Positions 1-44,230 of a stretch of 44,230 nt of DNA are shown here, one piece after another. The DNA is taken from positions 1 to 44,230 of IMG/VR virus record IMGVR_UViG_3300008266_000544; one strand, given 5' to 3'. Every line of letters starts with the position of its first letter. The first letter of the stretch is position 1. The notes under the pieces were generated by a model, which saw nothing but the letters and a program-made list of their open reading frames with translations, had not been told where the DNA came from and did no database searches. Source of the stretch: a virus. The translations under genes and the position numbers were made by a program.

Positions 1-180
1 TAAATATTCCTCGAAGGTATTTTCGTCGCTGTTGAACACGTAATCAAACAAAAACTCTTCTCCTTTTTCTGTTAGATCCAGCTGTTGTATTAGGGTATTG
101 TAGCGAAAGTCTTGCAGCGCCGACAGATCGCGAATAAATTGTCGAGTTAGTTCTATTTTTTCTTCGTTTATTTGGCTCAT
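1..180 (-). CDS. Unknown small acidic protein (partial)
   Basis: The frame opens with an ATG at 180 and runs off the left edge, so only the first 60 residues are visible. They are rich in Glu, Gln and Asp and look helical. I recognise no family. The start codon lies inside the third unit of a 34-bp tandem repeat (162-263), so its initiation region duplicates sequence found upstream. It is the last visible gene of the leftmost minus-strand operon. Confidence 0.6.
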   Translation of the reverse strand, partial: MSQINEEKIELTRQFIRDLSALQDFRYNTLIQQLDLTEKGEEFLFDYVFNSDENTFEEYL

Positions 181-263
181 TTTCTTTCGTAATTTAGTTG
201 TTTATTTGGCCGAATCTTTTTCGTAATTTGATTATATATTTGGGCTTTTTTATTTCGTAATTT
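162..263 (-). repeat. Three 34-bp tandem repeats in a gene leader
   Basis: On the minus strand AAATTACGAAA begins at 263, 229 and 195, exactly 34 nt apart, and each copy is followed by a GCC(C/A)AAATA block. The third unit carries the ATG of the gene ending at 180, and the first overlaps the stop of the gene ending at 262. The copies are imperfect in the middle. They could be duplicated leader or operator sequence. Confidence 0.7.
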
Positions 264-522
264 ACTCTTCGTTTTTCTCTTGTTCTGCTTTAGCGTCGAG
301 GCGAGCGATGTGCCGCTCCCAAACGCTTGTTTCTTTTTGTTCTTCTTGTGGCTCAGGTTCTTTCTCACCATATATAAGGGGGAAGAACTGTACGATAATA
401 TATGCCCAGTAGTCAGCGAAACTGCGACAAAATGTCACACCCGCCAAGATAACAGCTAGAACGATACTCAATACGGCTCCCAACGGGAGCGCCACAAACA
501 CAAAAGTCAATAACTTTTTCAT
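262..522 (-). CDS. Small membrane protein
   Basis: An 86-residue protein. Residues about 4-28 form a strongly hydrophobic segment that could be a signal anchor, a second hydrophobic stretch lies near 35-50, and the C-terminal 35 residues are highly charged (E, K, Q). It is probably anchored in the inner membrane with a soluble tail. A TTGACA promoter lies just upstream (531-559) and leaves almost no 5' untranslated region. Family unknown. Confidence 0.7.
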   Translation of the reverse strand: MKKLLTFVFVALPLGAVLSIVLAVILAGVTFCRSFADYWAYIIVQFFPLIYGEKEPEPQEEQKETSVWERHIARLDAKAEQEKNEE

Positions 523-530
523 AGGGGGAA

Positions 531-559
531 AAGGTATACCATATATAGTAGGTTGTCAA
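531..559 (-). promoter_or_regulatory. sigma70-like promoter
   Basis: Minus-strand TTGACA (559-554), 17-nt spacer, TACCTT (536-531). The ATG at 522 is 8 nt beyond the -10 box, predicting a leader of about 2 nt. A TATATA run inside the spacer is an alternative -10. Confidence 0.6.
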
Positions 560-1093
560 GAGAAAAATCAATATATTGTGGTAAATGGCGAGTAAATGGC
601 GAAAAAGTGGCGAAAAAGTGGCGAAAAACATTAAAAAAGAGTTTTAATTCAGCGAGTCCATCCCCACCCTCCCACATTTCCTCATATTGTTCCTATACGC
701 TGTTTCTTTTGTTTCTTTCCCTATGTTCTCTCTATATATTACCCTATGTTTATTGTATATGTAGAGTGGTGGGGAGAGTGGTAGGAAAAGTCGAAAAGCC
801 ATTGATACTCAATGGTTTTGGCGTTTTCGAGGTGCATATCGCAACCTCCTTATTTAAGCGAATGTCGTTCGTAATTTGGCTTCTCTTTCTCCTGCGTTTT
901 TACCATAGAAAAGTATGCTCAGAATACGCTGTGACAAAATGTCGCACTTGTTCAAACCACTGCGTCAAAATGTCTCTTAAACAATAAAAACATACTGTTC
1001 AAACGCTTATTCATAATTAGCAAAGCGTTTGTTTTAAAGCGTTTCGTTGTAAAATTATTTGAAATTACTACTTGCCCCGAAAATAATCGTCAT
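560..1093. other. Largest non-coding gap
   Basis: I see no convincing gene here. The gap starts with 11-bp tandem repeats (581-629), continues with pyrimidine-rich AT sequence, and carries two GACAAAATGTC-type inverted repeats (930-947 and, imperfect, 961-975). A related copy lies at 424-440 inside the neighbouring gene. A TTG-started plus-strand frame (553-987) exists but has poor composition. The iterations make this the best candidate in the window for a replication origin or regulatory region. Confidence 0.5.
581..629. repeat. 11-bp iteron-like tandem repeats
   Basis: Two copies of GTAAATGGCGA are followed by two copies of AAAAGTGGCGA and a partial fifth unit, all on an 11-bp period sharing TGGCGA. 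An array phased close to one helical turn could bind an initiator or regulator cooperatively. Confidence 0.75.
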
Positions 1094-1492
1094 TTACGCC
1101 TTTATGCAATTATCCACAGCATCATTTACTCTATGTTGCCATTTAGGATCGTTTACTGCTGTTGTATCATATCCTTCTATAGCTTGAATCAGTTCGTCAC
1201 GTTGTTTAATGAGCTTGCGAATCGCTGGCTCAATTTGTGGGAGAATTGAAGAGCCAAGTTGCATGTTGAGCAGTGTGCCAACTTCCTGAGCGTCCCATGA
1301 TGATTGGACTTTCATGGCATCGTCTTTCCATTGCTGAAGTTCAATAACGCGCTCTGCTAATGCTCGAATTAGATTGTCGCCTACACGGTCGCGCCAAGGT
1401 TCTTTATATCGCAATGCGGAGACGCATCCGTAATCGTCAACGCAGACAGTGTATTTACCATCTTGTAGATCAAAACAAATTTCTTTTTTCAT
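1094..1492 (-). CDS. Conserved phage hypothetical protein
   Basis: 132 residues from the ATG at 1492, which overlaps the upstream stop as ATGA; an earlier in-frame ATG at 1504 is less likely. The C-terminal half contains a segment beginning S-S-W-D and continuing L-G-S-S-I and I-x-P-A-I-x-x-L-I-x-x-R-D-E-L, a pattern I associate with accessory phage proteins of unknown function. It is mostly helical, with a coiled-coil-like C-terminus. It is co-transcribed with two small TPRTD proteins. Confidence 0.7.
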   Translation of the reverse strand: MKKEICFDLQDGKYTVCVDDYGCVSALRYKEPWRDRVGDNLIRALAERVIELQQWKDDAMKVQSSWDAQEVGTLLNMQLGSSILPQIEPAIRKLIKQRDELIQAIEGYDTTAVNDPKWQHRVNDAVDNCIKA

Positions 1493-1758
1493 TTTGCCTC
1501 CCATTCTTTGCTTTGTAAGTATTCACGCACTTTGTTGCCATTGAGTTCGTGTTGTGTAGGATTCTCACCTAATTGATACTCTGCCCGAAAGAATGACCAG
1601 TTCATTTCGCATTCTAGGAACATAATCAAAGCGTCTCTTTGTTGGGTCATTGAGGTGAGTTCGCTTTCTAATTTGCGAGCAAACTCTACTGTTACGTATT
1701 CGCGATCATCCCCAAAGGAGAATTTCATTATTTGGTCTGTTCTTGGTGTTTCGCTCAT
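1489..1758 (-). CDS. TPRTD-type small protein
   Basis: 89 residues. It opens with M-S-E-T-P-R-T-D and contains F-A-R-K-L-E-S-E-L followed by Q-Q-R-D-A-L, the pattern of a widespread family of small phage and environmental proteins of unknown role. The helical heptads suggest a coiled coil. The next gene upstream (1755-2036) is a paralogue with the same N-terminus, and both junctions of this gene are ATGA overlaps. Confidence 0.75.
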   Translation of the reverse strand: MSETPRTDQIMKFSFGDDREYVTVEFARKLESELTSMTQQRDALIMFLECEMNWSFFRAEYQLGENPTQHELNGNKVREYLQSKEWEAK

Positions 1759-2036
1759 GGTATTTTTTCTTTTATTTTTTTGATTACTTGTTCCGCCGCT
1801 TCGATCTCTTTCGGCGCGTAAAGCTCCATGTCAATTCCCCGTATGTCCGTCACTTTGTCGAGTAACGCTGCTAAAACCCCAACCGACTCATCCCACTGCT
1901 TTGTGACATTGGCGAGTTCGCGTTCTAATTGGCGGGAGAAGTCAAATACATCGCGTATGTCACATGTATAGTGTCCATCTGCGTATCTACTACGGTATCT
2001 TTCATCTAGATCATTCGTCCTTGGTGTTTCACTCAT
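1755..2036 (-). CDS. TPRTD-type small protein
   Basis: 93 residues starting M-S-E-T-P-R-T-N, with F-S-R-Q-L-E-R-E-L near residue 32 and a lysine-rich C-terminus. It is a paralogue of the 1489-1758 product and stops inside that gene's ATG, so the two are translationally coupled. Function unknown. Confidence 0.75.
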   Translation of the reverse strand: MSETPRTNDLDERYRSRYADGHYTCDIRDVFDFSRQLERELANVTKQWDESVGVLAALLDKVTDIRGIDMELYAPKEIEAAEQVIKKIKEKIP

Positions 2037-2049
2037 ACTTTCTCTGCTT

Positions 2050-2394
2050 TTATAGTCCCACTGCTTTTCTCAGTGCCATTTCTGCAACATAGTATTGCTC
2101 CATTTGACGACCTATTCCATTAAGGGAATCATCCCATGATTGATCTCTTGCCGCGAAATACTCTCGTACTAGTTGAGCGAGGTCAGGTTGTGGTAGTGGT
2201 AGCGATACGCCTGATACTATCATGTCATGTAATTCTTGCCAATAGAGCATACCCTGTGTCGTTTTTCCCCATGCAAAAGAATCAAATAAAGCATCGGCAA
2301 GAGTATCACAATACTCATTGCTATAGCAATTAACCAGCGCCTGAGTCCGATACGGCTCTGGCAATTCATCAAACCATTGTTTTGTTGTTTTCAT
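2050..2394 (-). CDS. Hypothetical protein
   Basis: 114 residues starting M-K-T-T-K-Q-W-F-D-E-L-P. It is a mixed-charge helical protein with several aromatic residues and no motif I can name. It follows the frameshifted small gene at 2402-2624 by a few bases and appears to share its transcript. Confidence 0.7.
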   Translation of the reverse strand: MKTTKQWFDELPEPYRTQALVNCYSNEYCDTLADALFDSFAWGKTTQGMLYWQELHDMIVSGVSLPLPQPDLAQLVREYFAARDQSWDDSLNGIGRQMEQYYVAEMALRKAVGL

Positions 2395-2401
2395 TGTTTA
2401 A

Positions 2402-2624
2402 TCAGGGTAGTATTGGTTTTAATTGTTTAATAACTGTTTTTGTGCGCTCGATTTCTGATTCAAGAATGTCAGCGAGCATTTTTTATTGTTGTGCGCCCGA
2501 AATTGACATCGTGTTGTATCAGTAGTTCTTGTGAGCTTTCTAACCCCGACTCTAAGCAATCAAGAATGTTTCTTAGGTCTTGTTCGGGGATTTGAATCAT
2601 TAGTGGTTCGTAGTATGAGTTCAT
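2402..2624 (-). pseudogene. Frameshifted small helical protein
   Basis: Two overlapping frames look like one interrupted gene. Frame one starts at 2624 (ATGA overlap with the upstream gene) and stops at 2469 after 51 residues ending G-R-T-T-I-K-N-A-R. Frame two, 2479-2402, continues in the next register with L-A-D-I-L-E-S-E-I-E-R. A run of six A lies at the junction. Joined, they give a roughly 75-residue helical protein like others I associate with phages. A true mutation, a sequencing slip or programmed frameshifting are all possible. Confidence 0.55.
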
Positions 2625-2893
2625 TCTTTCCAAAGGTTAAGGGTTCTCAGAAAAGCCTCTGCGCGTTGGGCGGCGGTGGCGTGAATGGCGTTGCACTGAT
2701 GTTTGCACATTCCAATCAGCAAGTAGGCGTAGTTATTGAACGCGTGTTTTTGCATGCGCTCGGGTTTATTCAGCACCTTCTCAGCCTCATTCATCGCGTT
2801 GAGGTCGTTTAGGTAGTCAGGTAGGTTTCTAAGATGGTGGTGTCCTTGCCCACAAGCGTTCGCAATCGCGATGTTTATTTCTTCGTTAGTCAT
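2621..2893 (-). CDS. Conserved phage hypothetical protein
   Basis: 90 residues from the ATG at 2893; the upstream in-frame start at 2941 would run into the tRNA. It begins M-T-N-E-E-I-N and ends with H-A-T-A-A-Q-R-A-E-A-F-L-R-T-L, a C-terminal pattern seen in many phage hypotheticals ending near W-x-E. The gene is GC-richer than its neighbours, hinting at separate origin. Function unknown. Confidence 0.75.
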   Translation of the reverse strand: MTNEEINIAIANACGQGHHHLRNLPDYLNDLNAMNEAEKVLNKPERMQKHAFNNYAYLLIGMCKHQCNAIHATAAQRAEAFLRTLNLWKE

Positions 2894-2911
2894 TTTTTTA
2901 TTATTTTTAAT

Positions 2912-2997
2912 TGGCGAGCGTGGAGAGAATCGAACTCTCACTTGCGGAACTGTTTTAGCAGTCGAAATACCGTTCCTCCTTTATCCGCCACACGCTC
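2912..2997 (-). tRNA. Class II tRNA, probably Ser, degenerate
   Basis: The acceptor stem pairs perfectly (GAGCGTG with CACGCTC), the T arm is canonical (GAGAG-TTCGATT-CTCTC), the discriminator is G and CCA is encoded. The 86-nt length is class II, and G73 with a CTGCTAA segment suggests tRNA-Ser(GCU). However, the anticodon stem around that segment does not pair; the only good stem gives a 6-nt loop. The isoacceptor is therefore uncertain and the tRNA may be decayed or unusual. Confidence 0.65.
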
Positions 2998-3004
2998 AAA
3001 ATTG

Positions 3005-3295
3005 TTACTTCACATACTCCAAAAATGGAACTATCCTACAAATGCCCAACATCTGTTCTGCGAAACTAGCTTTAGCGAAGAATGTTGGAGCATCGAACTG
3101 ATCGTAAATAAAAACCACGCCTTGTTGATAACGTGTCACGACAATAGGATGTTTGGTCGCAATGTTGAATTGAATCAATGAATCTGCCAGTCGATAGATT
3201 GCATCGTCAGAAACTGGTTGCCCCGAAACAAATGCGAATCCATGATTGTCGCGGTATTTTGTTTTGATTTCTTCTGCTGAGATGTTTTTAATCAT
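3005..3295 (-). CDS. Hypothetical protein
   Basis: 96 residues from the ATG at 3295. It contains an I-V-V-T-R-Y-Q-Q-G-V-V-F-I-Y-D-Q-F-D stretch that looks like beta strands. No recognised domain. It lies immediately upstream of the class II tRNA gene on the same strand. Confidence 0.7.
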   Translation of the reverse strand: MIKNISAEEIKTKYRDNHGFAFVSGQPVSDDAIYRLADSLIQFNIATKHPIVVTRYQQGVVFIYDQFDAPTFFAKASFAEQMLGICRIVPFLEYVK

Positions 3296-3411
3296 ATTTT
3301 ATTAGAAAATTTAAGTCGCTCTATTCACGACAGTCAACCAGACGATTTTCCTACATTTACTTGCCACGAATTTTTAAGCTAGCCTTCGTCAGCTCATAGT
3401 ACGCTTATCTG

Positions 3412-3606
3412 ATGTTAGCGCGAGTTCTTTTATGGTTTCCCACACTCCAACCCCTGATCAGGTCGCTCATACTTCAGAATAACATTGCGGGTTAGACTTT
3501 CGTCCCCGAGGAAGTAAATCCGTCCTTCTGATACGCCATAGTAGCGGTATGCCCTCATTGCAGAGGCTGGAGTGTAGGGACATACTAAGCGGCATGTCAG
3601 CGCGAG
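3412..3606. repeat. 13-bp direct repeats flanking a tiny gene
   Basis: ATGTTAGCGCGAG (3412-3424) and ATGTCAGCGCGAG (3594-3606) differ at one base and bracket the 42-codon gene 3430-3558. The left copy contains a GTTAGC/GCTAAC core like the cassette boundaries near 18.8 kb, but the palindrome beside it is weak. Confidence 0.5.
3430..3558 (-). CDS. Very small hypothetical protein
   Basis: 42 residues from the ATG at 3558, beginning M-R-A-Y-R-Y-Y-G-V-S and ending C-G-K-P. The composition is protein-like. The frame stays open upstream of the ATG for at least 18 codons without another standard start, so initiation could be further upstream. It lies downstream of a TTGACA promoter (3610-3638) and between near-identical 13-bp repeats. 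Confidence 0.5.
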   Translation of the reverse strand: MRAYRYYGVSEGRIYFLGDESLTRNVILKYERPDQGLECGKP

Positions 3607-3609
3607 AAG

Positions 3610-3638
3610 ATTATTACACGATCAGCTCAGCGTGTCAA
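3610..3638 (-). promoter_or_regulatory. sigma70-like promoter
   Basis: TTGACA (3638-3633), 17 nt, AATAAT (3615-3610) on the minus strand. The -35 box encodes the last residues (L-T) of the gene ending at 3627. It closely resembles the promoter at 4028-4056. Confidence 0.6.
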
Positions 3639-4004
3639 GTTCTTTTTTGAGAATTTTAGGTTATGTTTTTTAGCTAGTTCTTTTAATTTTTCAGGCCAAA
3701 CGTGTGGTTTGTGCATATCGTGAAGAAGTTGCAGTTCTCCTAGCAATAGTTTGCGATAAAAATTAATATTAAATTTAACAGTAATATCATCAGAAGATTG
3801 ACCCTCCATCGAAGGGTGATATTCATCATCAGCGATGAAGCATCCAACTGCACACTTGAGACCATCGTCATTACGATAGCGGCAAAGAGAAGCTCCTTTC
3901 AGTTTCTTGCTTAGCGATTGTCTGTTTTGCGTCAATAAGTGTAGCGCAGCTTGATCAAAGATTCTTTGTAATGATGCGCGTTTGAGTCCTTTTAATGTAA
4001 TCAT
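3627..4004 (-). CDS. Conserved phage hypothetical protein
   Basis: 125 residues. It carries the combination F-D-x-A-x-x-H-L-L near the N-terminus, then C-R-Y-R-x-x-D-G-L-K-C-A-V-G-C and D-D-E-Y, then L-Q-L-L-H-D. This is a recognisable but functionally uncharacterised family common in tailed phages and temperate prophages. The cysteine cluster around residues 42-57 could bind metal. Its promoter is at 4028-4056, with a leader of about 16 nt. Confidence 0.75.
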   Translation of the reverse strand: MITLKGLKRASLQRIFDQAALHLLTQNRQSLSKKLKGASLCRYRNDDGLKCAVGCFIADDEYHPSMEGQSSDDITVKFNINFYRKLLLGELQLLHDMHKPHVWPEKLKELAKKHNLKFSKKNLTR

Positions 4005-4027
4005 AATAGTTTGTTGTTGCGGGGCAA

Positions 4028-4056
4028 TTATTACACTGGTTCTGCCATTGTGTCAA
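4028..4056 (-). promoter_or_regulatory. sigma70-like promoter
   Basis: TTGACA (4056-4051), 17 nt, TAATAA (4033-4028). The predicted start is near a GCAAC sequence, as at rIIB. It lies inside the 3' end of the upstream gene. Confidence 0.6.
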
Positions 4057-4312
4057 GTTCTTTTTTGTAGCCATTATCAGATAGTAAGTCTTTTGCGCAG
4101 CAAAGAGCCAAATCAGGGTCGCATCGCCCATCAACTTTCCAATCACCAATTTCAATAGCTTGTTCTATTGCGTTTACTAAAACATTAATTACTGTAAGCG
4201 CCAAAGAGTGAGACTTTTCGAGCTTTTTTGCATGATGTGTCATGCGCAAAGCTTTAGTGTCCCAGTTGCCCTCTATAGCAGCTACTTCTTCGACAGTTAG
4301 TAATTTTTTCAT
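4031..4312 (-). CDS. Hypothetical protein
   Basis: 93 residues, M-K-K-L-L-T-V-E-E-V-A-A-I-E-G at the start, predominantly helical. The N-terminal segment resembles a helix-turn-helix start but I cannot confirm a DNA-binding fold. The start overlaps the upstream stop by ATGA. The 3' end holds the promoter of the next gene. Confidence 0.65.
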   Translation of the reverse strand: MKKLLTVEEVAAIEGNWDTKALRMTHHAKKLEKSHSLALTVINVLVNAIEQAIEIGDWKVDGRCDPDLALCCAKDLLSDNGYKKELDTMAEPV

Positions 4313-4611
4313 AGTCTCAAAGTGTCAAGAATATATCCAATTGAGCGATTGTTTTGCTGTAGTACTTGCGTAGCTGAGAAAATCTGTGATTCAATCTCAC
4401 AAAGACTAGGTCGAGGTGTATCAGTTGCGGGATTAACTGGTATATCCAAACGAATCGCAGATGTTTTGTCATCCAAAAAAGCAATCAACTCTTGATTAAG
4501 TGCAAGAGCATCATGCAATTGCTTGATTTGCTCTAATACGCCATTTCCATAGTCTACTTTGTTTGCCATAGATTGCTCTGCCATAGGTTGTTTTTCGTAG
4601 TTATTGTACAT
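4309..4611 (-). CDS. Hypothetical helical protein
   Basis: 100 residues, rich in Gln, Asn and Leu, with no recognised domain. Its ATG is preceded by AATCAATAAAAAAT, the A-rich Shine-Dalgarno-free initiation sequence that recurs in this genome. In-frame ATGs at residues 10 and 15 are alternative starts. Confidence 0.65.
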   Translation of the reverse strand: MYNNYEKQPMAEQSMANKVDYGNGVLEQIKQLHDALALNQELIAFLDDKTSAIRLDIPVNPATDTPRPSLCEIESQIFSATQVLQQNNRSIGYILDTLRL

Positions 4612-4630
4612 ATTTTTTATTGATTAAAAA

Positions 4631-4960
4631 TTAACAGTTGCTCACAGTTAAAAGAGCATTGACTAAAGCGTCAATCTCTTCATCAGAACATGGACATGTT
4701 CCAACTGAACCACCAAACATAACACTGCGATCATCGAATAATGTGATCTTGATGCCGCCGAAACTAACTACAATCTCTTGAGTATTGACAGGCTCGAATC
4801 TGCCAGCATCGTAATAGTATGGCAAGATTTGAGAATTTTCAACGCTTTGAAGTTGAAAGTTTCCACGTTGATTAATATCGAGAATAAGGTACGCCTTGTC
4901 AATTACAAGTTCTTCTGCGTAGCAGTTGTCCATACATACGATTTCGTCTCCGATTTTCAT
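4631..4960 (-). CDS. Hypothetical beta-rich protein
   Basis: 109 residues beginning M-K-I-G-D-E-I-V-C-M-D. The first half has the look of a small SH3-like barrel (G-D-x-V, K-A-Y-L-I-L-D-I). The C-terminal half ends with C-P-C-S-D-E-E-I-D-A-L. No known function. The start overlaps the end of the HAD-family gene by ATGA, so they are coupled. Confidence 0.7.
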   Translation of the reverse strand: MKIGDEIVCMDNCYAEELVIDKAYLILDINQRGNFQLQSVENSQILPYYYDAGRFEPVNTQEIVVSFGGIKITLFDDRSVMFGGSVGTCPCSDEEIDALVNALLTVSNC

Positions 4961-5520
4961 TTCTTTTGTGTTTCTTGGATTAGGTTGTCGGCATATCTGT
5001 TGATTGCATCGTCCATGAAATGGATTACTGTATCTCTGAAAATGTCGTCGTCAAGATTATTACCATAGTAATCTCCGACTGTCAAGTAATTTTTTTGGGG
5101 ATTAATCAACATTAATGATGTCTTCTCTATATTCCATTCGGGGCGCAGATTGTCAATTAAAAGGTTATTTTTATTCGCCAGTGGATGCTCTGTTACAAGA
5201 ATATCGCTGCCATACAAGCTGGGAATCTTGATACTGTAACGATTAGTCGTTTCTCGCCCAATGATATGATCTTCGGGAAAATTCCACGCCGCTTGTCTAT
5301 TAACGCTTTGAGCATAAGATTCTGTGGCAGCGGTGAGGATGTATACATTATCTGCCCCGAATACTTCACGGCTGTAGTCAATCACCTGTTTTGCGCAGGG
5401 TCTTACACAAGTATAGTAGAGTTCGCCGTAAACATCAACAATGAATGTGTGTTTGTATTTTTCGTTAATGTAAGCGCGAGAGTGAATCAGCGTTTCATCA
5501 ATGTCCCAGAATAGTTTCAT
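4957..5520 (-). CDS. HAD-superfamily phosphatase
   Basis: 187 residues. The N-terminus contains the HAD motif I, D-I-D-E-T-L-I (residues 6-12), whose two Asp residues are the expected nucleophile and acid/base. A-L-T-A-A-like motif II appears as I-L-T-A-A-T-E near 61-67, and L-L-I-D-N-L near 120 fits motif IV. This suggests a small phosphohydrolase of the FCP/SCP-like or nucleotidase type, substrate unknown. In phages such proteins act in nucleotide metabolism or nucleic-acid end repair, but nothing here fixes the role. Confidence 0.75.
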   Translation of the reverse strand: MKLFWDIDETLIHSRAYINEKYKHTFIVDVYGELYYTCVRPCAKQVIDYSREVFGADNVYILTAATESYAQSVNRQAAWNFPEDHIIGRETTNRYSIKIPSLYGSDILVTEHPLANKNNLLIDNLRPEWNIEKTSLMLINPQKNYLTVGDYYGNNLDDDIFRDTVIHFMDDAINRYADNLIQETQKK

Positions 5521-5528
5521 GCTTGTTT

Positions 5529-5846
5529 TTATTGTTTTAAAATCTTTCCATCTACCAGCAATCCTTCTTTTGTGAGAAGTTCGATTGCCTTTTGGATTTC
5601 TGTTTTCGGGCGATTATCAATGACTGTTCCATTAGAGTTCTCGTAGTAAATCTCTTTACCTTTGGAATCGTATTCACTTTTTGCCCAGTATCCATTAGAG
5701 TTCTCGAAGTAAATCTGATTACCCTTAGAATCGTATTCACGCTTCTCCCAAAATCCATCAGAGTTCTCGTAGTAAATCATATTACCATTGGAATCTTTGA
5801 TGCTGAATGGGAATTCTTTTATGTTGAGTTGCTGTGCGATTGTCAT
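5529..5846 (-). CDS. MORN/RHS-like repeat protein
   Basis: 105 residues from the ATG at 5846; an earlier TTG in frame lies within the -35 box and is rejected. Residues about 14-75 hold three tandem 21-residue repeats with the pattern D-S-x-G-x-x-I-Y-Y-E-N-S-x-G-x-W, mirrored by 63-bp DNA repeats. Such repeats form small beta sheets and are common in phage proteins of unknown function. The C-terminus is a short helix. It has its own promoter with a leader of only about 7 nt. Confidence 0.75.
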   Translation of the reverse strand: MTIAQQLNIKEFPFSIKDSNGNMIYYENSDGFWEKREYDSKGNQIYFENSNGYWAKSEYDSKGKEIYYENSNGTVIDNRPKTEIQKAIELLTKEGLLVDGKILKQ

Positions 5847-5859
5847 AATGTCGAGAGAG

Positions 5860-5888
5860 TTTGTATCATTGAACGTGATGTTTGTCAA
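5860..5888 (-). promoter_or_regulatory. sigma70-like promoter
   Basis: TTGACA (5888-5883), 17 nt, TACAAA (5865-5860). The ATG at 5846 is 13 nt past the -10 box. Confidence 0.6.
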
Positions 5889-5891
5889 GTT

Positions 5892-6086
5892 TTATTTGTC
5901 TTTGTCGAGCGTTTTAATTGTTTCTGCTATAAGTCCAAATAGTGTGCCGATATATGCAGCAAGAGAGAATATTGCAAATGCGACAGCAAGACCTTCATCC
6001 GTTAACTTTGCTATGCCTGTAAAATAAATCCAAAATGAACTTGCGGTAAAGGCTCCGAATAAGTAGATTAGAATATTTTTTGACAT
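5892..6086 (-). CDS. Small two-helix membrane protein
   Basis: 64 residues with hydrophobic segments at about 5-25 and 33-55 and a short charged C-terminus, so probably an inner-membrane hairpin. No family recognised. It precedes the repeat-protein promoter and is expressed with the small genes upstream of it. Confidence 0.7.
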   Translation of the reverse strand: MSKNILIYLFGAFTASSFWIYFTGIAKLTDEGLAVAFAIFSLAAYIGTLFGLIAETIKTLDKDK

Positions 6087-6089
6087 TTT

Positions 6090-6329
6090 TTATTGGAATA
6101 GTGTGCGTGTGATGTTTTCTTTTATTTCTTCATGGGCATCTTTTCTAGCGTTGCTTGCAATGCGGTCTACAATTTCTTGAAAAGAAGGATAATGATAAAA
6201 CATACCAATATAATCGTCAATCCAAGATTGGTATTCAATTTCTACTTTTGTTTTTGTTTTAAGCTGTTTCTCTGTAACAGTAAAACCCAGTTGTTCTAGT
6301 TGTTTTTTGGTGAGTGGTTTTTCTTCCAT
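6090..6329 (-). CDS. Hypothetical protein
   Basis: 79 residues starting M-E-E-K-P-L-T-K-K-Q-L. It is charged and helical with a Y-Q-S-W-I-D-D-Y segment in the middle. No recognised domain. It is closely packed between small genes of the same operon. Confidence 0.65.
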   Translation of the reverse strand: MEEKPLTKKQLEQLGFTVTEKQLKTKTKVEIEYQSWIDDYIGMFYHYPSFQEIVDRIASNARKDAHEEIKENITRTLFQ

Positions 6330-6330
6330 A

Positions 6331-6513
6331 TTATTGTAATTTTAATGTCGTGATATAGTGCCAGTTTCCTTTGTAAAAGCTCAACAAGTCCCAATAGCGG
6401 TTATTTGAATGAACGATTTTCAACTCTGAACCATTTTTATAAGCTTCTTCGCGACAAGGAATTAGGTTTTTTATGCTTAATTCAATTTGTTTTTGCTGGT
6501 CTTCTGTTATCAT
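6331..6513 (-). CDS. Small hypothetical protein
   Basis: 60 residues from the ATG at 6513, which overlaps the upstream TGA as ATGA; the in-frame ATG at 6531 would overlap more. It begins M-I-T-E-D-Q-Q-K-Q-I-E and has aromatic residues towards the C-terminus. Function unknown. Confidence 0.65.
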   Translation of the reverse strand: MITEDQQKQIELSIKNLIPCREEAYKNGSELKIVHSNNRYWDLLSFYKGNWHYITTLKLQ

Positions 6514-6995
6514 TGTTTTGTTTCTATACATTCCTCAAGTTCTTCGTGCGCTGCTCTGCGTCCATCGCACATCTCACATTCGCAAGTGGGCTTCTCTAGC
6601 TTGTAGAGAGAACCTTTCTCGAACTTGGCAAGACCTTTGAGTTCTACCCACACAGTGAAAGGAACACCCCAACCAGTCATGCCAACAGTAATATCGCGAC
6701 AATAGCTTGCTACCATGCAGCGCACTTCGTGATCGGAGAAATCACCATTTTGAGGACGACGATTTTTACCGTGGATTCGTTGACGTTGTTTAGGGTTGAT
6801 TTCTTCGATAATGTTTTCATCTGGAAGCCAATACACGGATGGTGTCATATCAAACAGAAAAAACTTGTAACTGCGTTGATCGTTAAGTTTTTTATTTTTT
6901 TTAACTGGTTGACTTTCACCCGAATAAACTCCAACCATTGATTCGTCGCGTAGTTTATGTTTTAAACGATATGTTCTTCCTTTGATTGGCTTCAT
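6510..6995 (-). CDS. Hypothetical protein with C-terminal Cys cluster
   Basis: 161 residues. The N-terminal half is basic (R, K rich). Near the C-terminus C-E-C-E-M-C-D-G-R-R provides three closely spaced cysteines that could bind zinc. Two further Cys lie near 92 and 99. Not recognised. It is coupled to the next gene by an ATGA overlap. Confidence 0.7.
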   Translation of the reverse strand: MKPIKGRTYRLKHKLRDESMVGVYSGESQPVKKNKKLNDQRSYKFFLFDMTPSVYWLPDENIIEEINPKQRQRIHGKNRRPQNGDFSDHEVRCMVASYCRDITVGMTGWGVPFTVWVELKGLAKFEKGSLYKLEKPTCECEMCDGRRAAHEELEECIETKQ

Positions 6996-6996
6996 A

Positions 6997-7188
6997 TTAT
7001 TGCTTCTCCTTCCAGCGATAGATTACTTGGTCTTTGTCGTTAATGATTTTTTCCATATAACCACGATTAAACGCTTCTTTTTCAAATTTTGTTTGCGTAT
7101 TTTTTGGCGTAGCTCCTATCGCGATCAACAGAACAAAAGCCAACCCAAAACCAATTAATCCTGATACAAAATATTCCATAGTGTTCAT
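6997..7188 (-). CDS. Small membrane-anchored protein
   Basis: 63 residues. One transmembrane helix (about 6-25) is followed by a charged tail. The ATG at 7188 is 9 nt after the -10 box of its promoter, so its mRNA should be almost leaderless. Function unknown. Confidence 0.7.
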   Translation of the reverse strand: MNTMEYFVSGLIGFGLAFVLLIAIGATPKNTQTKFEKEAFNRGYMEKIINDKDQVIYRWKEKQ

Positions 7189-7197
7189 TGCGGCGAC

Positions 7198-7226
7198 AGT
7201 TTACGAGATTTTTTGCGGGTTGTCAA
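7198..7226 (-). promoter_or_regulatory. sigma70-like promoter
   Basis: TTGACA (7226-7221), 17 nt, TAAACT (7203-7198), then 9 nt to the ATG. The box region lies within the last codons of the upstream gene. Confidence 0.65.
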
Positions 7227-7695
7227 GTTGTTTTTTAATAAATGGCGCGAAAGTGTCGTCAAAATACAAATTGTCGGGTATCGCGCCACTATTCACCACA
7301 AATTGCGCCATTTCTTCTGGACTCCAACCGTTTAATCCTTTTTCGCCTGATTGTGCGTAGTAGAATTTCCACTGTGGATTGCGGCGACAACATTCAAAAA
7401 GTGGAGTAAAGTCAACTTTGATACTTTTTTTTGCTCCAGGTCTTGTTACAGTGACGAGTGCGAATGATTTGCCCTCTGTGCCTTGCTGTGGACCAATTTT
7501 GCCTTTGACGTTCCACTTGCCTTTCCAGCCATCAGGCAGTTCGTGATAGTTGTAGGAGCGCCAAAGATTGCCTGTTGCGCCAAAAGACGCATATCCAGCC
7601 GCTCCACCTCCATGGAAGCCTTGTTCGTTTGCTCCAAATGCAAAAACCTCATCATCTTCGAGATGAGTGATTGGTGCTGTGTATGTTTTAATCAT
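7201..7695 (-). CDS. Macro-like phage protein (A1S_2505-type)
   Basis: 164 residues. The N-terminal part carries F-A-F-G-A-N-E-x-G-x-H-G-G-G-A-A, the glycine-rich signature of a phage and bacterial family distantly related to macro domains (usual form F-G-S-N-x-x-G-x-H-G-x-G-A-A). These are presumed to bind ADP-ribose-like ligands or remove ADP-ribose. Only the motif supports this; activity is inference. A role in countering host ADP-ribosylation or NAD-based defence is possible. Confidence 0.7.
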   Translation of the reverse strand: MIKTYTAPITHLEDDEVFAFGANEQGFHGGGAAGYASFGATGNLWRSYNYHELPDGWKGKWNVKGKIGPQQGTEGKSFALVTVTRPGAKKSIKVDFTPLFECCRRNPQWKFYYAQSGEKGLNGWSPEEMAQFVVNSGAIPDNLYFDDTFAPFIKKQLDNPQKIS

Positions 7696-7703
7696 CAGAT
7701 GAA

Positions 7704-7967
7704 TTAGTTTTTTGGGATAAAGATTGATTCACTATATACTTTGATACCGTTGTCTCTCATACGCACACCCGCGATAAAAGATTCGGGACATTTTACATTT
7801 TTGGGTATTTCGAGAATATCCATAGTGTAATAATCACCACACAACCCACCGTCATGTGAATGGAATTGGACGAAAGCTGGAAAACTTTTAGGAAAAATAG
7901 CTAATTTATAATTTTCCTTATATGGGCGAATTTTCTCAATATCTTCTTTTGATTTTACTAATGTCAT
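7704..7967 (-). CDS. Hypothetical protein
   Basis: 87 residues. It contains F-H-S-H-D-G-G-L-C-G-D-Y-Y near the centre, a histidine and glycine-rich segment that might coordinate a metal, but no family is recognised. Its C-terminal codons are part of a direct repeat shared with the next gene upstream. Confidence 0.65.
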   Translation of the reverse strand: MTLVKSKEDIEKIRPYKENYKLAIFPKSFPAFVQFHSHDGGLCGDYYTMDILEIPKNVKCPESFIAGVRMRDNGIKVYSESIFIPKN

Positions 7968-7996
7968 GTTTTTATAATTATTTTATAATATCGTAT

Positions 7997-8030
7997 GAGA
8001 GAAAACTACGGGGTCTTGCCCAGCGGTAGT
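7997..8030 (-). terminator. Probable intrinsic terminator
   Basis: On the minus strand ACTAC ... GTAGT brackets an inner GGG-CAAGA-CCC hairpin and is followed by TTTTCTC. It lies right after the stop of the gene at 8031-8423. The T run is short, so termination may be partial. Confidence 0.5.
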
Positions 8031-8423
8031 TCACTCATCAGATGAATTAGTTTTCTGAACAAAGTTCGGCACAAGAGTTCCTTTATTGTGTTTCTCAATC
8101 AGATCAATCAACCACTGCAAGCGAAACTCGCAAATCCACCGATCACTGATGTAAATCAAATCACACAAAACAGATCGCTCCGATTCATATCCATACGTTT
8201 CTTCGCCTGAGCGGTCATCGCATTCTTCCTTATTGAGCTTGTTGAGGAATTTGATGTAGCACAACTCCTTTTTGAAGATCGGGAGCAGCGGCGTAATGAT
8301 TGACAAAGCAGACAAAAGAGTCATGTTTTGTCCATTATCCCATACATTATCAAAAGCTTTTCGAATAGCTACTTGGCGATGTAGGGATTTTTTACGCTTT
8401 TTTAATAGGACTGATCGTTTCAT
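8031..8423 (-). CDS. Hypothetical protein
   Basis: 130 residues. The N-terminus is very basic (K-K-R-K-K-S-L-H-R), suggesting nucleic-acid contact, followed by a hydrophobic stretch near 35-50 and an acidic, Cys-containing middle. No recognised domain. A terminator-like hairpin follows. Confidence 0.65.
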   Translation of the reverse strand: MKRSVLLKKRKKSLHRQVAIRKAFDNVWDNGQNMTLLSALSIITPLLPIFKKELCYIKFLNKLNKEECDDRSGEETYGYESERSVLCDLIYISDRWICEFRLQWLIDLIEKHNKGTLVPNFVQKTNSSDE

Positions 8424-8434
8424 GATTTTGTATT

Positions 8435-8680
8435 TTAGTGTTGGTAAATTGGGAGGATTGTGTATTGTTTATAAGGGGAATGTTTTAGCTGCATCGCAAC
8501 ATGATCCTCTGCTTCTCTCAATGTGCTGTTATATCCTCCCACCTCATAAAGAGTTGTTTGAGGTTGGACACTGCTAATATATACTTTGTCTTCTTTGACT
8601 TCGTAGACTCGATATGATGTATTCATTCCGTTTTTGTGGTGGGTAATTACTGCTATTTTTTCGTCGTGTGTCATACTCAT
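8435..8680 (-). CDS. Hypothetical protein
   Basis: 81 residues from the ATG at 8680 (ATGA overlap with the upstream gene), mostly beta-strand-like with T-H-D-E-K near the start. Alternative ATG at 8674. Function unknown. Confidence 0.65.
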   Translation of the reverse strand: MSMTHDEKIAVITHHKNGMNTSYRVYEVKEDKVYISSVQPQTTLYEVGGYNSTLREAEDHVAMQLKHSPYKQYTILPIYQH

Positions 8681-8865
8681 AGTGTTTCTTCGTGGATTTT
8701 TTTAGCTTGTTGGATAATTGATGCCATGTATTTGCGCTGTTTGGGTGGTAGTCGTCCATTGTACCAGCCACAATAATCTTTTTTGCGTTGTTCAAAAAAA
8801 TTGTGCATTGTTTTCATTAGACGATCAATTTTGACGTTTTGTGATTTGTCGTGTTTGTCGGTCAT
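8677..8865 (-). CDS. Small basic hypothetical protein
   Basis: 62 residues, strongly basic and helical (K, R, Q). A W-Y-N-G-R-L-P-P-K-Q segment sits centrally. It is coupled on both sides by ATGA overlaps. No known function. Confidence 0.65.
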   Translation of the reverse strand: MTDKHDKSQNVKIDRLMKTMHNFFEQRKKDYCGWYNGRLPPKQRKYMASIIQQAKKIHEETL

Positions 8866-9104
8866 GGCGTTTTTCCTTTTGCTTTGGCAATCGCTGTTTT
8901 TGCTTTCGTGATTGGGCCAATCCCCAACCCCTGTCCTTGATTGTATTTGTAATTTTCAAGCAATCCCTCCAACGCCTCAAGCAGTTCGTTGCGCTCGCGT
9001 TCAAGCTCCTCGGATATATATCGAGGAACCCATTCGTCTGCAAATCCATCCATTGGACGCTTCGCTCTATCTGTTCTTGGAGCACGATAAGAAGGTGGTT
9101 TCAT
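8862..9104 (-). CDS. PRTD-type small protein
   Basis: 80 residues with A-P-R-T-D near the start and E-E-L-E-R-E-R-N-E-L-L-E-A-L in the middle, placing it with the TPRTD proteins at 1489-2036. Probably a coiled coil. The promoter leaves only 9 nt between the -10 box and the ATG. First gene of a three-gene coupled unit. Confidence 0.7.
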   Translation of the reverse strand: MKPPSYRAPRTDRAKRPMDGFADEWVPRYISEELERERNELLEALEGLLENYKYNQGQGLGIGPITKAKTAIAKAKGKTP

Positions 9105-9113
9105 GTCGGGGAA

Positions 9114-9142
9114 ATATTAATCAATAGAATGAACAATGTCAA
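9114..9142 (-). promoter_or_regulatory. sigma70-like promoter
   Basis: TTGACA (9142-9137), 17 nt, TAATAT (9119-9114), 9 nt to the ATG. The upstream gene's TGA stop lies inside the TTGACA. Confidence 0.7.
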
Positions 9143-9369
9143 GAAGTTTTATTCACTTCACACAAAATGTCTTCATCTGCGAAAAACACCGTGTGTCCAT
9201 CGGTAAAACGGTCAATATTGAACCCATACCACGTTTCATAACTTCCATCTGGACGCTCGAAACCATCGGTTTCGCCATTGAACGTGGCTAATCCTTTGTA
9301 TTTAATGTCGGGGAATGCATCATTGACAAATGAAATAGCATATGTTTGTCCTACTTTTGTGGGTGCCAT
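9139..9369 (-). CDS. Hypothetical protein
   Basis: 76 residues, beta-rich, with G-D-x-D-like acidic patches (F-A-D-E-D-I) near the C-terminus. The ATG follows the recurring AATCAATAAAAAAT leader. Not recognised. Confidence 0.65.
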   Translation of the reverse strand: MAPTKVGQTYAISFVNDAFPDIKYKGLATFNGETDGFERPDGSYETWYGFNIDRFTDGHTVFFADEDILCEVNKTS

Positions 9370-9381
9370 ATTTTTTATTGA

Positions 9382-9612
9382 TTAAAATTCGATCTTCTCA
9401 ACACAGGGCAGAATGCGGTTGATTGGCATATTATAATCACAATCAAGATTTCTACAGCTTGGATTTCCTTCTTCGTCGGCAATAGTATTATATGCGTTTT
9501 CGTCTATTTTCTGGCACAGATAACCATCTGCGCATATAAAGAATTGGTCTTCCTTAACATCATCAAGCGTCAGTTGTTCGTCTTTCTTCACTTCTTCGTA
9601 AATAAATTTCAT
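9382..9612 (-). CDS. Acidic hypothetical protein
   Basis: 76 residues from the ATG at 9612; an in-frame start at 9654 would overlap the previous gene. Begins M-K-F-I-Y-E-E-V-K-K-D-E and contains three cysteines in the second half. Function unknown. Confidence 0.65.
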   Translation of the reverse strand: MKFIYEEVKKDEQLTLDDVKEDQFFICADGYLCQKIDENAYNTIADEEGNPSCRNLDCDYNMPINRILPCVEKIEF

Positions 9613-9619
9613 GTTTTTG

Positions 9620-9802
9620 TTAGTTAATATTTGTTTTTGGTATTTTTTTGACAATTTCTTTCAATTCGGAGATTACATCCTCCAATGCACTTTCTTTGCC
9701 TTGACGATACCACTCCTCGCTTTCATACCAAGTTTTATCGTCTTTCTTAACCTCTTCGTAGCGAGCTTCCAGTTTTTGGATATATTGGGTGATTTCGTTC
9801 AT
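9620..9802 (-). CDS. Small helical protein
   Basis: 60 residues, heavily charged and helical, with W-Y-E-S-E-E-W-Y-R-Q-G-K-E-S-A-L-E-D-V in the middle, a pattern seen in several short phage proteins. The ATG overlaps the stop of a 33-codon membrane peptide. No known role. Confidence 0.65.
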   Translation of the reverse strand: MNEITQYIQKLEARYEEVKKDDKTWYESEEWYRQGKESALEDVISELKEIVKKIPKTNIN

Positions 9803-9900
9803 GGTTTTTTAGAAAATTTTATGATTTGATATGCAACAAAGATGAGCGTTGCAATATGCAAACAAAGCAAAAAGCCGTAAAATAATTGAAATCCGTTCAT
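9799..9900 (-). CDS. 33-residue membrane peptide
   Basis: A short frame from ATG 9900 to TGA 9799-9801, overlapping the next start as ATGA. About 20 residues form a single hydrophobic helix followed by K-F-S-K-K-P, so it should insert with its basic end in the cytoplasm. The exact coupling and the A-rich leader argue that it is real. Confidence 0.55.
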   Translation of the reverse strand: MNGFQLFYGFLLCLHIATLIFVAYQIIKFSKKP

Positions 9901-9918
9901 ATTATTCTTTTTTATTGA

Positions 9919-10068
9919 TTACTCTGAGACGTAATTGTCAATCTCTTCTTGGATTTCTTCGATTGCAATCCAACATAATTCGATTTGACGATAATCCCAT
10001 GCTCCCGCAAGGTCGTTTTCAGCTTCCGCCAATTCGTCTTCTAACTCTTGTAATGTTTTTGGATTCAT
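9919..10068 (-). CDS. Small acidic helical protein
   Basis: 49 residues from ATG 10068, starting M-N-P-K-T-L-Q-E-L-E-D-E-L. Highly acidic and probably a coiled coil. It ends at a TTTATTGATTA-type intergenic element. No family recognised. Confidence 0.6.
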   Translation of the reverse strand: MNPKTLQELEDELAEAENDLAGAWDYRQIELCWIAIEEIQEEIDNYVSE

Positions 10069-10080
10069 ATTATGATTATA

Positions 10081-10281
10081 TTACTCTACCCAAATAAATG
10101 CTGTGATATTTCCTATGTTTGATGTGTAATGAGTTTTGATGTAATTGTAATCAGGATACCAAACAACACTTTTTACTTCTTTAACTTGTTCGAGGAAAAT
10201 AATGAAGTCGCCTTTTCTAGCGACAGCTTCAACTCTGTCGAAGTAGCTTTGTCCTTTATCGTCTTTTACAATGATATTCAT
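10081..10281 (-). CDS. Hypothetical protein
   Basis: 66 residues with alternating hydrophobic and charged residues, probably a small beta protein. The leader has the recurring AATCAATAAA sequence. Function unknown. Confidence 0.6.
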   Translation of the reverse strand: MNIIVKDDKGQSYFDRVEAVARKGDFIIFLEQVKEVKSVVWYPDYNYIKTHYTSNIGNITAFIWVE

Positions 10282-10488
10282 AATTTATTGATTAAAAATC
10301 CGCTTCGGAACGGTTCGTACGCCACCTTTTCAATATCCGAGTTTGAGGAGGATGGAATTTATGCCTGTCATTACTGACTTTTTCCGCGCACCCGAAGGCT
10401 CCATGTCTCGATCCCGCCAGTCACCATGCTAAGTGAATAGTAGAGGGGGGGTCTGGCAATGTATTGATACTGCCGAAGCGAAAGCTTT
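10282..10488. other. Intergenic region
   Basis: Between two minus-strand genes. It contains a run of seven G at about 10444-10451 and a possible 24-codon minus-strand frame that I do not consider established. No tRNA or clear terminator is visible. Confidence 0.4.
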
Positions 10489-10650
10489 TTACTGTGGCTT
10501 CTTGTAAATCTTGCGGCTGCGATGCTTGCTTGCGGGAGCGTCCCATGCTGTATCGCAACAGCTGCCTTTGAATACTTTTGTGCCGTTGTTGTTTTGGTCT
10601 TTTTTGCTAGCGAAGCCCGCTTTTCTACTTTGACGAGTGTTTTTGTTCAT
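10489..10650 (-). CDS. Small basic protein
   Basis: 53 residues from ATG 10650 to TAA at 10489. About a third of the residues are K or R, with two adjacent Cys in the middle (G-S-C-C-D-T). It reads like a small nucleic-acid-binding or ribosome-associated protein, but no family is recognised. Confidence 0.5.
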   Translation of the reverse strand: MNKNTRQSRKAGFASKKDQNNNGTKVFKGSCCDTAWDAPASKHRSRKIYKKPQ

Positions 10651-10682
10651 GTTTGTTTGTATTTTTGTTTGCTTTTAAAAAG

Positions 10683-11018
10683 TTATTTTTTTTCTACTAA
10701 GCGTTCAATTGCATATTGCTCAACCTTTAAAGCGCCGATTTGATGTCCTAATGCTTTGATATGAGAACCTGCTTGCTCTTTGAACCATACCGATTGTAAA
10801 AATGAATCTTTATCGAAAGTTAGTAGAGAACATCCAACTGCATTTTCAGCAGGGACGCATTTGATAAAGTTTCCAATACCACCATGCCAAAGTTTACTAC
10901 TGCCAGCTACAATACACGAACCTTCTTGAAGAAGTCTTGTTGCGATATTGTCCCAACCAGCGTATTCTTCGTTTTTGAAGAAATATTTTTTAATGAATTC
11001 AATCTGTTCTTCTGTCAT
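10683..11018 (-). CDS. Hypothetical protein
   Basis: 111 residues from the ATG at 11018 (M-T-E-E-Q-I-E-F); the upstream in-frame ATG overlaps the previous gene and is rejected. The middle has S-K-L-W-H-G-G-I-G-N-F and two Cys. Not recognised. Confidence 0.65.
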   Translation of the reverse strand: MTEEQIEFIKKYFFKNEEYAGWDNIATRLLQEGSCIVAGSSKLWHGGIGNFIKCVPAENAVGCSLLTFDKDSFLQSVWFKEQAGSHIKALGHQIGALKVEQYAIERLVEKK

Positions 11019-11040
11019 GTTCCAAGTGTATTTTAGTTTT

Positions 11041-11586
11041 TTAAGAAAGATCGACGTAAGCCAATTGAATTTCGCGACAATCAACATCGCATTCTTTTAC
11101 ATTCACCATAATCGTTGCAGTGTGCAAATCATTCCAATTTCTATTCTTACGTTTGATTGCAACACGTTCTCCTTGATATATACCATGCTTGTGTAGAATT
11201 TGTTCAGCATACTCAACGGTATAAAAATCATCAATTTCGGCATCCAGATCATCAGCAATGCTGATATTGTATTGAGGTTCTACGAAAGACAATACATAAT
11301 CTTTAACTTTCATTGCTGCTTCATTAGACACGAATTTAAATTCTTCATCCCATTTTCGACCAACTTGTGATGAGATTGCTACAAATTCCCCATCGAGAAA
11401 ATATGCTCTAACACCAACCCAAGAGTCTGTGCAAAGATGAGGGCGAACAAACACCATTTTGATCCGTTCATCAAACTCAATGTATTCGTAGATACCAAAT
11501 ACATTACAAAGATCCTCATTTCCATGGACTTCTTCCCCGTGTTTTTCAAGATTGATTGATTCGATTACTTTTCGTGTCGTTGTCAT
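11041..11586 (-). CDS. Hypothetical protein
   Basis: 181 residues, acidic N-terminal half with several aromatic strands, then a basic K-R-K-N-R-N-W-N segment near 145. No known domain. It ends just upstream of the 10683-11018 gene and likely shares its transcript. Confidence 0.65.
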   Translation of the reverse strand: MTTTRKVIESINLEKHGEEVHGNEDLCNVFGIYEYIEFDERIKMVFVRPHLCTDSWVGVRAYFLDGEFVAISSQVGRKWDEEFKFVSNEAAMKVKDYVLSFVEPQYNISIADDLDAEIDDFYTVEYAEQILHKHGIYQGERVAIKRKNRNWNDLHTATIMVNVKECDVDCREIQLAYVDLS

Positions 11587-11629
11587 GTCCTAATTCTAAT
11601 CTAGTTATTGTTGCGGCGAAAGATTGCCA

Positions 11630-12034
11630 TTAATAGCTTTCTTTGTCAAGAAGTATTTTGATGATTTTTTCAGCATTCTCTTGCCACGAAGGATATTGGA
11701 GCATTGAAAACTCTTGTCCATGTTTTGCGATGAATGCGTTCCAATCAGCGAGAGCCTCTGGAGAAATAGGAAGCTTGCTTGGTCGAGCCTCAGAAGCCTC
11801 ACGAATAACATCAAGAAGTTTTTCTTCTTTTAGTTTTGCGGCGGCAGCGATTTCTGCATTCGCAGGATAAACCATTCTCTTGATAGAGGTGTAACCTTCA
11901 CGCACTTGCACCAACCAAAAGCCTTTTTCTAGTCCTTCGTAGGCATCGAAGTCGTTGCAGAGAACGTATCTGTTGCCGACTTTTCTGTAGCGGTCGCGAT
12001 CTGATTTATTTAAAATTTGTTGATATGCTTTCAT
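11630..12034 (-). CDS. Hypothetical protein
   Basis: 134 residues. Basic N-terminus (M-K-A-Y-Q-Q-I-L-N-K-S-D-R-D-R-Y-R-K), alanine-rich helix in the middle. Start fixed by the promoter at 12043-12071, which leaves 8 nt before the ATG. First gene of the leftward operon. Function unknown. Confidence 0.7.
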   Translation of the reverse strand: MKAYQQILNKSDRDRYRKVGNRYVLCNDFDAYEGLEKGFWLVQVREGYTSIKRMVYPANAEIAAAAKLKEEKLLDVIREASEARPSKLPISPEALADWNAFIAKHGQEFSMLQYPSWQENAEKIIKILLDKESY

Positions 12035-12042
12035 GCGAGAGA

Positions 12043-12071
12043 AGAATAGTGTTTGTTGAGAGGTTTGTCAA
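12043..12071 (-). promoter_or_regulatory. sigma70-like promoter
   Basis: TTGACA (12071-12066), 17 nt, TATTCT (12048-12043), then 8 nt to the ATG. It is divergent from the late element at 12169-12183. Confidence 0.7.
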
Positions 12072-12090
12072 GTTTTTTTATGATTATTTT

Positions 12091-12132
12091 TACGATTGTT
12101 CGCTTTTAGTATACGATTGTTCACTTTTAGTA
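12091..12132. repeat. Two tandem 21-bp repeats in a divergent promoter region
   Basis: A 21-bp unit starting TACGATTGTTC and ending TTTTAGTA occurs at 12091-12111 and again at 12112-12132 with one mismatch, directly followed by TACAAT. Placed between the early leftward promoter and the late rightward element, it may be a regulator site. Confidence 0.7.
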
Positions 12133-12168
12133 TACAATAAGATATTTCTAAAAACTTCCACAATTAAA

Positions 12169-12183
12169 AGTGTAATTAAATAC
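12169..12183 (+). promoter_or_regulatory. Late-type promoter element
   Basis: AGTGTAATTAAATAC followed directly by ATG. It has the same layout as the elements at 25453-25467 and 34796-34810: AGTGTAA, eight bases, start codon. Confidence 0.6.
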
Positions 12184-13509
12184 ATGGCGGATCAATATGC
12201 CTTTCAAAACCTTGCTCAATTATCACACACTGCTGGAAATATTGCATTTATATATGACAGAACGAACGATAATTACAGACCTTTGGAGCAACAGGACTTG
12301 AGTTTTTCTAACTCTGAAAGCTCGACTGTTTTCGATGCGTTTGGTCGCATGAGAACTTCTTCTCCGCTTACTCTCTTTGATTCAAGTCACAGATACGCCG
12401 ACAATAACCTATGGTCAACAGCGAGTGGAGTTAGTGGCAGTGGTTCTTTTAATCAAAATCAAGGATTAATTGAAATGAATGTAACCAACGCTTCTGGTTC
12501 GTTCGTTACAAGAGAAACAACAAAAGTTTTTGCTTATCAGCCAGGAAAAAGTCTGCTTGTCATGAATACTTTTGTAATGTCCCCCGCAAAAACTGGTCTT
12601 ACGCAAAAAGTAGGTTATTTCGGTGCTGACAATGGAATGTATTTGGAGCTTGTTGATTCGACATTGAATTTCGTGGAGCGTTCGTTGGTTGATGGCGCTC
12701 CAGTTACAGAAACGAGAGTTCCTCAATCAGCTTGGAACGGCGACCAACTAGATGGAACGGGTGCATCTGGATTTACTTTGGATATTACCAAGGCACAGAT
12801 TTTGTGGATGGATATAGAATGGCTTGGTCTTGGCTCAGTGAGAATGGGATTTGTTATCAATGGCAAGTTTATCTTGTGCCATACATTTCACCACGCTAAT
12901 ATCATCGACTCGACTTACATCACCACGGCTTCTTTGCCGCTTAGATATGAAATAGCAAATACCGCCGCAACTTCTGGGGCTAGTAAACTAAAACAAATAT
13001 GCAGCACTGTAATATCTGAAGGTGGTTATGAACTCAGAGGTCTTCAACAAGCAGCAGGAACAGAAATAACTGCGCCGAAAGCACTTACGACCGCTGGAAC
13101 ATTTTATCCCATAATTTCTATAAAATTGAAATCAACTAAACTAGATGCTATAGTAATCTTGACAGCGTTGTCGGTCATGGGTCTTGATACAGGCATTTAT
13201 AATTGGAAAATAATTGCATCTGGAACTACATCTGGCGGCACTTGGACTGATGCGGGAGCTAATTCGTCTGTTCAATATAAGCTCGATGGAACTGGCATAT
13301 CTGGAGGAAGAGTATTGGCATCTGGCTATTTAACTTCTAACTCTCAAGGCTCTACAAGCATAGACATTTTGAAAGAAGCTCTATTCAAATTCCAACTTGA
13401 AAGAAATGGTCTTACTGGCGAAGCTTATGAATTAACTCTAGTTGTAACAGCAAGCACAGCCACAGAACTTGTTCATGGTTCAATGGATTGGGAAGAGGTT
13501 AGTAGATAA
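12184..13509 (+). CDS. Virion structural protein
   Basis: 441 residues from the ATG at 12184; the frame is open upstream but has no plausible initiation there, and the late element ends at this ATG. Near residue 43 it carries F-G-R-M-R-T-S-S-P-L-T-L-F-D, a signature I associate with phage particle proteins with a jelly-roll-like, beta-rich fold. Residues are rich in Ser, Thr and Gly with few Cys. The late-type promoter agrees with a structural role. It stands alone, far from the tail module, so the exact location in the particle (capsid decoration, neck or fibre) cannot be set. Confidence 0.75.
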   Translation: MADQYAFQNLAQLSHTAGNIAFIYDRTNDNYRPLEQQDLSFSNSESSTVFDAFGRMRTSSPLTLFDSSHRYADNNLWSTASGVSGSGSFNQNQGLIEMNVTNASGSFVTRETTKVFAYQPGKSLLVMNTFVMSPAKTGLTQKVGYFGADNGMYLELVDSTLNFVERSLVDGAPVTETRVPQSAWNGDQLDGTGASGFTLDITKAQILWMDIEWLGLGSVRMGFVINGKFILCHTFHHANIIDSTYITTASLPLRYEIANTAATSGASKLKQICSTVISEGGYELRGLQQAAGTEITAPKALTTAGTFYPIISIKLKSTKLDAIVILTALSVMGLDTGIYNWKIIASGTTSGGTWTDAGANSSVQYKLDGTGISGGRVLASGYLTSNSQGSTSIDILKEALFKFQLERNGLTGEAYELTLVVTASTATELVHGSMDWEEVSR

Positions 13510-13526
13510 TTTTATTGATTAAAAAT

Positions 13527-13601
13527 TGGTAGGGAGTAAGGGCTATGCTCCCTTTATACCGCTTTCAAAGAGCGGAGTGTTACTGATTACACCAACCCCC
13601 A
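13527..13601 (-). tRNA. tRNA-Gln(UUG)
   Basis: Acceptor UGGGGGU pairs with ACUCCCU except at 1-72. The anticodon arm is CCGCT-CTTTGAA-AGCGG with anticodon UUG, and CCA is encoded. The T loop is AGCATAG instead of the usual TTCRANY, which is unusual. Confidence 0.75.
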
Positions 13602-13607
13602 ATTTAA

Positions 13608-13682
13608 TCTAGTCGGCAGGATTTGAACCTGCGTTGTTCCCGCTTCCAAAGCAGGTGTGTTAGACCTCTCCACCACGACTAG
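13608..13682 (-). tRNA. tRNA-Pro(UGG)
   Basis: Acceptor CTAGTCG/CGACTAG is perfect. Anticodon arm CCTGC-TTTGGAA-GCGGG, anticodon UGG. Canonical T loop TTCAAAT. CCA not encoded. Confidence 0.85.
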
Positions 13683-13686
13683 TATA

Positions 13687-13773
13687 TGGTGTGTCAGATA
13701 GGATTCGAACCTACTCAGCCCGAAGGCAACGGGGTTACAGCCCGTCCCAGCTCTCCAACTCTGGCGATGACAC
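13687..13773 (-). tRNA. tRNA-Tyr(GUA)
   Basis: Class II tRNA with a long variable arm. Anticodon arm ACGGG-CTGTAAC-CCCGT, anticodon GUA. T loop TTCGAAT, and CCA encoded. Position 7-66 is mismatched. Confidence 0.88.
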
Positions 13774-13786
13774 GTTTGTTAAAATG

Positions 13787-13870
13787 AGCCGCGAGTCAGA
13801 TTCGAACTGACGATGTGCATAAGCATCTTGCTTACAAGGCAAGTCCTATCGACCACTAAGGGATCGCGGC
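13787..13870 (-). tRNA. tRNA-Thr(UGU) with a long variable arm
   Basis: Perfect acceptor GCCGCGA/TCGCGGC. Anticodon arm CTTGC-CTTGTAA-GCAAG, anticodon UGU, with the loop typical of Thr. An extra arm that can form GATG...CATC makes it class II in shape, which is unusual for tRNA-Thr. CCA not encoded. Confidence 0.8.
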
Positions 13871-13876
13871 AAAAAG

Positions 13877-13948
13877 CATTCGCAATGGGATTCGAACCCA
13901 TGATGCTGAGTAGAAAGCTCAGAGTGATAACCGCTTCACCATGCGAAC
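13877..13948 (-). tRNA. tRNA-Glu(UUC)
   Basis: Acceptor GTTCGCA/TGCGAAT, anticodon arm CTGAG-CTTTCTA-CTCAG, anticodon UUC, discriminator G, T loop TTCGAAT. Confidence 0.88.
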
Positions 13949-13950
13949 AT

Positions 13951-14026
13951 TGGCTCCAAAGGTAGGATTCGAACCTACAACCTACGAGTTAACAGCTCGT
14001 TGCACTGCCAATTGTGCTACTTGGGA
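13951..14026 (-). tRNA. tRNA-Asn(GUU)
   Basis: Anticodon arm ACGAG-CTGTTAA-CTCGT, anticodon GUU, T loop TTCGAAT, discriminator G and encoded CCA. One mismatch in the acceptor. First tRNA of the cluster after the terminator-like hairpin. Confidence 0.87.
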
Positions 14027-14035
14027 ATTTTAAGC

Positions 14036-14066
14036 AATAAAAAACCCCATCTTGTTAGGATGAGGT
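14036..14066 (-). terminator. Intrinsic terminator before the tRNA cluster
   Basis: Minus strand CCTCATC-CTAACAA-GATGGGG pairs fully with one G-U, followed by TTTTTT. On the plus strand the same pair would be C-A, so the hairpin is directional. It lies 10 nt upstream of tRNA-Asn. Confidence 0.7.
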
Positions 14067-14386
14067 GAGTTATATTAGATAAGCTATCAAATAAAAACCG
14101 TTACCGCATCCTAGTGGATGTGTTTTGTGGTTGTTCATTTGTCGGATAATAGTTCATCTGAATTAGATTACACCTTTTATTGAAGGTTTTCTATTTTTTT
14201 TTGATTTAAAAATTGGGTGTCCTGTCATGATCGGCATTGTGAACGCTCAAGCTTTGCCAGAAGTTTACGATCTTCTGTGAGGGAGCTATCTTTGTGTTTT
14301 CATCCGCAGAACATTTAAAAGAGTGAGGTGTAGTAACCTCGACGATGCGCACTACTGTAGTCGCCCTGTCATGAAACAGACTCTGC
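14036..14386 (-). ncRNA. Candidate structured non-coding RNA
   Basis: A consensus promoter (14392-14420) and an intrinsic terminator (14036-14066) delimit a transcript of about 350 nt with no convincing gene. It contains short hairpins: ACTAC-A-GTAGT, GAGG...CCTC, CAGAAG-N8-CTTCTG and CATCC...GGATG. The 10-mer TCATGACAGG occurs twice. A 60-codon TTG-started frame (14388-14206) overlaps the promoter edge and is weak. It could instead be a long leader for the tRNA genes with partial termination. Confidence 0.45.
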
Positions 14387-14391
14387 AAGAG

Positions 14392-14420
14392 ATTGTAATC
14401 TATTGTTGGTAGTTTGTCAA
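14392..14420 (-). promoter_or_regulatory. sigma70-like promoter for the ncRNA/tRNA unit
   Basis: TTGACA (14420-14415), 17 nt, TACAAT (14397-14392). One of the closest matches to consensus in the window. It reads towards the tRNA cluster. Confidence 0.75.
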
Positions 14421-14427
14421 GAACTTT

Positions 14428-15114
14428 TTACAGAATAATTTCCGCAATTTCATTAATGTTAAGAATACGGCTAATGCAATGTCCTTGAACTGCTGCCTGA
14501 CTTACATGAAAATGACCGCACCAGTGTTGGTCTGGTTGAGTTAGTTCAATCAAGCGATTCATTGCCGATCTTTCTTCACAGCATTCTGCCCACAAACTAG
14601 CATCACGCTCAGTATACCACGCAATTCCATTTTTGTCGAATGGACCAACCCAATTCGGAGCCGTATGAGAGATAAGAACATCACACTTTTCTGCGCGAGA
14701 CTCATCCAAAACAAAAACTTCGTCTTTCCACCAAGATTTATTCGGTGTGCGCATGATACGATCAATGCTAATCGCTCCACCAACGAATAAAAACTTTTTG
14801 CCATTGATTAGCATCTGTGAGTAATCAGGAAGAAGAACAATATTAGAGTATTCATACTTGCCCGAAAAGTATTGTGGATCATCGTGATTTCCTCTGATGC
14901 AAAACATTCTAACATTTCTTTCTGCCAGCTCATGGTTGAGCGATTCTAAAATGTCTTCTTGTGTTTCTTTAGGTAGAAAGCCGATGCCTACGTCTCCTAC
15001 GTGTAGGACGACAGCATCACGAATATAATACTCTTGTAGAGTTTCGATGCAAGCTCCCCAATTTCCATGAGTATCGCCCATGGCGATGAGTAAGTTGGTA
15101 GTGATTTCTTTCAT
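14428..15114 (-). CDS. Calcineurin-like metallophosphoesterase
   Basis: 228 residues. The metal-binding motifs appear in order: G-D-T-H-G-N (13-18), G-D-V-G near 40, R-G-N-H-D-D near 74-79, S-H-T-A near 150 and G-H-F-H near 200. This is a full-length binuclear metallophosphatase of the calcineurin superfamily. The substrate cannot be read from sequence; phage members hydrolyse phosphodiesters, nucleotides or phosphoproteins. A second family member is at 35192-35722. Confidence 0.88.
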   Translation of the reverse strand: MKEITTNLLIAMGDTHGNWGACIETLQEYYIRDAVVLHVGDVGIGFLPKETQEDILESLNHELAERNVRMFCIRGNHDDPQYFSGKYEYSNIVLLPDYSQMLINGKKFLFVGGAISIDRIMRTPNKSWWKDEVFVLDESRAEKCDVLISHTAPNWVGPFDKNGIAWYTERDASLWAECCEERSAMNRLIELTQPDQHWCGHFHVSQAAVQGHCISRILNINEIAEIIL

Positions 15115-15118
15115 GTGA

Positions 15119-15448
15119 TTAAATATTTGTCGTGCCAGTTACTTTAGCGATAACAGATTCCGCTTTTTGGGCTGTTGCTTTTTGCGCATTAACCATCGAG
15201 GAAGAAACTTCAAGCTCAATCGCTCGATATGTCCACTGCAATGCTTCTTTCAAAGCTTCGAGCAAATCAGGTGCAGCGACAATAAGATCAGCGTCTGCGT
15301 CCATTTGTTCTTCTAGCTCTTGTTGATTTTCTTCTGTGGCTTCGTCGTAAATAGACAAAGAGCAGATGATGTTGCCATCGCTGTCAGCGATACTGGTAGA
15401 ATCCCAAGAGTGTTCAAATTTTTGCCAAGGAGTAGGAGAATTTTTCAT
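15119..15448 (-). CDS. Conserved phage protein, A-A-P-D-L-L-E-A-L family
   Basis: 109 residues. It has T-P-W near the start, S-I-A-D-S-D-G-N-I-I in the middle, and D-L-I-V-A-A-P-D-L-L-E-A-L-K (about 63-76), the hallmark of a very common phage protein family of unknown function. The promoter is embedded in the previous gene, and the ATG overlaps that gene's stop and lies 9 nt past the -10 box. Confidence 0.8.
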   Translation of the reverse strand: MKNSPTPWQKFEHSWDSTSIADSDGNIICSLSIYDEATEENQQELEEQMDADADLIVAAPDLLEALKEALQWTYRAIELEVSSSMVNAQKATAQKAESVIAKVTGTTNI

Positions 15449-15750
15449 GTCGCAGGAACTGTAATTGTTTTCGGGGGAGTTGTCAAGGCAATTTCACACA
15501 ATTCGTCAAATTTTTTCAAAGCGTCAGCTTCGATTGTGTATGTCCATCCTTTTGATCCCCAAGATTCATCGCTAGGAGCAAATTCTGCTGGAGGAATTAC
15601 GTTGCCCATGATTTCGCGCCCATTGTGTGATTGAATGGTAATTACTTCGTAGCTGTTGTATTTCTTTTCTTGGAAAATTCCTACGCTGCCTGATCTTTTA
15701 ATCAATAAAAAATCATTGCCGTGTTTTCGATATTGTGTTAGCTGTTTCAT
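15445..15750 (-). CDS. Hypothetical protein
   Basis: 101 residues starting M-K-Q-L-T-Q-Y-R-K-H-G. Its last codons (T-T-P-P-K-T-I-T-V-P-A-T) also encode the complete promoter of the next gene. Not recognised. Coupled to its upstream neighbour by an ATGA overlap. Confidence 0.7.
   Translation of the reverse strand: MKQLTQYRKHGNDFLLIKRSGSVGIFQEKKYNSYEVITIQSHNGREIMGNVIPPAEFAPSDESWGSKGWTYTIEADALKKFDELCEIALTTPPKTITVPAT
15458..15486 (-). promoter_or_regulatory. sigma70-like promoter embedded in a coding sequence
   Basis: TTGACA (15486-15481), 17 nt, TACAGT (15463-15458), 9 nt to the ATG. TTG-ACA is read as Leu-Thr in the upstream gene. Confidence 0.7.
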
Positions 15751-15995
15751 TTCATATTTTCCTCCCAGCGAATTATATCTTTTTCAAAAATTGTTTCCAT
15801 TGTTTTCATATGTTCGAGCGTTTCGCGGATTTCTTCTTCACTGATTTGTTCATCATTTTGATTACAAATGCGAAACCGATAGGGACACTCCCTTGCCAAT
15901 TCCATAATAGGCATCAAGTAGCGGCGATAGTCGCCCATTGTCCAAGTTTGCCCTCCATCATCGGAGTATTCGTAATAATAAAATTTATGTTTCAT
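15747..15995 (-). CDS. Hypothetical protein
   Basis: 82 residues: M-K-H-K-F-Y-Y-Y-E-Y-S-D-D-G-G-Q-T-W at the start (strand-rich), then a helical acidic half ending in W-E-E-N-M-K. Two Cys in the middle. No family recognised. Confidence 0.65.
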   Translation of the reverse strand: MKHKFYYYEYSDDGGQTWTMGDYRRYLMPIMELARECPYRFRICNQNDEQISEEEIRETLEHMKTMETIFEKDIIRWEENMK

Positions 15996-16003
15996 TTTGT
16001 TGA

Positions 16004-16132
16004 TTAATTGTCAGAGAAAAGAGCGATGATTATCGCTGTTGCGTATGCCGCCCAAACCAAAAAAAGTTCTGGATTGCGCTTATGAAATTCCCACTCTTCG
16101 CGCAGGTGTTCTTTGTATTCGTGCCAGTTCAT
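16004..16132 (-). CDS. 42-residue membrane peptide
   Basis: From ATG 16132 (ATGA overlap with the upstream gene) to TAA at 16004. The N-terminal half is charged and aromatic, and residues about 22-40 form one hydrophobic helix. It is the last member of a six-gene coupled chain starting at 17792. Confidence 0.6.
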   Translation of the reverse strand: MNWHEYKEHLREEWEFHKRNPELFLVWAAYATAIIIALFSDN

Positions 16133-16362
16133 GCTGTTGGTCTTTCGTAAGGGAAACCGTAAACTTCGCAAAGGTCTTTCCAGTCGCGATCTACGCGCAG
16201 AAATCTTTGTTGTTCGCGGCGATAGTATCGTTCGAATCTTTCTTTGCGAATATCATCGGTAAAAGGATTGAATTTTTCTTCATAAGGCGCGAAATTGTTT
16301 TGGCGCATTGTAGCTATGACTAATTGCAAGTCTTCTTTTTTGCGGAGTTGTGAGGGTTTCAT
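16129..16362 (-). CDS. Small basic hypothetical protein
   Basis: 77 residues, very rich in Arg and Lys (R-Y-Y-R-R-E-Q-Q-R-F-L-R-V), probably nucleic-acid-associated but without a known domain. It starts inside the stop of the YopX-like gene upstream and stops inside the next ATG. Confidence 0.65.
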   Translation of the reverse strand: MKPSQLRKKEDLQLVIATMRQNNFAPYEEKFNPFTDDIRKERFERYYRREQQRFLRVDRDWKDLCEVYGFPYERPTA

Positions 16363-16775
16363 TTTTCTAATAGTTCACTATTTTCAAAGATGTTACCAAT
16401 AACTTCCATATTTTCACTGATTAATGCTCCTTTTCCCCAATTTCTTTCACGCGATCCCATAATTTCCCCGTCTATATGGTATCCAAAACACTCTGTTCCG
16501 CAATAGTTGTCATCAGCAGAAGCGTAGCAATTGCCGAAATTCACGGGATAACATTTATTCTCTTTTAAAATGTTTACAATGTCCCCCTCGTAAATCTCTA
16601 CTCCATTCTTGTCTTTGAGACCAGTATATTGTTGTAGAGTAAACTGCTCTTCCTCTTCTTCTGACAATGGATCACCAGAGCCATGAATAACAGAAAGAAT
16701 GTTACCTGCTACAATATCATAGTTATACTCTTTTTCTGTGGCATCCCATACACGAAATTTGATTTCTCTTTTCAT
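16359..16775 (-). CDS. YopX-family protein
   Basis: 138 residues from the ATG at 16775. It has the family plan: M-K-R-E-I-K-F-R-V-W-D at the start, Q-Y-T-G-L-K-D-K-N-G-V-E-I-Y-E-G-D-I-V in the middle and I-G-N-I-F-E-N-S-E-L-L at the end. YopX proteins are common in phages and their role is not established. It is one of three paralogues in the operon, with a longer central insert than the other two. Confidence 0.88.
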   Translation of the reverse strand: MKREIKFRVWDATEKEYNYDIVAGNILSVIHGSGDPLSEEEEEQFTLQQYTGLKDKNGVEIYEGDIVNILKENKCYPVNFGNCYASADDNYCGTECFGYHIDGEIMGSRERNWGKGALISENMEVIGNIFENSELLEK

Positions 16776-17038
16776 ATTAGTTCGTAAGTTTCCCATTCAA
16801 TAAGTCCTTTAGGATGGAAATTGCATCCACCGCAACCTCCATCCCTACCATTACAAATAATACATTTTTTACTTTGTTTTTGTTTATTTAACGAAGCAAC
16901 AATTCCCTTTCCCCCACACTTGCTGCACTTTTCCGTTGAATAATGTCCGCAGAAATATTCAACATCCCCTTCTCCTTCACAGCTAGGGCAAACCAAAGCT
17001 CCGTGAGATTTTATTAATTGTTTTATCTCGTTTGTCAT
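16772..17038 (-). CDS. DnaJ-type zinc-finger protein
   Basis: 88 residues. Pairs C-P-S-C-E-G-E-G (17-24), C-S-K-C-G-G-K-G and C-I-I-C-N-G-R-D-G-G-C-G-G-C follow the C-x-x-C-x-G-x-G style of DnaJ cysteine-rich domains, so it should bind two zinc ions. There is no J domain. It is inserted between two YopX paralogues with ATGA overlaps on both sides, which suggests co-production. Confidence 0.75.
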   Translation of the reverse strand: MTNEIKQLIKSHGALVCPSCEGEGDVEYFCGHYSTEKCSKCGGKGIVASLNKQKQSKKCIICNGRDGGCGGCNFHPKGLIEWETYELI

Positions 17039-17418
17039 ATATTTAATAGTTCGGGATTTTCAAATACATTTCCGACGACTTCAATATTGTCACCGCACCA
17101 TACACCTCTAATATCATTTTTGTTAATCCAAGTTAAGAAACTTCCTTCATCAAAAATTACTTTTCCAGTAAAGTTCTCATTTTCAAATTCCTCACTGTAG
17201 GCTTTAACAATATCCCCTTCAAAGATCTCGACTCCATTCTTGTCTTTACAACCAGTATAATTTTCTTTTACGAAACGTTCAGTTCCGCATATCTTTATAA
17301 TATCCAAATTCAAAACTACCGATACGATTCCATCCTGTTTGACAAGATGATGAACACATGGAGTATTGTAGGTTTTTAACTCTTTGTCCCATACACGGAA
17401 TTTGATTTCTCTATTCAT
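17035..17418 (-). CDS. YopX-family protein
   Basis: 127 residues. Starts M-N-R-E-I-K-F-R-V-W-D-K-E-L-K, has Y-T-G-C-K-D-K-N-G-V-E-I-F-E-G-D-I-V and ends V-G-N-V-F-E-N-P-E-L-L. It shares V-H-H-L with the adjacent paralogue (17415-17792), so the two arose by tandem duplication. Function unknown. Confidence 0.88.
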   Translation of the reverse strand: MNREIKFRVWDKELKTYNTPCVHHLVKQDGIVSVVLNLDIIKICGTERFVKENYTGCKDKNGVEIFEGDIVKAYSEEFENENFTGKVIFDEGSFLTWINKNDIRGVWCGDNIEVVGNVFENPELLNI

Positions 17419-17792
17419 TTTTCTAACAGTTCAGGGTTCTCAAAGATATTGCCGATAATCTCCCTATCTTTCACATCAATCAACCAACATCCCCTACCAC
17501 CATAAGAATCAAGCACGAACCTCGCGTCATCTTCATCCCACACAACTTCAAACAAATCTTCTTGTTCTGTGGAGCCAAATGCGATAATATCTCCCTCGTA
17601 AATTTCTTTTCCGTTTTTGTCTTTTAAGCCAGTGTATTGTTGAATGATAAATCTATCATTTCCAGAGATTTTTTGAACATCCATATTCAGAACAATAGAC
17701 ACTATACCATCATTTTTAAGTAAATGATGGACATTGGGTGAATCGTATCGTTTCAGTTCTTTATCCCAAATGCGGAATTTAATTTCTCTCAT
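17415..17792 (-). CDS. YopX-family protein
   Basis: 125 residues from the ATG at 17792; the longer frame to 17861 runs into the previous gene. Carries M-R-E-I-K-F-R-I-W-D, Y-T-G-L-K-D-K-N-G-K-E-I-Y-E-G-D-I-I and I-G-N-I-F-E-N-P-E-L-L. Lead gene of the coupled chain. Confidence 0.88.
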   Translation of the reverse strand: MREIKFRIWDKELKRYDSPNVHHLLKNDGIVSIVLNMDVQKISGNDRFIIQQYTGLKDKNGKEIYEGDIIAFGSTEQEDLFEVVWDEDDARFVLDSYGGRGCWLIDVKDREIIGNIFENPELLEK

Positions 17793-17796
17793 ATTA

Positions 17797-18273
17797 TTAG
17801 TTATGTTTATCGCAGCGTGTTTTCCACCATCCTGTGCTGTGCAGCTTACCATCTTTACCACAGACTTCGCAGACTGTCAAGGATTTTTCTTCCCATTTGC
17901 GACAAATATTGTAATACTCGTCACGATAGATTTCCCATGCACCCTCACTCTTTTCAAGATCACCTTGGGGAGTGAATTGACCGAATTTTTCTTTGATGAT
18001 ACAGCCTTTGTATTGGAAGGTGTGACCTTCTGCGACAGCTTTGTCAGCGAGAGCTTGCATATCTTCACAAAAGCCGATTACAATATCTTTCCAACCAATA
18101 CCATGTTCAAAACCATAGCGCAGATTGACTAATTGATCTTGTGTGATTCCTTCTGTTTTGTAGAAGTCGTCATAAACTCCTTGAACATATTTTGATGGTT
18201 CAAGAAATATTTTGGGAAATTGTTCGACGACTGGTAGCCAGCCTCCTTTTAAGTGTTCTTTTAGAAATTCCAT
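17797..18273 (-). CDS. Conserved phage protein with C-terminal Cys/His motif
   Basis: 158 residues from the ATG at 18273 (M-E-F-L-K-E-H-L); the longer frame overlaps the next membrane gene. The C-terminus has C-E-V-C-G-K-D-G-K-L-H...G-W-W-K-T-R-C-D-K-H, a likely zinc-binding module. The family is recurrent in phages, without known function. Confidence 0.7.
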   Translation of the reverse strand: MEFLKEHLKGGWLPVVEQFPKIFLEPSKYVQGVYDDFYKTEGITQDQLVNLRYGFEHGIGWKDIVIGFCEDMQALADKAVAEGHTFQYKGCIIKEKFGQFTPQGDLEKSEGAWEIYRDEYYNICRKWEEKSLTVCEVCGKDGKLHSTGWWKTRCDKHN

Positions 18274-18287
18274 ATTTTTTATTGTTT

Positions 18288-18467
18288 TTATTTTATCAAA
18301 AGAGCCAAAATTGCCATAGTAATCAAAAAAGCAAAAACCAGTGAAGCGGGAATCCAAAGAGGACTAAACACCCAAAACCATGACCAGCTAATTTGTCCTG
18401 TTAATTTAAGCGCAATGAATACGCCTGTCAAGAAATAAAAGAGTCTTCCGTGTTTAATTTCTTCCAT
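18288..18467 (-). CDS. Small membrane protein
   Basis: 59 residues from ATG 18467 to TAA at 18288. A charged N-terminus (M-E-E-I-K-H-G-R) precedes two closely spaced hydrophobic helices, with a W-S-W-F-W-V-F motif between them. A membrane hairpin of unknown role, possibly holin-like in size but not near the lysis genes. Confidence 0.65.
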   Translation of the reverse strand: MEEIKHGRLFYFLTGVFIALKLTGQISWSWFWVFSPLWIPASLVFAFLITMAILALLIK

Positions 18468-18471
18468 ATTT

Positions 18472-18717
18472 TTATTGTTTTTTATTGCATGTGCGCCATG
18501 CTTCGTTTATTTGTTTTTGTTGTTCTTCTTGTTGTTTTTGTCGCCACTCGCAGTGAGCTTCGAAGCCGTCTTGGACGCATTCAAATTGGCTAGCAGCATT
18601 TGCTAGCATCGCATAAACTTCGTTAAGTGTCAGCGCATTCAGGTCGGAGCATGTCCATGAGTAGCCGCGAATATATTCTACTAATTGTTCGAAGTTGTAT
18701 GTTTTGTGCGTTTTCAT
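18472..18717 (-). CDS. Hypothetical protein
   Basis: 81 residues, with R-G-Y-S-W-T-C-S-D-L-N-A-L-T-L-N-E-V-Y-A in the first half and a Gln-rich helical C-terminus. No known domain. It lies directly downstream of attC-like site A, so it could belong to the cassette segment, though no site closes it on the far side. Confidence 0.65.
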   Translation of the reverse strand: MKTHKTYNFEQLVEYIRGYSWTCSDLNALTLNEVYAMLANAASQFECVQDGFEAHCEWRQKQQEEQQKQINEAWRTCNKKQ

Positions 18718-18727
18718 ATTGTTGCAA

Positions 18728-18785
18728 ATTGAACAGGTCGATACAGAAGACGGCTATTGCCGCTCCTGATCTTGGTTGTTAGCAA
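18728..18785 (-). other. attC-like site A
   Basis: On the plus strand ATTGAAC (18728-18734) and GTTAGCAA (18778-18785) bracket an imperfect hairpin: GATACAGAAGACGGC, TATT loop, GCCGCTCCTGATC, with A18743 and A18750 left unpaired. End boxes ending in AAC and beginning with GTT, plus unpaired bases on one arm, are how integron attC sites are built. The gene 18779-18949 stops inside its GCTAAC box. Confidence 0.5.
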
Positions 18786-18949
18786 TCACGCAATTCGCGC
18801 CCTTCCGTGGTTAGCATCGCAGCGGCAATTCGCAGGAGCGTTGATGAGTCCACCCCCGAACTTGGCGCATAAAAATGCACGGATTCTATCCCATCTCCCG
18901 CTATTGCGTGAGCGGCTTTAGTAAATTTTTCTAGCTCTGGATCGTTCAT
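18779..18949 (-). CDS. Small protein in a cassette-like unit
   Basis: 56 residues from ATG 18949, starting M-N-D-P-E-L-E-K-F-T-K-A, ending L-R-D-C. GC-rich compared with most of the window. The start is 10 nt from the predicted recombination point of site B, and its TAA is within GC-TAA-C of site A, so gene plus site A would make a 226-nt cassette (18734-18959). Function unknown. Confidence 0.6.
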   Translation of the reverse strand: MNDPELEKFTKAAHAIAGDGIESVHFYAPSSGVDSSTLLRIAAAMLTTEGRELRDC

Positions 18950-18952
18950 GAA

Positions 18953-19042
18953 TTGCTAACAAGTCAGTGGAGGGAATCGCCGTTCCGCTCCTGTTTGTTT
19001 TCGTGCTGCGAGGGCGGCGATCCCTCACTTGTGGCGTTATCG
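18953..19042 (-). other. attC-like site B
   Basis: TTGCTAAC (18953-18960) and GTTATCG (19036-19042) enclose arms 18966-18982 and 19015-19030 that pair over about 15 bp (AGTG(G)AGGGA(A)TCGCCG with its complement), leaving two bases unpaired on one side. The TTGCTAAC end is the exact reverse complement of GTTAGCAA in site A, as expected when one cassette separates two sites. Confidence 0.5.
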
Positions 19043-19067
19043 GTGTGTCTGTGCCTCTCTTGCGTGT

Positions 19068-19316
19068 TCATGGTGTTGGTTCTAATAATTTACGCGCCTT
19101 GTTTGTTGTTCCTAATCCAGCAATAGTGCCGCCATTTTCAAAGTGCGCATCAAGCAAATCAGCGAGATGACGCAATTCTTTTTTCAGCTTCTCGCATTCC
19201 TCGCACTTCTCGCGGTATGCGGCGGCTAATACTGGTAATGCCGAAGTTGGCGCGTATGTGCTGACAGTGTCTGCCCATTGCAACGCCGCCTCGATCTGTT
19301 CTTGTGTTGGTTTCAT
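19068..19316 (-). CDS. Conserved phage/environmental small protein
   Basis: 82 residues, starting M-K-P-T-Q-E-Q-I-E-A-A-L-Q-W-A-D, a familiar N-terminus among short phage proteins of unknown function. The middle is helical with C-E-E-C. GC-rich. It overlaps the upstream zinc-finger gene by ATGA and is followed by attC-like site B. Confidence 0.7.
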   Translation of the reverse strand: MKPTQEQIEAALQWADTVSTYAPTSALPVLAAAYREKCEECEKLKKELRHLADLLDAHFENGGTIAGLGTTNKARKLLEPTP

Positions 19317-19699
19317 AGCTTAAAATTCAGTATCCCGTTAGGTTTGCAAAAAGGGTGTTCTTCAGAAGCCCCACTGTTCACCCAGTGGATGAATCGGCTA
19401 TTTGGCACTGTATAGCACCATTGGCATTGCTCCATCGTCGGTTGTCCTTCGGAGTCTGGAACCATATACCATCCCACGTTGTCGCAGTTCGGGCAGTTCT
19501 CGATTTCTAGCGTTCCAGACCCTTTACAGGCTGGACACATTACGTCAATCCCCGCGCCCCACGGTGTCACGCCGCCGCTATCTACCGCGCCCGTGCCGTC
19601 ACAGTGGTAACAAGAAGCCGAACAAGGCATACCATCCAACCCCTCTCCACGGGGTTCTTCAATGGTGTCTGGCTTCGATTGTGTTTGATTTTGGCTCAT
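19313..19699 (-). CDS. Zinc-ribbon-like protein
   Basis: 128 residues from the ATG at 19699. Contains C-Y-H-C-D-G-T-G, C-P-A-C-K-G-S-G, C-P-N-C-D-N-V-G and C-Q-W-C, four C-x-x-C pairs that should make two zinc sites of the DnaJ type. The sequence is clearly GC-rich relative to the genome. Possibly a partner or chaperone-like module; no J domain is present. It lacks a boundary site before 19316, so it and the next gene would move together. Confidence 0.7.
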   Translation of the reverse strand: MSQNQTQSKPDTIEEPRGEGLDGMPCSASCYHCDGTGAVDSGGVTPWGAGIDVMCPACKGSGTLEIENCPNCDNVGWYMVPDSEGQPTMEQCQWCYTVPNSRFIHWVNSGASEEHPFCKPNGILNFKL

Positions 19700-19743
19700 A
19701 GATTTAGGGCTTCGATTCGGGGTGGATGGACTCAGCGTTAGCC
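19700..19743 (-). other. Truncated attC-like site D
   Basis: Minus strand GGCTAAC (19743-19737) holds the TAA stop of gene 19738-19935 and is the reverse complement of the GTTAGCC end of site C. No matching GTT end or second arm is seen before the next gene, so the site appears truncated. Confidence 0.35.
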
Positions 19744-19935
19744 AATACAAATTTGATTTGCTGCGGCGTTTAACTCCATCCACGCAAGCAAGTCACCATC
19801 AGAAGGATCATCCCTGTATTCGGGGTATTTTTCCACCAGCGTTTTAGATGCGCTCCACAAGCGGATCACCTTTTCGCAAAAGGCATCTGGATCGTTGCCC
19901 ATTTCTTCCATTATTTGTTCGTGTATCTTTGTCAT
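19738..19935 (-). CDS. Small protein in a cassette-like unit
   Basis: 65 residues starting M-T-K-I-H-E-Q-I-M-E-E-M-G-N-D and ending N-Q-I-C-I-G. Helical and acidic, no known family. Its TAA is in GGC-TAA-C, the same arrangement as the gene ending at 18779, and its start lies about 20 nt from the GTTAGCC end of site C. Confidence 0.6.
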   Translation of the reverse strand: MTKIHEQIMEEMGNDPDAFCEKVIRLWSASKTLVEKYPEYRDDPSDGDLLAWMELNAAANQICIG

Positions 19936-19951
19936 AATCGTAAAATCAAGA

Positions 19952-20015
19952 GGCTAACAAGACGGTCGAGGCAACGGTCGGGTCGGTGTGTGTCGGATTT
20001 TCCATGTGGTTAGAG
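19952..20015 (-). other. Degenerate attC-like site C
   Basis: GGCTAAC (19952-19958) and GTTAGAG (20009-20015) are 50 nt apart in a GC-rich gap between genes. The end boxes fit, but I find no strong stem between them. Support comes mainly from the reverse-complement match of its GTTAGCC end with GGCTAAC at 19737-19743. Confidence 0.35.
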
Positions 20016-20022
20016 AGTTGCT

Positions 20023-20265
20023 TCATAGTTTTGATTGTTGAGGAGCTTTGTGTCGGCGCGGGGCCAGATCTATGGCGTTTGGCAGAAGAAATTCACTATG
20101 CTCGTAGAATACCCTACCACCATCTATCGGTTCGCATAACCATCCATCTCCTAGCTGACGCTCAATGAGCTTTACAGTTCGCTTTGATCTTTCGTGCCAT
20201 GCTGTCATGCCTAAGCTAAAGCCTTTAGGCATTCTTACCATCGAATCGTCAACTCCATTTTTCAT
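20023..20265 (-). CDS. Hypothetical protein
   Basis: 80 residues from the ATG at 20265 (ATGA overlap); an ATG at 20277 is also in frame. The first half has L-G-M-T-A-W-H-E-R-S-K-R-T-V-K and the C-terminus is basic (R-R-H-K-A-P-Q-Q-S-K). A small nucleic-acid-binding role is possible. Not recognised. Confidence 0.65.
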   Translation of the reverse strand: MKNGVDDSMVRMPKGFSLGMTAWHERSKRTVKLIERQLGDGWLCEPIDGGRVFYEHSEFLLPNAIDLAPRRHKAPQQSKL

Positions 20266-20627
20266 GCTTTGCGCCATCTTGAGGATTTTTTAATGTCAGT
20301 ATTCTCGATGAAGAAATCATCGCCTTCGAAAATCAAATGACCGTCACCATCCCAAGCCCATGCGACTTTGAGATTTGTTTCTGAATCAATAAAACAATGA
20401 ATACTTTCTCTTTCTTCGTCGGTGCATTCTTCGATGTATAAATGTTCTCCCAACAACATAGGAGCATATTTATCAAACCCTTCGGGAAACGGAACGAATG
20501 AATCGCGCAGTTTGAAGTTCGAATAGCAGCCTCTACCCTCTCCAGGAAAGGCGTATTCCAAAAGAGATTCTCCCAAAGTGTATTCGTCTTCTTTGGCAAA
20601 TTGTAAAATGTAATCGTCAAGTTTCAT
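20262..20627 (-). CDS. Acidic hypothetical protein
   Basis: 121 residues, strongly acidic, with W-A-W-D-G-D-G-H-L-I-F-E-G-D-D near the C-terminus. No catalytic motif is recognised. The promoter at 20639-20667 leaves 11 nt before the ATG. Confidence 0.7.
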   Translation of the reverse strand: MKLDDYILQFAKEDEYTLGESLLEYAFPGEGRGCYSNFKLRDSFVPFPEGFDKYAPMLLGEHLYIEECTDEERESIHCFIDSETNLKVAWAWDGDGHLIFEGDDFFIENTDIKKSSRWRKA

Positions 20628-20638
20628 CGCTGCGGAGG

Positions 20639-20667
20639 AATATATGGTATTTTGTGGGCGTTGTCAA
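20639..20667 (-). promoter_or_regulatory. sigma70-like promoter
   Basis: TTGACA (20667-20662), 17 nt, TATATT (20644-20639), 11 nt to the ATG. Confidence 0.7.
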
Positions 20668-20674
20668 GATATTT

Positions 20675-21106
20675 TTAATCAGAAACGACAGAATAAATTG
20701 TCGAATGATTTGGTTGTATTTTTTTCATTCTGTCCCAAGCTTCTTTCGGATTATTGTATGTATAAGCTGAACATTCAGATGGGGATTTAACTACGAATTT
20801 TTCATTTTCTTTTGTTTTTTTAATCGTGTTCTTCATTCCTTTTCTCCAGACGCGACTGTCGAATGTCTTTTCCCAAACAGAATCTTTACGAGCGACAAGC
20901 AATTCTAAATTGTCGAGTTTTAGTGTCTGTTTGTATTTGGTGAGCAGCGAGTTATACCACTCTAGGGTATAAAACTTATCTTCAAAGAAAAAATCTCGTT
21001 CTTTTTTGGAGCGAAATTGTTGTTGAATCCAAAAACCTCCACATTCTCCGCGATCAGCTTGCCATTTGGAGATTGTTTTATATTCTGATACGTATAGTTT
21101 ACTCAT
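20675..21106 (-). CDS. Hypothetical protein
   Basis: 143 residues, basic, with many aromatic residues (W-I-Q-Q-Q-F-R-S-K-K-E-R-D). The leader carries the AATCAATAAAAAA element. No domain recognised. It follows the UV-endonuclease gene by 14 nt and is probably co-transcribed with it. Confidence 0.7.
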   Translation of the reverse strand: MSKLYVSEYKTISKWQADRGECGGFWIQQQFRSKKERDFFFEDKFYTLEWYNSLLTKYKQTLKLDNLELLVARKDSVWEKTFDSRVWRKGMKNTIKKTKENEKFVVKSPSECSAYTYNNPKEAWDRMKKIQPNHSTIYSVVSD

Positions 21107-21120
21107 ATTGTTAATGTTTT

Positions 21121-22026
21121 TTATTGATTATTTAAAACTCGCAGAATTGCCTCGTCTTTGCCTTTGAGTTCAAACTCCCACACGCAATCTTTGTTGGCTG
21201 CAACAACACTAGGAACGTGAGTAGCGAACTCAGCATGACTACGAGGCTTATCAGGCAAGCCTTCGCTCCAATGCATGATAGGCGTATAATTGCGCCATGT
21301 ATTTTTGAACAATTTAAAATGACAAAAATCAGAAGGATTAACTGCATCGTGCAGATTATCGAAAACCAATGGTAAAAACGGACGAAAGTATTTGTAAAGA
21401 TTAGAGCAGTTCCAAAAACCTTTGTCTTCGTTCTCAAGCACCAAGCGGCGGCGAACACCTTCGTCGCAATTGTTGAATGATGAGCCGAAACGATTGATGT
21501 ATTGGTAAATATCTTCTTTGTCGCTGTCGAAAGAAAGATTGAGATGTAGGCACATTGGCGCGGAATAGTCTTGCGGCAAACCCATCAAATCCAACATGTA
21601 AGCTTGATGATTGAGTTCTTTGATACTGCGATCAACAACATCTGGATTGTATGACGCAAGCACGTTAAACTGGTCAGGGTGAGATGAGATAGAAACGCCA
21701 CAAGTCTGCGCTGTAGTGCCAGCATCTTGCAATGCTGACGCAATCGCTTGCATGTCTGGCAGATCGTCATACGAAATATGAAGCGTGGCATCGGTAATCA
21801 ATGGAGCGAGGCAACTAGAGATGCGGTAGTGAGAGATTTTATTCGCGGCACAGTGCAAAATGATTTGTTTGGTTAGTTTGCAGTTGTGTAGAATACGCGA
21901 CGAAAGCTCTACAAGCGCAGCGTCTCGACCCAACTCAAGAAAGCGTTTGCGTGTCATGGTTTTAAAGGCGAGAGACTTGTCTTTCTTCTTGAGCATTTCA
22001 CTGATGCATACGAGTCCTAATTTCAT
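21121..22026 (-). CDS. uvsE: UV-damage endonuclease (UvdE/UvsE)
   Basis: 301 residues from the ATG at 22026, set by a promoter whose -10 box is 9 nt upstream. The N-terminus M-K-L-G-L-V-C-I-S-E and the conserved blocks around I-S-H-Y-R-I-S-S, S-H-P-D-Q-F, L-N-L-S-F and L-E-N-E-D-K match the TIM-barrel UV-damage endonuclease family, which nicks DNA 5' to pyrimidine dimers using divalent metal ions. The length is normal. Phage copies probably repair the phage genome after sunlight exposure. Confidence 0.88.
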   Translation of the reverse strand: MKLGLVCISEMLKKKDKSLAFKTMTRKRFLELGRDAALVELSSRILHNCKLTKQIILHCAANKISHYRISSCLAPLITDATLHISYDDLPDMQAIASALQDAGTTAQTCGVSISSHPDQFNVLASYNPDVVDRSIKELNHQAYMLDLMGLPQDYSAPMCLHLNLSFDSDKEDIYQYINRFGSSFNNCDEGVRRRLVLENEDKGFWNCSNLYKYFRPFLPLVFDNLHDAVNPSDFCHFKLFKNTWRNYTPIMHWSEGLPDKPRSHAEFATHVPSVVAANKDCVWEFELKGKDEAILRVLNNQ

Positions 22027-22035
22027 GTGGCGCAC

Positions 22036-22063
22036 AGAGTAACATTTCGTAGCAGCTTGTCAA
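22036..22063 (-). promoter_or_regulatory. sigma70-like promoter
   Basis: TTGACA (22063-22058), 16-nt spacer, TACTCT (22041-22036), 9 nt to the uvsE ATG. Divergent from the rIIA promoter. Confidence 0.65.
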
Positions 22064-22100
22064 CAAAAATCTTGCCGCGAAAATTTTTTCAAAAAACTTG

Positions 22101-22129
22101 TTGACATTGTCCATTTTTCTGATTACTAT
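22101..22129 (+). promoter_or_regulatory. rIIA promoter
   Basis: TTGACA (22101-22106), 17 nt, TACTAT (22124-22129). The predicted transcript begins near AACGCAACTCAACA, almost identical to the rIIB leader AACGCAACTTAACA. Confidence 0.75.
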
Positions 22130-22186
22130 CGCCCAACGCAACTCAACACATCACCTATCTTCACTCAAGGAATTGAATCTTCGCAA

Positions 22187-24079
22187 GTGTCCAATATGGA
22201 TATGGATTTGGAAGGCATGAAACAAGCTTGTCAAATCTTCCGCGACAATATCTACACCGACAAAATTCTCGCCGTTGTGCGTGAATGGGTAAGCAACGCT
22301 GTCGATGAACACTTGAAACACGGCATCGAGAATCCTGTTCAAACTGGCGTAAAAGAAGGTCGCTTCTTTGTTCGTGACTTTGCTAACGGTTTGGACGACA
22401 ACGGCATTCGCAACGTGTTCGGCAAATACTTCCGCTCCACAAAATCAAACAGCGATCAACCTATCGGTGGTTTCGGCGTAGGCGCAAAAGCAGGTCACTG
22501 TTATCAAGATGTTTTTTACGTCACTTCTTTCTACAACGGCACGAAGACGGTTTATTCGTGCGTTCTTGGTGGTGACGAATCTGGCGCATCTATCGGTCAA
22601 GTGATTGAAATGTCGCAAGAACCCACAAACGAAAGTGGTTTGCTTGTTGAAATCGACATCAAAGAAGATCGCGTCAACAACGGCAACACTGGCACTTTTG
22701 TGGTGTGCGCTCAAGCGATGGCAGACTACGCTACTCTGGCAAAGATTGAAGTGATTGACGATAGCGGTCACACGATGAACGGTATCTATCAACAAAACAA
22801 CAAAACACTCATCTTAGAAAAAGACGGCATTCGATTCTATTCTTTTGAAAGCGGTTTGACTGGCGATTCATATTCCAATTATGCCATTACGATGGGTGGC
22901 GTAAAGTATCATACGCCAGATAGCTTCAAGGGTTTTGGGTTTGAAGATCAATGTTCGCCAACAACAGCTATTCAGATAGATGTTCCTGTTGGATTTTTTG
23001 AAGTGCCAATTTCGCGAGAGTTTTTCCGTGAGACTGCAAAGTTCACCAATGGCATTGCCAAGTGTGAAGCGGTTCTTGGGGAATTTATTAATCAACAAAA
23101 AGAATCGTTGGGTGAGCTTACTCTGTCCGATTTGTGCGTGAACAAGCTAAACAAGACTTCTGATTTTAAATTCAAAAATAATGCGTTCGTGCCATCGAAA
23201 GTAGCATTGTCTTTGGCGAAAATTGGCAGCCTCAATCCAAGCAATCCTCTGGCTGAACACAATGGTCGTAAATTGGTTCTTCTTGTTTCTGATTCTTATC
23301 ATCACCGTGGCGAGCAGGTTCGCAGAATCGAAGATTGGTGCAAAACAAACAACAAATCTGTTCTGTATTGCACAAAGCAAAGCATGGAGTATGTTTGTTC
23401 CGCAATCTCACAATATTCAACGCCATCTGATTTGGTATTTCGTGCCGCTTCGACAATCTATCCCAAAAACACACAAGGCGGTGGTGTTGCTAGCGATAAC
23501 CGATACACTGTGTATCGTCGTGGCTACGGCAGCAAAAGTTTTCGCTGGTCTGCTCTCGAATTGCATAATGAATATTGGGGTGTTACTCATACCGAAGATG
23601 ATGCAAAGCAATTCTTGGCACAGACTCTTCAATCAAACAAATTAGACTTGGTTCAAAAAATCCTCATCCTAGACAATGGATTTCATAGCACCTATTCGTT
23701 TAAGTCGGTGCTATTAAAAAGGGATTTAATTGCTCTTGGGTATGCATCTTATGATGATCCAGCAATCGTAGCTACGATCAAGCAGTTGCAAAAGAGCAAG
23801 ACGGAGCGCGATCAAGCAAGATCAGAAATGAGCCAACGCTATCATAAATGCAAAAATCTTTTGAGCAGCAAGTCTCAGCAAACTTTCAGTAATAGAATTT
23901 CTAAAGACCCATTCTCCCCAATTCTCGAAAAACGCGTATGCGCTTTGGAGAAGATTACTGAAGAATTAAAAAACAATAAAAACGAACTCGTCGCAACATT
24001 TACCAAATTGACTTTGGAAAGCTACTATTTCCAAGCCAGTCGTTCAGACGTAAGAAAATTCATCAAAGCGGCAAAATAA
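22187..24079 (+). CDS. rIIA: rIIA-like GHKL ATPase
   Basis: 630 residues if started at the GTG at 22187; ATGs at 22196 and 22202 are alternatives. The frame remains open upstream with protein-like codons, so the true N-terminus is uncertain. The N-terminal ATPase has the GHKL boxes: E33-x-x-x-N37-x-x-D40 (N box), D64-F-A-N-G68 (G1) and G95-F-G-V-G-A-K101 (G2). T4 rIIA is membrane-associated and, with rIIB, lets phage escape lambda Rex exclusion. Paired with rIIB downstream, each under its own promoter, it probably counters host exclusion or affects the lysis timing. Confidence 0.88.
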   Translation: MSNMDMDLEGMKQACQIFRDNIYTDKILAVVREWVSNAVDEHLKHGIENPVQTGVKEGRFFVRDFANGLDDNGIRNVFGKYFRSTKSNSDQPIGGFGVGAKAGHCYQDVFYVTSFYNGTKTVYSCVLGGDESGASIGQVIEMSQEPTNESGLLVEIDIKEDRVNNGNTGTFVVCAQAMADYATLAKIEVIDDSGHTMNGIYQQNNKTLILEKDGIRFYSFESGLTGDSYSNYAITMGGVKYHTPDSFKGFGFEDQCSPTTAIQIDVPVGFFEVPISREFFRETAKFTNGIAKCEAVLGEFINQQKESLGELTLSDLCVNKLNKTSDFKFKNNAFVPSKVALSLAKIGSLNPSNPLAEHNGRKLVLLVSDSYHHRGEQVRRIEDWCKTNNKSVLYCTKQSMEYVCSAISQYSTPSDLVFRAASTIYPKNTQGGGVASDNRYTVYRRGYGSKSFRWSALELHNEYWGVTHTEDDAKQFLAQTLQSNKLDLVQKILILDNGFHSTYSFKSVLLKRDLIALGYASYDDPAIVATIKQLQKSKTERDQARSEMSQRYHKCKNLLSSKSQQTFSNRISKDPFSPILEKRVCALEKITEELKNNKNELVATFTKLTLESYYFQASRSDVRKFIKAAK

Positions 24080-24082
24080 TCC

Positions 24083-24111
24083 TTGACAAACCATCAAAAT
24101 AACAATACATT
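24083..24111 (+). promoter_or_regulatory. rIIB promoter
   Basis: TTGACA (24083-24088), 17 nt, TACATT (24106-24111). The leader of about 20 nt begins GCAACGCAAC and has no Shine-Dalgarno sequence. Confidence 0.75.
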
Positions 24112-24137
24112 AAAAGCGCAACGCAACTTAACAATCT

Positions 24138-25151
24138 ATGAAGTATATCATTAATCAAACAGGAATCGTCCTATTCATGAACAACAAACCGCAAAAGTTT
24201 GCCAGTTCAGACCCGAAATATGCGGCGATTATCGCAGCTCTACGCTTGCCATCTGATCAACAAGAGGCAGCGATTAACAAAGCTCTGGAAGCGGCAGATG
24301 TAAACCGCAACATTCAATCCAAAGGATTTCAATTGAATCATAACACCAGAGAAGTGTCTTATTATGGAGAACTCCTTCCAGCACCATTGGCGCAGAAAGT
24401 GTTTTCTTTGATCGAACAGAATCTGCCAGTTACCCTACTGGAGAAGTTCTGGGAAAACCTCAAACAAAATCCATCGTATAATTCGGTGCGAGAATTGTAT
24501 GACTTCCTTTCCTATAAAGAACTTCCTATTACCGAAGACGGTTGTTTCTTGGCGTATCGTGGTCTTCAAGATGACTTCTATTCTGTTTCTGGTAATCTGC
24601 AAACTAAAGTATTGCAAGGCACTGTAAACAGTAAAGGACAAATCTACAATGGTGTGGGCGAACACATTGAAGTGCAGCGCAATTGCGTTGACGATGATCG
24701 CAATAACCATTGCTCGTTCGGTATTCATGCAGGTTCGTGGGACTATGCTCGCGGCTGGTCTCGCGGCAAAATGGTTGTCGTAAAGATTAATCCAAAAGAT
24801 GTTGTTAGTGTTCCTTCTGATTATGATTGCCAGAAACTGCGCTGCTGTGCTTACACTGTCGTTTCAGAAGTAGAAGTAGAAATCACTTCTGCCGCTACTG
24901 ACGATGATGGCAACGAATTGGAAGATCAATCTTTCCAAGAAGAAGTGAGCAATCGCAGCGAAGTTATTCGTCGAGTGCAGCAATACTTGACTCGTAAGCA
25001 AGATCAGGGAGTTGAAGAAGTTTCTTTCCGCGCAATTCAAAGTTGCTTCTCGCCAGATTGCCCTAGCATGGCAGAGATTACGGATGCCGTAAATGCTCTT
25101 GGTTATCGCTGGTTCTTCTTCGGTGAGAAGAAAATGGTTGACCTAGACTAA
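24138..25151 (+). CDS. rIIB: rIIB-like protein
   Basis: 337 residues. The middle carries the rIIB signature: F-L-S-Y-K-E-L-P-I-T-E-D-G-C-F-L-A-Y-R, then C-V-D-D-D-R-N-N-H-C-S-F-G-I-H-A-G-S (about 180-200). The C-terminal quarter is predicted helical and could be a separate winged-helix-like unit. T4 rIIB acts with rIIA in exclusion escape. It ends before a strong GNRA hairpin, so the two rII genes form independent units. Confidence 0.85.
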   Translation: MKYIINQTGIVLFMNNKPQKFASSDPKYAAIIAALRLPSDQQEAAINKALEAADVNRNIQSKGFQLNHNTREVSYYGELLPAPLAQKVFSLIEQNLPVTLLEKFWENLKQNPSYNSVRELYDFLSYKELPITEDGCFLAYRGLQDDFYSVSGNLQTKVLQGTVNSKGQIYNGVGEHIEVQRNCVDDDRNNHCSFGIHAGSWDYARGWSRGKMVVVKINPKDVVSVPSDYDCQKLRCCAYTVVSEVEVEITSAATDDDGNELEDQSFQEEVSNRSEVIRRVQQYLTRKQDQGVEEVSFRAIQSCFSPDCPSMAEITDAVNALGYRWFFFGEKKMVDLD

Positions 25152-25157
25152 CCCTAA

Positions 25158-25177
25158 GAGGGGGCGAAAGCCCCCTC
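25158..25177 (+). terminator. GNRA hairpin after rIIB
   Basis: GAGGGGGC-GAAA-GCCCCCTC, 8 perfect base pairs with a GNRA loop, 6 nt after the rIIB stop. No T run follows, so it may stabilise or pause rather than terminate. Confidence 0.55.
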
Positions 25178-25188
25178 ACAAATCACTT

Positions 25189-25443
25189 ATGGCTACAAAA
25201 AACGACATTACTGGAGACACTATCGCGAGTCGTATCAGCACTCCAATGTATCGAAAAGGCTGGGACCTCGCCTTTGCAAAAAAAACAGCAATAGAATGGG
25301 CAGAGCTTGATGAAATTGTTATTCTCGATCCCGATGGATTTCGATATGACGATGGAATCACTATAGAAACTCCTATTTCTTATGCTGAATATAGCAAACG
25401 AATTCCATTTGCGACCGTCATGCTGAAAAAAAATCCTATTTAA
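25189..25443 (+). CDS. Hypothetical protein
   Basis: 84 residues: M-A-T-K-N-D-I-T-G-D-T-I-A-S-R-I, then a helical segment and A-E-L-D-E-I-V-I-L-D-P-D-G-F. A small soluble protein with no assigned role. It lies between the rIIB hairpin and a late-promoted membrane gene. Confidence 0.7.
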   Translation: MATKNDITGDTIASRISTPMYRKGWDLAFAKKTAIEWAELDEIVILDPDGFRYDDGITIETPISYAEYSKRIPFATVMLKKNPI

Positions 25444-25452
25444 TCATTTTTA

Positions 25453-25467
25453 AGTGTAAAAATATAC
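25453..25467 (+). promoter_or_regulatory. Late-type promoter element
   Basis: AGTGTAAAAATATAC directly before the ATG at 25468; layout identical to those at 12169 and 34796. Confidence 0.6.
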
Positions 25468-25665
25468 ATGACAGAAGTAATTATTCCCCTCGTCGTAGAG
25501 ATCGCTAAAGCTTATCCATGGTTTCCAGTGGTGACAAGTGCTGTCACCTTGGCTTCTGCCGTGGCTGCTGTGACTCCGACACCAAAAGCTGGAAGCCGCT
25601 GGTCTAAAGTTTATAAAGTGATTGATCTGGTCGCCTTGAACTTTGGCAAAGCCAAGCAAAAATAA
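25468..25665 (+). CDS. Small late membrane protein, holin-like
   Basis: 65 residues with a hydrophobic segment at about 4-36 interrupted by A-Y-P-W-F-P, then V-T-P-T-P-K and a basic amphipathic C-terminus ending K-A-K-Q-K. Similar small phage proteins are often called holin-like. It has the late promoter element, and a strong terminator follows, so it forms a one-gene late unit. Antiholin or a particle component are alternatives. Confidence 0.6.
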   Translation: MTEVIIPLVVEIAKAYPWFPVVTSAVTLASAVAAVTPTPKAGSRWSKVYKVIDLVALNFGKAKQK

Positions 25666-25690
25666 TCATTAAAACAAATTAAAAATCCCA

Positions 25691-25729
25691 CTGAGCCAGA
25701 GAAATAAAACACTCTGGCTCAGTTTTTTT
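25691..25729 (+). terminator. Intrinsic terminator
   Basis: CTGAGCCAGAG ... CTCTGGCTCAG, 11 perfect pairs, followed by TTTTTTT. Immediately precedes the next promoter. Confidence 0.9.
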
Positions 25730-25730
25730 G

Positions 25731-25759
25731 TTGACAAGGCTCGCGAAACGTGTTACTTT
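25731..25759 (+). promoter_or_regulatory. sigma70-like promoter
   Basis: TTGACA (25731-25736), 17 nt, TACTTT (25754-25759). The leader is about 15 nt (GCGACTAATAACAAT) with no Shine-Dalgarno. Confidence 0.7.
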
Positions 25760-25780
25760 CGGTCAGCGACTAATAACAAT

Positions 25781-26692
25781 ATGGGACTATCAAACGAAGA
25801 AAGATACAAAAAAATCGTGTGGGCTATCCACAACATCGAACAAGAATTAAAGTATCTTAAAGATACCTACGATTCTAGCGATATTAAAAAATACTCTGGA
25901 AAACTTTGGCCAGCGTTTTTGAATCAATCAGGAAACTCTGCTTTTTGGATTACAGGCGGCACTTTAGACAGTGATCGTTTGGAAGGTTGTGATTTAATCT
26001 CAACAGCTTTCGAGGCTCACATGGAAAAGCTGTTGGATGAAAAAAATAAACAAAGGGGAGAATTTGTTTGGGAATTGAAAGACGATTATCTCAAGGAGTC
26101 TATTCGCATTGAGAGCCTCATTAGTGGCGATAGTGTCGCCCAAAATATGGTGATTATTTGGAAATGGATCGAGGCGTTTCTTTATGCTACTAATCGCTAT
26201 CATGATGAAATGTCAAAAAGCTTGACACCGATCAAAGATATTATCTCTAATATGCAAGGCGACTTGTTTACGATCTTTTCAAGAGATGAAAAGTATTTTA
26301 AAGCTTATTTAATGAATCGCATTCTTGAAAAGTGCTTGAATGTCTATGATGATGAAGACATTGTTACTAAAGTGATACGCGATCATCACCACTTTCATGT
26401 TGACGACTATACTAACGGCACTTCACTGATGGATATGTGGACAGAGATTCAGTTCAAGCCAAGACAAGAAATTGAAACTAATACTAAAATTCTTTATGTT
26501 GTTCGATGCATGGGTCGCAGAATCGTGGATCACAAAAAGAGAATCTTTGATGTGTTTAAAGATCATGTCGATCAAACAGCTTTTGATAACATGCTTGAGG
26601 AATGTATCGCAGACAAGAAGAAATATGACGAGTGTAACAAAACACCAGCATATAGTGATCATTGTGATTTAACTTGGAGGTGGAAATACTAA
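25781..26692 (+). CDS. Unknown 303-residue protein
   Basis: Soluble, largely helical, with clusters of His (H-H-H-F-H-V near 200) and W-K-W-I-E-A-F-L-Y-A-T in the middle. No family recognised. It is the first gene of the operon carrying RNA ligase and ATP-grasp proteins, so it might belong to the same defence-related function, but that is inference. Confidence 0.7.
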   Translation: MGLSNEERYKKIVWAIHNIEQELKYLKDTYDSSDIKKYSGKLWPAFLNQSGNSAFWITGGTLDSDRLEGCDLISTAFEAHMEKLLDEKNKQRGEFVWELKDDYLKESIRIESLISGDSVAQNMVIIWKWIEAFLYATNRYHDEMSKSLTPIKDIISNMQGDLFTIFSRDEKYFKAYLMNRILEKCLNVYDDEDIVTKVIRDHHHFHVDDYTNGTSLMDMWTEIQFKPRQEIETNTKILYVVRCMGRRIVDHKKRIFDVFKDHVDQTAFDNMLEECIADKKKYDECNKTPAYSDHCDLTWRWKY

Positions 26693-26693
26693 C

Positions 26694-27035
26694 ATGAACA
26701 TCAAATTCAAATCAACCAAACAAGAACTGCCTAAACATAAGCAGCACATTCTTTATATCAAAAGAGAAAGATCGCATCTTTACAAAGACACACCGATGCC
26801 GACTTTTGTTAAATGCGAATGGTCGTGGGATGATGGCAGCGGTTGTCAATTGTGCCATAGCAAAAAATATACATTGGAAAATCCGCCGAAAGACTATCCA
26901 TATCTGACCATTCTCGATGGAGAAGGTTATATCATTTGGACAAACGAAACGAACAAATACAATCCAAAAATCGAACATTTTTGGTGGATCGATCAAAAAG
27001 ATTTTGATAAGATTTGGGAGAAAAACAAACATTGA
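26694..27035 (+). CDS. Unknown protein
   Basis: 113 residues. Several Cys and Trp residues in the middle (C-E-W-S-W-D-D-G-S-G-C-Q-L-C-H), possibly a metal site, and a C-terminal H-F-W-W-I-D. Starts 2 nt after the upstream stop. Not recognised. Confidence 0.65.
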   Translation: MNIKFKSTKQELPKHKQHILYIKRERSHLYKDTPMPTFVKCEWSWDDGSGCQLCHSKKYTLENPPKDYPYLTILDGEGYIIWTNETNKYNPKIEHFWWIDQKDFDKIWEKNKH

Positions 27036-27043
27036 ATTAAGAT

Positions 27044-28129
27044 ATGAAACTACCAAACAAAGAAGAATTTAACTACCAAGATTGCGTCATCGCTGGTGAC
27101 GAGTGTTGGCTCATTACCCCAAAACACATGGGCGTACAATGGACAGAAGAAAACGCTCGTTTTCGTTCGTGCGTAGTGCGCCAGTCTGATGGTTTCGTAA
27201 TCAGTCAAGGCTATCGCAAATTCACGAACTTGGGTGAGAAGTCGGAATTTGAACCGTGGAACGCTGAATGGCCAATTTGTGCGCGAAGAAAGATTGATGG
27301 CAGTCTATTGATGGTATCGCGATACAAAGGAGAGATGGTTGTGCGCGTTCGCAATTATATCAACGCATATCAATTGTTGAACGGTTACGAAATCTCTTTA
27401 TTTGAAAAGAAATATCCTGAGATTTTTAATTGGTTTTTATCTGAAGACACAAGCGAACAAACTCTTTTGCTGGAGTGGACCTCTCCCACTAATATCATTG
27501 TGCTTCGTGAACACGAAGAGCCTACGCTGACTCTACTTGGTATTGTGGAGAACACTACGGCGCGATACTGGTGTCAGCAAGAGGTGGACTTTATGGCGAA
27601 ATATATCTTCTTGATGGATCGCCCCGAAACTTATGAATACGCATCGTTGGATGATTGCGTGGCAGATGTAATCAAATGGGAGGACAGAGAAGGAGTGGTT
27701 ATTTACTCTCCTGATAGTCAAATTCTCAAGAAAGTCAAGGCTGGTCGATATGCTGATCTACATGCCATGGCAACAGGATTAAAAACAATTAACAATGTCT
27801 TGGATTGGTTTATGCGTTCGCCGCGATTTACCACAAGTGAAGGTTTCTATTCGCACCTGGAGTCGCAATTTGATTATGAAGTTGCTGAAAAATGCAAACC
27901 ATTTATCGAACCAATTACAGACGCTTATGCCAAAATTGTTCGTTGTATTGAAAAAGCAAAAGAAAGAGCGCAATTCATTCAAACATATTCATGCCGCAAA
28001 GAACAAGCGGCGGCGATTCAGCAGGAATTTACTGGTTGGAAAACAGCCATGGCATTTTTAGTGCTTGACAACCGTGAAATTGATGACAAAGTTGTGCGTA
28101 AGGCAATGGAGAAAATCTTAGAACTATGA
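27044..28129 (+). CDS. ATP-dependent RNA ligase (Rnl1-like)
   Basis: 361 residues with nucleotidyltransferase motifs in order: K83-I-D-G (motif I, adenylated Lys), L-L-L-E144-W (motif III), E-G-V-V-I-Y near 214 (motif IV) and K-V-K-A-G-R-Y near 230 (motif V). The C-terminal 130 residues are helical and basic, as in T4 Rnl1. T4 Rnl1 reseals tRNAs cut by host anticodon nucleases. Overlaps the ATP-grasp gene by ATGA; no polynucleotide kinase is in this window. Confidence 0.82.
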   Translation: MKLPNKEEFNYQDCVIAGDECWLITPKHMGVQWTEENARFRSCVVRQSDGFVISQGYRKFTNLGEKSEFEPWNAEWPICARRKIDGSLLMVSRYKGEMVVRVRNYINAYQLLNGYEISLFEKKYPEIFNWFLSEDTSEQTLLLEWTSPTNIIVLREHEEPTLTLLGIVENTTARYWCQQEVDFMAKYIFLMDRPETYEYASLDDCVADVIKWEDREGVVIYSPDSQILKKVKAGRYADLHAMATGLKTINNVLDWFMRSPRFTTSEGFYSHLESQFDYEVAEKCKPFIEPITDAYAKIVRCIEKAKERAQFIQTYSCRKEQAAAIQQEFTGWKTAMAFLVLDNREIDDKVVRKAMEKILEL

Positions 28130-28875
28130 TACTCATTAACAGCTATTTTGAAAACGAGCGTGAGCTTTGGGGAGAACACATTTTTTGTGAAGACCTCTGC
28201 CGCGATGAAGATATTAAGCGCAATGGCTTCGCGCCGATTGTGGCGCGAGGAAGTATCGCTTTTGATAACAGCGTAAAGTTTACACTCAAGACTCTTGGAT
28301 TGCCTGATTTGCGTTTTCCATTTAACAATGACCCGAAGTATTATAATTATAGTTATTGGCGTTCTTTGCCTGATTTATTGAATGAAGATTATTTCGACGG
28401 CTATGAATGGGAAGACGTTTTAGATAGTTTCCAACATCATGAAAAGCTATGGATTCGCAGTGCCAGTGGTAATAAAAACTTTACTGGTGGCGTTTTTACT
28501 CGCGGTGAATTCATGAACGAAGTCGAATATTTAAAACAAATAAATAGCGACGATATTGTGTTTGTTGTTGCTTACCCGAAAACAATCTATCGCGAGTATC
28601 GCTTTGTGTTTGTTGGCGGCAAAGTAATCAGCAGCAGCCTTTATATGGAGAATGGTAATCCCAAGCAAGGGGAACATGCATCTGATGATCTTACCAAATT
28701 CGCGCAAAAATGGTTTGATAGTCAATGTCTTTTGCCAAAGCATGTGGTTGTTGATATTACCGATGACCAGAAGATTATTGAAATCAACAACATCTTCACA
28801 AGCGGATGGTATAGCTGTGATCTGGAGAGGATTATCACGGCAGTGAAGAAAGAGCTTGACAAATTCAAACACTAA
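28126..28875 (+). CDS. ATP-grasp protein (R2K-like)
   Basis: 249 residues. W-I-R-S-A-S-G-N-K-N-F-T-G-G near 110-122, Y-R-E-Y-R-F-V-F near 150 and I-E-I-N-N near 220 match the ATP-binding and metal-binding blocks of phage ATP-grasp proteins of the R2K type, a clade related to CDC123 and predicted to modify proteins or act in RNA repair. Coupling to the RNA ligase by ATGA supports joint function. Substrate unknown. Confidence 0.7.
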   Translation: MILINSYFENERELWGEHIFCEDLCRDEDIKRNGFAPIVARGSIAFDNSVKFTLKTLGLPDLRFPFNNDPKYYNYSYWRSLPDLLNEDYFDGYEWEDVLDSFQHHEKLWIRSASGNKNFTGGVFTRGEFMNEVEYLKQINSDDIVFVVAYPKTIYREYRFVFVGGKVISSSLYMENGNPKQGEHASDDLTKFAQKWFDSQCLLPKHVVVDITDDQKIIEINNIFTSGWYSCDLERIITAVKKELDKFKH

Positions 28876-28889
28876 CGTATATTAAGCGT

Positions 28890-29072
28890 ATGGAAAAAGA
28901 TCCTGATATTCTTGACGTTTTGCGTCACCACGACAAACTTCCAGCTATACTTCGCAATATGGATGAGGGAATCGGCGCAATTTGGCAAATCATTACCAGA
29001 GCGGAAGATGAGATTGTCAAGTTGAGAGAAGAAAACAAACAATTGAAAAAACAATTAAAAAATAAAAAATAA
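28890..29072 (+). CDS. Small coiled-coil protein
   Basis: 60 residues; the C-terminal half is a clear heptad coiled coil (V-K-L-R-E-E-N-K-Q-L-K-K-Q-L-K). It overlaps the next gene's ATG by one base. No function assigned. Confidence 0.65.
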   Translation: MEKDPDILDVLRHHDKLPAILRNMDEGIGAIWQIITRAEDEIVKLREENKQLKKQLKNKK

Positions 29073-29305
29073 TGAATTATGAATTTCAATGCTCGTTCTG
29101 TCAAAAAGCAGAGCCTACATGGGTTTATATGCCTAGTGGTAAATACGCCTGTGATGACTGTGTGCCGCGAAAGTGTTCCTGTAATATGGAGCCGATAGAT
29201 GGCAATTGGGAAAACGAAAATGAAAGCAATTGGGACTATATAAAAGATGAAAAAGGAAAACATTTACCTTGCTGTGAATGGGAACAGATAACAAAATTTT
29301 TATGA
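29072..29305 (+). CDS. Small Cys-rich protein
   Basis: 77 residues: C-S-F-C (7-10), C-D-D-C (28-31), C-S-C and a C-terminal P-C-C-E-W. Probably a zinc-ribbon, and the first two pairs could hold one zinc. Coupled to the thioredoxin-like gene by ATGA. Confidence 0.7.
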   Translation: MNYEFQCSFCQKAEPTWVYMPSGKYACDDCVPRKCSCNMEPIDGNWENENESNWDYIKDEKGKHLPCCEWEQITKFL

Positions 29306-29538
29306 ACAAATTACTGGCTACGAGTGCAACTTGCGGTCCATGTCACATGCTGAAAGCAAGACTGGAAAAATCCGAAATATCCGTGAATATAAAAAGCATG
29401 AATGAACCCGAAAACATTCCTTGGTTTCGCGCAAAAGGCATTAGAAATGTTCCTATGCTTATCATCGAAGACGATCAAGGAAATGAGATCGAGCGAATTA
29501 CAGGCGTAGAAGATATTTATAACAATTTAAAACAATGA
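29302..29538 (+). CDS. Thioredoxin/glutaredoxin-like protein
   Basis: 78 residues from the ATG at 29302. C-G-P-C active site (11-14) and the later V-P-M-L cis-proline motif are the thioredoxin-fold hallmarks. Short, like phage glutaredoxins and NrdH. It may reduce ribonucleotide reductase (not in this window) or a disulfide in the exported neighbour. Starts inside the previous gene's stop and overlaps rlpA-like by ATGA. Confidence 0.8.
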
Positions 29539-29879
29539 AAAAAATACTAATGGCACTATTAGCCACAACGATGTTAGCGAATGCTTTGGAGTATGGAAAA
29601 GCTTCTTTTTATTCTGTGAAATCAAATAAAGGAACAGTAACTGCCAGTGGAGAACGACTCAATGATACAAAGCTAACTGCTGCCCACAGAACCCTTCCTT
29701 TCGGCACAATGGTAAAAGTAACCAACCTGTCCAATGGTCGATCTGCTGTTGTCAAGATTACCGATAGGGGACCCTTTATTTCGGGGCGAGTAATTGACGT
29801 ATCAGTTGCCGCCGCCAAGTCATTGGGTTTTGTCGAAAAAGGTGTTACGAAAGTAAGGCTGGAAAGAGTAAAAAAATAA
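29535..29879 (+). CDS. RlpA-like exported protein
   Basis: 114 residues. A signal peptide (about 1-18) is followed by a double-psi beta-barrel with the RlpA blocks [20 protein letters not shown] and T-D-R-G-P-F, R-V-I-D-V-S. RlpA of bacteria cleaves naked glycan strands at septa. It lacks the C-terminal SPOR domain. A phage copy could weaken peptidoglycan during infection or lysis. Translationally coupled to the thioredoxin-like gene. Confidence 0.82.
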
Positions 29880-29880
29880 C

Positions 29881-29909
29881 TTGACAAGTGTTAATTTATC
29901 TGTTTAAAT
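29881..29909 (+). promoter_or_regulatory. sigma70-like promoter
   Basis: TTGACA (29881-29886), 17 nt, TTAAAT (29904-29909). Leader of about 10 nt before the ATG at 29926. Confidence 0.65.
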
Positions 29910-29925
29910 AGCCCCGCACAATATT

Positions 29926-30138
29926 ATGACAACTAACAAACAACAAACCACAGTAACACTGCCAAACAACGTATTCGGAGTATGTATTTTTTTAGCAATG
30001 CTAGCATTAACAGCTATCGCGCCATTTGTAATTTCATTCTGGCTAATTGGCATGATTGCTCCTTTGTGGGTAAACATTCCATGCAGCGTAGCTATTGCTA
30101 TTGTCGCCTTTTTCAAGATTGTCAAATTCAAAAAGTAA
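29926..30138 (+). CDS. Two-helix membrane protein
   Basis: 70 residues with two hydrophobic segments (about 16-42 and 45-63) and a basic C-terminus. Role unknown. Confidence 0.65.
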   Translation: MTTNKQQTTVTLPNNVFGVCIFLAMLALTAIAPFVISFWLIGMIAPLWVNIPCSVAIAIVAFFKIVKFKK

Positions 30139-30203
30139 AATCATCAACATAAAACACAGTATAAGAAAATTAAGAATAATTGAAAAGGAATATAGTGACT
30201 ATT

Positions 30204-30299
30204 ATGGACATACTACTTTCAGCTACTAATGGATGGGACGCGCTTATTGCGTGTATGATGTTTGGGACTATTGCTGTGGTATTTATTTTTGGGCCATGA
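30204..30299 (+). CDS. 31-residue membrane peptide
   Basis: From ATG 30204 to TGA 30297-30299, overlapping the next ATG. One hydrophobic helix. The exact coupling supports it despite its size. Confidence 0.5.
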   Translation: MDILLSATNGWDALIACMMFGTIAVVFIFGP

Positions 30300-30505
30300 A
30301 GAATTGGATAATCAATAAATGGGACTGGTGGATTTACTTCAGAGCTTTGTCTACTCTGCGTCGAATGTCAAAAAAGAGTATTGGATTCACTTATTTGCTT
30401 GAACTTCATTTACAAAAATACAACAAGCCAATTGAAGACAACCCCCAGTTAAAATCCGCAACAGAACATTTCTATAACTCTCTGCCACAAAATAATGAAC
30501 ACTAA
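30296..30505 (+). CDS. Small basic aromatic protein
   Basis: 69 residues from the ATG at 30296: M-K-N-W-I-I-N-K-W-D-W-W-I-Y-F, then a basic helix. The longer frame from 30233 overlaps the upstream peptide and is less likely. Could be membrane-associated. Confidence 0.6.
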   Translation: MKNWIINKWDWWIYFRALSTLRRMSKKSIGFTYLLELHLQKYNKPIEDNPQLKSATEHFYNSLPQNNEH

Positions 30506-30701
30506 CGAAGACTACAATATCACCACCGAAAACGTCAATGAAGCCATACAAGCTATTGATAATCAACTCTCTATAGCGAGAGAGGGGTGGATTGATGCTC
30601 CTGTGGAAAAAAAAGCAAAGTGGATGCACAAAATCAATGCTTTGCTGGAAGACAGAATTGATCTAATGATGCTGCGAGATTTATATTGCGGTGGAGAATA
30701 A
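30495..30701 (+). CDS. Small helical protein
   Basis: 68 residues, acidic and Asn-rich N-terminus, then a long helix. Overlaps the previous gene by 11 nt. No family recognised. Confidence 0.6.
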   Translation: MNTNEDYNITTENVNEAIQAIDNQLSIAREGWIDAPVEKKAKWMHKINALLEDRIDLMMLRDLYCGGE

Positions 30702-30723
30702 CTAAAAAAAACTTATAATAAAT

Positions 30724-30799
30724 TGCGGGATGGAGCAGTTGGTAGCTCGCTACGCTCATAACGTAGAGGTCGTGGATTCAAATTCCACTCCCGCGACCA
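30724..30799 (+). tRNA. tRNA-Met(CAU)
   Basis: Anticodon arm CTACG-CTCATAA-CGTAG, anticodon CAU. T arm GTGGA-TTCAAAT-TCCAC, encoded CCA. It lacks the three G-C pairs of initiator tRNA, so it is an elongator Met or a lysidine-type Ile tRNA. TATAAT lies just 5' (30715-30720). Confidence 0.85.
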
Positions 30800-30817
30800 A
30801 TTTTCAATAAAAACAAT

Positions 30818-31018
30818 ATGCCTATTCCAACTCCCAAATCCAAAAAACAATCAAGAAAAGAGTTTATCGCATCTTGTATGAGCGATAGCACTATGAATAG
30901 CGAATATCCCGATAGTAAACAGCGAGCAGCAATCTGCTACAGCCAATGGGGAGACAAGAAAAGCAAAGCGACTCTCATTGTTTCTAACGACGAAGACGAA
31001 GTAATTTATGATTCCTGA
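30818..31018 (+). CDS. Conserved phage protein, C-M-S-D motif
   Basis: 66 residues. Contains F-I-A-S-C-M-S-D-S-T-M-N-S-E-Y-P-D and Q-R-A-A-I-C-Y-S-Q-W, a motif found alone or fused to capsid-maturation or portal proteins in many phages. Its function is not established. Preceded by tRNA-Met and an AACAAT leader. Confidence 0.75.
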   Translation: MPIPTPKSKKQSRKEFIASCMSDSTMNSEYPDSKQRAAICYSQWGDKKSKATLIVSNDEDEVIYDS

Positions 31019-31292
31019 ACCAGAAAACAAAGAGCCATTTATGAAAATGGACGGATATGATGATTGCATTGTTGGGGTTGTCGAGCAATTCGGCAGACCT
31101 CCTATTCTTTGCTACGATAAAAGAAAAATTATTTCAAAACTAATTGATGACGTAATTTCATACGATGAAGCTGAAGAGTTTTTCGAATATAATCAAATTG
31201 GTGCTTATGTTGGCGATTCTACGCCATGCTTCGTGACTATTATGACAAAAGAAGAAAAGGAAAAATTAGAAGACTTTTATGATAGCTTATGA
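31008..31292 (+). CDS. Conserved phage hypothetical protein
   Basis: 94 residues with M-D-G-Y-D-D-C-I-V-G-V-V-E-Q-F-G near 13-28 followed by Y-D-E-A-E-E-F-F-E-Y-N and a T-P-C-F-V segment, a widespread phage family of unknown role. Overlaps both neighbours. Confidence 0.78.
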   Translation: MIPEPENKEPFMKMDGYDDCIVGVVEQFGRPPILCYDKRKIISKLIDDVISYDEAEEFFEYNQIGAYVGDSTPCFVTIMTKEEKEKLEDFYDSL

Positions 31293-31891
31293 AGGGTAAA
31301 ATCAATCTCAAAAACTTTCACAAATTCGAAGAATATGCGCGAGACTATTGCCAAAAACACGGCAAAACGATTACGCTAGTTCCTAGAAAAACAGTTTCGC
31401 AGGAAGAATTTAAAGATTTTAAATGCTCTGGTTTTTGTGATGGTGATGAGATGGTTCTTGCTACTAAAAACCCCAATTTTTATACTATCTTTGTACATGA
31501 GTTTGCACATCTTACGCAAGCTGTGGAGCGCATTCCAATGTGGTATGAGTCGGGAGATATTTGGAGCGCCTTACAAAAAGGGAAAGTGTCTCTAAGACAG
31601 TGGGAGGATTTTGTTAAAGTGATTGCAGTTGAAAGAGATTGTGAGAGCAGGGCTTTAAAATTAATCAAGAAATTCAATATCACCGACCCTGAAATCTATG
31701 CACAAAATGCCAACATTTATTTATACTACTACCAATACGTATTTCTTACGAATCTTTGGTCTCGTAGAAAAAGTCTGTATGAATGCGCAAAGTTGCGCGA
31801 GCTTGTTCCAAAGCGGCTGCTTCCTGCCGATCATTTTAGCAATATCAATATGGAGGTAATGACCTGTTTTTTTGATTACTACAAAAAATAA
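31289..31891 (+). CDS. Putative zinc metalloprotease
   Basis: 200 residues. The central V-H-E-F-A-H matches the H-E-x-x-H zinc-binding helix of zincins. The following helix could supply the third ligand (E near 115). Substrate is unknown. The C-terminus ends in K-K at a palindrome shared with the holin gene's end. Confidence 0.65.
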   Translation: MKGKINLKNFHKFEEYARDYCQKHGKTITLVPRKTVSQEEFKDFKCSGFCDGDEMVLATKNPNFYTIFVHEFAHLTQAVERIPMWYESGDIWSALQKGKVSLRQWEDFVKVIAVERDCESRALKLIKKFNITDPEIYAQNANIYLYYYQYVFLTNLWSRRKSLYECAKLRELVPKRLLPADHFSNINMEVMTCFFDYYKK

Positions 31892-31901
31892 TTATTTTTT
31901 G
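31882..31901. terminator. Palindrome at convergent gene ends
   Basis: CAAAAAATAATTATTTTTTG is a perfect 20-bp palindrome. Each strand reads Lys-Lys-TAA, so one sequence ends both genes. A/T runs could act as a weak bidirectional terminator. Confidence 0.6.
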
Positions 31902-32209
31902 ATGTATTTTTCGGGGTCTTCTTGGAATTTTTTACCAAGTTTAATGATTCCATTGATTATTTCTGGACTGATTACGCCGATAATGCCATAACAAATAGCT
32001 TTATAGAGCGAAGAAATATCAGTCTGCTCTAAAATAAACCATGCAATCGAAGAAGAGATAGCCGCTGCGGTGATCTTTTTTGCATATTCAATAATACCTA
32101 TCTTTTTTTGAGCCGACAATAAGCGAGCAAGCATCGCTGCCGCACCGATCAGAGGAATGACCCATCCTCCCCCCAAAAACTCCTTGATCATTGATTTCTC
32201 TGGCTCCAT
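31892..32209 (-). CDS. Holin
   Basis: 105 residues. Three predicted hydrophobic segments (about 12-28, 47-63 and 70-88), a charged N-terminus and a C-terminal K-K-F-Q-E-D-P-E-K-Y. Adjacent to the amidase gene and behind a late-type element, so it is best read as the holin. No recognised Pfam signature beyond this. Confidence 0.7.
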   Translation of the reverse strand: MEPEKSMIKEFLGGGWVIPLIGAAAMLARLLSAQKKIGIIEYAKKITAAAISSSIAWFILEQTDISSLYKAICYGIIGVISPEIINGIIKLGKKFQEDPEKYIKK

Positions 32210-32215
32210 TTGCAG

Positions 32216-32226
32216 ATATTTACACT
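32216..32226 (-). promoter_or_regulatory. Late-type promoter element
   Basis: AGTGTAAATAT on the minus strand, with ten bases between AGTGTAA and the holin ATG at 32209. Confidence 0.6.
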
Positions 32227-32234
32227 AGATTGTA

Positions 32235-32837
32235 TTATTTAAAATGCTTTTTTAGTGCTTCGTGAAATTTAGCAAATTCTTTTGGATTGAGATCTTTTTT
32301 GCGGTTCGGAGCAATCGTTCTATGGTCAGTAACCATGTCAGGAGTAATGTTCCATTTCTTCATCAAGGGAAGAATGTATTCGATTGCAGACTCGATTGCA
32401 GCAGGTTGTAGAGGCTCTGTGTAGGAACTGCGCTCAAATGCCACACCGATAGCCCAGTTGTTGAGGCTTGTCATGCCCTTGAAGGAGCTAGCACCAGCAT
32501 GATACGCTCTATTGTCATCACGGTTGGTGATTGTTCGTCTGCCGTCACGCGCAATGATGCAGTGATAGCTAGCATAGAGTCTTTCACCTGTCGATGGATT
32601 ATTGATTCTGCTAGTCCAATCAATAGAACCATTATAGTTGCCCTCGGTATCATGCATAACAATAGCTTTAGGAGCGATTTTACGAGCGTATGGTCCATTG
32701 GTCTGAGCTGACAGTGCGACTGTTTCGGAGTATTTATTTGGCATTTTTTTGGGTGCGTTAGGGCTAGAAAGCGGCAAACTTGGGGTCGAAGATTTCGCCC
32801 CAAGAAAACTTGCAAGTTTTGAGAAAAGGTTTTTCAC
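32235..32837 (-). CDS. N-acetylmuramoyl-L-alanine amidase (endolysin)
   Basis: 200 residues if started at the GTG at 32837, which lies 10 nt after a late element, as for holin. An ATG 31 codons later is an alternative; the longer frame to 33047 overlaps the next gene. Amidase_2 motifs: V-M-H-D-T-E-G (first zinc His), W-A-I-G-V-A-F-E, and T-D-H-R-T-I...K-K-D-L-N-P (second His and Asp ligand). Cleaves the amide bond between MurNAc and the peptide. Confidence 0.85.
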   Translation of the reverse strand: MKNLFSKLASFLGAKSSTPSLPLSSPNAPKKMPNKYSETVALSAQTNGPYARKIAPKAIVMHDTEGNYNGSIDWTSRINNPSTGERLYASYHCIIARDGRRTITNRDDNRAYHAGASSFKGMTSLNNWAIGVAFERSSYTEPLQPAAIESAIEYILPLMKKWNITPDMVTDHRTIAPNRKKDLNPKEFAKFHEALKKHFK

Positions 32838-32842
32838 TTTCC

Positions 32843-32854
32843 TATATTTACACC
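32843..32854 (-). promoter_or_regulatory. Late-type promoter element
   Basis: GGTGTAAATATA on the minus strand, ten bases from GGTGTAA to the amidase GTG. Confidence 0.55.
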
Positions 32855-32862
32855 CTGTTTTT

Positions 32863-33129
32863 TTAAGTTTTCTGCATTTCTTGAAGAAATTGATAGACAA
32901 TTTTGTCTCTGTCGGTTGCCATCCGTAATCTGAACTCTGTATCAAAAGAATGGGAAGAATATACAGTTGTCTTGTGAAAGACCCAATCTTCGCCAGTTTT
33001 TTCGTCGGGACGTATCGAATAGGACGTTTTCCAATCAAAAACAGCACAAATATATTTGATCGCTACCTCTTTTGCATCTGCTGGAGATAGATCGACATTG
33101 ATTGTTTGTGATACTTTGGCAGAAATCAT
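32863..33129 (-). CDS. Hypothetical protein
   Basis: 88 residues beginning M-I-S-A-K-V-S-Q-T-I-N-V-D. Charged, with D-W-K-T-S-Y-S-I-R near 35. No domain recognised. Overlaps its neighbour by ATGA. Confidence 0.65.
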   Translation of the reverse strand: MISAKVSQTINVDLSPADAKEVAIKYICAVFDWKTSYSIRPDEKTGEDWVFHKTTVYSSHSFDTEFRLRMATDRDKIVYQFLQEMQKT

Positions 33130-33410
33130 TGCAAATTAACCTCCAATGGCGCAAACTGTTCAATTTCACGGCAGAATCCTTGGACTTGCAGGGTATCGAA
33201 GTCTTTTGCCGATTCTTTCAAGATCAAGATCTTGTCCATAAATTTTCGATAGTCTTTATTTTGGGGAAAACATTTTTGCATTTTCCTATCATAAATGAGA
33301 TCGTCATCAATCATGTATCTGATTGGGTCAATAACCAACTCCATAGGATGGTAGCTGCATGTTCCAAGAACATAGTTGACAATGTCGTGGTATTTGATGT
33401 TGATTTTCAT
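33126..33410 (-). CDS. Hypothetical protein
   Basis: 94 residues: M-K-I-N-I-K-Y-H-D-I-V-N-Y, then a basic centre (D-R-K-M-Q-K-C-F-P). Located just after thyX, probably in its operon. Function unknown. Confidence 0.65.
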   Translation of the reverse strand: MKINIKYHDIVNYVLGTCSYHPMELVIDPIRYMIDDDLIYDRKMQKCFPQNKDYRKFMDKILILKESAKDFDTLQVQGFCREIEQFAPLEVNLQ

Positions 33411-33411
33411 A

Positions 33412-34104
33412 TTAGTAGCCCCAGGCTTTTAGTGTATGTTCGAAAGGATTTCCATCTATTTGTTTAACAAGCTGTAGCATTTCATCAGCGATTTCGCGAA
33501 TTTCTTTTTGTGCGTGTTCGCTGCGGCGAAGCTTGAGGAAGTTGGCGAAAGATCGCATGTTGAACATAACATCTGCTTCAATTTGACTATTGTAAGTCTT
33601 GAAGAAACGAGCGCTTTCTTTTGCGCGTTTACGTCCAAGAACAGGTTCAAGGTCTTTTAGACAAGAGTGGTAAAGATCATTGCCTAATTCAGTATATGAT
33701 TCTAATACACTGCCCCAATCTATTTCATTTGGCTTATACAATCCTTTATCATCATCAAATACTGCAAGATAAGAAGAATTAGTGACACCTTTCCAATCTT
33801 CTGGAATGTAAAACTTATCTTCCTTCAGTTCTTTATATCGAGCAGACTCAGCATTAATAGACGCAATACGATGTTTAAGCAAATGAATGTGACTAGCGAT
33901 TTCCGTATCAACTAGGAAGTGAACCACTCCCTTTTCCCAAGGCGTATGATGCCCTTCTGACCAAAGCATATTGATCATTTTATCAATTCTGCCACGCTTG
34001 TCATCAGTTAGGTTTCTTGAGGTAGAAGTCCAAGCAGAACAAGCAATGATTTCATCACTTCCATAATATCCAATTAATTCAACTTTGTTATTTTTTTGTG
34101 CCAT
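33412..34104 (-). CDS. thyX: Flavin-dependent thymidylate synthase
   Basis: 230 residues. The ThyX signature RHRxxSxNxxSxR is present as K-H-R-I-A-S-I-N-A-E-S-A-R (77-89), with the first Arg replaced by Lys. H-T-P-W-E-K near 53 and E-H-A-Q-K-E-I-R near 199 fit the substrate and FAD sites. ThyX makes dTMP from dUMP using methylene-tetrahydrofolate and FAD. Its start is overlapped by the homing endonuclease gene upstream. Confidence 0.9.
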   Translation of the reverse strand: MAQKNNKVELIGYYGSDEIIACSAWTSTSRNLTDDKRGRIDKMINMLWSEGHHTPWEKGVVHFLVDTEIASHIHLLKHRIASINAESARYKELKEDKFYIPEDWKGVTNSSYLAVFDDDKGLYKPNEIDWGSVLESYTELGNDLYHSCLKDLEPVLGRKRAKESARFFKTYNSQIEADVMFNMRSFANFLKLRRSEHAQKEIREIADEMLQLVKQIDGNPFEHTLKAWGY

Positions 34105-34795
34105 AATATTTTTGTTTTAAATCGTCTATAGACATATCGCTACGAAAGTTTTTGATTAAATTTTCTCTAGCTGGAATATATCTTAAATTAACGTAATGCG
34201 AGGCGATTTCAATATCAAGTTTATTATTAAAAGCATCGCTAATTGATACAATATGATCTAAATGATAGCCATCTTGTTTTTCCCCACTAATTAAATGAGA
34301 GAATTTTTTAGCATTTCTATAAGACAAACTTCTTACTTGATAAAGATACCTTTCCCATTCGTTAAGTTTTTCAATATCTATTTTTCTAAGTTTTTTAAAC
34401 CAGTTTTCGTTATTTGAACATGCCTGAACCCATTTTTCGGGCAAGCTGTTCCAAGTTTTTTTATTAGTTTCTTTAATTTTTTGTTTTACATCTTCTGAAT
34501 GTTGGTATGTTCCCTTTGGTCTATTGTTTCCTCTTTTTTTTGCAGCAGTTTTGTATTTTTCTATTTGTTCGGGAGATCTTTTGATTCCCGTAAGGGCTTC
34601 TGATATTTTTTTACGAAATTCTTCTGTTTGATAAGCGCTAATATCTTTTTTAATATTTACTTTTATTCCTAGTTTTTGTGCATGGTAGTAAATTTTATTT
34701 TTAGTTTTGAAACCATATTTAAGTCTTAATTGTTCAGCAGTAAAATTGGCAGAAGTCGCATCAATTTTAAATTGTTCTCGATCAAAATGAATCAT
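34088..34795 (-). CDS. HNH homing endonuclease with NUMOD3 motif
   Basis: 235 residues from the ATG at 34795; the TTG-started extension belongs to the promoter element. The middle holds S-E-A-L-T-G-I-K-R-S-P-E-Q-I and S-E-D-V-K-Q-K-I-K-E-T, NUMOD3-like DNA-binding repeats. The C-terminal third has D-H-I-V-S-I-S-D-A-F-N-N and Y-V-N-L-R-Y-I-P-A-R-E-N-L, an HNH-type nuclease core. No intron is seen; it is a free-standing element whose end runs 17 nt into thyX. Confidence 0.82.
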   Translation of the reverse strand: MIHFDREQFKIDATSANFTAEQLRLKYGFKTKNKIYYHAQKLGIKVNIKKDISAYQTEEFRKKISEALTGIKRSPEQIEKYKTAAKKRGNNRPKGTYQHSEDVKQKIKETNKKTWNSLPEKWVQACSNNENWFKKLRKIDIEKLNEWERYLYQVRSLSYRNAKKFSHLISGEKQDGYHLDHIVSISDAFNNKLDIEIASHYVNLRYIPARENLIKNFRSDMSIDDLKQKYYGTKK

Positions 34796-34810
34796 GTATA
34801 CCTTTACACT
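34796..34810 (-). promoter_or_regulatory. Late-type promoter element
   Basis: AGTGTAAAGGTATAC immediately before the homing endonuclease ATG. Confidence 0.6.
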
Positions 34811-34841
34811 CAAAAATGAACAAGAACTTTTTCAAAAGTAT

Positions 34842-35195
34842 TTATTTGTCATCTTTAATAATGTGAATATGTATTTTTAATCCTTTTTTTGTGGCATAGT
34901 CAATCATATTTTTAGTGCCACGACTTTCTCCATCCCAAACAGCGATCAATGCGTCTGCATAGTCTCCCATTTGAGCGTTGCGAATAGGTCCAGCAGCCTT
35001 GCCAAGATTTTTCCAATCAGCAGGAAATTCTTTGACAGGGACACCCATCTTCTTTGCCCACATCTCGCCAAAAGTATCTGCTCCTCTTGCTTTGCCGCAA
35101 ACAACTTCTGTAATTGTCCATGGACAGCTTTCAATAGCATTTACTACATCTTGATAGGAAACTTTGTCTCGACTCCCAGCTATTATATTTTTCAC
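34842..35195 (-). CDS. SLOG-family (DUF2493/YspA-like) protein
   Basis: 117 residues. I-I-A-G-S-R-D near the start, V-C-G-K-A-R-G-A-D-T near 35-44, R-N-A-Q-M, and A-L-I-A-V-W-D-G-E-S-R-G-T-K-N-M follow the plan of the YspA-type SLOG Rossmann fold, which is thought to bind nucleotide-derived ligands. Role in phages unknown; sensing or detoxifying nucleotide signals is possible. Confidence 0.82.
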   Translation of the reverse strand: MKNIIAGSRDKVSYQDVVNAIESCPWTITEVVCGKARGADTFGEMWAKKMGVPVKEFPADWKNLGKAAGPIRNAQMGDYADALIAVWDGESRGTKNMIDYATKKGLKIHIHIIKDDK

Positions 35196-35722
35196 TTGAT
35201 GTTTAGTTTTGCTTTAATTTCTTCGAGAGAGGTAAAGATCGTATATCCACCAGTCTTTTCATACACATGATCAACGCACGTATTGATGTATTGAGGATCA
35301 TCTTTCCAAGCGCCATACCATGTTTTCTTTTTGATGCTTTTGGAGTGAACGTGACCGTGAACATTTGCAACTCGACCGCGCATTTCGTGCGGGTGAATTG
35401 GGCAATGCGTTAGCCACAGTCGCTTGTATGAAATCATGCCGTGAATCTCATCAAACACTTCTGCTTGAAGTTTTGTCGAAACATAATCATCGTGATTACC
35501 TTTGATTAGAATTTTGCGACCACGAAGATTTTTGAATACTGCCAAAGTTTCATCAGAGAACGCTGCATCGCCCATGACATATACAATATCGTTTTTGCGG
35601 ATAGTGTGCTGCCAAAAATGACAAAAGATTGTCGTATTATCTTCCATAGATTTGACCCACGGACGAAATTTTGCAATATTTTTGTGACCCAAGTGTGGAT
35701 CGCCTACGAAATAAACACTCAT
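35192..35722 (-). CDS. Calcineurin-like metallophosphoesterase
   Basis: 176 residues. Motifs in order: G-D-P-H-L-G (7-12), G-D-A-A (about 51), G-N-H-D-D (about 75-79), T-H-C-P-I near 106 and G-H-V-H near 124. A small phosphodiesterase of the YfcE/phage type. It overlaps its neighbours by ATGA, so it is in one transcription unit with the SLOG-family gene. Confidence 0.85.
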   Translation of the reverse strand: MSVYFVGDPHLGHKNIAKFRPWVKSMEDNTTIFCHFWQHTIRKNDIVYVMGDAAFSDETLAVFKNLRGRKILIKGNHDDYVSTKLQAEVFDEIHGMISYKRLWLTHCPIHPHEMRGRVANVHGHVHSKSIKKKTWYGAWKDDPQYINTCVDHVYEKTGGYTIFTSLEEIKAKLNIK

Positions 35723-35925
35723 TTTGATTTACCTTGATCTACGAAATCGTAGAGTTTAAATGGATTCGTGCCATTGGCAAAATCGAACTCGCTATATTGA
35801 AAAACATAGCCGCCGATTTTCTTGGCGCAATCTCGCGCCCACTGTTCTGCACCTTTTAATGCTCCATCATACGATTGATGGAAGTTATTTTTTTTGTCGA
35901 ATACTCTGTATTTGTTATGTGCCAT
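35719..35925 (-). CDS. Small hypothetical protein
   Basis: 68 residues, basic, with N-K-Y-R-V-F-D-K-K and W-A-R-D-C-A-K-K-I-G-G. No known function. Coupled to the phosphoesterase. Confidence 0.65.
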   Translation of the reverse strand: MAHNKYRVFDKKNNFHQSYDGALKGAEQWARDCAKKIGGYVFQYSEFDFANGTNPFKLYDFVDQGKSK

Positions 35926-35929
35926 ATTG

Positions 35930-35992
35930 TTATTTTATTGTTTCTAGTATAATCAGAAGAATAATTGCTGTGATTGTTTGAAAGTTATTCAT
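35930..35992 (-). CDS. 20-residue membrane peptide
   Basis: From ATG 35992 to TAA at 35930. Mostly Ile, Leu and Thr, one transmembrane helix. Overlaps the upstream stop. Very short; may be spurious. Confidence 0.35.
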   Translation of the reverse strand: MNNFQTITAIILLIILETIK

Positions 35993-36230
35993 AAGTCAAT
36001 TTAAACGCAATCCGTCCCGTGTCAAAATTGTTGGTCATGTAGCATTCGATGAATATTTCATTTCCGTGAATCTTGGCGGAGTTAATTTGCGCTATGTATT
36101 TGACTTTGTCAAGAACTATTTTGTGCAAATTTTCGGGCAGCGGCTCGAACGCTTCGCAGACAGGTTGATCACCCAATTTCCATGGGAACAGTTTATTTTC
36201 ACCGATTACTGTAACTGTAGGCATTTTCAT
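35985..36230 (-). CDS. Hypothetical protein
   Basis: 81 residues starting M-K-M-P-T-V-T-V-I-G-E-N-K-L-F-P-W. Beta-rich. The start overlaps the previous stop. Not recognised. Confidence 0.65.
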   Translation of the reverse strand: MKMPTVTVIGENKLFPWKLGDQPVCEAFEPLPENLHKIVLDKVKYIAQINSAKIHGNEIFIECYMTNNFDTGRIAFKLTYE

Positions 36231-36745
36231 TGTTTTTTAAGTATTGTGTGTTTGATTCCGTTGACAATGTCCGTCATTTTAATCAAAGAAAGAAGATCTT
36301 TTCGTCCTTTTCTTTGGTAGCCAGTATAGAGTGGTATGCGAACATCGACGTTGAGCTGAGAAAGGTCGCAGAGCTTTTCGCATAGCCGCGCCAAAAGCTT
36401 TCTATCGACGAGCAGGAAGTCGTGTTCACGCTCAAATGCGATGATGGTAGAAGCGCCGTAAAGCCATCCTCTCTTGCCTTGAACATTGGCGAACTCAATC
36501 CAAACTACATCGTCATTATATTTGTCGTCGGCGCGTTTAACTTTCTTTCGAGCTTTCACATCGACTGGCGTTCTGGGAAGCTTTAACCCTTCAATCCAAT
36601 AATCAATGTGGCGAATCTCTTCTTGAAAAGAGGATTTCTCGCAAGACAAACCAGCTTTCGTGATTGCGGATTCAAATGAAGACTCAGCTTTGTCGCCGCT
36701 TTCGAATGCTTCGCCTGTCTTGTCGTATCTGTTTTTATAAGCCAT
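36227..36745 (-). CDS. Possible PD-(D/E)XK nuclease-like protein
   Basis: 172 residues. E near 27, I-D-Y-W near 48-51 and V-D-V-K-A-R-K near 62-68 resemble the E...D...D-x-K active-site plan of this superfamily, followed by W-I-E-F. A resolvase-type or repair nuclease is plausible but unproven. Its promoter is inside the upstream gene. Confidence 0.5.
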   Translation of the reverse strand: MAYKNRYDKTGEAFESGDKAESSFESAITKAGLSCEKSSFQEEIRHIDYWIEGLKLPRTPVDVKARKKVKRADDKYNDDVVWIEFANVQGKRGWLYGASTIIAFEREHDFLLVDRKLLARLCEKLCDLSQLNVDVRIPLYTGYQRKGRKDLLSLIKMTDIVNGIKHTILKKQ

Positions 36746-37193
36746 CTCTGCTATATGATACTAAAATCTTGCCGTTGTCAAGGGAAAATTTTGCATTTTT
36801 GTCTCTTTTTTTTATGTAATTTAAATAGGTTTTTAATTTGTAGTGCCGCCGCACTTCTCCAACGAATGGTTTATTGTGATTGAATTTATTCCAGTGGAAC
36901 TCTCTAAATACTCTAAAGTTTTTTTCTATATCAAATGGGCTGCTGAAAATAAATTGTATTTCGATATGTGTATCGTAGTTGGATATGGCGATAAAAAATG
37001 TGACTTTCTTATTTTCGCTGCAATAGTAGATGTCGCATTCGTTTAATAGAAATTCGTAATATTTCTTAATTTGAATAATCTTCAGTGATTGGCTTTTGAT
37101 AGAACAGAAGTCGTAGGGTTTTGAGCGGACACAATAATCCATCACAGCCGATGCAATCATTTCATTATCATTCTTTAACTGCTGAAAGTTCAT
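36735..37193 (-). CDS. Hypothetical protein
   Basis: 152 residues. Basic, aromatic (F-H-W-N-K-F-N-H), with four Cys in the first half. The final codons (S-L-D-N-G-K-I-L-V-S-Y) also encode the next gene's promoter. No family recognised. Confidence 0.65.
   Translation of the reverse strand: MNFQQLKNDNEMIASAVMDYCVRSKPYDFCSIKSQSLKIIQIKKYYEFLLNECDIYYCSENKKVTFFIAISNYDTHIEIQFIFSSPFDIEKNFRVFREFHWNKFNHNKPFVGEVRRHYKLKTYLNYIKKRDKNAKFSLDNGKILVSYSRDGL
36753..36781 (-). promoter_or_regulatory. sigma70-like promoter embedded in a coding sequence
   Basis: TTGACA (36781-36776), 17 nt, TCATAT (36758-36753), 7 nt to the ATG at 36745. Confidence 0.6.
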
Positions 37194-37209
37194 TTTTTTG
37201 ATTTATAAT

Positions 37210-37220
37210 AGTGTAAATTA
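37210..37220 (+). promoter_or_regulatory. Late-type promoter element
   Basis: AGTGTAAATTA, with 8 bases from AGTGTAA to the ATG at 37225, opening the tail-tip operon. Confidence 0.6.
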
Positions 37221-37224
37221 GAGT

Positions 37225-39510
37225 ATGGCGCAAGGACAAGATCGGATAGCAAGCAGTTTATTGGAACTGCAACCCACAGCTATTATAGAGCTTTTTTTAC
37301 TCTATTTCAATACTGTTGACAATCCAAGCGCATTTATTGCTTTTCATGGAGGTTCTGTTTATAATAAAGGTGTTGTATGGCAAGGTATTGAATACTTGCC
37401 AATTCCAGTAGAAACAGATGGATTCGAAGTCAATGCAAATGGTCAATTGGCGCGACCAAAAATGCGCATCTCTAATAAAGATTATTTCGCCACTGATCTA
37501 TTGATTAATAACGATGACTTGCAATTTGCGAAAGTTGTTCGTAAAAGAACTTTTGTAAAACACTTAGACGATGTTAATTTCGATGGAGGAAATCCATGGG
37601 GACAGGCAGATGCATCAGCAGAGCTTTCTAATGATGCTTTCGTTATAGGTCAAAAGACCGCAGAAAATAAAGTTTTTATTGAGCTGGAATTGACTTCGCC
37701 GTTGGATTTAGAAAACTTTGAAGTGAATAATCGTTTGATTATGTCTCGATATTGTTCGTGGCATTATCGCGGTAATGGTTGTAATTATAACGGAATACCA
37801 ATTGCCACCGAAGAAGGCGAAAGCTTAATTGTGGGCAACCCTATTGATTGGTTTGCTAATCAAGCGCAAAAAAAATGGTCAGAACAGGGATCGTATACAT
37901 CTGGCGAAGCGGCGTATATTGAAAATCAAAAAATTACAATTGTCAATCCAAAAGATCCTCTGGAAATAGAGTTTGCCAAAATTTGGTATGTTTGCCAATC
38001 AGGTCATGCCAGCTCTCCCTCCACGATACCAGATAAAAATCCATCTCTTTGGAAACGAGATGGCTGCAATAAAAAACTAGACGGCTGCAAATTACGCTTC
38101 GGCAAAGGAGCTATTGAGTTCAACGCTGCGACTGAGCAAAGAACAGCTTATTTCGTTGATTTTACGCAGCGCACAGGAACTTTACGTTATAATAATATTG
38201 CGCCTAATGCCACAATATCTGGATCATCTTTTATATCTGGATCGCCACCAACTAATTTAGTAAATTTAACTACAGGAACTGATAGCTCATGGACTGCATC
38301 TGGTAGTGCAAAAACAGGCGGCATGATTGGATTAGAGTGGTCGAGTGCAAAAAATATCAATCGTATTGATTTGTATGATAATCCATCAACACAGCTTCAC
38401 TTTAACAACGCATATATTCGTTTATTTGATAGCTCTAATACTGTTGTCCGTAGTGGCGTATTGAGCATTCCAACTAATGGAACGCGAGCGACTACTGGCT
38501 TTGCCAATACTTCAGTCAAAAAAATCATTATTTCGGGCAGTGGTGTTACTACTGTGCCATCATTGAGTGAAGTGGCTGTTTTTGAGGCTAATCCGCCCAA
38601 CTTGATTTACAATGATCAAGAATCTATCCCACTACACAGAAATGATTTTTTTCAAATTTCAACATGGGTGGGTTTAACTGGGCGAGATTTATACCCCAAT
38701 GAACTATATTCAGTCTTTCACAATGTGAGCGGCGGATGCCGTTATAGCGGTTTGAATTTGTATCTTTCTGGACAAAATCTTCTGCTAGACTTTGCGACTC
38801 GCACTACAGGCGCTACACCGCAGCAAATCAATAGAACTTTAAGTATTCCATGGAAGAATGATGAATTGAGACCATTGCATCTGATTTGCTATGGTGGAAA
38901 TGCGACTGGTTTAACTCCAACAGGCGTTACTTCTGGCTATATTGAATTGACTGATGGTGTATCAGAAACAGGTCGTTTTACTTTATCTGGATCGACGGGT
39001 GAATATTTTAGATTTAAAAACCCTAACTATCAAAGTGGTATTGTCGGCAATCAGTATCGTCTCAAATTTGGATTAAATGATTGGCAATTTCCAACAGGCG
39101 GTGAATTTGTTCCGAATCCTGTGGGCGCTTCTAATCAAATTGTGAGTAATATGGAGCTTATAAGCCCAATTAAATTTGGTCCTACGGCATTTTGGACTGG
39201 TTCAAGTGGAATTAATGTAAGAATTGATGACCACAATCAATCTATGTATAGAGACTACAGCGATTTTACAGGAAAACAAACCAATACAGAAGACTTGATA
39301 GGCTGGTGGGAAATGGAAATTAATGATTCGACCACTGGTATTAGCGGCAGAAACAACGCTAGTAAAAAACTAATAGTATCTGGAGATAATCCATCAACAT
39401 TGAATACCTATGACACTGCATCGGTATCTTTTACTCAGATAATTAACTCTCCAAAACAAAATATAGATCTACCATTTGGTGGATTTCCTGGAACTGAAAA
39501 ATATGGTTAA
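37225..39510 (+). CDS. Tail-tip protein L with adhesin-like extension
   Basis: 761 residues, far longer than lambda gpL (about 230). Residues 1-300 match the gpL layout, with C-S-W-H-Y-R-G-N-G-C-N-Y-N-G near 182-195, V-C-Q-S-G-H and D-G-C-N-K-K-L-D-G-C supplying the cysteines expected for its Fe-S cluster. Residues about 325-460 look like a discoidin/F5-8C galactose-binding fold, 460-640 like a LamG/ConA-like jelly roll, and the last 120 are unassigned. The extra modules suggest receptor or glycan binding. Confidence 0.82.
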   Translation: MAQGQDRIASSLLELQPTAIIELFLLYFNTVDNPSAFIAFHGGSVYNKGVVWQGIEYLPIPVETDGFEVNANGQLARPKMRISNKDYFATDLLINNDDLQFAKVVRKRTFVKHLDDVNFDGGNPWGQADASAELSNDAFVIGQKTAENKVFIELELTSPLDLENFEVNNRLIMSRYCSWHYRGNGCNYNGIPIATEEGESLIVGNPIDWFANQAQKKWSEQGSYTSGEAAYIENQKITIVNPKDPLEIEFAKIWYVCQSGHASSPSTIPDKNPSLWKRDGCNKKLDGCKLRFGKGAIEFNAATEQRTAYFVDFTQRTGTLRYNNIAPNATISGSSFISGSPPTNLVNLTTGTDSSWTASGSAKTGGMIGLEWSSAKNINRIDLYDNPSTQLHFNNAYIRLFDSSNTVVRSGVLSIPTNGTRATTGFANTSVKKIIISGSGVTTVPSLSEVAVFEANPPNLIYNDQESIPLHRNDFFQISTWVGLTGRDLYPNELYSVFHNVSGGCRYSGLNLYLSGQNLLLDFATRTTGATPQQINRTLSIPWKNDELRPLHLICYGGNATGLTPTGVTSGYIELTDGVSETGRFTLSGSTGEYFRFKNPNYQSGIVGNQYRLKFGLNDWQFPTGGEFVPNPVGASNQIVSNMELISPIKFGPTAFWTGSSGINVRIDDHNQSMYRDYSDFTGKQTNTEDLIGWWEMEINDSTTGISGRNNASKKLIVSGDNPSTLNTYDTASVSFTQIINSPKQNIDLPFGGFPGTEKYG

Positions 39511-39907
39511 AGAGATCAGAAATAAATCAATCGCCAAAATACGCGATTTTATAGTTAATGCTTGCAATGAACAAGTAGCTCAAGAAGTTTGTGGATTCAT
39601 TGGTTGGGATCATGCGCAATATATCGCAACTATAGAAAAGAATGATGCCATAGATCCAAAAAACTTTTTTGCTATTAATCCTGCATCATATTTAATGTTC
39701 GCTGGAGACAACGATATGTTGGCTATTTTTCATAGTCATATTGCAGGAGATGAAATGCCCTCTGAGTTTGATATTAAAATGGCAGAGGCGTGTTGTGTTC
39801 CTTTTGTGATTTATTCCCTCAATACCAAAAAATTCCATATTTATGAACCTAGTGAATGCGAATTAGATGTAAAAGCATTTGCAAGGTTAAAGGAGGCTCT
39901 GAAATGA
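39503..39907 (+). CDS. Tail assembly JAMM-domain protein (gpK-like)
   Basis: 134 residues from the ATG at 39503, overlapping the gpL stop; a TTG at 39476 is rejected. The JAMM zinc site is visible: E28, H-S-H at about 76-78 and S-x-x-D at about 86-89. Lambda gpK has a JAMM plus an NlpC/P60 domain; here only the JAMM part remains. Overlaps gpI by ATGA. Confidence 0.8.
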   Translation: MVKEIRNKSIAKIRDFIVNACNEQVAQEVCGFIGWDHAQYIATIEKNDAIDPKNFFAINPASYLMFAGDNDMLAIFHSHIAGDEMPSEFDIKMAEACCVPFVIYSLNTKKFHIYEPSECELDVKAFARLKEALK

Positions 39908-40578
39908 TGAACGTAACACTACATGGAATATTAGCTAAAGAGTTTAAAAAAGCTTTTTGCTTGGAAATCAAACGCCCCAAAGAAGTGTTTGATGCTATTT
40001 CATGCTCTTATGGTAATTTTCGCAATAGAATTGTCGAATTAGCTCATCAAGGAATTCATTTCGTTTTACTTGTAGATGGGAAAAAAATCACAACAATGGA
40101 AGAGCTTTCTATTGCATCAGATAATCAACAGATTGATATTGTTCCATTAGTATGTGGAGCGGGTAGAGCGGGAATGGCTATTGCAGTGATAGCTTTGGGC
40201 GTGTTGACTGCGGGAGCTGGATTTGCAATTGGCGCTGGTATGGGCGCAGCTTTTTTGGGAAGTTCAGCTGGATTGGTTGGTCAGAGTTTAGTCAGTATTG
40301 GTGTTGGCATCGCTATGATGGGTATTCAAATGGCACTTGCTCCAAAACCAAAAATGGATAGACCATCTGCGGATGTTAATTCAGCAAAACAGTCTTTCTT
40401 GTTTTCTTCCAAAGCGAATACTGCGGAACAGGGCATTCCAGTTCCTGTAGGTTATGGACGTTTACGAGTTGGTTCTGCTGTGATACAGTCAACAATTAAG
40501 TCTTATCCCCAAGCATTTGAAAAAGAAAATTCTTTATTTGTGGATGGACAATCTCGTAATAATGATAGAAATTCGTAA
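39904..40578 (+). CDS. Tail assembly protein I (TapI)
   Basis: 224 residues from the ATG at 39904 (a second ATG follows directly), preceded by AGGAGG, one of the few Shine-Dalgarno-like sequences here. N-terminal ubiquitin-like half, central Gly/Ala-rich hydrophobic segment (about 85-145), C-terminal G-I-P-V-P-V-G-Y-G-R-L-R-V-G-S, as in gpI homologues. It aids assembly of the tail tip. Confidence 0.85.
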   Translation: MMNVTLHGILAKEFKKAFCLEIKRPKEVFDAISCSYGNFRNRIVELAHQGIHFVLLVDGKKITTMEELSIASDNQQIDIVPLVCGAGRAGMAIAVIALGVLTAGAGFAIGAGMGAAFLGSSAGLVGQSLVSIGVGIAMMGIQMALAPKPKMDRPSADVNSAKQSFLFSSKANTAEQGIPVPVGYGRLRVGSAVIQSTIKSYPQAFEKENSLFVDGQSRNNDRNS

Positions 40579-43500
40579 TGAAACATATTAATAAAAAACT
40601 TTTAATTAGAGGAGCTGGTGGTGGAGCGCCGAAACCAAAACCAGCCATCTTAAATCCGCCAAAACTGGGTGGATTCAAATCTGTTTCTTCGTATAGCGTT
40701 GCAGAGATTATTGATTTGATTTCTGACGGTCCAATTGAAGGATTGGTCGATCAAAATGGCCAGCCGCTTGATGATAGTATTTTTAAAGGTATTTATTTAG
40801 ATAACACTCCAATTCAAAATACCGAAAGCCTGAATCTAGCAAAAAGTTACGCAAGCGTGTCGATTGCTAATTTAACCAATGCTATCAGTAGTATTTGGAT
40901 GAAAAATGGTAAGTTTAAAACTATCACAAAACAACAATTGCCGACTGAAGGTGTTTTTGTTTCAAAATATAAAGAAAGCGTACGCCAAACAACAATTCCA
41001 TTGTATGAAGCTAGCTGGAATGACTTGTTTAATATTTCAGCATTTAATCCTTTGCCGCCATACTGGACATTGGAGAGTAATAAAATTGAAATTCACCATG
41101 GTTCTCCTATTGCTAAGAAATCGGCCATTTTAAACTCTTTTCAAAGCCATGTTGTGAATGAATCTAAATTCAATGGAGATTCAACGGCTCGATTAATCGC
41201 TCAAGAAAATATTAAAACATTAGATAAAATAACAAATCTAATGAATCAATCGAATTATGTATCTGAAACTCGCGTTTCTGGATTAGTTAACACTTCTTTT
41301 ATTATTATTGATTTGAGCAATTTGCAATTAAATTTTTCACCACCAATATCAAGCGAGCAGCAAATTGATTTCTCGATTAATGGTTTATCTAATAAATTCG
41401 ATTATGTATATACGTTGACTCAACCAGTTATTACAAATAATAAATATACAGGAGCGGTTAGAAGCATTGTTGTAATAGCTGCTCCACTGATTGAATTGCG
41501 CAATCCAAAGCAAAAAAAAAGCAATTGGTATTATTTTTCCAAAAGTTTATTGATCGCACTGAATCAACAGAATGTTAGATTCGAGGCGACTGAAAAAGTA
41601 TCACAAATATCCACACGGACGAATGAATTATTTAATTTTTCTAATGTATCATGCCAGTTTAAAAACGGAGAAGAGTTTCAAGAAAGTTTGAGGGGCTTTG
41701 ACAAAGTAGTGAACGACTACGCTTATGAGGCTAAGTTATTGGGACCATTTGTCAAATCACAAGCGATACAAAGAATTGTCATTAATAATTCAGACTCTCG
41801 GTTTAGATTGGGCGCTGCTGGTTTAACTGCTGATAATTTGAGCATATCTCAAACTGCTTTGATTGCTGGGCAAGAAGGTTCGACAGATCAAAGACCTTAT
41901 GGAACAGCGCCTAATAATTATTCTGATTGGAATAATGAAAACGAGAAAAAAGATTACGATGCATTAGCTGTAACCCATACTATTGAAAATCCCTTTGTTG
42001 ATAAAGTTTCTCTTTCAATTATTGTCAACTCTCTGTCAGATACTATCCACATTACGACTGATAAAGTTAGAGATGTCGGAAAATTAGAAGCTGGTTCAAA
42101 AATTCCATCTATTGTGGCAATAAAAATTGAAACTGGCAAAATCTCTAATGGACAAAAGAAAGATGATAAATCTTACTCCTATTCAATTGTTGGTTTGATT
42201 GAGGGATCGTGTATAATTGATTTTGGTGCAGATTACAGCGCAGCGGAAAATTTGTTAAAAGATTCAGTAAAACTGATTGATGGAGAAAATTTGAATGATG
42301 CAAATTTAACACGACCATTTGATCTTCCAGCCTTGGTTAATGGTGAAGATCCATCGACAACAAAACGATATATCAAAGTTGTCAAGTTGTCATGTGAAAC
42401 CAATTCGACTCTAATAAATAAAGATATTGCTCTGGCAAAAGTTACAGAAATCATTGATCAACGACTTTCTTATCCATTTTCAGCAATTGCTGGAATCAAA
42501 TTAGATGCACGTTCCTTTGGTTCTATTCCAGAACGCAGTTATGATTGTAAGTTAAAGAAAGTAAAAATACCATCGAACTATAAAGTAATTGACACCGCAA
42601 CTAGATTGGATATTCGATATGTCAAAAATGCCAAAGACTATTCTACCATAAAGCAAATTTATGATGGAGATTGGGACGGTTCATTTACTCTTGGTTGGAC
42701 GGATAATCCAGCGTGGATATTGTATGATCTATTGACAAGCAAGCGCTATGGATTAGGGGCGTATATTGACGAATCACAAGTCAATAAATGGGAGCTTTAT
42801 AAGATCGCTAGATTCTGCGATGCGGTAAATGACGAAGGTTATTTTATTGGTGTTAGTGATGGAGTGGGCGGATTAGAGCCGCGATTCTCTTGCAATATTT
42901 TGTTCAAAGAGCAAACAAAAGTTTATGACGCAATTAACATCATCGCGAACTTATTTCGTGGTATAGTATTCTTCGGTGGTTCTGAAATCCACTTTCTTGA
43001 TGATAGACCAAGAACACCTATAGCTTTGTTTAATAATGCTAATGTCAAAGAAGGAATCTTTAACTATAGCAATGTTCGTAGAGATTTGCAATTTAATACT
43101 GTTGAAGTTGTATACTTGGACCGTTTTGACAACTATAAAACAAAAGTCGAATATATTCAAGACGAACAAGATATTCGAAAAAGAGGCGTTTTCAAAACGA
43201 CAATCAACACATCTGGCGTTACATCGAGAGCAATGGCTCGACGCATTGGTCAACACATTATTTATCAAACAACAAAAGAAAATCAAAGTGTTGATTTTGC
43301 CGCAGGATTAGAAGCTTTATTGTGTAGACCTGGAGATTTGATTGTGATTGAAGATGAAATGAAAACCCGTGCTTCTAACTATGGAAGGGTTTTAGATGTC
43401 GATCTACCAAATAAAAAACTGCGAATTGATAATCAATTTCTTAGTGGTCAATATACAGGATTCATTACTCTTTATACTCCAACTGGATATTCTACATCAT

Positions 43501-44230
43501 CTGAATTAGAGCAGTTAGCCATCACGGGAAGACAAAGAGTCGAACAGTTTACTATTACTGGAGCCTTGTTAAGTAATAACAATTTGAGCGGTGTATATAA
43601 GTTTTCTGGCTATACAAATGGATTTGTTAATTCTGAGACTTATCCATCACAATTTCCAGCTTATACGGGAACTGGCGCAGCAGGTCAAAAATTATTTTGC
43701 TACTATAATACTGGAGCTACGGGCTTTGTTTTTGCAACTGGATTGGCATTCCAAAACAATAATACATACGATAAAATTATAACCAACACGGGCGTATTCT
43801 ATGGCGCTGATATTTCTCCATTAGCTGTCGGAGATAGCGGTAATTATACTGGATTTACTTATAATTCAGCTGCCACAAATAAACGTGGCACACCATCTGG
43901 CGCAATATCTGGAGCTATCAACTGGGATAGTGATTTATATCCAGTTACACAAGGAATTCTTGATCAAGAAATCAATGCGTACAACATATCGCAAATCACA
44001 AAAATATCATTAACTGGCTACGATAACACAGTAGATTATGGAAGTATTGTTTATTTAAACCAAAACGATCCTAATGTCAACTTCTTGGCAGCCGTGAAGC
44101 CTGGTAGTGTTTATAGAATTGAGCGAACATTAGCGTCTGATCAAATATACAAAATCATTTCCATTCGCGAAAATTCCCAAAACGAATATGGTGTCACAGC
44201 TTCTCGTTATGATACAGGAAAATTTGAAAC
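40578..44230 (+). CDS. J: Tail-tip host-specificity protein J (partial)
   Basis: At least 1217 residues, open at the right edge. Starts with M-K-H-I-N-K and then the gpJ hallmark Y-S-V-A-E-I-I-D-L-I-S-D-G-P-I-E-G-L near residue 37. Later parts show the W-D-G-S-F and L-L-T-S-K-R-Y-G blocks. gpJ forms the central tail-tip hub and fibre and determines receptor binding through its C-terminus, which is outside the window. The ATG overlaps the gpI stop by one base. Confidence 0.9.
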   Translation, partial: MKHINKKLLIRGAGGGAPKPKPAILNPPKLGGFKSVSSYSVAEIIDLISDGPIEGLVDQNGQPLDDSIFKGIYLDNTPIQNTESLNLAKSYASVSIANLTNAISSIWMKNGKFKTITKQQLPTEGVFVSKYKESVRQTTIPLYEASWNDLFNISAFNPLPPYWTLESNKIEIHHGSPIAKKSAILNSFQSHVVNESKFNGDSTARLIAQENIKTLDKITNLMNQSNYVSETRVSGLVNTSFIIIDLSNLQLNFSPPISSEQQIDFSINGLSNKFDYVYTLTQPVITNNKYTGAVRSIVVIAAPLIELRNPKQKKSNWYYFSKSLLIALNQQNVRFEATEKVSQISTRTNELFNFSNVSCQFKNGEEFQESLRGFDKVVNDYAYEAKLLGPFVKSQAIQRIVINNSDSRFRLGAAGLTADNLSISQTALIAGQEGSTDQRPYGTAPNNYSDWNNENEKKDYDALAVTHTIENPFVDKVSLSIIVNSLSDTIHITTDKVRDVGKLEAGSKIPSIVAIKIETGKISNGQKKDDKSYSYSIVGLIEGSCIIDFGADYSAAENLLKDSVKLIDGENLNDANLTRPFDLPALVNGEDPSTTKRYIKVVKLSCETNSTLINKDIALAKVTEIIDQRLSYPFSAIAGIKLDARSFGSIPERSYDCKLKKVKIPSNYKVIDTATRLDIRYVKNAKDYSTIKQIYDGDWDGSFTLGWTDNPAWILYDLLTSKRYGLGAYIDESQVNKWELYKIARFCDAVNDEGYFIGVSDGVGGLEPRFSCNILFKEQTKVYDAINIIANLFRGIVFFGGSEIHFLDDRPRTPIALFNNANVKEGIFNYSNVRRDLQFNTVEVVYLDRFDNYKTKVEYIQDEQDIRKRGVFKTTINTSGVTSRAMARRIGQHIIYQTTKENQSVDFAAGLEALLCRPGDLIVIEDEMKTRASNYGRVLDVDLPNKKLRIDNQFLSGQYTGFITLYTPTGYSTSSELEQLAITGRQRVEQFTITGALLSNNNLSGVYKFSGYTNGFVNSETYPSQFPAYTGTGAAGQKLFCYYNTGATGFVFATGLAFQNNNTYDKIITNTGVFYGADISPLAVGDSGNYTGFTYNSAATNKRGTPSGAISGAINWDSDLYPVTQGILDQEINAYNISQITKISLTGYDNTVDYGSIVYLNQNDPNVNFLAAVKPGSVYRIERTLASDQIYKIISIRENSQNEYGVTASRYDTGKFE

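Follow-up and report, generated by a model that had tools for sequence, protein, structure and literature searches.

Small genes between attC-type sites in a tailed-phage fragment: a probable short integron cassette array with reversed gene polarity

The window, by which we mean the whole 44,230-base stretch of DNA analysed here, is a virus record without end repeats and is probably a fragment of a genome. Among its genes are those for an RIIA-like protein and a UvdE-type endonuclease, along with seven tRNAs. Its nearest relatives in the viral collection carry UvdE proteins 74-81% identical to its own. Positions 16359-17861 hold three tandem YopX-like genes, the third of which (17415-17861) matches YopX genes from phages of Listeria and Bacillales at over 80% identity across a short stretch. 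The locus of interest lies within a run of small minus-strand genes. It is a segment of 1.35 kb whose GC content (46-51% in the GC profile, against 36-43% in the flanks) agrees with the original prediction that the segment is GC-richer than its surroundings. Its features are given below; R1 and R2 are the two covariance models described in the following paragraphs, and G/TT marks the breakpoint.

18725-20079, no strand: lineage-specific GC-rich insert, from blastn against the relatives L002-L006 and the GC profile; on the right it ends at GCGTT (20074-20079), from which point L003 is homologous again
18728-18784, plus strand: attC site A, with a degenerate R'' box ATTGAAC and R' box GTTAGCA (R1 26.1 bits, E 5e-4; R2 18.8 bits, E 0.044)
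18779-19036, no strand: cassette 1, from G/TT to G/TT, consisting of the body and attC B; GTTAGCA and TGCTAAC pair 7/7
18779-18949, minus strand: cassette gene 1, 56 aa, antiparallel to attC, with its stop inside R' GTTAGCA (codon score -4)
18954-19042, plus strand: attC site B, with R'' box TGCTAAC and R' box GTTATCG (R2 44.1 bits, E 1.8e-7)
19037-19737, no strand: cassette 2, consisting of the body and attC C; R' and R'' pair 3/7; two genes inside
19068-19316, minus strand: cassette gene 2, 82 aa, antiparallel to attC (codon score 10.7)
19313-19699, minus strand: cassette gene 3, 128 aa, antiparallel to attC (codon score 10.2)
19617-19743, plus strand: attC site C, with R'' box GCCGAAC, R' box GTTAGCC and a long variable loop (R2 30.4 bits, E 1.5e-4)
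19738-19981, no strand: cassette 3, truncated in attC D; GTTAGCC and GGCTAAC pair 7/7
19738-19935, minus strand: cassette gene 4, 65 aa, antiparallel to attC, with its stop inside R' GTTAGCC (codon score 12.8)
19952-19981, plus strand: attC site D, left half only, GGCTAACAAGACGGTCGAGGCAACGG; the right arm is missing

Sites A and B had been described as imperfect palindromes, bounded by AAC and GTT boxes and with bases left unpaired on one of the arms, and this description holds. In a geometry scan with arm and spacer lengths fixed from an aadA7-type attC, a sequence present in 2,514 plasmid records, B and A are the two best matches in the whole window on either strand (stem 12/12 and 11/12, respectively), while shuffled windows yield 0.027 matches of stem score at least 11 per window. 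In both sites the extra unpaired bases lie on the left plus-strand arm, the L'' arm. The bottom strand of site A forms a hairpin with two extrahelical T, and the stem of site B is intact, with bulges of 5 nt and 1 nt. The single-strand fold proposed as a check also came out as expected, the bottom strands of both sites folding better than their shuffles (z -2.5 for A and z -3.0 for B). For site B the fold is as good on the top strand as on the bottom strand, and site C, taken whole, does no better than its shuffles because its loop is long.

Since the aadA7 spacing had been chosen after A and B had been inspected, models trained on other data were used next. The covariance model R1 was built from 20 attC sites from 80 bacterial loci with an integron integrase, and it identifies 101 candidate attC in bacterial loci, nearly all of them where an array upstream of intI should lie, in strand as well as in side. 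Besides site A, R1 finds nothing above 13.5 bits in the window; it misses site B, whose loop is long, and R2 was therefore built from the 101 bacterial sites of R1. Both training sets exclude the window, and both models recover the three sites of phage TJE1 that are called attC in PMC9892861. Over the whole window, the bacterial-trained model returns sites B, C and A with E values of 2e-7, 1.5e-4 and 0.04, which supports their identity as attC. All three R2 matches are on the plus strand, and A, B and C each score below 3 bits on the minus strand.

Sites C and D had both been regarded as degenerate in the original prediction. Of D, only the left half is present; at C, a whole attC (19617-19743, 30.4 bits with R2) had been missed. 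The imperfect fit of the end boxes to RYYYAAC, raised as an objection to attC identity, loses its force, as genuine attC of bacteria also carry GTTAGCA and AGCTAAC boxes. A repeat family of similar shape, suggested as an alternative, is excluded by the bacterial attC geometry together with the occurrence of the same site family beside phage integron integrases. An Rfam scan of the array region of the window gave no match.

Three plus-strand attC are found within 18728-19743, with no intI nearby. Consistent with the earlier observation that no integrase is seen, the TIGR02249 profile detects no integron integrase in the window, nor in twelve relative records, most of them fragments. The combination of intI, attI and cassettes that makes up a complete integron does not occur in the window and, with no integrase there, the segment is, on its sequence, a CALIN (a cluster of attC without an integrase) rather than a complete integron. 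The array looks partly decayed, with the degenerate site A, the half site D and the mismatched cassette 2.

Integrons are known as gene-capture platforms of bacteria. In bacterial cassettes the gene runs in the same direction as its attC, and each cassette begins with an R' box complementary to the R'' box of its own attC, since circularisation brings the two together. Two lines of evidence, the model and the position of the extra unpaired bases, place the attC of the window on the plus strand and consequently shift the unit boundaries: in place of a unit at 18734-18959, as first proposed, the cassettes run from G/TT to G/TT at 18779-19036, 19037-19737 and 19738 onward. The same two lines of evidence overturn the polarity that had been assumed for the sites relative to the genes, since all four window genes are on the minus strand and thus antiparallel to sites on the plus strand; the same-direction arrangement is not found here. 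The exact complementarity reported for the boxes is confirmed (7/7 for 18778/18954 and 7/7 for 19737/19952), and the TAA stops of genes 18779-18949 and 19738-19935 do lie inside the GTTAGC box. A 7/7 match of R' to R'' occurs in two of the three window cassettes and, among the cassettes of other phage arrays, in 23 of 34, compared with 5 of 45 within single linear sites. Cassette 2, given its 3/7 pairing and its two genes, probably represents two cassettes between which the attC has been lost.

Gene 1 is the sole long ORF in cassette 1. Gene 2 has partial relatives in other viral contigs, with 41-44% identity over the N-terminal half. The ATG of gene 3 lies inside the loop of attC C, and its product has CxxC knuckles like those of DnaJ and anti-TRAP (PF00684, E 2e-5, and RtpA, E 4e-6, both below the cut-off). 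No relatives of genes 1 and 4 were found in viral contigs, no protein family above cut-off was found for the window cassette genes, and the insert, searched as DNA or as protein in plasmid and phage records, gave no match. Some cassette genes of other phage arrays start inside or beside their own attC loop (L138 4553-4981, L134 4758-5153 and L128 1994-2914), and the attC arm there encodes the N-terminus, a recurring AVVQERLV-like peptide.

The comparison with related phages that had been proposed as a presence or absence check shows the segment to be lacking in the relatives, with homology resuming at GCGTT. None of the outcomes that had been named as refuting the attC interpretation was obtained. 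In blastn comparisons the relatives either lack 18725-20073 or have other sequence there: 18705 is followed directly by 20259 in L006 and about 18724 by 20643 in L004, and L002 and L003 carry 319 bp of other DNA in place of the window segment. In L003 homology resumes at GGCGTTYGGC (20074-20083). This boundary at GCGTT would fit a G/TT junction and is rated as suggestive only, because L003 has no attC there: a search with filters off for a hidden attC at the homology boundary of L003, where GCGTTCGGC sits, gave no match. With R1 and R2, 31 relative phage loci yield no match up to E 10, and cmsearch returns nothing better than E 2.4 for three relatives scanned as genomes of 134, 148 and 47 kb. 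Among the relatives compared, no two genomes of the window lineage differ by one window cassette. At 18480 and across 18705-20643, each of L002-L006 carries different small genes, and insertions of 0.3-2 kb at several junctions mark this locus as a hotspot of gene gain and loss, even without visible attC.

The sites of the window have counterparts in other viruses. GCTAACAAGNCNGTNGAGGNAA, the consensus of sites B and D, is present in 18 viral contigs. The half site D, GCTAACAAGACGGTCGAGGCAA, is identical to the left arm of full attC in other viral loci; its 22-mer at 19953-19974 occurs exactly in 13 of 18 viral loci, each time as the left arm of a full attC. In the scanned viral loci R2 detects 44 sites, up to six consecutive per contig, and in contig G026 nine consecutive attC adjoin intI.

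Four of the attC contigs (G032, G016, G017 and G026) encode an IntI-type recombinase scoring 180-260 bits, with the catalytic residues kept in all four. The G032 protein reaches 260 bits with TIGR02249, whose cut-off is 265; this is its top family, the next best giving 180 bits, and the score is far above those of the XerC/XerD models. Its catalytic R, K, HxxR, H and Y are retained, as is the IntI insert. Phage genes are found on these contigs: portal, head and helicase genes in G032, terminase, portal and tape measure genes in G016, and a terminase gene in G017. In a tree with 37 bacterial IntI, which has long branches and a biased bacterial sample, leaves exact placement unsure and was used only for nesting versus non-nesting, the array-contig IntI lie on long branches outside the bacterial set, and the Vibrio and Shewanella phage IntI of PMC9892861 (Va_90-11-286_p16 and M16-3) nest among the bacterial ones. 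A further virus record, L157 (IMGVR_UViG_2861254865_000001), carries an IntI 76% identical to that of G032.

Gene polarity in these arrays was assessed with a codon test and a bacterial control, as a longest-ORF test in the GC-rich phage contigs had proved uninformative (13 to 13). In the control, the gene is parallel to attC in 34 confident-gene cassettes and antiparallel in 0. Under the same scoring, with the codon test trained on a phage mixture and several viral cassettes lacking a confident gene, the phage arrays show 13 antiparallel versus 3 parallel genes and three more arrays 7 versus 1, giving a viral total of about 20 antiparallel to 4 parallel for cassettes scoring 10 or more. Two parallel calls, both in L134, are doubtful, since the other strand has longer and more plausible ORFs, so the antiparallel ratio is if anything an underestimate. 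Inversion of whole arrays was rejected as a cause, because it would leave the relative polarity of gene and attC unchanged.

In the GenBank annotation, the genes between attC are antiparallel in PH101 and MW202573 and parallel in TJE1 and Rctr41k; to judge from these annotations, antiparallel polarity is not universal in phages. Annotated genes are antiparallel in the CALIN phages L183 (NC_029094, 75.9-78.0 kb) and L180 (MW202573, 2.0-3.8 kb), a feature that the available text of PMC9892861 does not mention.

The extent of the mobile unit is readily apparent from a cassette common to L127 and L139, which encodes a Tad2-like protein (PF11195, E 3e-21). The two copies are 96% identical over 461 nt, and the sequence outside is unrelated. 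The shared block extends from 2 nt after one G/TT to 8 nt after the next; it takes in the attC on the 5' side of the gene and leaves out the one on the 3' side. Consequently, the mobile unit consists of the body and the attC at the gene start, with the gene antiparallel. R'/R'' pairing is symmetric and cannot say which flanking site belongs to a cassette; the Tad2 cassette, at the level of sequence comparison, fixes the polarity for its family independently of the covariance model. Regarding other cargo, L134 carries a second Tad2-like gene (PF11195, E 9e-23), L138 an Acb2/Tad1 hairpin protein (PF24729, 29.4 bits, cut-off 27) and L123 a methyltransferase-like protein, judged by motifs; the PF11195 matches, like that of PF24729, exceed the cut-off. 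The Tad2-like and Acb2/Tad1 cassettes are predicted anti-defence genes.

Collectively, these findings make it highly probable that 18725-20079 is a short integron cassette array in a tailed phage, belonging to a phage pool of antiparallel genes whose exchange would be driven by IntI. It is unlikely that the segment is instead a piece of a bacterial chromosomal integron that was captured once, together with bacterial cassettes, and is now inert. Capture of this kind is known in Vibrio and Shewanella phages from the available text of PMC9892861, in the tree the IntI of these phages nest among bacterial IntI, and a degenerate array without an integrase would agree with it; however, the orientation of all four window genes, antiparallel to attC, is that of 0 of 34 confident bacterial cassettes, and the closest attC relatives found by the GCTAACAAGNCNGTNGAGGNAA pattern search, which covered viral contigs, are in other phages.

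It is very improbable that the attC are genuine and their polarity has been misread, such that the other strand recombines and gene and site are parallel after all. The symmetry of R'/R'' pairing between the two strand readings and the equally good fold of site B on either strand would permit this, but the model score of site B is 44 bits on the plus strand against less than 3 on the minus strand, and the cassette shared by L127 and L139 carries the attC that adjoins the 5' end of its gene, with a break at the G/TT of that site. Least credible of all are ordinary transcription terminators or chance palindromes among small phage genes, a reading already refuted for site B: early phage regions do have many small genes with hairpins in between, and the whole-site fold of C is no better than shuffles, but in A and B the spacing is exactly that of attC and the extra bases sit on the proper arm, against an expectation of 0.027 per window, the covariance model gives E 2e-7, R' and R'' pair exactly across the gene in two units, and identical left arms form a family in 13 viral loci.

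For the preferred reading, an integron cassette array, the following mechanism can be proposed. An IntI-type integrase from another phage, a prophage or the host would act on the array, folding the attC bottom strand into a hairpin and cutting between G and TT. Cassettes would then move between phage genomes as single-stranded circles, with exchange occurring between co-infecting phages or with prophages, and would be expressed from phage operons. In bacterial cassettes, a promoter near intI drives the genes outward, away from intI. A phage-pool cassette gene would start beside or inside its own attC and run away from it, and phage arrays would thus be read with the phage operon and toward intI. 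The simple reading of the reversed polarity is that the genes share the direction of the phage operon, which is toward intI. The likely purpose would be rapid swapping of small accessory genes, for example anti-defence genes.

The phage arrays resemble bacterial integrons in the attC geometry, the G/TT breakpoints and the R'/R'' pairing across the cassette, in an IntI with the family insert and catalytic residues, and in an attC array on the strand opposite to intI. They differ from them in having genes antiparallel to attC and an IntI on long branches outside the sampled bacterial IntI. No attI was identified in the phage arrays.

CALINs and integrons in phages were reported by Qi et al. 2023 (PMC9892861). 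In the available text of that paper, the attC of the virulent phages TJE1, PH101 and P12002L are used by IntI1 in an assay, PH101 and MW202573 are listed as CALIN carriers, and the cassettes of TJE1 and PH101 are called typical, with gene-attC polarity unreported. The arrays described here are like the phage CALINs of that text in being attC clusters without an integrase in tailed phages, with small genes of unknown function and DNA methyltransferases among the cargo. That text contains neither the window array nor the phage IntI lineages, nor does it have the Tad2 and Acb2/Tad1 cargo.

Two further cases are comparable. The integrons of the temperate phages Va_90-11-286_p16 and M16-3 likewise have IntI and attC within a phage genome; their IntI nests among bacterial IntI and their genes are mostly parallel, neither of which is seen in the arrays found here. 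The tailed virus Rctr41k (KX853513) also combines an IntI-like gene, 39% identical to the IntI of G032, with three attC matches of the model. Unlike in the arrays found here, its genes are parallel to attC and its IntI is co-directional with attC. In this virus (L179, 4680-5678 and 7921-8813) the IntI-like gene is annotated xerD, with the attC 2-3 kb away.

CALINs in phages being already known, what is new beyond membership is the reversed polarity. A literature search that covered few subscription journals and no preprints returned no description of integrons specific to phages and having reversed cassettes or an anti-defence cargo. The evidence tilts slightly towards a wider interpretation, namely that phages have an integron system of their own, with divergent IntI, phage-specific attC and an antiparallel cassette pool through which accessory and counter-defence genes are exchanged, and of which the window would be a decayed branch. 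If phages do possess such mirrored integrons with anti-defence cargo, these would provide a site-specific route for swapping counter-defence genes between phages. The attC sites and their polarity would then offer a search handle for new anti-defence genes among the tiny unknown genes of phages, and it becomes testable whether polarity separates the cassette pool of phages from that of bacteria.
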